Source: a virus | IMG/VR virus record: IMGVR_UViG_3300022538_000121 | Location: 1-37,245 of that record | Length of the DNA stretch: 37,245 nucleotides | Reading direction: 5' to 3' (one strand) | Shown: positions 1 through 37,245 of the stretch, in pieces | Numbering within the stretch: the first letter of the stretch is position 1 | Layout of the letters: every line of letters starts with the position of its first letter | Notes under the pieces: generated by a model | The model's database searches: none | What the model saw: only the letters and a program-made list of their open reading frames with translations | Told to the model about the DNA's origin: nothing | Made by a program: the position numbers and the translations under genes

Positions 1-171
1 CCAGTGTCCGGCATCCATATATTTCCACTGTTTTATAACACCACAAGTGCAACATTGGGCAACTCCTCTATCTGGTGCTAAACCAACCCTTTTGCAATAG
101 TCCATACTATCTCTGAGTCTTATGTATTTACTGCACAAATCCCAAGCTGTCTTTTTCTTACTCTTTGCCAT
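1..171 (-). CDS. NinG/Rap-like recombination protein, partial
   Basis: This gene starts at 171 and runs off the left edge, so only the first 57 residues are seen. The N-terminus is basic (MAKSKKKTAWDLCSKYIRLR). It leads to a Cys pair (CCTCG, about residues 41-45) and then KYMDAGHW at the edge. This layout matches the N-terminal part of lambda NinG-type proteins, which are linked to recombination and Holliday-junction processing. AGGA lies upstream of the ATG, just past the end of the preceding gene. The nuclease-like core and later metal ligands are outside the window, so the call rests on the first third only. Confidence 0.6.
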   Translation of the reverse strand, partial: MAKSKKKTAWDLCSKYIRLRDSMDYCKRVGLAPDRGVAQCCTCGVIKQWKYMDAGHW

Positions 172-176
172 CTTCG

Positions 177-476
177 TTAATCCTTGCCTTGCTTGGAGTT
201 TGGTAGTCTAAATTCATAATGACCGCCTCGCTTAGATTTCCACCAACATAGTACCCAAAACATTTTGTTTTCCCTCATTGCTCCAATTAGACTTTCGTTG
301 CCAGACCAGCCACCAGTTGAGATGTTGTATTTATCCCCGTCTCGTACCCAATAACCATCTTCAGCGTATTTCCAACGCTCATTGATGTATTCAAGCAATT
401 CTTTATAGCCAGCTTTTGTAGGCCAATCTCTTATCTTTTTTAGTTCGTGTTCTTCGGGATAGCAATTTTTATCCAT
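177..476 (-). CDS. Conserved phage hypothetical protein (STGGWSGNES motif)
   Basis: The product has 99 residues, no signal peptide and no membrane segment. It is rich in Trp and Tyr and has a compact central motif STGGWSGNES followed by MFWVLCWWKSKRGGHYEF. I recognise this pattern as a recurrent phage protein of unknown function. It lies six bases from the NinG-like gene and the two are surely co-transcribed. No catalytic motif is visible. Confidence 0.7.
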   Translation of the reverse strand: MDKNCYPEEHELKKIRDWPTKAGYKELLEYINERWKYAEDGYWVRDGDKYNISTGGWSGNESLIGAMRENKMFWVLCWWKSKRGGHYEFRLPNSKQGKD

Positions 477-481
477 TTCTT

Positions 482-682
482 TTATTCTTCCTTGCCTTGC
501 CTGTATTCTACATATCTTTTATAAACATCTGGCTTCATTGGTTTTAAGGTTTCAATAAATTCTTTCAACTTCTCGTTCTCGGCTTGGATTTTATCGTTTT
601 CCAGCCGCAATTCTTCTTTTTTACGGAAAGTACAGCCAAACCTGCAAGTTTCATATTCTTGTCCGTGTATGCACATTGCCAT
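482..682 (-). CDS. Small coiled-coil protein with N-terminal Cys/His cluster
   Basis: The product has 66 residues from the chosen start. C-I-H-G followed by ETCRFGC near the N-terminus could bind a metal. Residues 20-45 are a charged heptad-like helix (ELRLENDKIQAENEKLKEF). Two ATGs occur as ATGAAGATG. The second (680-682) is preferred because the upstream GG is about nine bases from it and only three from the first. The function is unknown. Confidence 0.6.
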   Translation of the reverse strand: MAMCIHGQEYETCRFGCTFRKKEELRLENDKIQAENEKLKEFIETLKPMKPDVYKRYVEYRQGKEE

Positions 683-710
683 CTTCATTTACCTCTATAA
701 AAAGTCATTC

Positions 711-848
711 TTAATTCTCAACTGCTTTCCATTCAACAGTAAGTTCGCCTATCATCTCGCCACAAGGGCAGGGTTTTTCGCCCAATGTTTCAAATTGCAT
801 TTCCTCGTCACATGCAGGACATTTAGCTTCTGCTATTATTTCGCTCAT
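711..848 (-). CDS. Mini zinc-ribbon protein
   Basis: This 45-residue protein has two Cys pairs, CPAC and CPCG, separated by about 15 residues, which is a minimal zinc ribbon. The start is the second ATG of an ATGAAAATG pair. The first ATG (852-854) overlaps the TGA of the upstream gene, giving tight translational coupling. It is one of many tiny Cys-rich products in this arm. The function is unknown. Confidence 0.65.
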   Translation of the reverse strand: MSEIIAEAKCPACDEEMQFETLGEKPCPCGEMIGELTVEWKAVEN

Positions 849-850
849 TT

Positions 851-1369
851 TCATTTACCTTTCGCTTTTTTTCTTGCTTCTAATCTACGGTCAAATGCCC
901 ATCGGCTCTGTTTAAGCCTATCTATATCTTTTCTCTGGGCACATCTGCTCTTTGATAATGCTGGTATTTTCTTGCCAACCTGATTGCATAACTCTTGCAC
1001 TTGTGGCTTGATAGACGGGTTTGCAAATTCTCTCTTTGCCCAGTCTTTCATCCAGTCCAAATGATTGAAATCGCCCACAAAACGGTAGAATTGTTTTGTC
1101 CCGTCTTTGGGTTGCTTTCTCGTTAGAAATTGAAATAAGTTCCAAGCGTGAGTCCATTTGTATCTTGGGTCTAAAAGTATCAAAGCATAATTATCTATCG
1201 CTTCTTTGATATTGTCAAGAGTATAACCCTCTTTGAGATAGTTTCGTATTTCCCGCTTATGATGAGGCATTAGGCCGTTTGAACCTTTCCATTTATTCTT
1301 CAGCTTCTTCTTTGACTGCCAGTGATCAAAGACGGCTTGAATATCGTCTGTGTAGTCGTATCGGGTCAT
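851..1369 (-). CDS. Putative phage replication protein (replisome organizer / helicase-loader type)
   Basis: The product has 172 residues. It has a helical middle region (HKREIRNYLKEGYTLDNIKEAIDNYA, about residues 37-62) and then W-x-H-A-W-N-L-F-Q-F-L. The C-terminus is strongly basic (RRLEARKKAKGK). The combination of a helical bundle with a Trp-rich motif resembles the C-terminal part of phage replisome-organizer or helicase-loader proteins, but I do not see the winged-helix N-terminus those usually carry. This is a family-level guess. The TGA stop overlaps the next gene's ATG. Confidence 0.4.
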   Translation of the reverse strand: MTRYDYTDDIQAVFDHWQSKKKLKNKWKGSNGLMPHHKREIRNYLKEGYTLDNIKEAIDNYALILLDPRYKWTHAWNLFQFLTRKQPKDGTKQFYRFVGDFNHLDWMKDWAKREFANPSIKPQVQELCNQVGKKIPALSKSRCAQRKDIDRLKQSRWAFDRRLEARKKAKGK

Positions 1370-1384
1370 CCGTGCCGGTGGCTC

Positions 1385-1609
1385 CTATTCAAATTTTAAG
1401 GTTTGTAATGCTTCTTCAAGTGATACTTTGGCATCAATAAGCGCATCAATATCGGCTAATAGTTTTCTATTGCCCTTTTTCAGTTTTTCATTTTCCTCCT
1501 TAGCTTCTTTGAGTTCGGTTTGGAGTTGGTCTCGTTGTTTTTGAACTTTTTCAATTACTTTTTGGGCATCCATTATCGCCCTTTTGTCGCTTTTATGATA
1601 TTCGTCCAT
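1385..1609 (-). CDS. Small coiled-coil protein
   Basis: The product has 74 residues from the second ATG of the ATGAAGATG pair. GGAG lies nine bases before the second ATG and three bases before the first. Residues about 10-55 form one long charged coiled coil (KVQKQRDQLQTELKEAKEE and onward). There is no enzymatic motif. It probably acts as an oligomeric accessory protein, but its role is unknown. Confidence 0.6.
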   Translation of the reverse strand: MDEYHKSDKRAIMDAQKVIEKVQKQRDQLQTELKEAKEENEKLKKGNRKLLADIDALIDAKVSLEEALQTLKFE

Positions 1610-1611
1610 CT

Positions 1612-1788
1612 TCATTTACTCCTTTTCACCGGCCTCTTGTTCAAGTGGTTGCCCCGTAAATTATAGTATTCATCCACTTCCAATACAACCACAGCTCTCG
1701 CAGATAAAATAAAATGTTTAGGCATATCTGATAATGTCAATGTCCCATCTTCCCAATTTCCGCTTTGAATTTTCATTGTGTCAGCCAT
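1612..1788 (-). CDS. Small hypothetical protein
   Basis: This 58-residue protein (begins MADTMKIQSGNWEDGTLTLS) is too short for usual ORF cut-offs, but it fills the gap between its neighbours exactly. Its TGA overlaps the start cassette of the coiled-coil gene downstream, and GGG is upstream of its ATG. The sequence is mixed alpha/beta with a basic C-terminus (LNKRPVKRSK). I do not recognise it. Confidence 0.6.
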   Translation of the reverse strand: MADTMKIQSGNWEDGTLTLSDMPKHFILSARAVVVLEVDEYYNLRGNHLNKRPVKRSK

Positions 1789-1791
1789 TAT

Positions 1792-2115
1792 TTACCCTTT
1801 ACTTTCACCGGCAGGCTTGGCCACTGTGTCGTTTTCTATAACTTCCGGCAGTCTTTTTAATTGTTTGTTGCATTCTCTTACCAGTATAATTTCAAGTTGT
1901 TTTGCTATATCTACGATAGGTTCAATCATATCTATTGGTAATGTAAATTTAATATTGTTGCCAAAATATGACTGAGTTCGAAGAGTAAAACTACTTATTT
2001 GTCTTGTTCCGCTATATAAACCGACCGTAGCTGAAACTTGGGGCTTTTCATCTTCTAAATCCACATTAAACGATAAAATCTTAGCCTGATTTATTTGTAT
2101 GTCTATCGTTCTCAT
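1792..2115 (-). CDS. Hypothetical protein
   Basis: This 107-residue soluble protein has an N-terminal half rich in beta residues and a helical second half (IEPIVDIAKQLEIILVREC). No recognised motif is present. Its start lies inside the 3' end of the upstream gene (35-base overlap), suggesting coupled translation. Confidence 0.6.
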   Translation of the reverse strand: MRTIDIQINQAKILSFNVDLEDEKPQVSATVGLYSGTRQISSFTLRTQSYFGNNIKFTLPIDMIEPIVDIAKQLEIILVRECNKQLKRLPEVIENDTVAKPAGESKG

Positions 2116-2374
2116 TTTCCTTTCCTTTCTCTAAAAATTGTCTGACTATTTCTTTGCTGCCCCACGAATTATGAGGGAGGTTATTATATATATAGTCTAC
2201 TATGCTTGGTATTCGATTAATGTTTATATGGTCAGCCCTGCCAATAGCTTCAGTTAAGTCATTTTCAAGAACAGCACGCAAAAAGCTACCAGTAGGAATT
2301 TTATGTTCTGTGTATCTACGCAAACTTCCAATAATAAAATCTGCATCGGGAAAATCTTTTAGTGGTTTAATCAT
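2081..2374 (-). CDS. Conserved phage hypothetical protein (GSFL...VLENDL family)
   Basis: The product has about 97 residues. The pattern HKIPTGSFLRAVLENDLTEA, followed by DHININRIPSIVDYIYNNLP and W-G-S, is common in phage accessory regions and has no known function. Two ATGs occur in ATGATAATG. The second is preferred because GGG is eight bases from it. There are no membrane segments. Confidence 0.65.
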   Translation of the reverse strand: MIKPLKDFPDADFIIGSLRRYTEHKIPTGSFLRAVLENDLTEAIGRADHININRIPSIVDYIYNNLPHNSWGSKEIVRQFLEKGKENENDRHTNKSG

Positions 2375-2391
2375 TATCATTGCCCTTTAAG

Positions 2392-2748
2392 TTATTCACT
2401 GTGTCGCCAGATGCTCTGTTGTGCGTTCAATATTGCCTTTGCCGCCTCTATCTTGGTATGGCAGCTTTTATACGCCGATTCGGCAAGGTCTAATTTGAAC
2501 TTTTCCTCGGACGCTAAACCCTTGGCGAGTTTTTCAAGGATTGAAACAGGCGGCGGCTCTCTAACCTGCTTATCACCGACTTTATAGTTTTCGCCTTCTC
2601 TCAAGCCTAACATTATTATCGCTATTTTCTTATCGTAATCTCGGATGGCTTGCGCCTTATCTAAGCCAAGTCTTTCAAGCTTTAGAACATTGCTTTGGAT
2701 TGACTGACACATAGCTTCCATTTTAGCTCTTACGTCTGGTTCTGGCAT
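2392..2748 (-). CDS. Hypothetical helical protein
   Basis: The product has 118 residues from MPEPDVRAKMEAMCQS. This start is chosen over an upstream in-frame start because AGGAG lies nine bases before it. The sequence is mostly helical with a proline-rich break (VREPPPVS). It sits next to the SSB-like gene, so a role in DNA metabolism is possible but not shown. Confidence 0.55.
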   Translation of the reverse strand: MPEPDVRAKMEAMCQSIQSNVLKLERLGLDKAQAIRDYDKKIAIIMLGLREGENYKVGDKQVREPPPVSILEKLAKGLASEEKFKLDLAESAYKSCHTKIEAAKAILNAQQSIWRHSE

Positions 2749-2758
2749 TAGCTTTCTC

Positions 2759-3208
2759 CTAAAACGGCGGGTCAGTTGGCGAAGTATCAGGTGGCATACC
2801 ATCTATGGGGTCATTTATCAGGTCGTCCATCTGTTGACCAACAGGTTTCATTGCCGGACTGGGCGTTGCCGCTTCTACTTCTGGTTGTGGTACATAAACC
2901 CTGATTCCGCCTGTAATTTTGCCAGCAAAGGCCACCGTCTTGTCATTATACAAGGTTATTGTCTGGCCTATCCAGTCCTTGAAATCATCACTGCCTGTAA
3001 TAACTTGAATACGCTGGCCGTTAGTAATGTTCAAGACCATAGGCTTGTCCAGTTCTTTGAAGTGCAGTACCCATTTCATTTCAGGGGCTTGGCTTTCTAA
3101 GGCCACGTTCATTTCTTCGTATTTTGTAATAGTGGCTTTTACGGGCGGGTCAACGTCTTCTTTGGTTAAGAAATTACTTGATTTTAAATCGTTAACGGTG
3201 GGACTCAT
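2759..3208 (-). CDS. Putative OB-fold / SSB-like DNA-metabolism protein
   Basis: The product has 149 residues. The core (about residues 20-110) is beta-rich, with VLNITNGQRIQ, a DDFKDWIGQTITLYNDK segment and KITGGIRVYVP. This is a conserved phage pattern often next to recombination genes. The last 40 residues are Pro/Asp-rich and disordered-looking, ending in DTSPTDPPF. An acidic tail ending in PF is the hallmark of bacterial SSB C-termini, which recruit partner enzymes, so single-strand binding is a reasonable inference. The core is not a recognisable canonical SSB. Confidence 0.45.
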   Translation of the reverse strand: MSPTVNDLKSSNFLTKEDVDPPVKATITKYEEMNVALESQAPEMKWVLHFKELDKPMVLNITNGQRIQVITGSDDFKDWIGQTITLYNDKTVAFAGKITGGIRVYVPQPEVEAATPSPAMKPVGQQMDDLINDPIDGMPPDTSPTDPPF

Positions 3209-3224
3209 AATTATTTTCCTTTCT

Positions 3225-3692
3225 CTAAATGTGTGTCCAAAATTTCTTTCGTATTATTGCCCATACGCTTTGGTATGTCCCCTCAAATTGTTTGTGTATA
3301 TCGACAATTCTCATTCCTTGTTGATAAAGGCGTCGTATTTTCAATACTTGTTCTTCAGTATATATATGACGGCCATTTTTTATTCCTTTTATATCTCCCC
3401 TGATATTTCTTCCTTTTTTGTGCATATCTTGCATATTATCTTTTTGGGTTCCAAGGAAAAGATGGTCAGGATTAACACACGAAGAATTATCGCATTTGTG
3501 ACATATTTGTAATTTAACAGGAAAAATCCCGTGATAAAACCGATAAGAAACTCGATGAGCATTTTCTCTTTTTCCGTTTGTGTGCCTTACTATGCCATAT
3601 CCATAAGGGTTTTTATCACCAACCCAAATCCAACAGGAATCAGTTTTGATAAATAGTTTTTCAAACCGAGACAAACAAACTGCCGCTCTCAT
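3225..3692 (-). CDS. HNH homing endonuclease with C-terminal HTH
   Basis: The product has 155 residues. AHRVSY (about 45-50) carries the first His. ICHKCDNSSCVNPDHLFLGT (63-82) carries the Cys-His-Cys and N-P-D-H elements of a zinc-type HNH nuclease. Residues about 112-150 look like a helix-turn-helix (EEQVLKIRRLYQQGMRIVDI). This is the domain order of free-standing phage homing endonucleases. It interrupts a run of small replication and accessory genes and probably arrived as a mobile gene. AAAGGAT precedes the ATG. Confidence 0.85.
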   Translation of the reverse strand: MRAAVCLSRFEKLFIKTDSCWIWVGDKNPYGYGIVRHTNGKRENAHRVSYRFYHGIFPVKLQICHKCDNSSCVNPDHLFLGTQKDNMQDMHKKGRNIRGDIKGIKNGRHIYTEEQVLKIRRLYQQGMRIVDIHKQFEGTYQSVWAIIRKKFWTHI

Positions 3693-3704
3693 CTTACATC
3701 CTTT

Positions 3705-4043
3705 CTATGTTTTGATTTTCTTTTGTGAGTCCCAATAGCGGGTTAAGCAAAGACCATCACGCGCCCTCTCAAATTCTTTTTGGCTTATTTTAGTATTATT
3801 ATGGGCGTTTACGTTATGGCTACCGTAAAAATCTCCATCTTTAAGCCCAATAAAAACCAATTTACCACAGACATTAACTAATATCATTTTTCCATATCTC
3901 TCCTCATAAAACCTATCCCCGACTGAGTAAGTCTCGTCCATTGCGGCAAATTGTTCTTTGGCTTTCTCAAGTTGTATTTCAGCGTTTTCGAGATGTTTCT
4001 GTGCAAATTTAATTTCGTTTTCCGCCCTTTGCCTTTCATCCAT
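3705..4043 (-). CDS. Hypothetical protein with N-terminal coiled coil
   Basis: The product has 113 residues from the second ATG of ATGAAAATG. Residues 1-35 form a charged coiled coil (AENEIKFAQKHLENAEIQLE). The rest contains a beta-rich region (YGKMILVNVCGKLVFIGLKDG). No function is recognised. Confidence 0.6.
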   Translation of the reverse strand: MDERQRAENEIKFAQKHLENAEIQLEKAKEQFAAMDETYSVGDRFYEERYGKMILVNVCGKLVFIGLKDGDFYGSHNVNAHNNTKISQKEFERARDGLCLTRYWDSQKKIKT

Positions 4044-4045
4044 TT

Positions 4046-4228
4046 TCATTCTCCTTTATCGTGAGTCTCAGACCGCTCATCATCTTCGATTTGTTGTTGG
4101 GTTTCCGTTAGCTCTCCTGCCTTGCTACATAAATCCTCATAACAAAGATTGCAAAGCAAGCCATCGTCAAATTCCTCTACTTCTGTCCATTCTTTACACC
4201 TAACGCATCTGCCAAGTTCACTTCCCAT
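4046..4228 (-). CDS. Mini zinc-ribbon protein with acidic tail
   Basis: This 60-residue protein has CVRC near residue 8 and CNLC near residue 26, a classic two-knuckle ribbon, then an acidic Gln/Glu-rich tail. The TGA stop is just before the start cassette of the next gene. AGGG precedes the ATG. The function is unknown; the fold may bind nucleic acid or a protein partner. Confidence 0.6.
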   Translation of the reverse strand: MGSELGRCVRCKEWTEVEEFDDGLLCNLCYEDLCSKAGELTETQQQIEDDERSETHDKGE

Positions 4229-4253
4229 TTTTCAGCCCTCTACATCTTTAATG

Positions 4254-4673
4254 TTATGTCCATACTATCCATTCCTCACAGTTTGCTTGAAACCATTTTT
4301 CAGCTTGTAGGCATCTTACCGAATGAACATAATCGGGATTATTTAGTATTTCGTTTAGTTTTTGCTCTTCTTCCACCTTGCGGATAATAATTCGAGGCGG
4401 AGAATACATTCCCTTGCTTTCTCGCTCATAAACACCATTTATACCTTTTTCATCTACAAGTTTGATTCTGTGGCGACAAGATTCTTCTCGTTTTGCTAAT
4501 CCTTGCTTGCCATATTCGCCCCATTCAATGCCACTGGTATCCCAATATCCTGCAACTATTTCAACTCCACAAACATCTTTAATATAAAGGCCAATATCCA
4601 AACAAGTCACTTTGGGGCAGTTTTTTTGCCAGTTTTCTAATGATACGTATTGGATTGTTCCATCTGCTCCCAT
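4254..4673 (-). CDS. Hypothetical protein
   Basis: The product has 139 residues. The start is MGADGTIQY because GGAG is six bases before that ATG; an upstream TTG is less likely. It contains three or four scattered Cys and a W-x-D-T-S-G-I-E-W motif. It does not match a family I know. The ATG overlaps the TAA of the upstream mini zinc protein. Confidence 0.55.
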   Translation of the reverse strand: MGADGTIQYVSLENWQKNCPKVTCLDIGLYIKDVCGVEIVAGYWDTSGIEWGEYGKQGLAKREESCRHRIKLVDEKGINGVYERESKGMYSPPRIIIRKVEEEQKLNEILNNPDYVHSVRCLQAEKWFQANCEEWIVWT

Positions 4674-4780
4674 TATTTTCTCCCACAATCATCACATATT
4701 ATAGGCTCGTCGCCGTCTTTAATTGGATATTTCGTAGTTATTATCCTGCCGCAGCAGTAGCATTTAACTGTGTACTTCAT
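4673..4780 (-). CDS. Mini zinc-ribbon protein
   Basis: This 35-residue protein, MKYTVKCYCCGRIITT..., has CYCCG and CDDCG knuckles about 20 residues apart, so nearly the whole protein is one zinc ribbon. Its TAA overlaps the next ATG (TAATG). It is supported by that coupling and by the motif; the function is unknown. Confidence 0.6.
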   Translation of the reverse strand: MKYTVKCYCCGRIITTKYPIKDGDEPIICDDCGRK

Positions 4781-5042
4781 TGGTTTTCCTCGATTTCTTG
4801 TTCCAAATTCGGCTGTGTTCGAGAAGTAGCCACGCAAGACGAACTGCCTCGTCGGGCTTCATCCAAAACTTTGCAACAGGCTGACCCGCCTTGTAAATAC
4901 AATCTGTATAACATTGTATGAATAGCATTTTTTTGTTTCGGTATTTGTATCTTTGGACGCTAATCCATCCAGTAGGAGTAAATATTTTATCCTTTGTGCC
5001 AGTCATTCGATGAATATACTGTTCGTGGGTTTCTTCGCTCAT
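4764..5042 (-). CDS. Hypothetical protein
   Basis: The product has 92 residues. It has a beta-rich, aromatic core (TGWISVQRYKYRNKKMLFIQ), then a helix with WMKPDEAVRLAWLLLEHS. Its 3' end overlaps the mini zinc gene in a different frame. No family is recognised. Confidence 0.55.
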   Translation of the reverse strand: MSEETHEQYIHRMTGTKDKIFTPTGWISVQRYKYRNKKMLFIQCYTDCIYKAGQPVAKFWMKPDEAVRLAWLLLEHSRIWNKKSRKTNEVHS

Positions 5043-5230
5043 TTTCTTCTCTCCTTACATTCTGGACAGGAACAGCCTGTAAACTTAATCGGCTTTATTT
5101 TTATCGGCTTATAGCTTCTGTCTGTTGGTGGCTCAATAGGTGTTCTCGGTATAGCCATACCCTGAACCCACCTTCGGGCTGATTGCAGGTCTGCGTCCCG
5201 CTCTTCTTCTGTTCTGTGATGTACGTCCAT
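5039..5230 (-). CDS. Small basic protein with C-terminal Cys motif
   Basis: The product has 63 residues, with a helical N-terminus, a proline-rich middle and a C-terminus GCSCPECKERRK with three Cys in five positions. The TGA overlaps the next start (ATGA). The function is unknown. Confidence 0.55.
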   Translation of the reverse strand: MDVHHRTEEERDADLQSARRWVQGMAIPRTPIEPPTDRSYKPIKIKPIKFTGCSCPECKERRK

Positions 5231-5560
5231 TTATTCCTCGATTAGCTCAAAACCTTGTTCCATCTCAAGTATGTCAATATCATAATAATTATCATTGTTA
5301 TGTAAGATATAGCGCAGTTCATCAGCACACCATTCAACAATACACGGTTCACCGCTTATGCGTTTTATTCTGTCCCCTGCATACACATCCTTGCCGTTCT
5401 TGTCGGGGCAGACAAAGGGATGTGAGTTAGCAAGGGCATGAGCTAAACCATTAACACTGTCTGGCCCAACAAAAGATAAATCTGGCAAGAATCCCCAATA
5501 GTGCCAGTGGTTAAATTTATCATTCACGAATATTGCTTGTCTGAATTTTATCTCTCTCAT
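5231..5560 (-). CDS. YopX-like phage protein
   Basis: The product has 109 residues. The start MREIKFRQAIF, the middle FVCPDKNGKDVYAGDRIKR and the beta-rich C-terminus match the YopX family (KFR...GLKDKNGKEIYEGD pattern). YopX proteins are small, common phage and prophage proteins with no settled biochemical role. It is coupled to both neighbours. Confidence 0.75.
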   Translation of the reverse strand: MREIKFRQAIFVNDKFNHWHYWGFLPDLSFVGPDSVNGLAHALANSHPFVCPDKNGKDVYAGDRIKRISGEPCIVEWCADELRYILHNNDNYYDIDILEMEQGFELIEE

Positions 5561-5865
5561 TTTATCTCCTCTGTATGAAAATACTTGTCTGCATATTGAT
5601 TACCGAGTGCCCGTTCCCAACACTGTTGGGTTTCAGAATGGTTTGGGTCATTCCACTGAGGACACAGTTTGCCGTCTGGTTTTGCGCCTATTTTTTCCTG
5701 AATATCCTCAATAGTGGGGATTCTCTGGAGCAGGATTTGGGCAGAGGCTAATCTGTTGGCGAGGTTTTGATTTTCTTGTCTCATACTAAGACATTGGCCA
5801 ATAAGAGTTAGAATAACCACGCCAAGACAAATAGTTATAATCGTATTCTGTGTATCAGCTTTCAT
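5557..5865 (-). CDS. Small single-pass membrane protein
   Basis: The product has 102 residues. Residues about 8-27 are a hydrophobic helix (TIITICLGVVILTLIGQCL). A coiled-coil-like stretch and a soluble C-terminal part with two Cys follow. It could be a spanin-like or regulatory membrane protein, but it lies in the early arm, away from any lysis genes. TGA overlaps the next ATG. Confidence 0.6.
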   Translation of the reverse strand: MKADTQNTIITICLGVVILTLIGQCLSMRQENQNLANRLASAQILLQRIPTIEDIQEKIGAKPDGKLCPQWNDPNHSETQQCWERALGNQYADKYFHTEEIK

Positions 5866-6046
5866 CTTCGAGCCTCACTGTTATTGGTTCTTTGCGGAGA
5901 GGGCAAACGTGGGGCAAGTTGATACACGAGTCAGCATAGAAACTCGCATCATTAGAACATCGGACACCGCTTGGTAAACAAAGATTGCTTTGTGTATCCA
6001 AAAAAGGACAACCCTGTGTGCCATTTCGTTTCACTTCAATTTCCAT
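5855..6046 (-). CDS. Cys-rich small protein
   Basis: This 63-residue protein has six Cys (GCPFLD, LCLPSGVRC, SCINLPHVCPL), which could bind a zinc or Fe-S cluster. It has no signal peptide. The function is unknown. The 3' end overlaps the membrane-protein gene. Confidence 0.55.
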   Translation of the reverse strand: MEIEVKRNGTQGCPFLDTQSNLCLPSGVRCSNDASFYADSCINLPHVCPLRKEPITVRLEDES

Positions 6047-6063
6047 TTCTTCACCTCAAATTG

Positions 6064-6106
6064 GGCGGCAACCATCTTGTATTTTAGCTTTCAACTAACC
6101 GCCGCC
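6064..6106 (-). promoter_or_regulatory. Intergenic nested hairpin
   Basis: On the minus strand GGCGGCGG (6106-6099) pairs with TTGCCGCC (6071-6064). Inside the loop is a second small hairpin TAGTT-GAA-AGCTA. It sits between two genes and lacks a T-run, so it is more likely an mRNA-processing or stability element than a terminator. Confidence 0.45.
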
Positions 6107-6108
6107 AG

Positions 6109-6333
6109 TTAAGTTGTTAATGTTTTGCCACAAGTTGGACAATTTTTCAAACTCCAGTATTTATCCTGCCATTTTTTCAAAATAGAACTGTCTTGTTTCA
6201 TCAATTCAACACAGGCCATTCTAATTTCGTTTAACTGTTTTAATACTGTTGCATTTTCTATAATGTTATGTAACTCATTTACATCTGTAACTGCAACTTG
6301 CATCTTTTGTATTTTTTCTGCATAAGAATCCAT
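6109..6333 (-). CDS. Hypothetical protein with single Cys pair
   Basis: This 74-residue helical protein has a C-terminal CPTCGK knuckle. A second knuckle is missing, so it may dimerise around a metal or bind none. No family is recognised. Confidence 0.55.
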   Translation of the reverse strand: MDSYAEKIQKMQVAVTDVNELHNIIENATVLKQLNEIRMACVELMKQDSSILKKWQDKYWSLKNCPTCGKTLTT

Positions 6334-6354
6334 AATTCTTCACCTTTTCAATAT

Positions 6355-6407
6355 AGGGTACGGAGCTTGCGGAGGGAGTAGGAGAGAGCGAATAGACTCC
6401 GTACCCT
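6355..6407 (-). promoter_or_regulatory. 11-bp hairpin with pyrimidine-rich loop
   Basis: Perfect inverted repeat: AGGGTACGGAG (6355-6365) and CTCCGTACCCT (6397-6407), enclosing 31 bases. On the minus strand the loop is almost all C and T, with CTCTCTCCTACTCCCTCC-type sequence complementary to Shine-Dalgarno motifs. On the plus strand a T5 run follows the stem, so it would read as a terminator only in that direction. Confidence 0.5.
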
Positions 6408-6411
6408 GTTT

Positions 6412-6729
6412 TTACGGTTTAACATCTTGAATAAAATGGTGTATTGCATAAGCCTCTGGAGCACAAATTGTGGATAAGTTATGTATAATCATTATCACGC
6501 CGATAAATATGACAACACCCATTGCGATATAACGAAACAATTTATTCCAAACATCGCAATCATCATTGTCTATTTTCCATTTGCCAATCTTGTATCCTAA
6601 AAATACAAACACAAACCCAATTACCAACCAGCTTATTGCAGACACCAAATACCATCTTGTGTAGCCCTCAATAGCTCGTGATACACCAGCAGAACCTAAA
6701 TTTGTTAATTCCTTCAATACAGTTTCCAT
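6412..6729 (-). CDS. Two-pass membrane protein
   Basis: The product has 105 residues with two clear membrane helices, about 28-46 (LVSAISWLVIGFVFVFLGY) and 67-86 (IAMGVVIFIGVIMIIHNL). A short C-terminal segment ends in CAPEAYAIHHFIQDV, a tail I recognise from small phage membrane proteins. Holin or superinfection-related roles are possible. The early location does not favour a holin. Confidence 0.6.
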   Translation of the reverse strand: METVLKELTNLGSAGVSRAIEGYTRWYLVSAISWLVIGFVFVFLGYKIGKWKIDNDDCDVWNKLFRYIAMGVVIFIGVIMIIHNLSTICAPEAYAIHHFIQDVKP

Positions 6730-6759
6730 ATCTCTATCCTTTCAAATAAGGTTTCTTTT

Positions 6760-6793
6760 CAATAAAAGCCAGCCCCAATCCAGAAGGCTGGCT
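6760..6793 (-). terminator. Rho-independent terminator of the large RNA
   Basis: On the minus strand AGCCAGCC (6793-6786) and GGCTGGCT (6774-6767) form an 8-bp stem with an 11-base loop. TTTTATT follows (6767-6761). It ends the structured noncoding block to its right. Confidence 0.75.
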
Positions 6794-7611
6794 TCGGGTG
6801 ATGATAGCTCCGCCCTGATAAGCTGTGCAGGATTCGAACCTGCTTGCTCACAAATACACGAAGTACTTGCTCTACGTTTTGCTCTTGTTCGGTGGCCAAC
6901 CAACATAGTCTCAGTTCCTATGCCCTCAGCGTTTCCCACACGCCGACAGCTATCAGGACGGTCTGCAACCGTCTCCGGTCGCTCAGTACACTGTACGCTT
7001 GGCACAGGTACAAACCAGCGGTTGGGGTAGGCAGGATTCGAACCTGTTCAAGCTCTTGCACACCTGTTTTAAGCCGTACAGCAGCACATTTCGCCCGCCA
7101 CAAGAGACCCTAATGGGTCGACGTTGCCTTTTGACTACGTTCCCCACACGCCGCTACCCCTGACCTTGCTTGCGACCATAATTTAATGCCTATAAGCTGA
7201 GTCTCCGCTGACAGTATTTTTATATAAAAGAACTTTCAAAGGTGGACTCGGCGGGTGCTTGTCAGTAAATGTAGTTCGTCAACTTAGCCCACGCAATTTG
7301 ACACTCACAGCAGGTTTTATAGGTTATTTCCCTGCATACTACCCGCCGAAGTCCATATTTCGTTAACTAAATAGGTGCGGGATAGGCAGGCTTCGGCCTA
7401 CCGATTAAACCGTTCAAGCCGCTAAGCCTTAATGGCGTAGTAATCCACTATCCAGTTTTACCCCGCATAATTCCAAAGAACGTTGACATCTTTTCCGTTG
7501 CTTTTGCTGTAAATCCCTGTCCTGCTTATACTTAACTATGACACTTTTCGTGCCACTAATCAGCCCCAACCACTGCCGTCGCGGGGACTTGCAAGTGTGA
7601 GCCGAATATGT
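6794..7611 (-). ncRNA. Candidate large structured phage RNA (about 0.8 kb)
   Basis: No convincing protein gene lies between 6,742 and 7,611; open frames there are unlike any neighbour. On the minus strand the block contains many strong pairings: a 13-bp helix (7341-7354 with 7244-7256, one bulge), a 9-bp helix (7459-7467 with 7376-7384), a 7-bp hairpin with a four-base loop (7385-7402), and an anticodon-arm-like hairpin with loop TTGCAGA (6958-6974). Two modules (6814-6957 and 7024-7160) each share CGGCGTGTGGG near the 5' end and end in a T-arm-like hairpin with loop TTCGAAT. A terminator follows. Known giant phage RNAs such as GOLLD and ROOL are similar in size and lie near phage tRNAs; I cannot confirm membership. 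Neither module folds as a normal tRNA. Confidence 0.6.
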
Positions 7612-7992
7612 TTATCTTTTCCTTTTCCCAAAGTATTTAGGGCATATTATTTCTGCGGAGACAATGGAACGATAGCCGCCTTGTAGGCCTATTGCCGTTA
7701 TTGATTTGATAGGTACACGGCAACAAATAATTTTTTCGTTTGAATTTCCATATCGCCAGTGTTTTGCCCCCCATTTTGATAGAAAAGAATGGAAGGCGGC
7801 TCTATATTCAAAGAGTTTTCTGCCCTTGGTTGTATTTTTGCCACTGTGAAATTTATAATTATACAGCCAAGGTCTGTATATAGCAGGTGCTATTTTGCAA
7901 AACACTTTATAAACAGTTATAAACCCGTTCTTTTGGTGTTTGGCAATCAGTTCTTCACGTTTCTTTTTAGAATATACAGTGGATAGACACAT
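7612..7992 (-). CDS. Conserved phage hypothetical protein (MCLSTV start)
   Basis: The product has 126 residues, very basic, with N-terminus MCLSTVYSKKKREELI and then G-F-I-T-V-Y-K-V. The second half includes CCRVPIKSITAIGLQGG. Proteins with this MCLSTV opening recur in phages with unknown function. Its stop is immediately before the large RNA, so the RNA may be co-transcribed with it and processed. Confidence 0.65.
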   Translation of the reverse strand: MCLSTVYSKKKREELIAKHQKNGFITVYKVFCKIAPAIYRPWLYNYKFHSGKNTTKGRKLFEYRAAFHSFLSKWGAKHWRYGNSNEKIICCRVPIKSITAIGLQGGYRSIVSAEIICPKYFGKRKR

Positions 7993-8005
7993 AATTACTC
8001 TCCTG

Positions 8006-8311
8006 TTATTTGTTTTCTACTGCCTCTATACAATCTTGCAGGGCTTGAATAAGGAGTTTGGTAGATTCAATTGTAAAAACGTCACCAGGACATTCCTTGC
8101 CTGTATTATCAAAGCCGCCCTCTTCTCTACCACAACGTCCATTCTCAAGAATACTAATACGCACACTATAACCACATCCGCTTTCCCGTTCAGAAACTCG
8201 AACCCTGTCAATTTCTGCTTCAAACGGTTTCTTCTTGTGCATCATTGCTGTCTCTTCGCTGATTTGGATTTTAAGATTCTTGTCTTCTTCGCTTGTTATG
8301 TAATAGTTCAT
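8006..8311 (-). CDS. Hypothetical protein
   Basis: This 101-residue soluble protein has an acidic C-terminal helix (ESTKLLIQALQDCIEAVENK). No family is recognised. GGAG is present upstream. Confidence 0.55.
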   Translation of the reverse strand: MNYYITSEEDKNLKIQISEETAMMHKKKPFEAEIDRVRVSERESGCGYSVRISILENGRCGREEGGFDNTGKECPGDVFTIESTKLLIQALQDCIEAVENK

Positions 8312-8313
8312 AA

Positions 8314-8712
8314 TTACTCCTTCTCTGCGTTTGCGATGGCTTGTCTGCCAATCATAGCACTACCCGTTTCATCTTCTGCGCCTGGGTCAATACCATAACG
8401 GGCATAATTATTGCCCTCAATTTCTATAAGCATTATTTTGCACGCTACCAGCAAAGCATCGCGTTGTTGTTTAAAATCCAATGCAGTTAATTTTAAGCCC
8501 TCGCAACCTTCTTTGTAATCAGCTAATTCTTGTGTTAGAGCATCGTGGGAGTTCCAGCATTCTTTTGTGTGTTTAATGTTAGCTTTTCGTAGCAAAATTT
8601 CTTGTGCTGTTGTGCATCCATTGGGAAATACACAAAGAATAGTATTATTCCCGATTTGAAGCAGGTTCGGAAAATTATCTGACGAAACTAATTCACCTTC
8701 TGTATGTTCCAT
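8314..8712 (-). CDS. Hypothetical protein with QRDALLVA...AIANAE C-terminal module
   Basis: The product has 132 residues. The N-terminus is unique. The C-terminal part has QQRDALLVACKIMLIEIEG and ends in MIGRQAIANAEKE. The same module (QRDALLVALQWVL...QAIADAESEV) ends the gene at 10,009-10,269, so the two are partial paralogues. The module is common in early phage proteins. The function is unknown. Confidence 0.6.
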   Translation of the reverse strand: MEHTEGELVSSDNFPNLLQIGNNTILCVFPNGCTTAQEILLRKANIKHTKECWNSHDALTQELADYKEGCEGLKLTALDFKQQRDALLVACKIMLIEIEGNNYARYGIDPGAEDETGSAMIGRQAIANAEKE

Positions 8713-8720
8713 ATCGCCAC

Positions 8721-9041
8721 CTATTTTTTAAGCCTTATTCTGTTTAGCTTGCGGATTTTGGCATAGAATTTGAGGGGGTTATATCTCCAGTGATACTCCG
8801 GATTCTGACAATGAAAATGTTTATCTACTCTTGTGGGAGGGCATTTACTACAATCAGCGTCATATTGCTCGTCATACTCACAAAAGAAACAATGTGCTGC
8901 AATATTCGCAAACCCATTTTCTTTACACCAAATCCTTTTAAGTGTAGTAATACGACGGCGACTTCCCGCTTTCTTTTGTTTAATCATCTTTCGCCACTGT
9001 TTCAAGCACAATTCCCAAGCTTTGTTTAATGTTAGTTTCAT
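8721..9041 (-). CDS. Cys/His-rich protein
   Basis: This 106-residue basic protein has a central cluster HCFFCEYDEQYDADCSKCPP and HFHCQ. That is six Cys/His ligands in about 30 residues, likely a zinc-binding domain flanked by basic arms. Nucleic-acid binding is plausible. Confidence 0.6.
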   Translation of the reverse strand: MKLTLNKAWELCLKQWRKMIKQKKAGSRRRITTLKRIWCKENGFANIAAHCFFCEYDEQYDADCSKCPPTRVDKHFHCQNPEYHWRYNPLKFYAKIRKLNRIRLKK

Positions 9042-9050
9042 CTTATCACC

Positions 9051-9260
9051 TCAAAAACTGACCGTTAGCTTGCGAATACTTCTTTTGCCACCTTTCCAGT
9101 TGATGTGGAAAAACCTTGTAATGTCGCTTGGGCAAAAACTTCTTAGTGAAGAATCACCCTCCAAACTTTTCCATTCACCGTTATCCCAAATAGGCATTTC
9201 TTTCCAAAGCCAATAGTTCTTATTATAACTGTCTCTTGTTAGCCAAAATGTAATTTTCAT
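9051..9260 (-). CDS. Hypothetical Trp-rich protein
   Basis: This 69-residue protein has many Trp (TFWLTRDSYNKNYWLWKEMP). AGGAG is nine bases before the ATG. It is the first gene behind a promoter and attenuator-like leader (9270-9446). The function is unknown. Confidence 0.6.
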   Translation of the reverse strand: MKITFWLTRDSYNKNYWLWKEMPIWDNGEWKSLEGDSSLRSFCPSDITRFFHINWKGGKRSIRKLTVSF

Positions 9261-9271
9261 TTCAATCTCCT

Positions 9272-9329
9272 AAATAAAGGCCGCCGAAGGTCAAAATGCA
9301 CGGTCTGCGAAATGAATTCTCCGACGGCC
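9272..9329 (-). terminator. Attenuator-like terminator in leader
   Basis: On the minus strand GGCCGTCGGAG (9329-9319) pairs with CTTCGGCGGCC (9289-9279), 11 bp including GU pairs. TTTATTT follows (9278-9272) just before the ribosome-binding site of the next gene. The 29-base loop contains ACCGTGCATTTT, complementary to the start of the same leader. Confidence 0.6.
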
Positions 9330-9399
9330 TCCCTGCCATCCCTGACAGAAATACAAGGAACTCTTGAGGACATCTGTTGGTTATTCTACCGTGCATTTT
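9293..9399. repeat. 12-bp perfect inverted repeat in leader
   Basis: AAAATGCACGGT (9293-9304) and ACCGTGCATTTT (9388-9399) are perfect complements. The left copy lies inside the loop of the terminator at 9272-9329, so pairing of the two copies would form a pseudoknot with the terminator or compete with it. Confidence 0.7.
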
Positions 9400-9417
9400 C
9401 AATCTCCACTTTTCTGG

Positions 9418-9446
9418 AACATACCATAATTACTTTGAACTGTCAA
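9418..9446 (-). promoter_or_regulatory. Sigma70-type leftward promoter
   Basis: On the minus strand there is TTGACA (9446-9441), a 17-base spacer, then TATGTT (9423-9418). A start near 9410 would place the 12-base repeat copy at the very beginning of the transcript. A second TTGACA lies 16 bases further upstream (9462-9457). Confidence 0.6.
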
Positions 9447-9499
9447 GGAAAATATCTGTCAATTTCTGCATTTTCTGGAGTTTTTTATTATTCCAGTTG

Positions 9500-9742
9500 T
9501 CATAAGGGGTTATGGTTTACCCATTCAACATTATCAAACATAACACTGTTAAATATTACTTCGGGAAACCCTTCTAACCATATATTTGTATTCCAATCGT
9601 GAACATCAATACGACTAACTTTGTAAATTTCTCCAACCACCAAATGCTCACCCGCCTGGTCTTGGTCGTGCTGATAACCTGCTGTTGGATGAGCAAATTT
9701 AATAGAATTACCTGTTTTGGTTCTGTGAATATCAATACTCAT
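9500..9742 (-). CDS. Hypothetical protein
   Basis: This 80-residue protein is beta-rich, with a middle HLVVGEIYKVSRIDVHDWNT, similar in style to small SH3-like phage proteins. It is followed by a 239-base gap with a promoter and attenuator. There is a good Shine-Dalgarno (GGAG). Confidence 0.55.
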   Translation of the reverse strand: MSIDIHRTKTGNSIKFAHPTAGYQHDQDQAGEHLVVGEIYKVSRIDVHDWNTNIWLEGFPEVIFNSVMFDNVEWVNHNPL

Positions 9743-9868
9743 TTTAATCTCCTATTCAAGACAAAACAATCCACTTTAATTTCCCTAAATCCATCATATA
9801 TCGGCATTTAGCCTCAAACTAAGCTCCTCAGCCACCGCCTACGGCGTTAAGTCGGGGTGGGGCAGGCT

Positions 9869-10006
9869 CTAATCGTCATATTTTATAAGCATTTCGGCAC
9901 AATCTGGATAGGCTTCTTTCAAAGCATCAAGAGTATAATCTCTATCGCTTTCATTTACAAAAGAGGCAATTATATTTCCCTGTTCGTTTTTAATATGATA
10001 TTGCAT
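9869..10006 (-). CDS. Small acidic hypothetical protein
   Basis: This 45-residue protein (MQYHIKNEQGNIIASFV...) shows a beta hairpin followed by a helix. Its start is two bases beyond the stop of the upstream gene. A GC-rich imperfect hairpin (about 9829-9863) follows its stop. I do not recognise it. Confidence 0.55.
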   Translation of the reverse strand: MQYHIKNEQGNIIASFVNESDRDYTLDALKEAYPDCAEMLIKYDD

Positions 10007-10008
10007 TT

Positions 10009-10269
10009 TCAAACCTCACTTTCGGCGTCGGCGATAGCCTGTTTGGCTTTTCGACCGTTTTCTGACAATAAATATAAAGGTATTTCCGCTTCAGCATCAC
10101 CTAAAACCCATTGCAACGCTACCAGCAAAGCATCGCGTTGTTTAGTTAAATTTTCAAATCTATCTGCTGCCTCATTTATTTTGGCCATTAATTTTTCTGC
10201 TATAGGGGTATTGCTTGGACAACCTATAACAAACACTCTTAATTCTTGAGCATATTTTATATGTTCCAT
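10009..10269 (-). CDS. Hypothetical protein with QRDALLVA...AIADAE C-terminal module
   Basis: The product has 86 residues from MEHIKYAQELRVF. This start is chosen because GGAG precedes it by eight bases; an upstream in-frame ATG lies inside the previous gene. The C-terminal module is shared with the 8314-8712 gene. The function is unknown. Confidence 0.55.
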   Translation of the reverse strand: MEHIKYAQELRVFVIGCPSNTPIAEKLMAKINEAADRFENLTKQRDALLVALQWVLGDAEAEIPLYLLSENGRKAKQAIADAESEV

Positions 10270-10282
10270 AATCTTGTCTCCT

Positions 10283-10447
10283 TTATTTAAGTCTCCAGAA
10301 TTTCCACCATTTACGTTCATAGTATTTACAAGGTGATTTACCTTCGTTGGTCTGGCTGTTCAAAAACACCACCTTTCCATCATCAGTATGGAAAATGTGA
10401 CCTTCTACACATTCATAGAGCCATTTACAATCCTTACACCGTTTCAT
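10283..10447 (-). CDS. Small Cys-rich protein
   Basis: This 54-residue protein begins MKRCKDCKWLYEC, with one more Cys near the C-terminus (SPCKYYE), four Cys in all. The C-terminus is Trp/Lys-rich (RKWWKFWRLK). This C-x-x-C-x-W pattern is frequent in tiny phage proteins. The function is unknown. Confidence 0.6.
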   Translation of the reverse strand: MKRCKDCKWLYECVEGHIFHTDDGKVVFLNSQTNEGKSPCKYYERKWWKFWRLK

Positions 10448-10482
10448 CCTTCAGCCCTTCCAAACATTTAACAGTTTACTTG

Positions 10483-10689
10483 TTATATCTTTTGAATCGA
10501 TGAGTTTGATAATGTCGAGGATGTTATTAAGTGTTCGCCTAATTTAACAGGCTTATCAAACTTTATATAACTGTTACCTTTTAGGTTCACAAATCCTTGG
10601 TAAACGGAATCATCTGCAATTGTACCTAAAACCTCTGTCGGCTTTGAACCTATAAAACATCTTACTCTTGTTCCAATTTTATATTTCAT
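10483..10689 (-). CDS. Small beta-rich hypothetical protein
   Basis: This 68-residue protein begins MKYKIGTRVRCFIGSKPTEVLGTIADD. The pattern resembles a small SH3-like barrel. There is no specific family. Confidence 0.55.
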   Translation of the reverse strand: MKYKIGTRVRCFIGSKPTEVLGTIADDSVYQGFVNLKGNSYIKFDKPVKLGEHLITSSTLSNSSIQKI

Positions 10690-10753
10690 TTTCTTGTTCC
10701 TTGTTTAGTTATTATAGCGTTGAGCAGTTTAGAGCCTTGCTCAGGGCAGGGAG

Positions 10754-11056
10754 TTAGTTTAAGTCAGTTAAGACATACTCGCCGGAGTCAATCTTGGCTT
10801 GGGTCTCTTTTTTAGTCTCGCTGAGGAAGAGATTGCGATATTTGCCAGTTGTTTTGGAATAGTCCCATTTATTGCGGTCAAGCTCAACAAAACACACTAA
10901 TCCTCTATGTGGGACGTTTCTATATTCCCTTTTAACTATGATATTTTCATAGCTTTGAAAATATTCTTTGGTTAATCCGCAAACATTTTTGTCGATGATA
11001 ATAAACTGATTCGCTACTTTGTGTCCTTGTGCGCTTGTCATATTTTCAACTTTCAT
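10754..11056 (-). CDS. Hypothetical protein
   Basis: The product has 100 residues. It has a central YENIIVKREYRNVP...VCFVELDRNKWDYSKTT and a C-terminus rich in Lys and Thr. A hairpin (GAGCA...TGCTC) lies in the gap behind it. I do not recognise it. Confidence 0.55.
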   Translation of the reverse strand: MKVENMTSAQGHKVANQFIIIDKNVCGLTKEYFQSYENIIVKREYRNVPHRGLVCFVELDRNKWDYSKTTGKYRNLFLSETKKETQAKIDSGEYVLTDLN

Positions 11057-11098
11057 AATAAAGCTCCTTCGCTAAATAAGTTAGCATTTTAGTTATTA

Positions 11099-11130
11099 TA
11101 GCCAGCCCCGAAGGGCTGTAATAGGGGCTA
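11099..11130 (-). promoter_or_regulatory. Intergenic hairpin with TTCG tetraloop
   Basis: On the minus strand CAGCCC-TTCG-GGGCTG (11118-11103) is enclosed by TAGC/GCTA (11130-11127 and 11102-11099). It begins at the stop codon of the upstream gene. TATAATAA follows rather than a T-run, so it may protect mRNA ends rather than terminate. Confidence 0.55.
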
Positions 11131-11301
11131 TTTGCCCGAATCAAAGAGAACTTTGCCATCATCATCCAACACTTTAATGCCTTGACCGACAGGCCAATCA
11201 GGATGATGCAAGGCTTTTGCTGATTTTACTGCATCGTCTAAAATATCGAATTCGTCAAGATGATGTCGATTTATGTTATTGTATTTTTGTGTCCTATACA
11301 T
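11128..11301 (-). CDS. Small hypothetical protein
   Basis: The product has 57 residues from MYRTQKYNNINRHHLDEF. This start is chosen because the conserved GGGAGTAAGGAAA cassette precedes it. The C-terminus has IKVLDDDGKVLFDSGK, a beta hairpin. The function is unknown. The first bases overlap the stop of the upstream gene. Confidence 0.55.
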   Translation of the reverse strand: MYRTQKYNNINRHHLDEFDILDDAVKSAKALHHPDWPVGQGIKVLDDDGKVLFDSGK

Positions 11302-11500
11302 TTTCCTTACTCCCTTCAATAAAAGCAGGCCATTGATGCGTAGGGCAAACAGCCTTAAAACAGTTATGGCAAAGATTCTTTACTGTTTCGCCAGTATCCG
11401 GGTTGTAAATAATATGGGGCGAAATGCCTTTGCCCCGGTCTTTTGCCGGGCAGTACTCAGCATCCTCTTTAATAGTTTTTTTACAATTATCACACTTCAT
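11294..11500 (-). CDS. Small zinc-ribbon protein
   Basis: This 68-residue protein has CDNCKK and YCPAK near the N-terminus and LCHNCFKAVCP later, giving at least five Cys. The start follows the GGGAGTAAGGAAA cassette. Its last codons are the next copy of the same cassette, so gene end and next ribosome-binding site overlap. Confidence 0.6.
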   Translation of the reverse strand: MKCDNCKKTIKEDAEYCPAKDRGKGISPHIIYNPDTGETVKNLCHNCFKAVCPTHQWPAFIEGSKENV

Positions 11501-11516
11501 TTTCCTTACTCCCTTC

Positions 11517-11548
11517 AATAAAAGCAGGCCAAATCCCATTGAGCCTGC
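11517..11548 (-). terminator. Weak intergenic terminator
   Basis: On the minus strand GCAGGC (11548-11543) and GCCTGC (11529-11524) form a 6-bp stem with a 13-base loop. TTTTATT follows. It overlaps the start cassette of the zinc-ribbon gene, so it may set the level of downstream expression. Confidence 0.5.
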
Positions 11549-11550
11549 GG

Positions 11551-11751
11551 TTAATCTTCTTTTTGGATAGATCCAAGGAATTTGGGAATTTCGCTATCTG
11601 GTAAATCAAAACAAAAGCATCTTCGTCGTTGGCCTCTGTCCTGTTCGATAACAAACTGTAAAGCAGCTTGAGGATTTTTTGAGGTCACATTGCGAACACG
11701 AATATTTGTTTTTTCGCCACAGTTGTTAGTGTATGAAAAATTGTATGCCAT
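11551..11751 (-). CDS. Hypothetical protein
   Basis: The product has 66 residues: beta-rich N-terminus (NFSYTNNCGEKTNIRVRNV), then a helix and RRRCFCFDLPDSE. No family is recognised. The start lies in the third cassette copy. Confidence 0.55.
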   Translation of the reverse strand: MAYNFSYTNNCGEKTNIRVRNVTSKNPQAALQFVIEQDRGQRRRCFCFDLPDSEIPKFLGSIQKED

Positions 11752-11792
11752 AATTTACTCCCTTCATAAAAAGCAGGCTGCGGCTGAGTTGC

Positions 11793-11963
11793 TTAAAATA
11801 CCAACCGAGTTTCTTTTCTGTCTTGACATAAATGCGTTGTTGCTGTTAGAGGAGTTTCGCACTCCATACATTTTAGCCGCTTTGATTTTAAGGATATTCG
11901 GTGGAGTGATTTGTCAAGGACGTAATGTATTCTACATTTTTTACATCTTGCCTGTGTTGCCAT
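11793..11963 (-). CDS. First gene of the leftward operon: zinc-ribbon protein
   Basis: The product has 56 residues from MATQARCKKCRIHYVLDKSL. CKKC and CMEC knuckles about 24 residues apart make a zinc ribbon, with a basic linker. The start follows GGAGTAAGCAAA. It is the first gene behind the main leftward promoter, a position where phages often place host-takeover proteins. That role is only inference. Confidence 0.6.
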   Translation of the reverse strand: MATQARCKKCRIHYVLDKSLHRISLKSKRLKCMECETPLTATTHLCQDRKETRLVF

Positions 11964-11983
11964 TTTGCTTACTCCTTTTATAA

Positions 11984-12066
11984 AAGCGGGTGCGGCTGAT
12001 AACTCTGAGCCAACAGGGAAAGCAAACCGCAAGCCCGCTTATAATTGTGTTTGATTGTGTCGGCTC
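11984..12066 (-). promoter_or_regulatory. Leader hairpin with loop-to-5'-end complementarity
   Basis: On the minus strand AAGCGGG (12040-12034) pairs with CCCGCTT (11990-11984), extended by GCGG/CCGC (12030-12027, 11995-11992), then TTTTAT. The loop contains TGTTGGCTC (12015-12007), which can pair over nine bases (one GU) with GAGCCGACA at the leader start (12066-12058). Confidence 0.5.
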
Positions 12067-12085
12067 TTGTTATCATAGCTCGTTT

Positions 12086-12114
12086 ATACTACTGGATAAC
12101 TTTAGAAAAGTCAA
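12086..12114 (-). promoter_or_regulatory. Main leftward promoter
   Basis: On the minus strand there is TTGACT (12114-12109), a 17-base spacer, and TAGTAT (12091-12086). It faces away from the rightward promoter at 12190-12217 and precedes the whole left arm. Confidence 0.7.
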
Positions 12115-12189
12115 GAACTATTTCCAAGAATTTTTCAGATATTTCCCTAAGTGCTTATAACATAAGGAGATAAAATTTTCAAAAAAGAC

Positions 12190-12217
12190 TTGTTTTTTAC
12201 AGGTTCGCTGTTATAAT
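12190..12217 (+). promoter_or_regulatory. Main rightward promoter
   Basis: TTGTTT (12190-12195), a 16-base spacer, and a perfect TATAAT (12212-12217). A start would lie about 25 bases before the HNH/AP2 gene. Confidence 0.7.
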
Positions 12218-12249
12218 ATATTGAATTGTAATTTTTTAAGGAAGAAAAA

Positions 12250-12777
12250 ATGAAAACAATTGAATTAACACGAGACGCAAAAACTATTGTTGATGACATA
12301 GATTATGTTTATTTGAAAGAACATAAATGGTTTTTGGGTAAAAATGGCCGACTTCGATATGCACAACGACAAATAAGAGACCGGGTAGTTTTGAACAAAC
12401 GTGGAGAAAAAAAATGTATTCATGTATCAATGCACCGAGTAATTATGCAAGCTCCCAAAGGTGTGAACATTGACCATATAGATGGAGACGGATTGAACAA
12501 TCGCCGAGGCAATCTACGACTTAGTACACATTCACAAAATTTGTGGAATCAAAGAAGTAAAAAGCGGTTCAAGGGGGTTTTTTGTGCAGGTAAAAAATGG
12601 AGAGTGTGTATAACAGCAAGCGGAATTACTCATCACTTAGGAAGTTTTACTCAAGAAATAGCTGCTGCCAAAGAATATGACAAACTGGCAAAAATACTAC
12701 ACGGCGAGTTTGCCTGTCTTAATTTTCCTGAAAATTCTTTGTCTGATAATTATAGTGTATTAAAAGGGTTACGATAA
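12250..12777 (+). CDS. HNH endonuclease with AP2 DNA-binding domain
   Basis: The product has 175 residues. The HNH part spans about 55-100: MHR (His62), then GVNIDHIDGDGLNNRRGNLR with the D-H and N residues. The AP2-like part spans about 105-160 (KRFKGVFCAGKKWRVCITA, then LGSFTQEIAAAKEYDKLA). This fusion is typical of free-standing phage homing endonucleases, which cut related phage genomes and spread. It is the first gene of the right arm, next to the promoter. AAGGA lies before the ATG. Confidence 0.88.
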   Translation: MKTIELTRDAKTIVDDIDYVYLKEHKWFLGKNGRLRYAQRQIRDRVVLNKRGEKKCIHVSMHRVIMQAPKGVNIDHIDGDGLNNRRGNLRLSTHSQNLWNQRSKKRFKGVFCAGKKWRVCITASGITHHLGSFTQEIAAAKEYDKLAKILHGEFACLNFPENSLSDNYSVLKGLR

Positions 12778-12814
12778 AAGCTGTTTTCCCACCATAATTT
12801 TTTCAAAAGAAATC

Positions 12815-12843
12815 TTGACACCCATCCGAAATTATCGTAAGCT
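12815..12843 (+). promoter_or_regulatory. Possible second rightward promoter
   Basis: Perfect TTGACA (12815-12820) and, after 17 bases, a poor -10 TAAGCT (12838-12843). It would start a transcript at the leader peptide and terminator below. Confidence 0.35.
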
Positions 12844-12868
12844 CTATAGCGTAAAGGATTATACAACT

Positions 12869-12916
12869 ATGGATAAACGGATTGAATTTTGGATATTAAG
12901 GGTAGCACCGCTTTGA
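12869..12916 (+). CDS. Possible 15-residue leader peptide
   Basis: ATG with AAAGGA ten bases upstream encodes MDKRIEFWILRVAPL and stops (TGA) just past the 5' arm of the terminator at 12898-12946. A ribosome on the last codons would cover that arm. This is the geometry of transcription attenuation by leader translation. No run of one regulatory codon is present. Confidence 0.4.
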   Translation: MDKRIEFWILRVAPL

Positions 12917-12946
12917 TTACAGTCGGAGCAGTGTTGCCCTTTTTTT
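12898..12946 (+). terminator. Strong Rho-independent terminator / attenuator
   Basis: AAGGGTAGCAC (12898-12908) pairs with GTGTTGCCCTT (12931-12941), 11 bp with GU pairs and a 22-base loop. T7 covers 12940-12946. The loop holds ACAGTCGGAGCA, complementary to a segment 137 bases downstream. Confidence 0.75.
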
Positions 12947-13078
12947 ATTGGGGCTGTCTGTTGCCAGTCTGGTCTGAGGGCAGCAACAGGGCATAGCTGT
13001 AGGCATCATAGAGCAGCAACGGTCTAAAGACCTATAAGATTTACCCCCTACTTATGGGCAGGTTGTTGCTCCGACTGT
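12919..13078 (+). ncRNA. Structured leader RNA closed by a 12-bp helix
   Basis: ACAGTCGGAGCA (12919-12930) is perfectly complementary to TGCTCCGACTGT (13067-13078). TGCCC (12935-12939) and GGGCA (13056-13060) extend it. Inside are hairpins CTGTTGC/GCAACAG (12958-12964, 12983-12989) and GGTC-TAAA-GACC (13021-13032). No protein gene is present from 12,917 to 13,194. It could be the second state of the attenuator or a small RNA in its own right. Confidence 0.5.
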
Positions 13079-13166
13079 ATTTTGGACTTGAAGCTGAGGA
13101 TTTTACCGTACCTTAAAATGGGTTAGACAATACAGGGTTATAAAAAACTGCGACGGTCTAAAGCAG

Positions 13167-13194
13167 AAAACCTCCTAAAACAGTAGGGGGTTTT
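13167..13194 (+). promoter_or_regulatory. Hairpin hiding a Shine-Dalgarno sequence
   Basis: AAAACCTCC (13167-13175) pairs with GGGGGTTTT (13186-13194), 9 bp. The GGGGG is the Shine-Dalgarno for the ATG at 13195, so the stem would block initiation. An 11-base sequence ACGGTCTAAAG precedes it (13153) and also occurs at 13019. Confidence 0.5.
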
Positions 13195-13227
13195 ATGCCT
13201 GCTCTGGTCAAAGCAGAATATGAGTAA
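13195..13227 (+). CDS. Possible 10-residue coupling peptide
   Basis: ATG to TAA encodes MPALVKAEYE, overlapping the start of the next gene, which has only a weak Shine-Dalgarno of its own. Translation of this micro-ORF may feed the next gene. There is no direct evidence beyond layout. Confidence 0.35.
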   Translation: MPALVKAEYE

Positions 13228-13438
13228 GTTCAAAGATATAAAAGATGGTGAGCCTGTAATATTGGAATATGTACAGGCAATGAAGGTCAAAGGCGCAAAG
13301 ATGAACTTCGCCTGTTGTGATTGTGGTTTAGTACATAATATCGTCTATATACCTTTGAAAACAAGGCTTAAAATCTATTTTTGGCGTGATAATCGAAGAA
13401 CAGCCAACAGAAGGCGAAGAAAAAATACGTCTCATTAG
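13220..13438 (+). CDS. Conserved phage protein (CCDCGLVH...WRDNRRTA)
   Basis: The product has 72 residues. FACCDCGLVH (about 31-40) and FWRDNRRTANRRRRK (53-67) match a small phage family I recognise by this signature. The function is unknown; the Cys cluster and basic tail suggest nucleic-acid binding. It overlaps the coupling peptide at its start. Confidence 0.65.
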   Translation: MSKFKDIKDGEPVILEYVQAMKVKGAKMNFACCDCGLVHNIVYIPLKTRLKIYFWRDNRRTANRRRRKNTSH

Positions 13439-13486
13439 AAAACCGGGATTAGCCAGAAACGAGGCGGAAGGGCGGACTGGTAAAGA

Positions 13487-13678
13487 ATGATGTATCAAGA
13501 ACTTACAGAATATGATTATTGTGTTTGTGGTGGTCGATTAGGTTGGGTTGAAATGAGTATAGGTAATCGACCAGTGCGAAAATGTGTTAGCTGTTCCCAA
13601 TATATACCAATTTCTATTTCGACAACATCTTGTGAAGAAAACATAACAAGGGAGCCGAGGCAAAAACAGCAGGTTTAA
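13487..13678 (+). CDS. Zinc-ribbon protein
   Basis: The product has 63 residues. DYCVCGGRLGW and RKCVSCSQYI form two knuckles about 20 residues apart. The next ATG lies two bases past its stop. The function is unknown. Confidence 0.6.
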   Translation: MMYQELTEYDYCVCGGRLGWVEMSIGNRPVRKCVSCSQYIPISISTTSCEENITREPRQKQQV

Positions 13679-13679
13679 A

Positions 13680-13796
13680 ATGGAAAGAAACTGCGAAAAC
13701 TGCATTTATAATGACGAATGTACCTGGCCTGAGAAACCTGACGGTGCTTGTACTGCTCACACTGACAAGAATGGTATCTGGTGTTGTTTAGAATGA
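13680..13796 (+). CDS. Cys-rich miniprotein
   Basis: The product has 38 residues: MERNCENCIYNDECTWPEKP, then a Cys, and WCCLE at the end, six Cys in all. It resembles the tiny CxNCxYxDxC phage proteins of unknown function. Its TGA overlaps the next ATG. Confidence 0.6.
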   Translation: MERNCENCIYNDECTWPEKPDGACTAHTDKNGIWCCLE

Positions 13797-13909
13797 TTGT
13801 ATTTGACGACTTACAACAGATTACTGAGTACAATGTTTTAATCAGGGCCAAACTAACAGAAATAGGCACTAAGACACCTGAACAGAGACTTTTAATAGAC
13901 GAGGCCTGA
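13793..13909 (+). CDS. Small protein with in-frame TGA; reading frame continues to 13966
   Basis: The first 38 codons (MIVFDDLQQITEYNVLIRAK...) end at TGA 13907-13909. The frame then stays open and helical (EKTNDFEQHLKEVREAFE) to a TGA at 13964-13966, which overlaps the next gene's ATG as in neighbouring gene pairs. So the ancestral gene probably spans 13793-13966. The internal TGA is either a nonsense mutation, a readthrough site or a sequencing error. TGA is used as a normal stop by many genes here, which argues against a recoded genome. Confidence 0.55.
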   Translation: MIVFDDLQQITEYNVLIRAKLTEIGTKTPEQRLLIDEA

Positions 13910-13962
13910 GAAAAGACTAATGACTTTGAACAACATCTAAAAGAGGTCAGGGAGGCTTTTGA

Positions 13963-14160
13963 ATGATAGCAGAAATACCTGATATTAAATTGTTTGGCCG
14001 CACATTATATATTGAGAGTAAAGAGGATTATGAAGGTGAAGCCAAAGATTACGCAAGTATGGCCGGCGAAGCTATTAACAAAGCTATAAAAGCACAATTT
14101 GACATGAAACCAGACTGGTATTACAAAGCTAAAGCCAGACATACATTAGGTTTAGATTGA
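13963..14160 (+). CDS. Small acidic hypothetical protein
   Basis: This 65-residue protein (MIAEIPDIKLFGRTLYIESK..., mostly helical after residue 20) is unrecognised. The upstream and downstream genes are coupled by overlap and by direct abutment. Confidence 0.6.
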   Translation: MIAEIPDIKLFGRTLYIESKEDYEGEAKDYASMAGEAINKAIKAQFDMKPDWYYKAKARHTLGLD

Positions 14161-14421
14161 ATGAGACAAGTAAACTATCAAAAACGTGAGATTTTAGAAA
14201 TTGAGTGGGACGATATAGTAACAAGGGCTGGATGGCATCAAATAACAAAGAAAAATCGTCCGGCTCCTTGTCGTTCTGTGGGATATTTCAATAAACAAAC
14301 GAAAAACTCAATAACTATGTCCTTGACTGTAGATGATGACAGCGAGGGCGAAGGATGTGATGTGCAGACAATCCCAAACGGTTGTATTAAGAGAATTCAT
14401 CGTATAAAAAGAGTTAAATAA
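14161..14421 (+). CDS. Hypothetical protein
   Basis: The product has 86 residues: a beta-rich middle (GYFNKQTKNSITMSLTVDDD) and a basic end. It starts directly after the previous TGA, and its TAA overlaps the ATG of the small terminase. I do not recognise it. Confidence 0.6.
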   Translation: MRQVNYQKREILEIEWDDIVTRAGWHQITKKNRPAPCRSVGYFNKQTKNSITMSLTVDDDSEGEGCDVQTIPNGCIKRIHRIKRVK

Positions 14422-14834
14422 TGACAGCTAAACAACAGGCTTTTGTGGATTACTATTGCTCAAATGGTTATAATGGGGTACAAGCTGCCAGAGATGCAGG
14501 GTATAAAGGTAGTTATAATACTTTACATGCTATAGCTGTTGAAAACTTACAAAAACCTACAATTAAGGCCGCTATCGATGATTATATAAGGAAAAGACAA
14601 GTTAAATGTGCGTTTAATAGAGAGCAATCTGAGCTTGAACTCATACAAGCTCAGCAAAGAGCTATTGCAAAGGGTGATATACCTTCAGAAATAGCCGCTA
14701 TAAGGGAGAAAAACGCCATATTTGCCTTAAGAACAGAGAATATACACAGTACAAGCGACCAGCAGCGTGAGTTAGACGAGAAAGAGGCTGTTGAGGCTAA
14801 ACGTATATCAAGGCTAAGGTTAAGGACAGGCTAA
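14421..14834 (+). CDS. terS: Terminase small subunit
   Basis: The product has 137 residues. The N-terminal half has the small-terminase pattern: MTAKQQAFVDYYCSNGYNG, QAARDAGYKGS, then LQKPTIKAAIDDYIRKRQ, a helix-turn-helix that recognises packaging sites. The C-terminal part is helical and probably oligomerises. The protein would select viral DNA for the large subunit. The large subunit lies 2.3 kb downstream rather than adjacent, which is unusual. Confidence 0.85.
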   Translation: MTAKQQAFVDYYCSNGYNGVQAARDAGYKGSYNTLHAIAVENLQKPTIKAAIDDYIRKRQVKCAFNREQSELELIQAQQRAIAKGDIPSEIAAIREKNAIFALRTENIHSTSDQQRELDEKEAVEAKRISRLRLRTG

Positions 14835-15205
14835 TGAAGTGCCTGAATGATAACTGTGATAACGTACTGACGGGCCGGCAGCGGACGTTTTGTAGCGATA
14901 AGTGTCGTAAGGCTATAAGTCGGACAAATAAAGCTATCGAGGATGGACGACAAGGCGTTAACTCGGACAGACCTGACCATAAGTCGGACACTTTGTCCGG
15001 GTTTAGTGCTAAGTCGGACACAACGCCGGCCATCTTATTAGGTGTGCCCGGTATGCCAACTGCAACCGAAGTGGCGTTGGGTATAAACCCTCGACCAGCT
15101 ACTAATCCTAACGTTCAGGCTATTTGGGACAGACGCAATACTCAAGGTCAGCCTTCGCTGTATGGCGACTGGCCGGACAGGACTAAAACAGAGACTATAG
15201 CATAG
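14834..15205 (+). CDS. Zinc-binding N-terminal protein, unknown function
   Basis: The product has 123 residues. CLNDNCDNVLTGRQRTFCSDKC (3-24) has four Cys in a treble-clef-like pattern. The rest is Pro/Gly-rich and disordered-looking. It is coupled to the small terminase (TAATG), so it may act in packaging or DNA binding. Confidence 0.6.
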   Translation: MKCLNDNCDNVLTGRQRTFCSDKCRKAISRTNKAIEDGRQGVNSDRPDHKSDTLSGFSAKSDTTPAILLGVPGMPTATEVALGINPRPATNPNVQAIWDRRNTQGQPSLYGDWPDRTKTETIA

Positions 15206-15216
15206 GAGCCACAAGG

Positions 15217-15309
15217 ATGAACCACAAGGCGTTAAAAAGGAAAATGAAGGGTAGGGGGTGCAAAAAAGGCTTAACCCCCCAAAGGGGCGGTGGCTGCGGA
15301 ATACATTAG
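15217..15309 (+). CDS. Basic miniprotein
   Basis: The product has 30 residues: MNHKALKRKMKGRGCKKGLT, ending in a Gly-rich CGIH. It is strongly basic and has a Shine-Dalgarno-like AAGG at a short distance. It may be real or a chance frame. Confidence 0.35.
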   Translation: MNHKALKRKMKGRGCKKGLTPQRGGGCGIH

Positions 15310-15354
15310 CCACCCACACATTTATATAGGATTTCGGTTTATGGACAGCTTTGG

Positions 15355-15384
15355 TTGACAATAGTTAAGATAGGCAATTATGAT
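15355..15384 (+). promoter_or_regulatory. Candidate rightward promoter
   Basis: TTGACA (15355-15360), an 18-base spacer, TATGAT (15379-15384). It overlaps the start codon of the CxC miniprotein, so its transcript would begin inside that gene. Confidence 0.45.
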
Positions 15385-15484
15385 TACTTGTAATTGTGGA
15401 ATGAAATATTTGATATTTGGGTTTGAGTGGTATATTATCACTTGTAGTTGTGGCGTGGTTCATAGGGAAGGTTTGTATAAATGA
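15380..15484 (+). CDS. Twin-CxC miniprotein
   Basis: The product has 34 residues: MITCNCGMKYLIFGFEWYII then TCSCGVVH. Two CxC motifs are 18 residues apart. Its TGA overlaps the next ATG, which supports it being translated. Confidence 0.5.
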   Translation: MITCNCGMKYLIFGFEWYIITCSCGVVHREGLYK

Positions 15485-15567
15485 CCAGTTTTGAACGAAA
15501 GTTAGGTTGGTTTGAGATTGTTATAATTATAATTGGAATATTAATTTGGTTAGGTTTTTCGTGGTAA
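15481..15567 (+). CDS. 28-residue membrane miniprotein
   Basis: MTSFERKLGWFEIVIIIIGI with LIWLGFSW is one membrane helix with a short basic N-terminus. It overlaps the CxC protein by four bases (ATGA). It could be a small holin or a membrane regulator; no assignment is safe. Confidence 0.5.
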   Translation: MTSFERKLGWFEIVIIIIGILIWLGFSW

Positions 15568-15571
15568 GTAA

Positions 15572-15757
15572 ATGATAGACGAGAAATTAAAGGCCGCTTT
15601 GAATGACGAAGGTATGAGATTGAGCAGGATTCTGCCTAAATTTTATGGTAAGATTACTTTTAACTTCTATAATGGTAATTATGTAAATATGAATATAGAG
15701 CAGAGTATCAAAAAGGACAACCTTAACGAAAGGAGCAAAAATGGAACGAATTTGTAA
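15572..15757 (+). CDS. Small hypothetical protein
   Basis: The product has 61 residues: MIDEKLKAALNDEGMRLSRI then a beta hairpin (GKITFNFYNGNYVNMNIEQS). Its end overlaps the next gene, whose AAAGGAGC Shine-Dalgarno lies inside it. Confidence 0.6.
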   Translation: MIDEKLKAALNDEGMRLSRILPKFYGKITFNFYNGNYVNMNIEQSIKKDNLNERSKNGTNL

Positions 15758-16235
15758 GTGGAAAAGGAAGCCCAAAGGCGCACCAGATGCCGATATTGCA
15801 GTTGATTACATTGAGGACATCAAAAAGAAGCGAGGTGGTATAACTGCTCAATTACTGGTGATTGAAGCTGGTAGGAAAAAGTCGCCTTTGCACGATTGTT
15901 TCGAATGGGACGATACTAAGGCATCAGTTCAATGGCGAATCGAGCAAGGGCGGAAGCTTCTAATGGAATTGGTCGTAGCTGTGATTGAAGATGAAGATGA
16001 AGAACCTGTATATGTTCGTTGTTTTATTTCGCCGCTTGAAGTAGAAAAAAAAGGTGGAACGAGCTATTTAACAATTAAAGAAATTTGCAGCGACGAAGAA
16101 CTTAATGCAGCTTACCTGCGTCAGTTAAAAATGGAGATGAATAGTTTTGTTACTAAGATTGAAAACTATGCTTATTATCGCAAGAATAAGTCTCTTTGTT
16201 TGGTTGTCGAAACAATTAAAAAGGTAAAGATATAG
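15741..16235 (+). CDS. Conserved phage protein of unknown function
   Basis: The product has 164 residues. The motif KSPLHDCFEWDDTKASVQWR (about 51-70) and the following helix recur in phage proteins encoded near packaging genes. The C-terminal third is helical and basic. No membrane segment or catalytic motif is clear. The five-base-period tract follows directly after its stop. Confidence 0.65.
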   Translation: MERICKWKRKPKGAPDADIAVDYIEDIKKKRGGITAQLLVIEAGRKKSPLHDCFEWDDTKASVQWRIEQGRKLLMELVVAVIEDEDEEPVYVRCFISPLEVEKKGGTSYLTIKEICSDEELNAAYLRQLKMEMNSFVTKIENYAYYRKNKSLCLVVETIKKVKI

Positions 16236-16376
16236 TTGTGTATTGTTTAGTTAGGTTTTGTTGTGTTAGGATTAGTTGTGTTTGGTTCGATTAGGTTATG
16301 TCAGTTTTGTCCAGTTATGTTTGGCTTGGTTAGGTTCCGCTTGGTTCTGTCGTGTTAGGTTTCGTTCCGTTATGTC
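16235..16376 (+). repeat. Degenerate pentanucleotide tract (NNGTT)n
   Basis: Starting at 16235, GTT recurs every five bases for 29 units. 20 units are exact GTT and the others differ mostly by one base (GTC, GCT, GTA, GAT, ATT). One single-base phase shift lies near 16300-16304. The two flanking positions of each unit vary. It is noncoding, lies between the small and large terminase genes, and ends about 40 bases before the next gene. Confidence 0.8.
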
Positions 16377-16421
16377 AGTTAAGTATAAATTTATAACAAC
16401 CTTAAAAAAGGAGTAATGAAA

Positions 16422-17054
16422 ATGGCAAAGGAAAAACAAGTAATTGTTATTAAAAAACCAAATTTTAAGTATCTTACAATAAATATTGTAGGTACTGAGC
16501 CTTTGAATGTTCATCGGCTTTCCAAAAAACTCAAAGAAGAGTTTGATGCCAGAGATAAAAATAAACCTATAAAGAAAGAAGGTTCAAGAGATAAACAGGC
16601 AGAGTTTTTGAACTCTTTATATTACATTAACTCTGATTGTGAAGAAATTTCCGAACCGATAAAGCTAACTAAGACATCCCGTTTCGGATTTCCTGCGAGC
16701 GGATTTAAGAAGGCAATGGTTTCTGCCTGTCGGCAATACAAAAATTTGAAAATGTCTGAGATGCGTGGTCGGTTTTTTGTCCAAAATCGTTTCGTGGAAA
16801 TAAAAGGAAAACCTGTAAAAGATGAATTTTGGCGGAGGATAGGTGGTAAAGGCCCTGGTACGGGCACACCAGACATAGGAATAAGAGCAGTATTTCCTGA
16901 ATGGACAGCCCAATTAAAAATCAGATATAATGCTGATGTAATATCAGCGGATTCTATTATAAATCTTTTATCAACGGCTGGATTTAGCGTTGGTATTGGC
17001 GAAGATAGGCCAGATAAATCAGGAAATACTTTTGGTATGTGGAAAGTAGTATAG
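16422..17054 (+). CDS. Conserved phage protein, possibly RAMP-like
   Basis: The product has 210 residues from the second ATG of ATGAAAATG, with GGAG at the better distance. The N-terminus is beta-rich. The C-terminus GFSVGIGEDRPDKSGNTFGM is a glycine-rich loop similar to the G-rich loop of RAMP/Cas7-type RNA-binding folds, but this is only a resemblance. The family is familiar from phages as hypothetical. The terminator at 17096 follows its stop by about 40 bases. Confidence 0.5.
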   Translation: MAKEKQVIVIKKPNFKYLTINIVGTEPLNVHRLSKKLKEEFDARDKNKPIKKEGSRDKQAEFLNSLYYINSDCEEISEPIKLTKTSRFGFPASGFKKAMVSACRQYKNLKMSEMRGRFFVQNRFVEIKGKPVKDEFWRRIGGKGPGTGTPDIGIRAVFPEWTAQLKIRYNADVISADSIINLLSTAGFSVGIGEDRPDKSGNTFGMWKVV

Positions 17055-17095
17055 TAAAAACTTAACTAAATAGTTTGGGACAATCGTATAAAGCG

Positions 17096-17130
17096 AAGCC
17101 CTGTGACCGAAAGGTTGTGGGGCTTTTTTT
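17096..17130 (+). terminator. Terminator directly before the large terminase
   Basis: A 13-bp stem (17096-17108 with 17113-17125, several GU pairs) carries a GAAA tetraloop, with T7 at 17124-17130. The large-terminase ATG is at 17134, so its only Shine-Dalgarno-like GGGG lies inside the 3' arm. Confidence 0.85.
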
Positions 17131-17133
17131 ATT

Positions 17134-18741
17134 ATGGAATTAACGCCGAAAGACATAGCGAGTGTAGATGCGGCTTACTGGGCTGATTTGAATATGATAC
17201 GCCTTGAAGGCAATGTTCCCTTTTCGCTAAAGGGTCACAAATTTCAACTTGATATCATGCAATGTCCGGCGAGACATATAGTAGTTATGAAAGCCGCACA
17301 GATGACGATAACGACTATTTTTATTTTAAGGTCATTACACGGTTTGATTTTTGGTCATTATCCTACAGGAGTTATATATTATTTTCCAACTACCAGAAGT
17401 GTGGAGAAGTTTTCCAAGACCCGTTTTGGACCGTTGATTGCCGATAATCCTTGTATTCGCAAGCATTTGAAGAATACCAATAGTGTTTTTGTCAAACGGG
17501 TTGGTCGGTCAAATTTAAGTTTCGAGGGTTGTACTGCAACAATGAACATACAGGGTAAAAAGGATTCTACTGCTACAAGGTCAACCCCTGCTGATATTGT
17601 TATTCGTGATGAACGGGATTTATTTGCTAACGAAATGGCTGAACAGACCAATCAGAGAACCCAACATTCAATGATACAAGGCGAGGTTGATTTGGGCACT
17701 CCGACAATGCCGGACTGGGGAGTTGATAAAATCTGGCAAAAGAGCAATCAGAATCACCAGTTAATAAAATGCAATAAATGCAATACATATACTTGTCTTG
17801 ACACTGAATTTCCAGCCTGTATCCACTACAAAAACGATATTGCTTTTCGCGCTTGTAAAAAATGCGGTAATGAAATCTTTCCACGTGACGGTGAATGGGT
17901 TCCCAAATATCCCTCAAGGTGGGATGCCAAGAATCCTAATTTGGGCATTTGTGGTTATTGGCCAACTCAATTGATTTCGTCATATATAGATTTGACCCGT
18001 ATGATGATTAGATATAACGACCCCGATACCAATAAGGGTGAATTTTACAATGCTGTTTTGGGTCGACCTCATATAGATGTAGAGAACAGGTTGCTTTTAA
18101 GTGATGTTTATTCCTGTTGTACTAATGACCGTATGCTGATGGGGCATTCCGGCCCGTGCGCTATGGGTATAGACAATGACAAGGTGAAGCATATTGTCAT
18201 AGGTTATCGTTCAGGTAAGAGGTATGTTATTGTAAAAGTTGTACGAACTTCTGACAAGAAAGATATACATGACTTAATGCGGAGGTTCAATGTGCGCAGT
18301 GCTGTTATTGATGCTCTTCCAAATCAGGATTCAGCCAGAGAGTTTCAAGAATATTACAAGAACAGATTGTATATGTGTTTTTATACTGTCAACCAACAGA
18401 GTGATATTGTATGGCGGCTTAAAGATGGGGTTGTTAAGGTTAATCGCAATGATATATTTGATGATAGCCACTGTCTTGTTACTGGTGGTTTTTTAGAAAT
18501 ACCAGAGAAGTCATCTGAAATCGAAGAGTTTGCTATTCAAGTTTGCAATGCTGCCAAGACTTATGTTGATGATGATATTACAGGTTCGCAAAAGTGTATC
18601 TATCGAAAAATGGGCGATGACCATTATCGAAATGCCTTAAATTATTTCAAAATAGCCTGTAAAAGGATTGGTAAAGTTGCGAGGGATGGGAGTCATAGAA
18701 ATCAACAGGAAAATGTTATAAGTAACTATGCGAGGATATAA
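17134..18741 (+). CDS. terL: Terminase large subunit (ATPase-nuclease)
   Basis: This 535-residue motor packages DNA into the prohead and cuts it. A Walker A-like loop lies at KAAQMTIT (53-60) and Walker B at DIVIRDE (154-160). A four-Cys zinc ribbon is at C213, C216, C241 and C244. The nuclease domain starts at MGIDNDK (Asp347), with VIDALPN (Asp393) as a second metal ligand. The inserted zinc ribbon recalls GpA-type terminases. Translation lacks a free Shine-Dalgarno because of the terminator stem. Confidence 0.9.
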   Translation: MELTPKDIASVDAAYWADLNMIRLEGNVPFSLKGHKFQLDIMQCPARHIVVMKAAQMTITTIFILRSLHGLIFGHYPTGVIYYFPTTRSVEKFSKTRFGPLIADNPCIRKHLKNTNSVFVKRVGRSNLSFEGCTATMNIQGKKDSTATRSTPADIVIRDERDLFANEMAEQTNQRTQHSMIQGEVDLGTPTMPDWGVDKIWQKSNQNHQLIKCNKCNTYTCLDTEFPACIHYKNDIAFRACKKCGNEIFPRDGEWVPKYPSRWDAKNPNLGICGYWPTQLISSYIDLTRMMIRYNDPDTNKGEFYNAVLGRPHIDVENRLLLSDVYSCCTNDRMLMGHSGPCAMGIDNDKVKHIVIGYRSGKRYVIVKVVRTSDKKDIHDLMRRFNVRSAVIDALPNQDSAREFQEYYKNRLYMCFYTVNQQSDIVWRLKDGVVKVNRNDIFDDSHCLVTGGFLEIPEKSSEIEEFAIQVCNAAKTYVDDDITGSQKCIYRKMGDDHYRNALNYFKIACKRIGKVARDGSHRNQQENVISNYARI

Positions 18742-18744
18742 ATA

Positions 18745-18927
18745 ATGGGTGGTATATTTGCGAAACCAAGAGTAGTTACTGCACCGGCCGTGCCTCCTCC
18801 TCCCCCGATACCGGAAGTTGATGAGGAAGGTGTCAGGCCGAGGCGCAGGCGTCGGGGCAGGGCAGAGACTTTTATAACAGGTGAACTGGAACCTGAAACT
18901 TTAGGCAAGAAAAGGCTTTTGGGATAA
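18745..18927 (+). CDS. Small head-region protein (RRRRRGRAETFITGE)
   Basis: The product has 60 residues: a proline-rich N-terminus (APAVPPPPPIPEVDEEG), then RPRRRRRGRAETFITGELEP and a C-terminal LGKKRLLG. This arginine-rich plus LLG layout is common between terminase and portal in podovirus-type phages. The role is unknown; it may be virion-associated. Confidence 0.7.
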   Translation: MGGIFAKPRVVTAPAVPPPPPIPEVDEEGVRPRRRRRGRAETFITGELEPETLGKKRLLG

Positions 18928-18944
18928 ATAGGGATTAACGAAGT

Positions 18945-19139
18945 ATGTTTGAGCGGCATTTTAAGAATGAGGACTGTATTAAAGATAAGATTACCGAAGC
19001 TCATCGGCGTGGCGTTTGTGATAGTAGTGGTCGTTCTATAAAAACGAGCAGCGGGGTTACTGCTAAACCTGTTATTACTCCGTCTTGTGCAAAGGTGTAT
19101 GTTTATAGAGAAGGTAAAATGGTCTTGAAAAATGGCTGA
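18945..19139 (+). CDS. Small hypothetical protein
   Basis: The product has 64 residues, basic, ending AKVYVYREGKMVLKNG. It overlaps the portal start by eight bases. No family is recognised. Confidence 0.55.
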   Translation: MFERHFKNEDCIKDKITEAHRRGVCDSSGRSIKTSSGVTAKPVITPSCAKVYVYREGKMVLKNG

Positions 19140-20760
19140 CGAAAGAGCAAAAGAAATAATCAAAGAACAGGACCGCGAAGAACAGAAGGCTTCTAATTTT
19201 CGCAACTTATATCAGGAAGTGGCAGACCACATGCTTCCACGTGAGAACCAGATTATAGGAGTGCGTACACCAGGCGAAGATAAATCGCAGCAAATTTTCG
19301 ACCCCACCGCTATGCTTGACTTACAGGATATGGTGTCAGGATTGTCTGCTGTATTTTTCCCGCCTGGCGAGCTTGCATTTGGTCTTACAGTAAAAAACAG
19401 GGAACTTGCTAACAGGGACAATGTTAAGCGATACCTTGCTCTTGCTTCTCAAATTACACACGACGAACTTTTCGCTTCTAACTTTATGTTACAGTTAAAC
19501 GAAACTCTCTCTTCCCTGATAGGATTTGGTACTGGTAATTTATTTTCTGAGTGGAAGTTAGGGCTTAATTTTAAGGATTGGGACGTATCTTTTTATACTA
19601 TAAAACAAAACAGTGCAGGAATTGTAGATACGGTACTTATAAAATTCCCGCTTACTGCAAGGCAGGCAATTCAGGAGTTCGGAGACGCTGCCGGCGAAAA
19701 GGTCTTGGAAGATTCCAAAAACCCTGAAAAAGAATCAGAGAAATATGAATTTATCCATCGCATAGGGCCAAGGGGAGAGCGAAATCGAAAATTTACTGAC
19801 TTTCTGAATATGCCGATAGAGTCGATATTTGTAAATGTAAAAGAACAAACAATAGTTGATGAAGGCGGTTTTGAGGAGTTGCCGTGTGCAGTAGCCCGAT
19901 GGAAAAAATCTTCTAATGAAGTCTGGGGCAGGGGGCAGGGGACTGTTGCCCTGTCAATAACTAAAGAACTCCAGCAAATGCACTCTGATTTCGTCGAATG
20001 TGGTAACAAATGGAACAATCCGCCGAGACAGTCTCTTGCTAATGCAGTTGAAGGCCGTGTTGATGTAAGGCCTGGGGCTAATAATATTGTAACCCAAATA
20101 GATGCTATTAAAGCACTCGACCAGGGAGTAAGAGGAAGTTTTCCAATAACCAAGGAAATGCTCGAATTTACACAGGATATAATCCACAGAATTTTTTTCA
20201 AAGATGTTTTTGCACCATTAGCAGACTTGACAGGCGATAGGCGTAATAAACTTGAAATCTGGGAAAGAATAAAGAAGGCGCCAGCTAAGAAACTTGCCAA
20301 TCCTATTTACAGACTCCAAAGTGAGTTATTTACCCCTTCTATTACAAGAAGTACGTTACTTTTGATTAGAAATGGCGTTATACCGCCTCCGCCTGCGGAA
20401 CTTCAGGGGCAGGGTTTTGGTATTGAATATATAAGTGAACTTGCCTTAGCAATGCGAGACCAGCAGTCTCAGGGCTTTGTTCAATTGGCGGCCTTGGTGA
20501 CAGAGCTTGACCCCGTATTCCCAGGTGCGAAAGATATTATTAATATCGACAGGGCGTTACCGGATATTGCTTTTACATTTGGTACAAAGGTTGAACATCT
20601 GTCAACTGCTGAAGAAATTGCTGCCGCAAGAGAGGCAAGAGCAGAATTGTTACAGCAGAAACAGGCATTGGAAGTGGCACAGGCAGCAGGACAGGCTTAT
20701 AGTCAAACTACAAGTGCGCCCGAAGAAGGTTCGTTAGCAGGAATTGTAACAGGAACATAA
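19132..20760 (+). CDS. Portal / head-tail connector (T7 gp8-like)
   Basis: The 542 residues match the length of T7-type connectors. The sequence has the expected gp8-type beginning (helical, EEQKASNFRNLYQEVADHML), FDPTAMLDLQDMVSGLSAVF, an NNIVTQIDAI segment and an Ala/Gln-rich helical C-terminus. It would form the dodecameric ring through which the terminase pumps DNA and to which the tail attaches. Position between terminase and scaffold supports the call. Confidence 0.85.
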   Translation: MADERAKEIIKEQDREEQKASNFRNLYQEVADHMLPRENQIIGVRTPGEDKSQQIFDPTAMLDLQDMVSGLSAVFFPPGELAFGLTVKNRELANRDNVKRYLALASQITHDELFASNFMLQLNETLSSLIGFGTGNLFSEWKLGLNFKDWDVSFYTIKQNSAGIVDTVLIKFPLTARQAIQEFGDAAGEKVLEDSKNPEKESEKYEFIHRIGPRGERNRKFTDFLNMPIESIFVNVKEQTIVDEGGFEELPCAVARWKKSSNEVWGRGQGTVALSITKELQQMHSDFVECGNKWNNPPRQSLANAVEGRVDVRPGANNIVTQIDAIKALDQGVRGSFPITKEMLEFTQDIIHRIFFKDVFAPLADLTGDRRNKLEIWERIKKAPAKKLANPIYRLQSELFTPSITRSTLLLIRNGVIPPPPAELQGQGFGIEYISELALAMRDQQSQGFVQLAALVTELDPVFPGAKDIINIDRALPDIAFTFGTKVEHLSTAEEIAAAREARAELLQQKQALEVAQAAGQAYSQTTSAPEEGSLAGIVTGT

Positions 20761-20770
20761 GGAGAATGAA

Positions 20771-20932
20771 ATGGAAGCTACAGAAGAAATAGCAGAGGAA
20801 CAGATTAAAGAAGTTGACGGACGAACACTTGCAGGCAAGAGACTAAAGGCAATTGAGGATTCCCAAGCAAAAATCCTGGAGACATTGGCCGACCACGAAA
20901 AAAGAATTGCTGAATGTAGCATTCGGAGATAG
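20771..20932 (+). CDS. Small coiled-coil head protein
   Basis: This 53-residue, highly charged helical protein (MEATEEIAEEQIKEVDGRTL, then KILETLADHEKRIAEC) starts ten bases after the portal stop with a GGAG upstream. No function is known. Confidence 0.6.
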   Translation: MEATEEIAEEQIKEVDGRTLAGKRLKAIEDSQAKILETLADHEKRIAECSIRR

Positions 20933-20934
20933 TT

Positions 20935-21087
20935 ATGGCAAAGAAAAAGAAATTGACTCGAAAAAAAGCTAAAAAGATATTGAAACACGGAAGTGTACGT
21001 GGACATAAACTGACCGAGAAACAAGAGGGTTTCTTTGGTGCAAGAGCAGGTGGACAACCCATTAAGAGAAAAAGGAAAAAGAAATAA
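20935..21087 (+). CDS. Small basic conserved phage protein (KHGSVRGHKLTEKQ)
   Basis: This 50-residue, Lys-rich protein has the pattern KHGSVRGHKLTEKQEGFFGA followed by RAGG. I recognise it as a recurrent tiny protein in tailed phages with no known role. Its TAA overlaps the next ATG. Confidence 0.65.
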   Translation: MAKKKKLTRKKAKKILKHGSVRGHKLTEKQEGFFGARAGGQPIKRKRKKK

Positions 21088-21338
21088 TGGACGAACAACA
21101 ACGGACGGTAGCTGCATACAAAGATGTTTTTTCGGCTGACGATGCAAAGGCTCAAATAGTAATTGGCGATATATCGAAGTTTTGCTTGGAGAATGCTGAT
21201 ATATTCGATGTCAATAGCGCCAGAAAGACAGACTTTAACCTTGGTGCTAATTCGGTCATCAGGCATATTAGATGGATGTTAAAACGTAAAACGGAACAAA
21301 AGCAGGAAACAGTAATTAGTGAAAGGAAAGTATTATGA
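21087..21338 (+). CDS. Bbp19-like phage protein
   Basis: The product has 83 residues. YKDVFSADDAKAQIVIGDIS, then FNLGANSVIRHIRWMLK, resembles the Bbp19 family (Y-x-x-V-F-S...G-x-R-x-x-x-x-I-x-x-x-L). These are small proteins encoded in the head region of podoviruses. The function is unknown. Confidence 0.55.
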   Translation: MDEQQRTVAAYKDVFSADDAKAQIVIGDISKFCLENADIFDVNSARKTDFNLGANSVIRHIRWMLKRKTEQKQETVISERKVL

Positions 21339-21613
21339 GTAAATCTTTTGTAGAACAAGTGGCGTCGCTTTTTTACATTTGTTTGCAACAAGTTATTGAT
21401 AAATCTCAATTAAAGAAATGTTATGAACGCTCGATATTTCCAGCGGTGAGAATTCAATACTTTGATAAAACTAAAAATTATAAAGTCGAATGGAGATATG
21501 GCAAAATAACAAGATATAGATATTTAACAAAATCACAAGTGAGGAATTTAGTTAATAAACCGTCAATTATAGTAAGAATAGCCAAATTATTTAAGGGAAT
21601 TGAATTATGTTAG
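21335..21613 (+). CDS. Hypothetical basic protein
   Basis: The product has 92 residues, basic, with a Tyr/Arg-rich middle (EWRYGKITRYRYLTKSQVRN). The start overlaps the previous TGA and the end overlaps the scaffold gene. It is unrecognised. Confidence 0.55.
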   Translation: MSKSFVEQVASLFYICLQQVIDKSQLKKCYERSIFPAVRIQYFDKTKNYKVEWRYGKITRYRYLTKSQVRNLVNKPSIIVRIAKLFKGIELC

Positions 21614-22485
21614 AAGGACAAGAAGCGTCTGGAACACAGGTAGCGGCAGAGCCGTCTGCTGAACAGGTAGCGCAGGAACAGACTCCGCAGACTTTTATAG
21701 ATGCGGATGGTAATTTCAAACCTGGATGGAAAGAGCATTACATATCGGAGGAGATGAGAGCAGATAAGGTCTTTGATACCTTTAGTGATGTTAAAGGCAG
21801 TTTGAAGATGCTGGGAAGCCTTCAGGGTATGATAGGCAAGAAAGGTGTTATCATTCCTGGTGAAGCGTCTCCGCCTTCTGAATGGGACAACTTCCATCGT
21901 GAGTGTGGTAGACCGGATACGAAAGATTTGTTCGAAATGAAAGTCCCTGATGATTTGGCTGAATACTACAATGAAAACCTTGTAGCCAAAGCAAGGGATA
22001 TTTTCTTTGATTCAGGGTTTAACCAAAAACAGGTAGATACCTTGTGGGCGTTTGAAGAAGAGCGAATTCAAGACTTTGTAAAGACTCAGGCAAAGCAACA
22101 ATTTGAAGCAGATAATGCTTTTTCAGAATGGAGCGCAGACAATCCAGAAAAGCTCCAAAGATGTAACCGTATAATACAGGAAAATGTTAATGACGATGAA
22201 CACAAAACTGCGTTGCTTAAAATATTGGATAATAATATTGAATTTGCCGAACTGTTATCGAATGTGTCATCAAAGTTTCAGGAACACAAAATTGTTACTG
22301 ACCCCGAAACGCCGTCTGGTATGCTGCCAAGCGAGGCATTAACCGAAGCGAAGAAGATTGAAGCCACGCCTGGATTCTTAATGCCGGACGAAAAAGGGCA
22401 ATTCTTAAAAGATACAAATATGGTCGAATACCAAAGACTTGAAAAGGAAAGGGATAGATTATATCGAGTAGCTAATCCTGGGTAG
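21607..22485 (+). CDS. Scaffolding protein
   Basis: The 292 residues are strongly acidic and helical, with a Gln/Glu/Ala-rich N-terminus and no catalytic motif. The position directly before the major capsid gene and the composition match T7 gp9-type scaffolds, which shape the prohead and then leave. Confidence 0.75.
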   Translation: MLEGQEASGTQVAAEPSAEQVAQEQTPQTFIDADGNFKPGWKEHYISEEMRADKVFDTFSDVKGSLKMLGSLQGMIGKKGVIIPGEASPPSEWDNFHRECGRPDTKDLFEMKVPDDLAEYYNENLVAKARDIFFDSGFNQKQVDTLWAFEEERIQDFVKTQAKQQFEADNAFSEWSADNPEKLQRCNRIIQENVNDDEHKTALLKILDNNIEFAELLSNVSSKFQEHKIVTDPETPSGMLPSEALTEAKKIEATPGFLMPDEKGQFLKDTNMVEYQRLEKERDRLYRVANPG

Positions 22486-22608
22486 TGCCAAGGCATCCAG
22501 AGGTCGTCGCACCTAAACGGCCACCTATCAGGTGCAAAATGAAGGCATTGTCGTCTCCGTTGACGGTAGCTTTGTCGAGTAGTATGACAATTTGTTAAGG
22601 AGATTACG
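22486..22608 (+). other. Intergenic region before the capsid gene
   Basis: In these 123 bases there is a hairpin GCACCT/AGGTGC (22509-22514, 22530-22535) and a smaller CGTC/GACG (22552-22565). A frame stays open from 22485 to 22599 but has no good start. AAGGAG precedes the capsid ATG. No T-run follows the hairpins. It may set the scaffold-to-capsid ratio. Confidence 0.35.
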
Positions 22609-23538
22609 ATGCCTGTAACTATAGACCAGGTAACAGCGCAGAAATTTGCGTCTGTTTTGCTTGTACTCTCTCAGCAATTAGGGTCGAAATTTGCATCAAG
22701 AGTGCGGAACGAAAATGTCGCTTCCGCTGAACTTGCATATTTCGATACTTTAGCTGAAGATGATGATACAGCACAGAAAACGGGTCGGCATCAGGGAACT
22801 CCGCTTTCAGAGCCTATATTCGGCAGGAGACGGGTTGTACCTCATCCCTGGACGAATAAAAAGGCTCTGGACAAGGAAGACCTTGACAGAATGTTGCCAG
22901 ACCCACGTAACCCCGTAGCGATGAACCAGGTCAGGTCGCTCGGAAGACAGAAAGATGACCTGTTAATTGAAGCAGCTTTGGGTTCAGCTTCTATTGGTAA
23001 GGCCGGCGGAAGCTCAGTAACATTTGCGAATGATTCAAGGTCAATCAACGGTGACGGTACGGTAACTACGCTCGGTACAGCCGCAACTCCTGATGGTTCT
23101 GCTGCCGAAACTGACATTTCTCTTGATAAGTTACTAACTATGATGAGAATCTTCAACGAAGAGGATGTTGATCCTGATATTCGCAAATATTGGGCCGTTC
23201 CACCGAAGGATATTGAAGACCTGTTAAATCTTGTGGAAATTGGCAGTATTGATTACAATACTGTTAAAGCATTACAACAGGGCAAGATTGATACATTTGC
23301 CGGATTCGATTTCTTCTGGATTAACCGGCTTACCGTAGATGGTACAGACGGCACTACAACTCGTACAATCGCATGGGCACAGGATGGTTTAATCCTGGCC
23401 GCCATTGGCGACATTTCCACTCGTATAGAAGAGGCTGAAAGGCTTGATTTTGCCTGGGTTCTCTTCTCGAAGATGGATTTGGGCGCCGTCAGAATGGAAG
23501 GCGAAAAAGTCCACGAATGCCTCAATAAGATAGCATAG
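22609..23538 (+). CDS. Major capsid protein
   Basis: The 309 residues include LGSKFASRVRNENVASAELAY-type N-terminal sequence, a Gly/Ser-rich middle and an Asp/Glu-rich IEEAERLDFAWVLFSKMDLG near the end. Position after the scaffold, strong AAGGAG and length make it the HK97-fold shell protein. No cleavage site is evident. Confidence 0.8.
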   Translation: MPVTIDQVTAQKFASVLLVLSQQLGSKFASRVRNENVASAELAYFDTLAEDDDTAQKTGRHQGTPLSEPIFGRRRVVPHPWTNKKALDKEDLDRMLPDPRNPVAMNQVRSLGRQKDDLLIEAALGSASIGKAGGSSVTFANDSRSINGDGTVTTLGTAATPDGSAAETDISLDKLLTMMRIFNEEDVDPDIRKYWAVPPKDIEDLLNLVEIGSIDYNTVKALQQGKIDTFAGFDFFWINRLTVDGTDGTTTRTIAWAQDGLILAAIGDISTRIEEAERLDFAWVLFSKMDLGAVRMEGEKVHECLNKIA

Positions 23539-23554
23539 AAAGGAGACTCTTATT

Positions 23555-24346
23555 ATGAGTACAGGATTTCAATTTAATAAAGGGCCTCTTGTGAATGGGG
23601 CTACTCCGAGAGATTTTTCTCTCGCGGCGCATGAATTCGGCGTACATTTAGCTGAAACTACGCAGCGATACGTTCTGGGTACAAGATATGAGACTTGGGA
23701 CGACCGCCAGTATATTTATTCTAAATCAGCCGGTGCTTGCATTTCCGGTCAAGGTGCTGAAATTACCAACATTGGCTATACAGCCTATACGGCATTTGGC
23801 GTGGCGGCTTCGATTGGCGATACTTCCGTAACGGTTCCGGCTGCAACGCACGCCGCTTTAGCCGAAGACGAACTTGCCGGTGGTTATATCACCATTTTCG
23901 ATGGTTCCACTAATAACACTCAATTTAGGGGAATTGTAGGAAATGAAGCCTCGATACTGAATGTGGCTTTTATTGTCTATCTTGATGAGCCGCTTACAGA
24001 GGCGGTAACTGCATCCACTTCAGCTTGCGAAACATACAAAAGTCCGTACGACGGTTTGCAAACAGGCACATCAGATTCGCGCTCAAAAGCAGGTGTTCCT
24101 GCGGTAAAAATTACTGCGGCTGATGTCTATTTTTGGGTTCAAAAGAAAGGGCCGACTTGGGTTGCTCCGCAAGGCGGTGTTAATGACAGGGATAGGGGTA
24201 GTTATTGGAGACACGATGGTTCACTCCAAGATTTTGAAATATTATCAGGTCAAACTATTCCCGCTGGCAGTTCATCACAGTATGCAGGTTATTTGCTTGC
24301 AGGCGAAGAGAACAATATCGGCCCATTGTTTATGTTGAAAGGTTAA
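23555..24346 (+). CDS. Capsid-associated structural protein
   Basis: The 263 residues are rich in beta, Gly, Thr and Ala (AAHEFGVHLAETTQRYVLGT, then GDTSVTVPAATHAALAEDEL). It directly follows the capsid gene and is followed by a terminator. The position suggests a head decoration or head-tail joining protein; the family is not certain. Confidence 0.55.
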   Translation: MSTGFQFNKGPLVNGATPRDFSLAAHEFGVHLAETTQRYVLGTRYETWDDRQYIYSKSAGACISGQGAEITNIGYTAYTAFGVAASIGDTSVTVPAATHAALAEDELAGGYITIFDGSTNNTQFRGIVGNEASILNVAFIVYLDEPLTEAVTASTSACETYKSPYDGLQTGTSDSRSKAGVPAVKITAADVYFWVQKKGPTWVAPQGGVNDRDRGSYWRHDGSLQDFEILSGQTIPAGSSSQYAGYLLAGEENNIGPLFMLKG

Positions 24347-24357
24347 AAAGAATGTAG

Positions 24358-24386
24358 GAAGGGGGCATTTTGTCCCCTTCTTTTTT
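24358..24386 (+). terminator. Terminator after the capsid block
   Basis: GAAGGGG (24358-24364) and CCCCTTC (24374-24380) with a 9-base loop, then T6. It lowers expression of the tail genes relative to the capsid genes. Confidence 0.9.
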
Positions 24387-24400
24387 AGAAAGGTTGTTTG

Positions 24401-24625
24401 ATGGAAGTAATAGGAAGGTGCGGACGGTTAACAACCCCAAACCCACCTTGTCCCAAATGTGGTTGGTTTATGTTTATGCCAAGGGAAAAAGGAACTGTCC
24501 GTTTTCATTTGTGTAAATCTTGTGGTTTTAAGGGGATAGATACAAGAAATTTCAGTTGGGAAGCAATTAAAATTTATTTTGAGAGGTTTAGATTATGGCA
24601 AAGAAAAAAGCCAAGCAAAAAATAG
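24401..24625 (+). CDS. Zinc-ribbon protein
   Basis: The product has 74 residues from ATG at 24401; an in-frame TTG immediately before is less likely. CPKCGWF and LCKSCGFK are about 19 residues apart. It sits behind the capsid terminator. The function is unknown. Confidence 0.6.
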   Translation: MEVIGRCGRLTTPNPPCPKCGWFMFMPREKGTVRFHLCKSCGFKGIDTRNFSWEAIKIYFERFRLWQRKKPSKK

Positions 24626-24690
24626 AAAAATGTGCCGCAGAGATTAAGCGGGAAAGGTACGAAAAAGCAAAAGCAAAGAAAAGTAATTAA
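24595..24690 (+). CDS. Lys-rich miniprotein
   Basis: The product has 31 residues (MAKKKAKQKIEKCAAEIKRE...), basic and helical, overlapping the zinc protein in another frame. GAGAGG precedes the ATG. Such Lys-rich tiny genes are frequent in phage structural operons. Confidence 0.5.
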   Translation: MAKKKAKQKIEKCAAEIKRERYEKAKAKKSN

Positions 24691-24699
24691 GGAGTTATT

Positions 24700-25038
24700 A
24701 TGGCAGATTTTACAGTAAATACAACTACAACAAAGGGCAGTTGGCAAATTACAGACGCTTACAGCACTGACGTTAGTACCAGCACGGAACTTTTAGCAAC
24801 TTCTGCTGGAAACGAGTATTTGCTCAAAAGTATTTCGGTTGAAATAAATCACAGTGATACGTGGTTCAAGGTATTTGATGATACTACTCTACGGATAGGA
24901 CCGGTAAAACCAAGAACAAATAATTATCACAGAGATTACGAGAGTCCTATCAGGATTGCAGGAGCTATTAATATCCAGACCGAATCTGATAAGCAGATAC
25001 ATATTACTATTGCGTGGAAACTTCGTACAACAACGTAA
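24700..25038 (+). CDS. Hypothetical beta-rich structural protein
   Basis: The 112 residues are beta- and Thr/Ser-rich (VNTTTTKGSWQITDAYSTDV), ending IHITIAWKLRTTT. It may be a small virion protein. The family is not recognised. AAGGAG is present. Confidence 0.55.
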   Translation: MADFTVNTTTTKGSWQITDAYSTDVSTSTELLATSAGNEYLLKSISVEINHSDTWFKVFDDTTLRIGPVKPRTNNYHRDYESPIRIAGAINIQTESDKQIHITIAWKLRTTT

Positions 25039-25047
25039 GGAGATATT

Positions 25048-25239
25048 ATGGCTGAAGTAGAAGAAGAATGTATCTTTCGTACGAGGGCTGACCAGGTTAA
25101 GTTCAGCACCCAGACTAATGGTGATACGATTCGTTTAGTCAATTTGAAACTGAATCAGGCTCAGGCTACGAGTATGGCTTGGTTGGTAAACGCTGATGGT
25201 AACGTCGAACTGGAATTTAAGGTTAAGGTGAAAGAATAA
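25048..25239 (+). CDS. Small hypothetical structural protein
   Basis: The 63 residues are beta-rich (NGDTIRLVNLKLNQAQATSM), ending VELEFKVKVKE. It precedes the tail-tubular gene and overlaps its start by one base (TAATG). Confidence 0.55.
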   Translation: MAEVEEECIFRTRADQVKFSTQTNGDTIRLVNLKLNQAQATSMAWLVNADGNVELEFKVKVKE

Positions 25240-25859
25240 TGGCTGAATCTGAAACTCGGATATGCAATCAGGCTTTGGCCCGTGCCGGTTCCACGAGAAT
25301 AAACGACCTTGAAAAAGATGGTTCTGTACCAGCTATTCACTGTCGAACTCACTATGAACCAACAAGAGATAGTCTTTTACGTTTACATTGGTGGCGGTTT
25401 GCCAGGGCAAGGGCTGAATTGTCTCAGGATACTGTTGACCCAGACTTTGAATGGGATAATCAATTTATACTCCCAACTGATTTTATGAGATTCAGGTCTA
25501 TCTTTGAAGAAACCAATAGCACTTCTAAGAGTAGGAGACATTCGATTGAAGGAGACAGGCTTTTGACTAATCTCGATGAAGTGAGTCTTAGGTATATTAA
25601 AAAAGTAACAGACGCCTCCAAATTCGACCCGTTATTTGTAGAAGTTTTAGTCTTATTATTGGCAAAGAAACTTATTCCTATTTTAGCCGGTACGGAAGCT
25701 GCACGACTAATGAAAGATGTTAAAGACGACCTGAAAGCCTTAATGCCGAAAGTTTTGGCAGTAGACGAAGATGAAACTGATGTTGGCGGCAGAAGTGATT
25801 GGAACCTTGCTCGTCACGGCGGACTGGGAATAGCGGGTCAAGAGGAAAGGCTCTGGTAA
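25239..25859 (+). CDS. Tail tubular protein A (gp11-like)
   Basis: The 206 residues include ICNQALARAGSTRINDLEKD and then HYEPTRDSLLRLHWWRFARA, the signature of T7 gp11-type adaptor proteins that join portal to tail tube. The C-terminus ends GLGIAGQEERLW. The stop overlaps the next ATG (TAATG). Confidence 0.85.
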   Translation: MAESETRICNQALARAGSTRINDLEKDGSVPAIHCRTHYEPTRDSLLRLHWWRFARARAELSQDTVDPDFEWDNQFILPTDFMRFRSIFEETNSTSKSRRHSIEGDRLLTNLDEVSLRYIKKVTDASKFDPLFVEVLVLLLAKKLIPILAGTEAARLMKDVKDDLKALMPKVLAVDEDETDVGGRSDWNLARHGGLGIAGQEERLW

Positions 25860-26317
25860 TGGCTAATGAGATTTGGCACAATTTTTTATCTGGAGATACT
25901 CTTGATGCTTATGTTTTCAAGAAGACGAATGACCAGGTTTTCGACGAGAATGATGGCGGAGATACATTTGAGGTTTGGCAAGATGGGAATGTTGCAAATT
26001 ATGATATACCTATGACTGATAATGGAGGTGATTATTATTCAGTGGACTTTCCTTCTGTAATTACAACTGCTGGAGTTTACAGAATTGCAATAGCGCGACG
26101 AGCAGGTGGCACTGCTGCCGTTGGTGATTTGAGAATTGCACAAGGTGAAATCTATTGGGATGGTTCTGCTGAGATAGATATTCGGACATTGGATACTTCT
26201 ATCAACGATGATGTTATCGGTGCAGATGGTGATACTTTGGAAAGTCTGTCCGACCAGTTAGATGCTATAGCAACTGACCAGAATACTGTACTTAATATTT
26301 ATGGGCCAGGAGAATAG
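25859..26317 (+). CDS. Small tail-associated protein
   Basis: The 152 residues start at MANEIWHNFLSGDTLDAYVF. Aromatic, Asp-rich beta pattern (NGGDYYSVDFPSVITTAGVY, then GEIYWDGSAEID). It lies between the tubular proteins. It may be a minor tail or fibre-related protein. Confidence 0.5.
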   Translation: MANEIWHNFLSGDTLDAYVFKKTNDQVFDENDGGDTFEVWQDGNVANYDIPMTDNGGDYYSVDFPSVITTAGVYRIAIARRAGGTAAVGDLRIAQGEIYWDGSAEIDIRTLDTSINDDVIGADGDTLESLSDQLDAIATDQNTVLNIYGPGE

Positions 26318-26329
26318 AACTAAAAACTT

Positions 26330-28858
26330 ATGGCAAATTTACCTATACTATCTTTTAACGCTGGCCTCTTATCGCCTCAGATAGATACCCGGTCTGATGT
26401 TAAGAAATATTCATCCGGCTGTCGTATTTTGGAGAATATGATACCGAGGATTTACGGCCCTGCCGAAAGACGGCCTGGTTTTAAGTTCATCAGGAGTGTG
26501 ATAGATAGTGATGTAGTTTCTATGCTCAGTCCGTTCATATTCTCATCTACAATTGCCTACCAGTTGGAATTTGGCGACCTGAATTTGAGGTTCTTTTTTG
26601 ACGGCGGAATAGTCTTAGGCCCAGATGACCCAGTAGAGGTAACAACCCCATATCTTGAGGCAGACCTATTCCAATTACAGACCAAGCAAAGCGCAGATGT
26701 GATGTGGATAGTACACGGCGATTATGCACCGAGGAAATTATCAAGAATAAGTGCAACGGCTTTTACCTTAGATACTATCACATTTAATAATGGCCCTTTC
26801 CTAAGAAGAAATGACCTTGCTAATGCCGATGATGTTACAATGACTATCGGAGGTCTGGCGATAGCTACGGCGACGGCGGGTGCTAAAAATACTGGCAAAT
26901 TTACAATAACAAGTAGTTCAGATATATCTTCATTGTTTCCGCCGAATAAGAGATTTTATATTGGTGGTTCAACTGGTAATGATGCAGGTTATACGGTACA
27001 CGATTCTATAACGACTTATGCTACGACTTATGTTGGTACGACACTGACCGTTTATGCCAATGAGACTATTGCGGATGGTACTGACGATGGTGAGATAATG
27101 GTTGCAGGTGGTACTGGTACTCTAACCTGTTCTGTTGATATTATTTTGAAAAGTGGTCACGCTGACGCCTTATTCAAACTCACTCAAAAGAGAGTTCTGC
27201 CTGCTACGCGAGGAACTTTGACTGGTACTAACACTGGTATAATTGGACAAGCCATAGACATCAAAGGTTCGCTTACTATTACTACTGGTGGGAATTGGGC
27301 AGGTACTATAGAACTTCAAAGGAATGAGGATGGTACTAATTGGGAGACAGTTAAGCCATACACCTCAACAATAACCAATGGTATTGGTTCGGGAAATTTG
27401 CAGAAAACCGAAATAGAAGAACAAGACAATGTTCAATATAGGATGTTTGTAACAGCACATACAAGTGGAACAATAAGTGCTACTCTCACGGCAAATGAAA
27501 GTACGCAGGATGGAATTATAAGAATAACATCTGTCGATAATCCTACAACTGCAAGGATAACTTTCGTAACGCCATTTCCATCTACAACGGCGACTAAAAG
27601 ATGGGCTGAAGGCGCCTGGTCTGGTGTGCAGGGTTATCCGGTAGCGTTCACATTTTTTGAAGAGAGGGCTGTATATGCTAAAGGCCAGACTATATGGCTG
27701 AGTGGTACGGGTGATTTTGAAGATTTTGAAGAGGGTATAAATGATGCTGATTCGTTTTCTTTGGCTATACCGGCTGCGGATAATATTCAATGGATAGAGT
27801 CTTTAGAGGCTTTAGTCGTGGGTACGACAGGTGGTGAATGGCGGATACGGTCAACCACATTAGATGAACCTTTAGCACCTCCTCCTAAGGTAAGCGTAAA
27901 ACAACAGACATCTTATGGTGGTAGGAATATTCAGGCTATAAAAGTGAATCAAGCAGTTCTCTTTATTGATTTTGTCGGTCGTAAAGTAAGGGAAATGACT
28001 TTTAGTGATGAGCGACAAAAATATGTTGCCCCCGATTTAACCGCATTGGCCGAACACATAACTGAAGGTATAATAAAGGATTACGCATACCAACGAAATC
28101 CCGATTCGATTCTGTGGTTCGTTTTGGAAGATGGTACGTTAAAATCTATGACCTACGAAAGGGAACAGAACGTAGTTGCCTGGTCTGAGCATCCTGTAGG
28201 TGGTGGCGGTATTGTGGAATCTGTATCTGTAATTCCTGGTGATACCGAGGATGAAGTCTGGGTAACCGTCCAGAGGACTATAAATGATAATATTGTTAGA
28301 TACATTGAACAGATGCAGCCAAGGGATTTTGGTGACCAAGTGGATGCTTTCTTTGTCGATTCAGGTCTTTCTTATGCTGGTGACCCTACTGATACTTTCA
28401 GTGGATTAGGTCATTTAGAAGGCGAGGAAGTTTCTATATTAGGTGACGGTGGAGTTCTTGCAAGCAAAACAGTGGCGGATGGTAAAATTGCCGTTGATGA
28501 AGCGGTTTCTGTAGTTCATGTTGGCTTGCCAAGTACATACCGGTTAAGTCCGATGAGAATGGATATTTCTACTCAGACTGGCACTACTATGAGTCGTGTC
28601 AAAAAAATCTCTGAAATATCAATAAGCCTTTATAAATCCTTAAATGTGCAATATGGAGATAGTACAACTGCGCATGATATAGAATGGCGAACTACAGAAC
28701 CTTATGGCAATCCGCCAGAGTTATTTACAGGCATAACACCCAAGCAGACATTTGACGGCGGTTTTAAAGAAGAAGACCCCATAATAATTTCAGGTTCAGA
28801 CCCGCTTCCGTGTACGGTTCGGGCAATAATTCCAAGAATACAAACGACAGGGAGATAA
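26330..28858 (+). CDS. Tail tubular protein B / nozzle (gp12-like)
   Basis: The 842 residues fit the size of T7 gp12. The N-terminus (SFNAGLLSPQIDTRSDVKKY, then GCRILENMIPRIYGPAERRP) is the standard gp12-type opening. IQWIESLEALVVGTTGGEWR and YGGRNIQAIKVNQAVLFIDF later match the conserved core. It forms the tail nozzle. Confidence 0.88.
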   Translation: MANLPILSFNAGLLSPQIDTRSDVKKYSSGCRILENMIPRIYGPAERRPGFKFIRSVIDSDVVSMLSPFIFSSTIAYQLEFGDLNLRFFFDGGIVLGPDDPVEVTTPYLEADLFQLQTKQSADVMWIVHGDYAPRKLSRISATAFTLDTITFNNGPFLRRNDLANADDVTMTIGGLAIATATAGAKNTGKFTITSSSDISSLFPPNKRFYIGGSTGNDAGYTVHDSITTYATTYVGTTLTVYANETIADGTDDGEIMVAGGTGTLTCSVDIILKSGHADALFKLTQKRVLPATRGTLTGTNTGIIGQAIDIKGSLTITTGGNWAGTIELQRNEDGTNWETVKPYTSTITNGIGSGNLQKTEIEEQDNVQYRMFVTAHTSGTISATLTANESTQDGIIRITSVDNPTTARITFVTPFPSTTATKRWAEGAWSGVQGYPVAFTFFEERAVYAKGQTIWLSGTGDFEDFEEGINDADSFSLAIPAADNIQWIESLEALVVGTTGGEWRIRSTTLDEPLAPPPKVSVKQQTSYGGRNIQAIKVNQAVLFIDFVGRKVREMTFSDERQKYVAPDLTALAEHITEGIIKDYAYQRNPDSILWFVLEDGTLKSMTYEREQNVVAWSEHPVGGGGIVESVSVIPGDTEDEVWVTVQRTINDNIVRYIEQMQPRDFGDQVDAFFVDSGLSYAGDPTDTFSGLGHLEGEEVSILGDGGVLASKTVADGKIAVDEAVSVVHVGLPSTYRLSPMRMDISTQTGTTMSRVKKISEISISLYKSLNVQYGDSTTAHDIEWRTTEPYGNPPELFTGITPKQTFDGGFKEEDPIIISGSDPLPCTVRAIIPRIQTTGR

Positions 28859-28859
28859 A

Positions 28860-31040
28860 ATGACAGTTTCTAATTCTACAAACAGAACGTCGGCTACCGG
28901 AACCGGTTCTACAGGGCAGGAGGTACCGTTCTCGTTTCCGATAAGCGTATCAGGCGACTTAACAGTTCTAAAAAGAACTACTTCTACCGCCGCAGAAACG
29001 ACCCTTACCGAGACTACTAATTATACAGTAGTTATAAACGATGATATAGGCGGGACGGTAACGACCGTAACTGCTATAGAAACTACCGAACAGATTCATA
29101 TCATTCGTGATACTCCGGTTACACAGACTTTGGATTTGGAACAAGGCGGACTGTTTAATGCCGAAAATGTAGAAGCTGCTTTTGATAAGAATACGAGACT
29201 TATAGCCGAAAATACCAACGCAATTAGTAGGATGTTAAGATTTCCAGAGACCGACCCGACATCTTCTTTTGCTGAACTTGACAATTCAGTTGATAGGGCG
29301 TCTAAGTATTTATTCTTTGACAGTTCCGGGATACCTACTGCCGCCAGTGTTTCAACTACCGGAGCATTAACGGTATCGGCTTATATAGAGACCCTTCTTG
29401 ACGACGCTACTGCCGCTGCTGCAAGGAGTACACTGGGTGCATTGAGCGTAATTAACGTCACAGACGCCGCCTACGGTGCAGACCCTACAGGGGCTACAGA
29501 CTCTACTGCTGCCATACAAGCGGCCTTAGACGCTGCTATAGCTGCCCCTGCTGCGTTATATCTACCTACTGGGATATATAAGCTGGTTACGAGCGCCTTA
29601 ACCGTTGTAGCTGGTCAGAGGATTTATATTTTTGGTGATGGCCCAGGACTTACGAGAATCTATCAATCTACAGTAGACGTAAATGTCTTTGAATTGGGTG
29701 ATAGTACTGGTGATACCTCAGGTTGGTATTTAGGGAATATGAGTATTGCCACTTCTGCCGGCACAGGCAATGCAGGAGGCACTGGCTTTGCGGTTCAGTT
29801 ACAGCGAATGAATATAGGCTTTATGGAAAATGTATGGATACCAGGCTGTGGTGGTACTGGTGGTAAAGGTGGTGGCATTTCGTTTGATGATTGCATAACT
29901 TGGACATTCATAAATGTTCACGTTAGTAATACTTTACCAGATGTGACAGGTGCAAGAACAACTACAGGCAATTGTAACGCAGGTTTTTACTTTGATGATG
30001 AGATTGGGGAAAATACGGCAGCTACTTTCTTAGGTTGTCAGACGAGGGGCTGTAATCACGGTTATTTGACGACTGACAGTGCTGCTCATGGCGTTGTGAT
30101 TATCGGTGGAGATGTCGAAGGTTTTACGTGGGGAATTAAAGTTCTTGGTGGTGATAGGTGGAAAATAAAAACGTGGCTTGAAGGAGCTCCTGTTTATCTT
30201 GAAGATTGTGTTAATGTACTTATTGACACACAATCTTTATCTGATGCAAACGAGACCCAAACAGCTTTACAGTTAGTAAATTGTACCGGCACTTATATCC
30301 AGAATACACATATCGGTGGTATAGTTTTAGTAGATAGCGATTGTATAAATACCAACTTTACAAATGTTATGTTTGCTATCAGTACATCGTTAAGAAATGA
30401 TTCTGTAACTACGAGGCTGGAAAATTGTTTTATTGGTTCTGCTACTGGTTTTAGGGCTACTCGTGCTCCTTATGTAGTAACCCGCAACTTCCAGATAGAT
30501 AATGGCGTAGGCAGTTTTGAGAATTGGGATAGTGCTACTTTGCCTAATGGTTGGATTGCGGTATCGTCGCCTACGATTGCCCAGGAGTTTACTATAATTC
30601 ATTCTGGCACAAAGTCGTGCAAAATTACCTCGTCCGGCTCGGATACGGAAGGTCTGTATTTTCTTATATCAGATGCTTACAAAAACTGCTGGATTTCCAT
30701 CGAGGGATTTGTCTATAGTACAACTATCTCCAGCGCTGGCCCACGTATTGCTATGGGGCCAGAATCTTTGGCTTCTAGTACGACACATATAATAGGTCTT
30801 TCGCCAACAACTGATAAATGGATTCCATTAAGGGCATCGTTTTATAAGGCCAGTGGTGCTTTAGAGAGATTGTTTATTACTACATCCACAGATGGTGATG
30901 TTTTTTACTTAGATAGCATAAGGATATGGGCGGAAGTAAACCCAGATGGTAAATATGGCGATTTGAATCCAGAAAATGTTGTAGTTCACGATGGTTCAGT
31001 TGTGACCTATGAAGATGAAATAGTAACTTATAGGAGATAA
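28860..31040 (+). CDS. Tailspike with T7-type head-binding domain and pectate-lyase-like beta helix
   Basis: The 726 residues: residues 1-170 carry the T7 fibre-like N-terminal attachment region (FNAENVEAAFDKNTRLIAEN). Residues about 198-500 start with VTDAAYGADPTGATDSTAAI, the entry motif of pectate-lyase-3 beta helices, and continue as a repetitive beta-strand region. Residues 530-726 look like a carbohydrate-binding sandwich. It should bind and probably degrade a host surface polysaccharide. No catalytic residues can be assigned by eye. Confidence 0.8.
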   Translation: MTVSNSTNRTSATGTGSTGQEVPFSFPISVSGDLTVLKRTTSTAAETTLTETTNYTVVINDDIGGTVTTVTAIETTEQIHIIRDTPVTQTLDLEQGGLFNAENVEAAFDKNTRLIAENTNAISRMLRFPETDPTSSFAELDNSVDRASKYLFFDSSGIPTAASVSTTGALTVSAYIETLLDDATAAAARSTLGALSVINVTDAAYGADPTGATDSTAAIQAALDAAIAAPAALYLPTGIYKLVTSALTVVAGQRIYIFGDGPGLTRIYQSTVDVNVFELGDSTGDTSGWYLGNMSIATSAGTGNAGGTGFAVQLQRMNIGFMENVWIPGCGGTGGKGGGISFDDCITWTFINVHVSNTLPDVTGARTTTGNCNAGFYFDDEIGENTAATFLGCQTRGCNHGYLTTDSAAHGVVIIGGDVEGFTWGIKVLGGDRWKIKTWLEGAPVYLEDCVNVLIDTQSLSDANETQTALQLVNCTGTYIQNTHIGGIVLVDSDCINTNFTNVMFAISTSLRNDSVTTRLENCFIGSATGFRATRAPYVVTRNFQIDNGVGSFENWDSATLPNGWIAVSSPTIAQEFTIIHSGTKSCKITSSGSDTEGLYFLISDAYKNCWISIEGFVYSTTISSAGPRIAMGPESLASSTTHIIGLSPTTDKWIPLRASFYKASGALERLFITTSTDGDVFYLDSIRIWAEVNPDGKYGDLNPENVVVHDGSVVTYEDEIVTYRR

Positions 31041-31041
31041 T

Positions 31042-31437
31042 ATGGCAATTTTAAGAGAAAGTGGTATAGCGTTAGTTGCGCAGGTTTTGGGCGAAGATTT
31101 TAATGTAACGACTGATACAAATTTGTTCACAGTACCGGCAGGTAAGGAATTTACACCATTTGCAATATGTATCTCAAAATCGTCTGGTAGTATGACAACG
31201 GCAACGTGCAGTTTTGGTCAATCAGGGGCAAAAACAGATTTTCTTGCCGCACAGACTTTGACCGGAATAAATGCGGCAGGCGATGCTGTCTGGTGCAGGC
31301 CGCCGGGCCACGCTACTGTTCCGGTCGGAATTGTGACTTATACGGCTGGTGAGATATTTGTAATAGACCACGTAGTTGCCCAAGGTGCGGCAATGACCGC
31401 CGACGTAAGTGTATTTGGTTTTCTGAATGATGCCTAA
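31042..31437 (+). CDS. Hypothetical beta-rich protein after the tailspike
   Basis: The 131 residues are Ala/Thr/Gly-rich beta sequence (FTPFAICISKSSGSMTTATC). The position after the tailspike suggests a small tail or fibre accessory protein. The end overlaps the next gene by 11 bases. Confidence 0.5.
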   Translation: MAILRESGIALVAQVLGEDFNVTTDTNLFTVPAGKEFTPFAICISKSSGSMTTATCSFGQSGAKTDFLAAQTLTGINAAGDAVWCRPPGHATVPVGIVTYTAGEIFVIDHVVAQGAAMTADVSVFGFLNDA

Positions 31438-31636
31438 ACTTGAGACGTTTATGATTACAGACTACATAAATTTAGAATGCTTGGCCTTAAACCTATCCTT
31501 GCCGCAGTCTTATTTGAAGCGGTTAATCAAAGCCGGAAAACTACCTTACATTGACACAGGAAACGGTCGCAAACGTTTTCAGGAGAGGGCTGTCAGGGCT
31601 GCACTTGATAAAATCGAGCAGACTGCGCTCATATAA
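31427..31636 (+). CDS. Excisionase/MerR-type HTH protein
   Basis: The 69 residues contain LALNLSLPQSYLKRLIKAGK and then GKLPYIDTGNGRKRFQERAV, the excisionase-like winged HTH signature. Its location in the structural operon is odd; a late regulator of transcription is one idea. Confidence 0.65.
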   Translation: MMPKLETFMITDYINLECLALNLSLPQSYLKRLIKAGKLPYIDTGNGRKRFQERAVRAALDKIEQTALI

Positions 31637-31641
31637 AAGAG

Positions 31642-32052
31642 ATGGAATTTAGAGAAGCCACGAAAGAAGATTTTGAGTTCGTAGCCAATCACTCTATTAG
31701 TCACGGTATTTCCAAATACCAGCCGGAGTGTATTGACTATGCTTTTACTCTGGAACACGACGGCGTGCCTTTGGGTATAGGTGGTTTCAGATTGATAAAT
31801 TCTGCTACTGCGTGGTGTTGGGTGGATATGGCCGATACTTCCGGTAAGCATATTATAATTGTTTATCGAGTTATAAAGGAATGGATAGAAAAGTTTGCAG
31901 AAGAACACAAGCTCAAGAGGCTTCAGGCTTATATCAAACCTGATTTTCCAGAGGCAATTAGAATGGTTCAACATCTTGGCTTTGAAAGAGAAAGTAATAT
32001 GGAAGGCTTTTTACCGGATGGCGATGCGTTTATGTATAAAAGGATATTATAA
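31642..32052 (+). CDS. GNAT-fold protein (T7 gp13-like position)
   Basis: The 136 residues run MEFREATKEDFEFVANHSIS, later IRMVQHLGFERESNMEGFLP, which is the GNAT acetyltransferase pattern including the C-terminal G-F. T7-type phages have a similar protein (gp13) at this position in the internal-protein block. The acetyl-CoA pyrophosphate loop is weak, so it may not be enzymatic. Confidence 0.7.
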   Translation: MEFREATKEDFEFVANHSISHGISKYQPECIDYAFTLEHDGVPLGIGGFRLINSATAWCWVDMADTSGKHIIIVYRVIKEWIEKFAEEHKLKRLQAYIKPDFPEAIRMVQHLGFERESNMEGFLPDGDAFMYKRIL

Positions 32053-32522
32053 TGGATATTCTGGCGAAACCCCTTGACCCATTCAAGGGAGTTAAAATCT
32101 TCGAGAGATTAAGCGGTGCGGAAGCGGCAAGGGCGGAAGCTCAATCTGCCCAGAATATAGCTAATTTTAATGCTGCCGTTGCTGAACAACAGGCTAAGGC
32201 CGAGAGGATAAGGGCGGGGTTCGCTGCGAAAAGACAAGCCAAAAGAGGTGAACAGATTAAAAGTAAACTTCGTGCTGCTTTAGGAAAAACAGGGGCAAGG
32301 ATTGATGTGGGTACAGCACTTGCTGTTGAAGAAGAGCAAGCCGCCGAACTCGAACTTGAGAATCTCTTGATAGGTTTTGAAGGTGAAGTTTTGGCTCGAA
32401 GGGCAATGACACAGGCTGAACTTGACAGATTATCAGGAAGACTTGCCATAGAGCGAGGCAGAAATCTGGCAGCACAAAGAAACGTACAATTTGCTGCAAC
32501 TTTATTAACGGGATTTGCATAG
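32052..32522 (+). CDS. Internal virion protein B (gp14-like)
   Basis: The 156 residues form a long Ala/Glu/Arg helix (QSAQNIANFNAAVAEQQAKA, then IRAGFAAKRQAKRGEQ), matching gp14-type ejection proteins in composition and place. It is part of the channel that carries DNA through the envelope. It overlaps the GNAT gene by one base. Confidence 0.75.
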   Translation: MDILAKPLDPFKGVKIFERLSGAEAARAEAQSAQNIANFNAAVAEQQAKAERIRAGFAAKRQAKRGEQIKSKLRAALGKTGARIDVGTALAVEEEQAAELELENLLIGFEGEVLARRAMTQAELDRLSGRLAIERGRNLAAQRNVQFAATLLTGFA

Positions 32523-32532
32523 GATTAAAAAG

Positions 32533-34056
32533 ATGGCGAAATTTCCAGCAAGGCAGGAATTAGGTTTTACTCCAAGTCCTACTGTACGTGCTGATATAGA
32601 CGTAAGGACAGGCGCAGGTGAGCTTGCCCAGACTGTTAGTGGTGCGGCAATTAGTTTTGTTTCGCAAATCAGAAGAAAGCGTCAGGAAATGACTGATGCT
32701 ACTTCTTCAGTAACGGCTCAAGGACTAAGAGATACGGCTACTATTGAATTTGATACTTTCAAATTGACTAATCCACAGGAAACTTGGGAGGATTTTCGCA
32801 GGAAACAAACCGAGCAAATTGCTCAACAGGTATCTCAATTATCATTTTCTGACAGAATGAGGGCAATACAGCAGGCAAAGTCCGAATCATATAGTGATAT
32901 AGAACCTGCGAGAGCGTTGAGAGATGCTACATTACAATTAAGAACAGATACTATTGATGCTTTAACTGGGTCGATAACCGCCGCTTTTCGCTCTGGAGAA
33001 CCTGAAAGGATAACTGAGCAAATCAAATTGTATAGAGCCAATGGTGCGAATATGGGCAAGGACAAGATAGAAGTTCTCAATGACATTAAAGCCGCTCAGG
33101 CAGCAGGAGAGAAATTAAGAGCAGAAGATGCTGTTAGTGCTGTTCACGCTGCTATAGAGGCAGAGAGTTTTGATATTGCAAGAGAGCTTGCGAAGAATCC
33201 GATAATACCGGAACCAAAACAAACTACATTACGCAATATGATAAATGCTTCTTCAAAAGCCAGAGAGAGAGAAAGAGAGAAGGCTTCAATAGAAGTCGCT
33301 CATCAGGAATACTGGCAGGATTTGAGAAAAGATAATCTGTCGGTTTTGCAAAATAAAATAGATGTTTCAACATTACCGATTACCGGTAATGGAGGTAAAA
33401 AATGGTGGACAAATCTGGTTTCTGCGAGAGTTAAGGAAATAGCGGAAAATCTTGAGGTGAAAACTGATGGCGTAGTGAGAGGTAATTTATTAACAGATGT
33501 TTATAATATATCTATAGGAACAATATCAAAACAGGAATTTCAACGAAAATTGTTACAGGCGAGATATACGGACAAAAAACTTGATGATACAGATTTTGAT
33601 AATCTTTGGAAGACTTCAGAGACAGAGTTCAAAAGCTGGCGGGGGGCGCAGTTACAAAAGTCTCTACGAGCTATTCGGGCACAAGTTGTTACAATTGATG
33701 AATCAACTATGGAACGAATGATAGGTATATTACAGGGTAAGGCCTTAGAGGAAGTCCAGACAAGACGGCAGGAAGAAGAAGATAAATATGCCGAAGCCGT
33801 CAAAGAAATGGATGATTGGCTTGCGGCCAATCCAGAACCGATAAGAGATGAATTTTATAAACAGCAAAGGAGGCTTTTGAGAGATTACAGGAATAAAACT
33901 GCCGAGCAAATCAGGCAGGGCAGGGCGGAGTTTAAGGAAATTCAAACTGAACGTCCCACAGAAGAACAATTAAAGGAACAGGCAGCAGCGACTAATGACG
34001 TAAATGAGCGAAAAAGAATTTATGAACAGGGACGTGAATTAGGGTACTGGAAATGA
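32533..34056 (+). CDS. Internal virion protein C (gp15-like position)
   Basis: The 507 residues start at ATG 32533 with AGGA upstream; a TTG further upstream is less likely. The product is long, helical and charged (QEMTDATSSVTAQGLRDTAT...), with no catalytic motif. Its position after gp14-like and before the giant protein gives the ejection-protein call. Its TGA overlaps the next ATG. Confidence 0.65.
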   Translation: MAKFPARQELGFTPSPTVRADIDVRTGAGELAQTVSGAAISFVSQIRRKRQEMTDATSSVTAQGLRDTATIEFDTFKLTNPQETWEDFRRKQTEQIAQQVSQLSFSDRMRAIQQAKSESYSDIEPARALRDATLQLRTDTIDALTGSITAAFRSGEPERITEQIKLYRANGANMGKDKIEVLNDIKAAQAAGEKLRAEDAVSAVHAAIEAESFDIARELAKNPIIPEPKQTTLRNMINASSKAREREREKASIEVAHQEYWQDLRKDNLSVLQNKIDVSTLPITGNGGKKWWTNLVSARVKEIAENLEVKTDGVVRGNLLTDVYNISIGTISKQEFQRKLLQARYTDKKLDDTDFDNLWKTSETEFKSWRGAQLQKSLRAIRAQVVTIDESTMERMIGILQGKALEEVQTRRQEEEDKYAEAVKEMDDWLAANPEPIRDEFYKQQRRLLRDYRNKTAEQIRQGRAEFKEIQTERPTEEQLKEQAAATNDVNERKRIYEQGRELGYWK

Positions 34057-37000
34057 GTTTCGAGGAATGGAACAAATCTTTGGATGAAGTTGATGATTTT
34101 TCCGCTTGGGAACAGACTTTAACTGCGCCGGTTCTTGATACTGTAGAAGATGTGGATGCAAAGTCTGTAAAAACTCTGCAATTTGCAGATGACCTTGAAA
34201 CGCCCGTCCCTCTTGTAGAAGATTATTATGATGAGATTGTTAATGAAAATCATTTTGTAACGACAGTAGCAGACCCGAAAGACGTTTCTTTCTTTAGCGA
34301 AGATAAAACAAAGGCCAGGAAAATCGGACTCCGAGAACAGATTCAGAGAATGGATGCTATTGATTGGTTAAAACGAGCACCTGTTAGTATTTGGGGTGCA
34401 GTGGATACCGGCGACCTTGCTTTAACTGCCAAGCGATTACAAAAAAACCAATATGAGACTATCGGCCAGTTGCGAAAGAAGGTTGCAGATGCCCAGGAAA
34501 CCGCTCGATTTGCTGAACCTATTTATGACGAGGAAGTACGTTTGGCGGCTGGTTTACCGGAATGGGACAAAGGATTGCCGGATGAAGCGTTAAGTTCAAA
34601 AGGCGAACAAACTCGATTGCGAGACATACAGCGAATCGAAAAATATTTACTTGAACAACACGAACTTGCTGAAAGAGGACAGACTTTTACTGCCAAGGTA
34701 TTTGATGGCGCAAGTTATTTGCCTGGCTGGATGATTGAATTTTTTCTAACCGGTGGATTATCTAAACTTGGTAATGAAACAGCAAGACAAATTGTTGTAA
34801 AAACTTTACGTGGCTATACAAAGACAAAGGCTGGTCAAACTGTTTTAAGGGCAAGCGGCTGGACTGGCGGGGCGATAACAAGGGCTTCTTTGGGGTTATC
34901 TCACAGGGTTATAGAAGAAACTTTCGAGCATAGAATTCCGAAACAGATGCACTTTGGCCCTGATGGGAACTTGATAATTGATATTGAACCGGATAGTTGG
35001 GCTACTTCTATTCTTAAAGGATGGGGAGATGTAGTTATAGAAGCTGCGTCAGAAGAGGCTGGAGCTACTATTACAAAAGGATTAAGCGGAATTGTTAAGA
35101 AGATGCCCTTTGGTAGTCAGGTTGTAAATAAGCTCGAAGATGCCTGGACTGCAATCAGGCCGGAAAACACAAAGGCATTATTTGCTCAAAGGATATTTAC
35201 TCGTGCCGGATATAGTAATATAATTGGTGAAATTGGGGAGGAATTTCTGGCTACTCAATTAAAAGCGATTACTGATGTTGATGATTTCGGATTAGGCGAA
35301 AATGCTGATATGTTTGAACGGATGGCCGAAGGGCTTACCCAGGATATAAAAAATCTACCTGTTACCGCCACTGTTCTTACTCTGCCTGCTGGTACTCGTT
35401 TTGCAATCGGGCGTTTAGCCCAGAATGAACAATTACCATTTATTGAAATACCTGATAGGCAAAAGGGTGAAGTGGAACAGATGCAATCTGAAACCGAAGC
35501 GATAGAGGCTTTAGGCGCAAGTGAACAATATCTTAACGATCCGGAAAGCACAGATTTTCAACCACAAGAACCAACAGAGGGACAGGTTGGTGCAATTAGA
35601 GATTTTTTCCATAAGGTCGGAGTTAAAGATAAATCGGGATATGAGCCTCTTGGTGATAAAGATTTTGTGGATATGTTCAAATTTCTGCAAATGCCGGAAG
35701 ATATAAGACGAACATTTCCGCAATTTGACCCGGTATATCAAGTGCAAAGAGCGAGAGAAGTCCAAAAGGCAAATCTTGATAATACATTCGCCGAGATGAC
35801 CCGTCCATATTTTGAATTGTCCGATAAAAATAGAAAAAAAGTCGACTCTGTCTTATTTGAAGCTGATAGAAATCCGGCACAGACTTTCGGGCCGAAGGCA
35901 TTAAGTAAATTTGGTTTAGACCAAAAACAACAAAAAGCATTTCTGTCTGTTCGCAAGGGTTTGGATACGTCAAAAAATCTTCTTATCGACCGAATGAAAG
36001 ATATGGGGGTCAAGAAAGAAACTATCGAGAAGTTTGAAGCTCAATTACAAAATTATATTCCCCATAAATGGTATGGTAATTGGGCGGTAGTAGCGAGAGA
36101 AACATTCGTTGAAAAAGAAAAGATTACGAAGAAGCGGGTAATTAAGATACCCAAGAAAATAACTCCTACGACTGTTGAATCAATACTCTCAATGACGGAT
36201 AAGGCGTTCATCGCTAAGGACATTAGAAGAATTGCACAAATTAAAAAGGCTCTTTCTGATAGGATTGATGAGGCTCTCGCTGATGGTCGAATTGATGATG
36301 CCAGAGCGGCTAAAGAATTATGGGCAGGGGTTGACCAGATAGAATTTGAATTAGCCAAGAAAGCCCAAGTCTCCCCTGTGGCGGTTACAGAAGAGAAAAT
36401 CAAAAGGGAATTAAAGCAACCTCGCACAATTTTTATGTCGGCTACGAGCTTTACAGACAGATTCACAGAAAGAGACAGGGTCAAAAAACTGCATCCTAAT
36501 ACAGATGTAATAATTTTAAGAAGAAATAAAATACCTTTTAAGGCATTCCAGGAAGCACCTCCTTTTGCCGTTCAAAGAATGCTCGATTTAACCATTGAGA
36601 AAGCGGAGGCAAGCGCAGATGTAAAAGCTTCTATGCAAGAAGCGTTATCTGATTTATATAAGTCTAAAGGTTTTGGAATGCACTTTATAAGACGAAAAAA
36701 TATTCCAGGATATACGGAAGATTTGAAACGCCCTCTTGCAGAATATTTCGTTGGTTTTTCCGGCTATATTTCCAAAATGGAGGCAATTAAAGCGTTTCCC
36801 GACGCTATAGGAGAGATACATCCACAGCGAACTCCCAATTTATATAAGTATGCTCTCGATTATGTTAAATATGTGACGGGAGACCAAAGGGAATTTGCAA
36901 ATGCCAAACGTGGAATGTACTTTTATTATCTATTTGGCAATATTAAATCGGCAAGTCTCAATATGACGCAGAATATTACTTTGGGCTGGCCGACACTTTC

Positions 37001-37245
37001 GAAACATACTAACTTTGCACTTCCCAAGTTGCTTCAGGCAATGGCAAGAACAACTACGCCAAAATTGCTTACCGCCAAGGAAAAAGGTTTTATCGAGGAA
37101 TTGAAAAAGGCTGGTTATTTACAACCTCAATTAGCACAGGAAATAAGTGGAATTTCCGGTAACCCAATTATACAGCAGGTTAAAGGCAAAATAGGCAAGG
37201 CGTTAAGCATGGCAGATATTTTTAGAATAATGGAAACTTTTAATC
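34053..37245 (+). CDS. Giant internal/ejection protein (gp16-like position), partial
   Basis: It is open from ATG 34053 to the right edge with no stop, 1,064 codons seen. The product begins MSFEEWNKSLDEVDDFSAWE and has a hydrophobic stretch near residue 230 (YLPGWMIEFFLTGGLSKLGN). Later helical regions include NIKSASLNMTQNITLGWPTL, a pattern familiar from large phage ejection or polyvalent proteins. I see no transglycosylase motif in the visible part. The real length is unknown. Confidence 0.7.
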   Translation, partial: MSFEEWNKSLDEVDDFSAWEQTLTAPVLDTVEDVDAKSVKTLQFADDLETPVPLVEDYYDEIVNENHFVTTVADPKDVSFFSEDKTKARKIGLREQIQRMDAIDWLKRAPVSIWGAVDTGDLALTAKRLQKNQYETIGQLRKKVADAQETARFAEPIYDEEVRLAAGLPEWDKGLPDEALSSKGEQTRLRDIQRIEKYLLEQHELAERGQTFTAKVFDGASYLPGWMIEFFLTGGLSKLGNETARQIVVKTLRGYTKTKAGQTVLRASGWTGGAITRASLGLSHRVIEETFEHRIPKQMHFGPDGNLIIDIEPDSWATSILKGWGDVVIEAASEEAGATITKGLSGIVKKMPFGSQVVNKLEDAWTAIRPENTKALFAQRIFTRAGYSNIIGEIGEEFLATQLKAITDVDDFGLGENADMFERMAEGLTQDIKNLPVTATVLTLPAGTRFAIGRLAQNEQLPFIEIPDRQKGEVEQMQSETEAIEALGASEQYLNDPESTDFQPQEPTEGQVGAIRDFFHKVGVKDKSGYEPLGDKDFVDMFKFLQMPEDIRRTFPQFDPVYQVQRAREVQKANLDNTFAEMTRPYFELSDKNRKKVDSVLFEADRNPAQTFGPKALSKFGLDQKQQKAFLSVRKGLDTSKNLLIDRMKDMGVKKETIEKFEAQLQNYIPHKWYGNWAVVARETFVEKEKITKKRVIKIPKKITPTTVESILSMTDKAFIAKDIRRIAQIKKALSDRIDEALADGRIDDARAAKELWAGVDQIEFELAKKAQVSPVAVTEEKIKRELKQPRTIFMSATSFTDRFTERDRVKKLHPNTDVIILRRNKIPFKAFQEAPPFAVQRMLDLTIEKAEASADVKASMQEALSDLYKSKGFGMHFIRRKNIPGYTEDLKRPLAEYFVGFSGYISKMEAIKAFPDAIGEIHPQRTPNLYKYALDYVKYVTGDQREFANAKRGMYFYYLFGNIKSASLNMTQNITLGWPTLSKHTNFALPKLLQAMARTTTPKLLTAKEKGFIEELKKAGYLQPQLAQEISGISGNPIIQQVKGKIGKALSMADIFRIMETFN

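Follow-up and report, generated by a model that had tools for sequence, protein, structure and literature searches.

A candidate family of phage RNAs with a tRNA-like shell and variable inserts, with two units in an IMG/VR virus

Results

Coding content and fold of the block

The window analyzed here is the whole stretch of 37,245 nt of the IMG/VR virus record IMGVR_UViG_3300022538_000121. Its segment 6760-7611 was described in an earlier note, made from the sequence alone, as a block free of proteins that looked like a large structured RNA. We found no plausible protein in it: the open reading frames are short and mutually overlapping, there is no Pfam match, and each of the six frames contains 9 to 16 stops. 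The GC content of the block is 0.50 compared to 0.41 for the whole window. The RNA of the minus strand was more stable than 20 shuffled sequences (z-score of -3.86), 300-nt pieces of the block had fold z-scores from -1.3 to -3.4, and the block had the lowest fold energy among the sampled windows.

The helices, hairpins and terminator listed in the note are indeed present on the minus strand, along which we follow them from 5' to 3'. A structured domain at 7374..7466 is closed by an 8-bp helix, GCGGGGTA/TATCCCGC (7466-7374), and is accompanied by an adjacent 6-bp hairpin. A second domain, at 7244..7354, is closed by the long helix formed by GGACTTCGGCGGGT (7354-7341) and ACCCGCCGAGTCC (7256-7244); both domains are seen in the sequence and in the fold. 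The words TGTCAG and CTGACA, proposed earlier as pseudoknot partners, both occur in the block. The hairpin with the anticodon-arm-like loop TTGCAGA is GACGGT-TGCAG-ACCGTC (6957..6973). The block ends with a terminator-like hairpin, a GC stem AGCCAGCC/GGCTGGCT followed by the T-run TTTATT (6760..6795), which is part of the minimum-energy fold. Our terminator scanner missed this stem because its loop is longer than the scanner limit of 8.

Two units with a tRNA shell

Two further hairpins named in the note, T-arm-like and with the loop TTCGAAT (7047-7031 and 6843-6827, minus strand), are parts of two complete tRNA shells on this strand, delineated from the sequence and by a shell finder, with shell covariation in relatives. 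We refer to these as unit B (7160-7024, 137 nt) and unit C (6952-6820, 133 nt). In both units the T-arm is directly joined to seven bases whose pairing partners are located 110-130 nt upstream.

In unit B, the acceptor GGGGTAG (7160-7154)/CTACCCC (7030-7024) pairs at 7 of 7 positions and is followed by the linker CG (7153-7152) and the D-arm GCGTGTGGGGAACGT (7151-7137); the T-arm is ACAGG-TTCGAAT-CCTGC, with A-C as its first pair. In unit C, the acceptor TAGCTGT (6952-6946)/ACAGCTT (6826-6820) pairs at 6 of 7 positions, the linker is again CG, the D-arm is GCGTGTGGGAAACGC (6943-6929), and the T-arm is GCAGG-TTCGAAT-CCTGC. The common form of the two D-arms, following the CG linker, is GCGT-GTGGGRA-ACGY. 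Past a one-base bulge, the acceptor helix of unit C runs for about 8 bp into the flanks, and a part of this flank may belong to the structure of the unit. The hairpin with the TTGCAGA loop lies directly upstream of unit C, outside the shell, and the terminator-like hairpin lies 3' of it.

The place of the anticodon arm is taken, as set by the shell boundaries, by inserts of 89 nt in unit B (7048..7136, minus strand) and 85 nt in unit C (6844..6928, minus strand). Neither insert contains an anticodon arm, i.e. a 5-bp stem with a 7-nt loop next to the D-arm, and neither has a relative among the collected unit loci. When the note denies these modules a tRNA fold, it is correct for the anticodon part; for the acceptor, D- and T-arms the statement does not hold, as two of the modules are tRNA shells. 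We characterize the family by a 7-bp covarying acceptor, a CG linker followed by a GCGT...ACGY D-arm, a T-arm abutting the acceptor, and a non-anticodon insert of at least 24 nt; all these traits are found in B and C. The domain at 7374..7466 is a possible degenerate unit A; it has neither the D-arm motif nor a T-loop, and its membership is not supported.

No Rfam model matched the window at the gathering score. The Rfam search proposed in the note gave, at E-values up to 5, only a weak overlap with tRNA-Sec in the 3' half of unit B (19.4 bits, compared to the cut-off of 47), so Rfam lends no support to a kinship with GOLLD, ROOL or OLE. ARAGORN reported neither a tRNA nor a tmRNA in the window. 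A relative of the whole block was not found, nor were relatives of its part 7611-7165, which includes the possible unit A and the long-helix domain.

Relatives with the first D-arm

An exact search for CGGCGTGTGGGRAACG in IMG/VR produced 52 loci, slightly more than half of which have the shell if variants of the T-loop are allowed; the remaining loci look like chance or coding matches for the most part. Two-part patterns and a few genome matches brought the total to 36 distinct units, B and C among them. When the motif was placed randomly in the same sequences, a shell appeared in 2 of 1080 trials. Matches in phage MedPE-SWcel-C56, Pseudomonas phage Dolphis, human-gut MT837589 and Variovorax VCLv21 were discarded as coding or chance matches.

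The linker is CG in all 36 units, a trait that was partly selected as CG or a similar linker was favored in scoring. The A preceding the T stem, present in 35 of the 36 units, was not selected for. The discriminator is A in 21 of 36, and CCA is not encoded. The acceptor is 7 bp long and seldom extended, as in tRNA. Some D-stems vary and still pair, e.g. GCCC/GGGC in locus L089 and GTGT/ACAC in L033. Across units, the insert length ranges from 24 to 197 nt and the length of the whole unit from 72 to 245 nt. The relatives contain one or two units and never the 0.85-kb block.

Second and third D-arms

A generic shell finder, which returned no shell from 2 Mb of shuffled sequence, revealed a second D-arm, GCGTGNACGGYGACACGC. 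A scan of IMG/VR for this sequence gave 39 loci, 33 of them with a shell, which adds about 27 distinct units to the 36. Five cultured phages carry a third D-arm, GCGTGGATGGACAYGC, in DNA that has no annotation: Caulobacter phage DMCA, Komagataeibacter phages phiKX1 and phiKX2, Pseudanabaena phage Pan3 and Iodobacter phage phiPLPE. The T-loops of these units have 8 nt. The DMCA unit is located at 25554-25686 of PQ480021, and the RNAs expected from DMCA and phiPLPE would have about 133 and 110 nt, respectively. DMCA and phiKX1 have the shell in common and, for the most part, not the insert. The pattern scans recover only units near the three D-arm sequences, therefore the family is probably larger.

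Covariation of the shell

We used the custom finder and shuffled nulls in place of a covariance model, since inserts of 24 to 197 nt differ too much in length for a single rigid model. In 32 aligned shells with the first D-arm, two-sided variation is seen at every one of the seven acceptor pairs and at four of the five T pairs. The number of cells with two-sided changes was 124 compared to 33.7 in shuffled data, and the covariation score was 0.666 compared to 0.156, while slid structures scored 0.05-0.10. For the second D-arm, we observed 90 two-sided cells versus 22.9 and a covariation score of 0.581 versus 0.109. The numbers for the first D-arm are inflated because pairing was a condition for including a unit; independent checks come from the random-placement control, from the generic finder with its null of 0 and from the pair types, which are diverse. 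Almost no variation is seen at positions 8-9 and in the D-arm, the near-invariance of the D-arm being due in part to searching with its sequence.

Exchange, transfer and structure of the inserts

Between most units the inserts are unrelated. For example, in the sister phages L006 and L053 the flanks are about 89% identical and the shells are kept, with an acceptor change from G-U to A-U, while the inserts, 57 and 39 nt long, have no clear similarity; the insert was replaced. The opposite pattern was observed for L019 and L027, where the unit is 94% identical, the flanks are unrelated, and the homology extends almost exactly from acceptor to acceptor; here the entire unit was transferred between phages that are not related. 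The insert of this pair carries compensatory paired changes (CCGG/UCGG to CCAG/CUGG). L261 and one of the units of L033 have a common insert fold with a conserved loop inside different shells, and a stem of this fold covaries (GUGCCG/CGGCAC versus CUUGCG/CGCAAG).

Helices that end 1-4 nt ahead of the T stem are overrepresented among the inserts (467 versus 392 ± 16), with control offsets near the null, and a further T-arm is present inside some inserts (3 versus 0.025 expected). The inserts had no excess of antisense matches to their own loci (mean longest match of 9.27 versus 9.01 ± 0.20). As far as can be judged from sequence, the inserts are structured and sometimes maintained, yet wholly replaceable.

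Several tRNA-like sequences were seen as well. The insert of the Pan3 unit (L300 798-958; Pan3 36564-36724) nests a tRNA-like sequence with an Rfam tRNA score of 34.9 bits. On the minus strand of L033, a tRNA-like gene at 6169-6113 (Rfam tRNA, 50.4 bits) sits between two tRNA-shell units; it has an acceptor, a D-arm and a T-arm, only 8 nt between the arms and no anticodon arm. In L248 and L249, more distant relatives of L006 and L053, the site of the unit holds a different tRNA-like gene (3065-3165, plus strand) with a 13-nt loop at the anticodon position and a long variable arm. The viral contig L229 has five tRNA-like genes (7156-9770, plus strand) with ordinary D- and T-arms and 58-105 nt between the arms; these resemble tRNAs that have a small hairpin inserted into the anticodon loop.

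Distribution and neighborhood

Among 84,980 genomes of bacteria and archaea we found about 80 exact matches to the first D-arm, only four of them with a shell, and three of these four in planctomycete MAGs. Such a small number of shells among host genomes suggests a phage element that is rarely present in host chromosomes. The search for relatives of the window phage in IMG/VR, via the protein at 7612-7992 or the terminase, gave none; the terminase is about 25% identical to that of Vibrio phages, the nearest named relatives.

No neighbor gene is constant across units. A canonical tRNA on the same strand lies within 1 kb of 7 of 65 units, compared to 3.4% of random positions, and one such tRNA is 7 nt away; the phiKX1 unit is located 3' of a tRNA-Met. 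Many units are situated between co-oriented genes of phage operons. A terminator-like stem follows the unit in this window and in phiKX1.

Two other features of the neighborhoods are worth recording. The window has two HNH endonuclease genes identified by PHROG matches (3225-3692, minus strand, and 12250-12774, plus strand). L035, L262 and L282, phages that are otherwise unrelated, have in common a sequence of 21-26 nt, TGACAGCCGGAGAGACGGC, that ends shortly before the acceptor stem and is possibly a common leader hairpin.

Comparison with known RNA classes

The units resemble tRNA (RF00005) in the 7-bp acceptor, the 2-nt linker, the 4-bp D-stem and the 5-bp T-stem with a TTCRANY loop that adjoins the acceptor, as well as in their occasional location in tRNA clusters. 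They differ from it in the absence of the anticodon arm, in a CG linker where TA is usual, in the special, near-invariant D-arm and in an insert of up to 197 nt. The Rfam tRNA model did not match the window units, while canonical tRNAs neighboring units were matched. ARAGORN in intron mode called many units; however, the anticodons and intron lengths were scattered, and we rejected the assignment to intron-bearing tRNAs. Run without introns, it called 2 of the 36 units, one without an assignable anticodon.

A tRNA-like shell with a long insertion at the position of the anticodon arm is also a property of tmRNA, from which the phage units differ by forming a D-stem. Membership in this class was rejected: there is no match to an Rfam model, ARAGORN in tmRNA mode called none of the 36 units, and the alanine identity pair G3:U70 is present in 5 of 63 units and in neither B nor C.

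The bacterial Y RNA with a tRNA-like domain, YrlA, is a non-coding RNA that mimics the elbow and arms of tRNA. In the phage units, by contrast, the acceptor stem contains both ends. The Rfam Y RNA models had no match, and a Ro60 (TROVE) gene was present in none of the 27 unit-bearing records, the window included, while a positive control was found; Y RNA membership was rejected as well. The large structured RNAs GOLLD and ROOL are likewise found in phages, often near tRNA islands, and have an unknown function; the repeated unit here has 72-245 nt, and membership in GOLLD, ROOL or OLE was rejected for lack of an Rfam match.

By setting, the nearest analogue is the pair of T4 species 1 and 2 RNAs (rnaC and rnaD), stable RNAs of about 120-140 nt with unknown function transcribed from a tRNA cluster (PMC3014915, PMC9697503); the shell is lacking there. 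The T4 rnaC ends in a T-arm with the loop TTCGAAT, but its closing helix has only 3 bp, and the annotated RNA has neither a complete acceptor stem nor any of the D-arm motifs. With the T-arm only, it was rejected as a family member. We also observed that the 3' CGTTTCG of rnaC (L239 1409-1547) could pair with GAAACG, which immediately precedes the 5' end as annotated.

In engineered tRNA scaffolds, the insertion point is the anticodon arm. Such scaffolds, in which a tRNA shell is built around a foreign RNA so that it is expressed stably (e.g. PMC3753655), are synthetic; the phage shells would be their natural counterpart.

The family is absent from Rfam, and searches of openly licensed papers, which covered the first two D-arm sequences, turned up no description of it. 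The relatives, the covariation and the negative Rfam results support the suggestion of the note that the locus encodes a structured non-coding RNA of an undescribed class. Membership fails for every family tested; as a fold, the shell is taken over from tRNA.

Discussion

A family of phage tRNA-shell RNAs, with units B and C as members, almost certainly exists, judging by the conserved and covarying shell. The predicted shell is present in dozens of unrelated phages, with inserts that differ. A shell of this kind should be recognized by the enzymes of tRNA maturation, RNase P and those acting at the 3' end, and be protected as a compact elbow fold.

We propose that the tRNA-like ends and elbow would let host RNase P, 3' nucleases and the CCA-adding enzyme excise the RNA from a longer transcript, and that the same features would stabilize it during infection, making the shell a natural scaffold. 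The insert would do the work as a variable payload, binding a target, either RNA or protein, in the host or in a rival, and it would be replaced or transferred as the targets change. A payload is favored over a pure stuffer because insert structure is conserved in the pairs L019/L027 and L261/L033; this conservation is seen in units of other phages only, as the inserts of the window have no relatives. An antisense payload directed against the unit's own locus was rejected for lack of complementarity. Recognition by one charging enzyme is unlikely since both the acceptor pairs and the discriminator vary. The extension of the unit C helix into the flanks is unlike a processed tRNA end and counts against the scaffold mechanism. 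Taken by itself, this mechanism has an appreciable chance of being right, though we lean somewhat towards doubt; the combined claim, an undescribed phage tRNA-shell family that includes B and C and serves as a scaffold with a variable payload, falls only a little short of an even call.

The main rival explanation reverses the roles of the two parts: the shell would be active, as a tRNA decoy occupying host tRNA-processing enzymes or tRNA-cutting defense nucleases, and the insert would be filler. Without an anticodon loop, such a shell would be immune to inactivation by anticodon nucleases. The shell is far better conserved than the insert, as a decoy would have it, and the L033 gene whose D- and T-arms are only 8 nt apart, scored by Rfam as a tRNA, fits the idea too. 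Filler, however, has no need of the paired changes that maintain insert structure in L019/L027 and L261/L033, and the near-invariant D-arm exceeds the needs of a generic tRNA mimic; we consider the decoy unlikely, while giving it real weight. The D-arm and the maintained insert folds are also left unexplained if the unit is transcript punctuation, that is, a cut signal for host tRNA enzymes in a polycistronic phage transcript that releases an RNA without a role. Many units do lie between co-oriented operon genes, as punctuation would suggest, but the terminator-like stems after the units in the window and in phiKX1 do not follow from it, and this reading is improbable.

The view of the earlier note, in which the whole 0.85 kb would be a single large RNA that includes the shells as domains, draws on the z-score of the whole block, on the additional helices upstream of unit B, on the single terminator-like stem at the end and on the closing helix of unit C, which is longer than 7 bp. 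We see little likelihood in it: relatives have one or two units and not the block, 7611-7165 has no relatives, and no large-RNA model of Rfam matches. As for degenerate or intron-bearing tRNA genes without a role, the tRNA-like shell and the intron-mode calls of ARAGORN, scattered as they are, could be read this way, but strong two-sided covariation and invariant columns could not; calls without introns are few, and the Rfam tRNA model does not match at the window units. This last explanation is hardly credible.

Returning to the scaffold with a variable payload, we tentatively picture modular phage RNAs in which a conserved tRNA shell carries exchangeable payloads of fast turnover, used for host takeover or for phage-phage conflict. 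The shell would be a natural scaffold in phages whose hosts are alpha- and beta-proteobacteria, cyanobacteria and possibly planctomycetes. This wider picture is possible and, in our estimate, rather less than probable.

A strongly covarying RNA family that Rfam lacks, that occurs in diverse phages and that has no annotation in the five cultured ones would show the tRNA fold used by phages to carry other RNA domains. The swapped inserts point to a fast-evolving function and make searches for targets direct. The family may also bear on an old puzzle, the stable non-tRNA RNAs of phage tRNA clusters, such as species 1 and 2 of T4.
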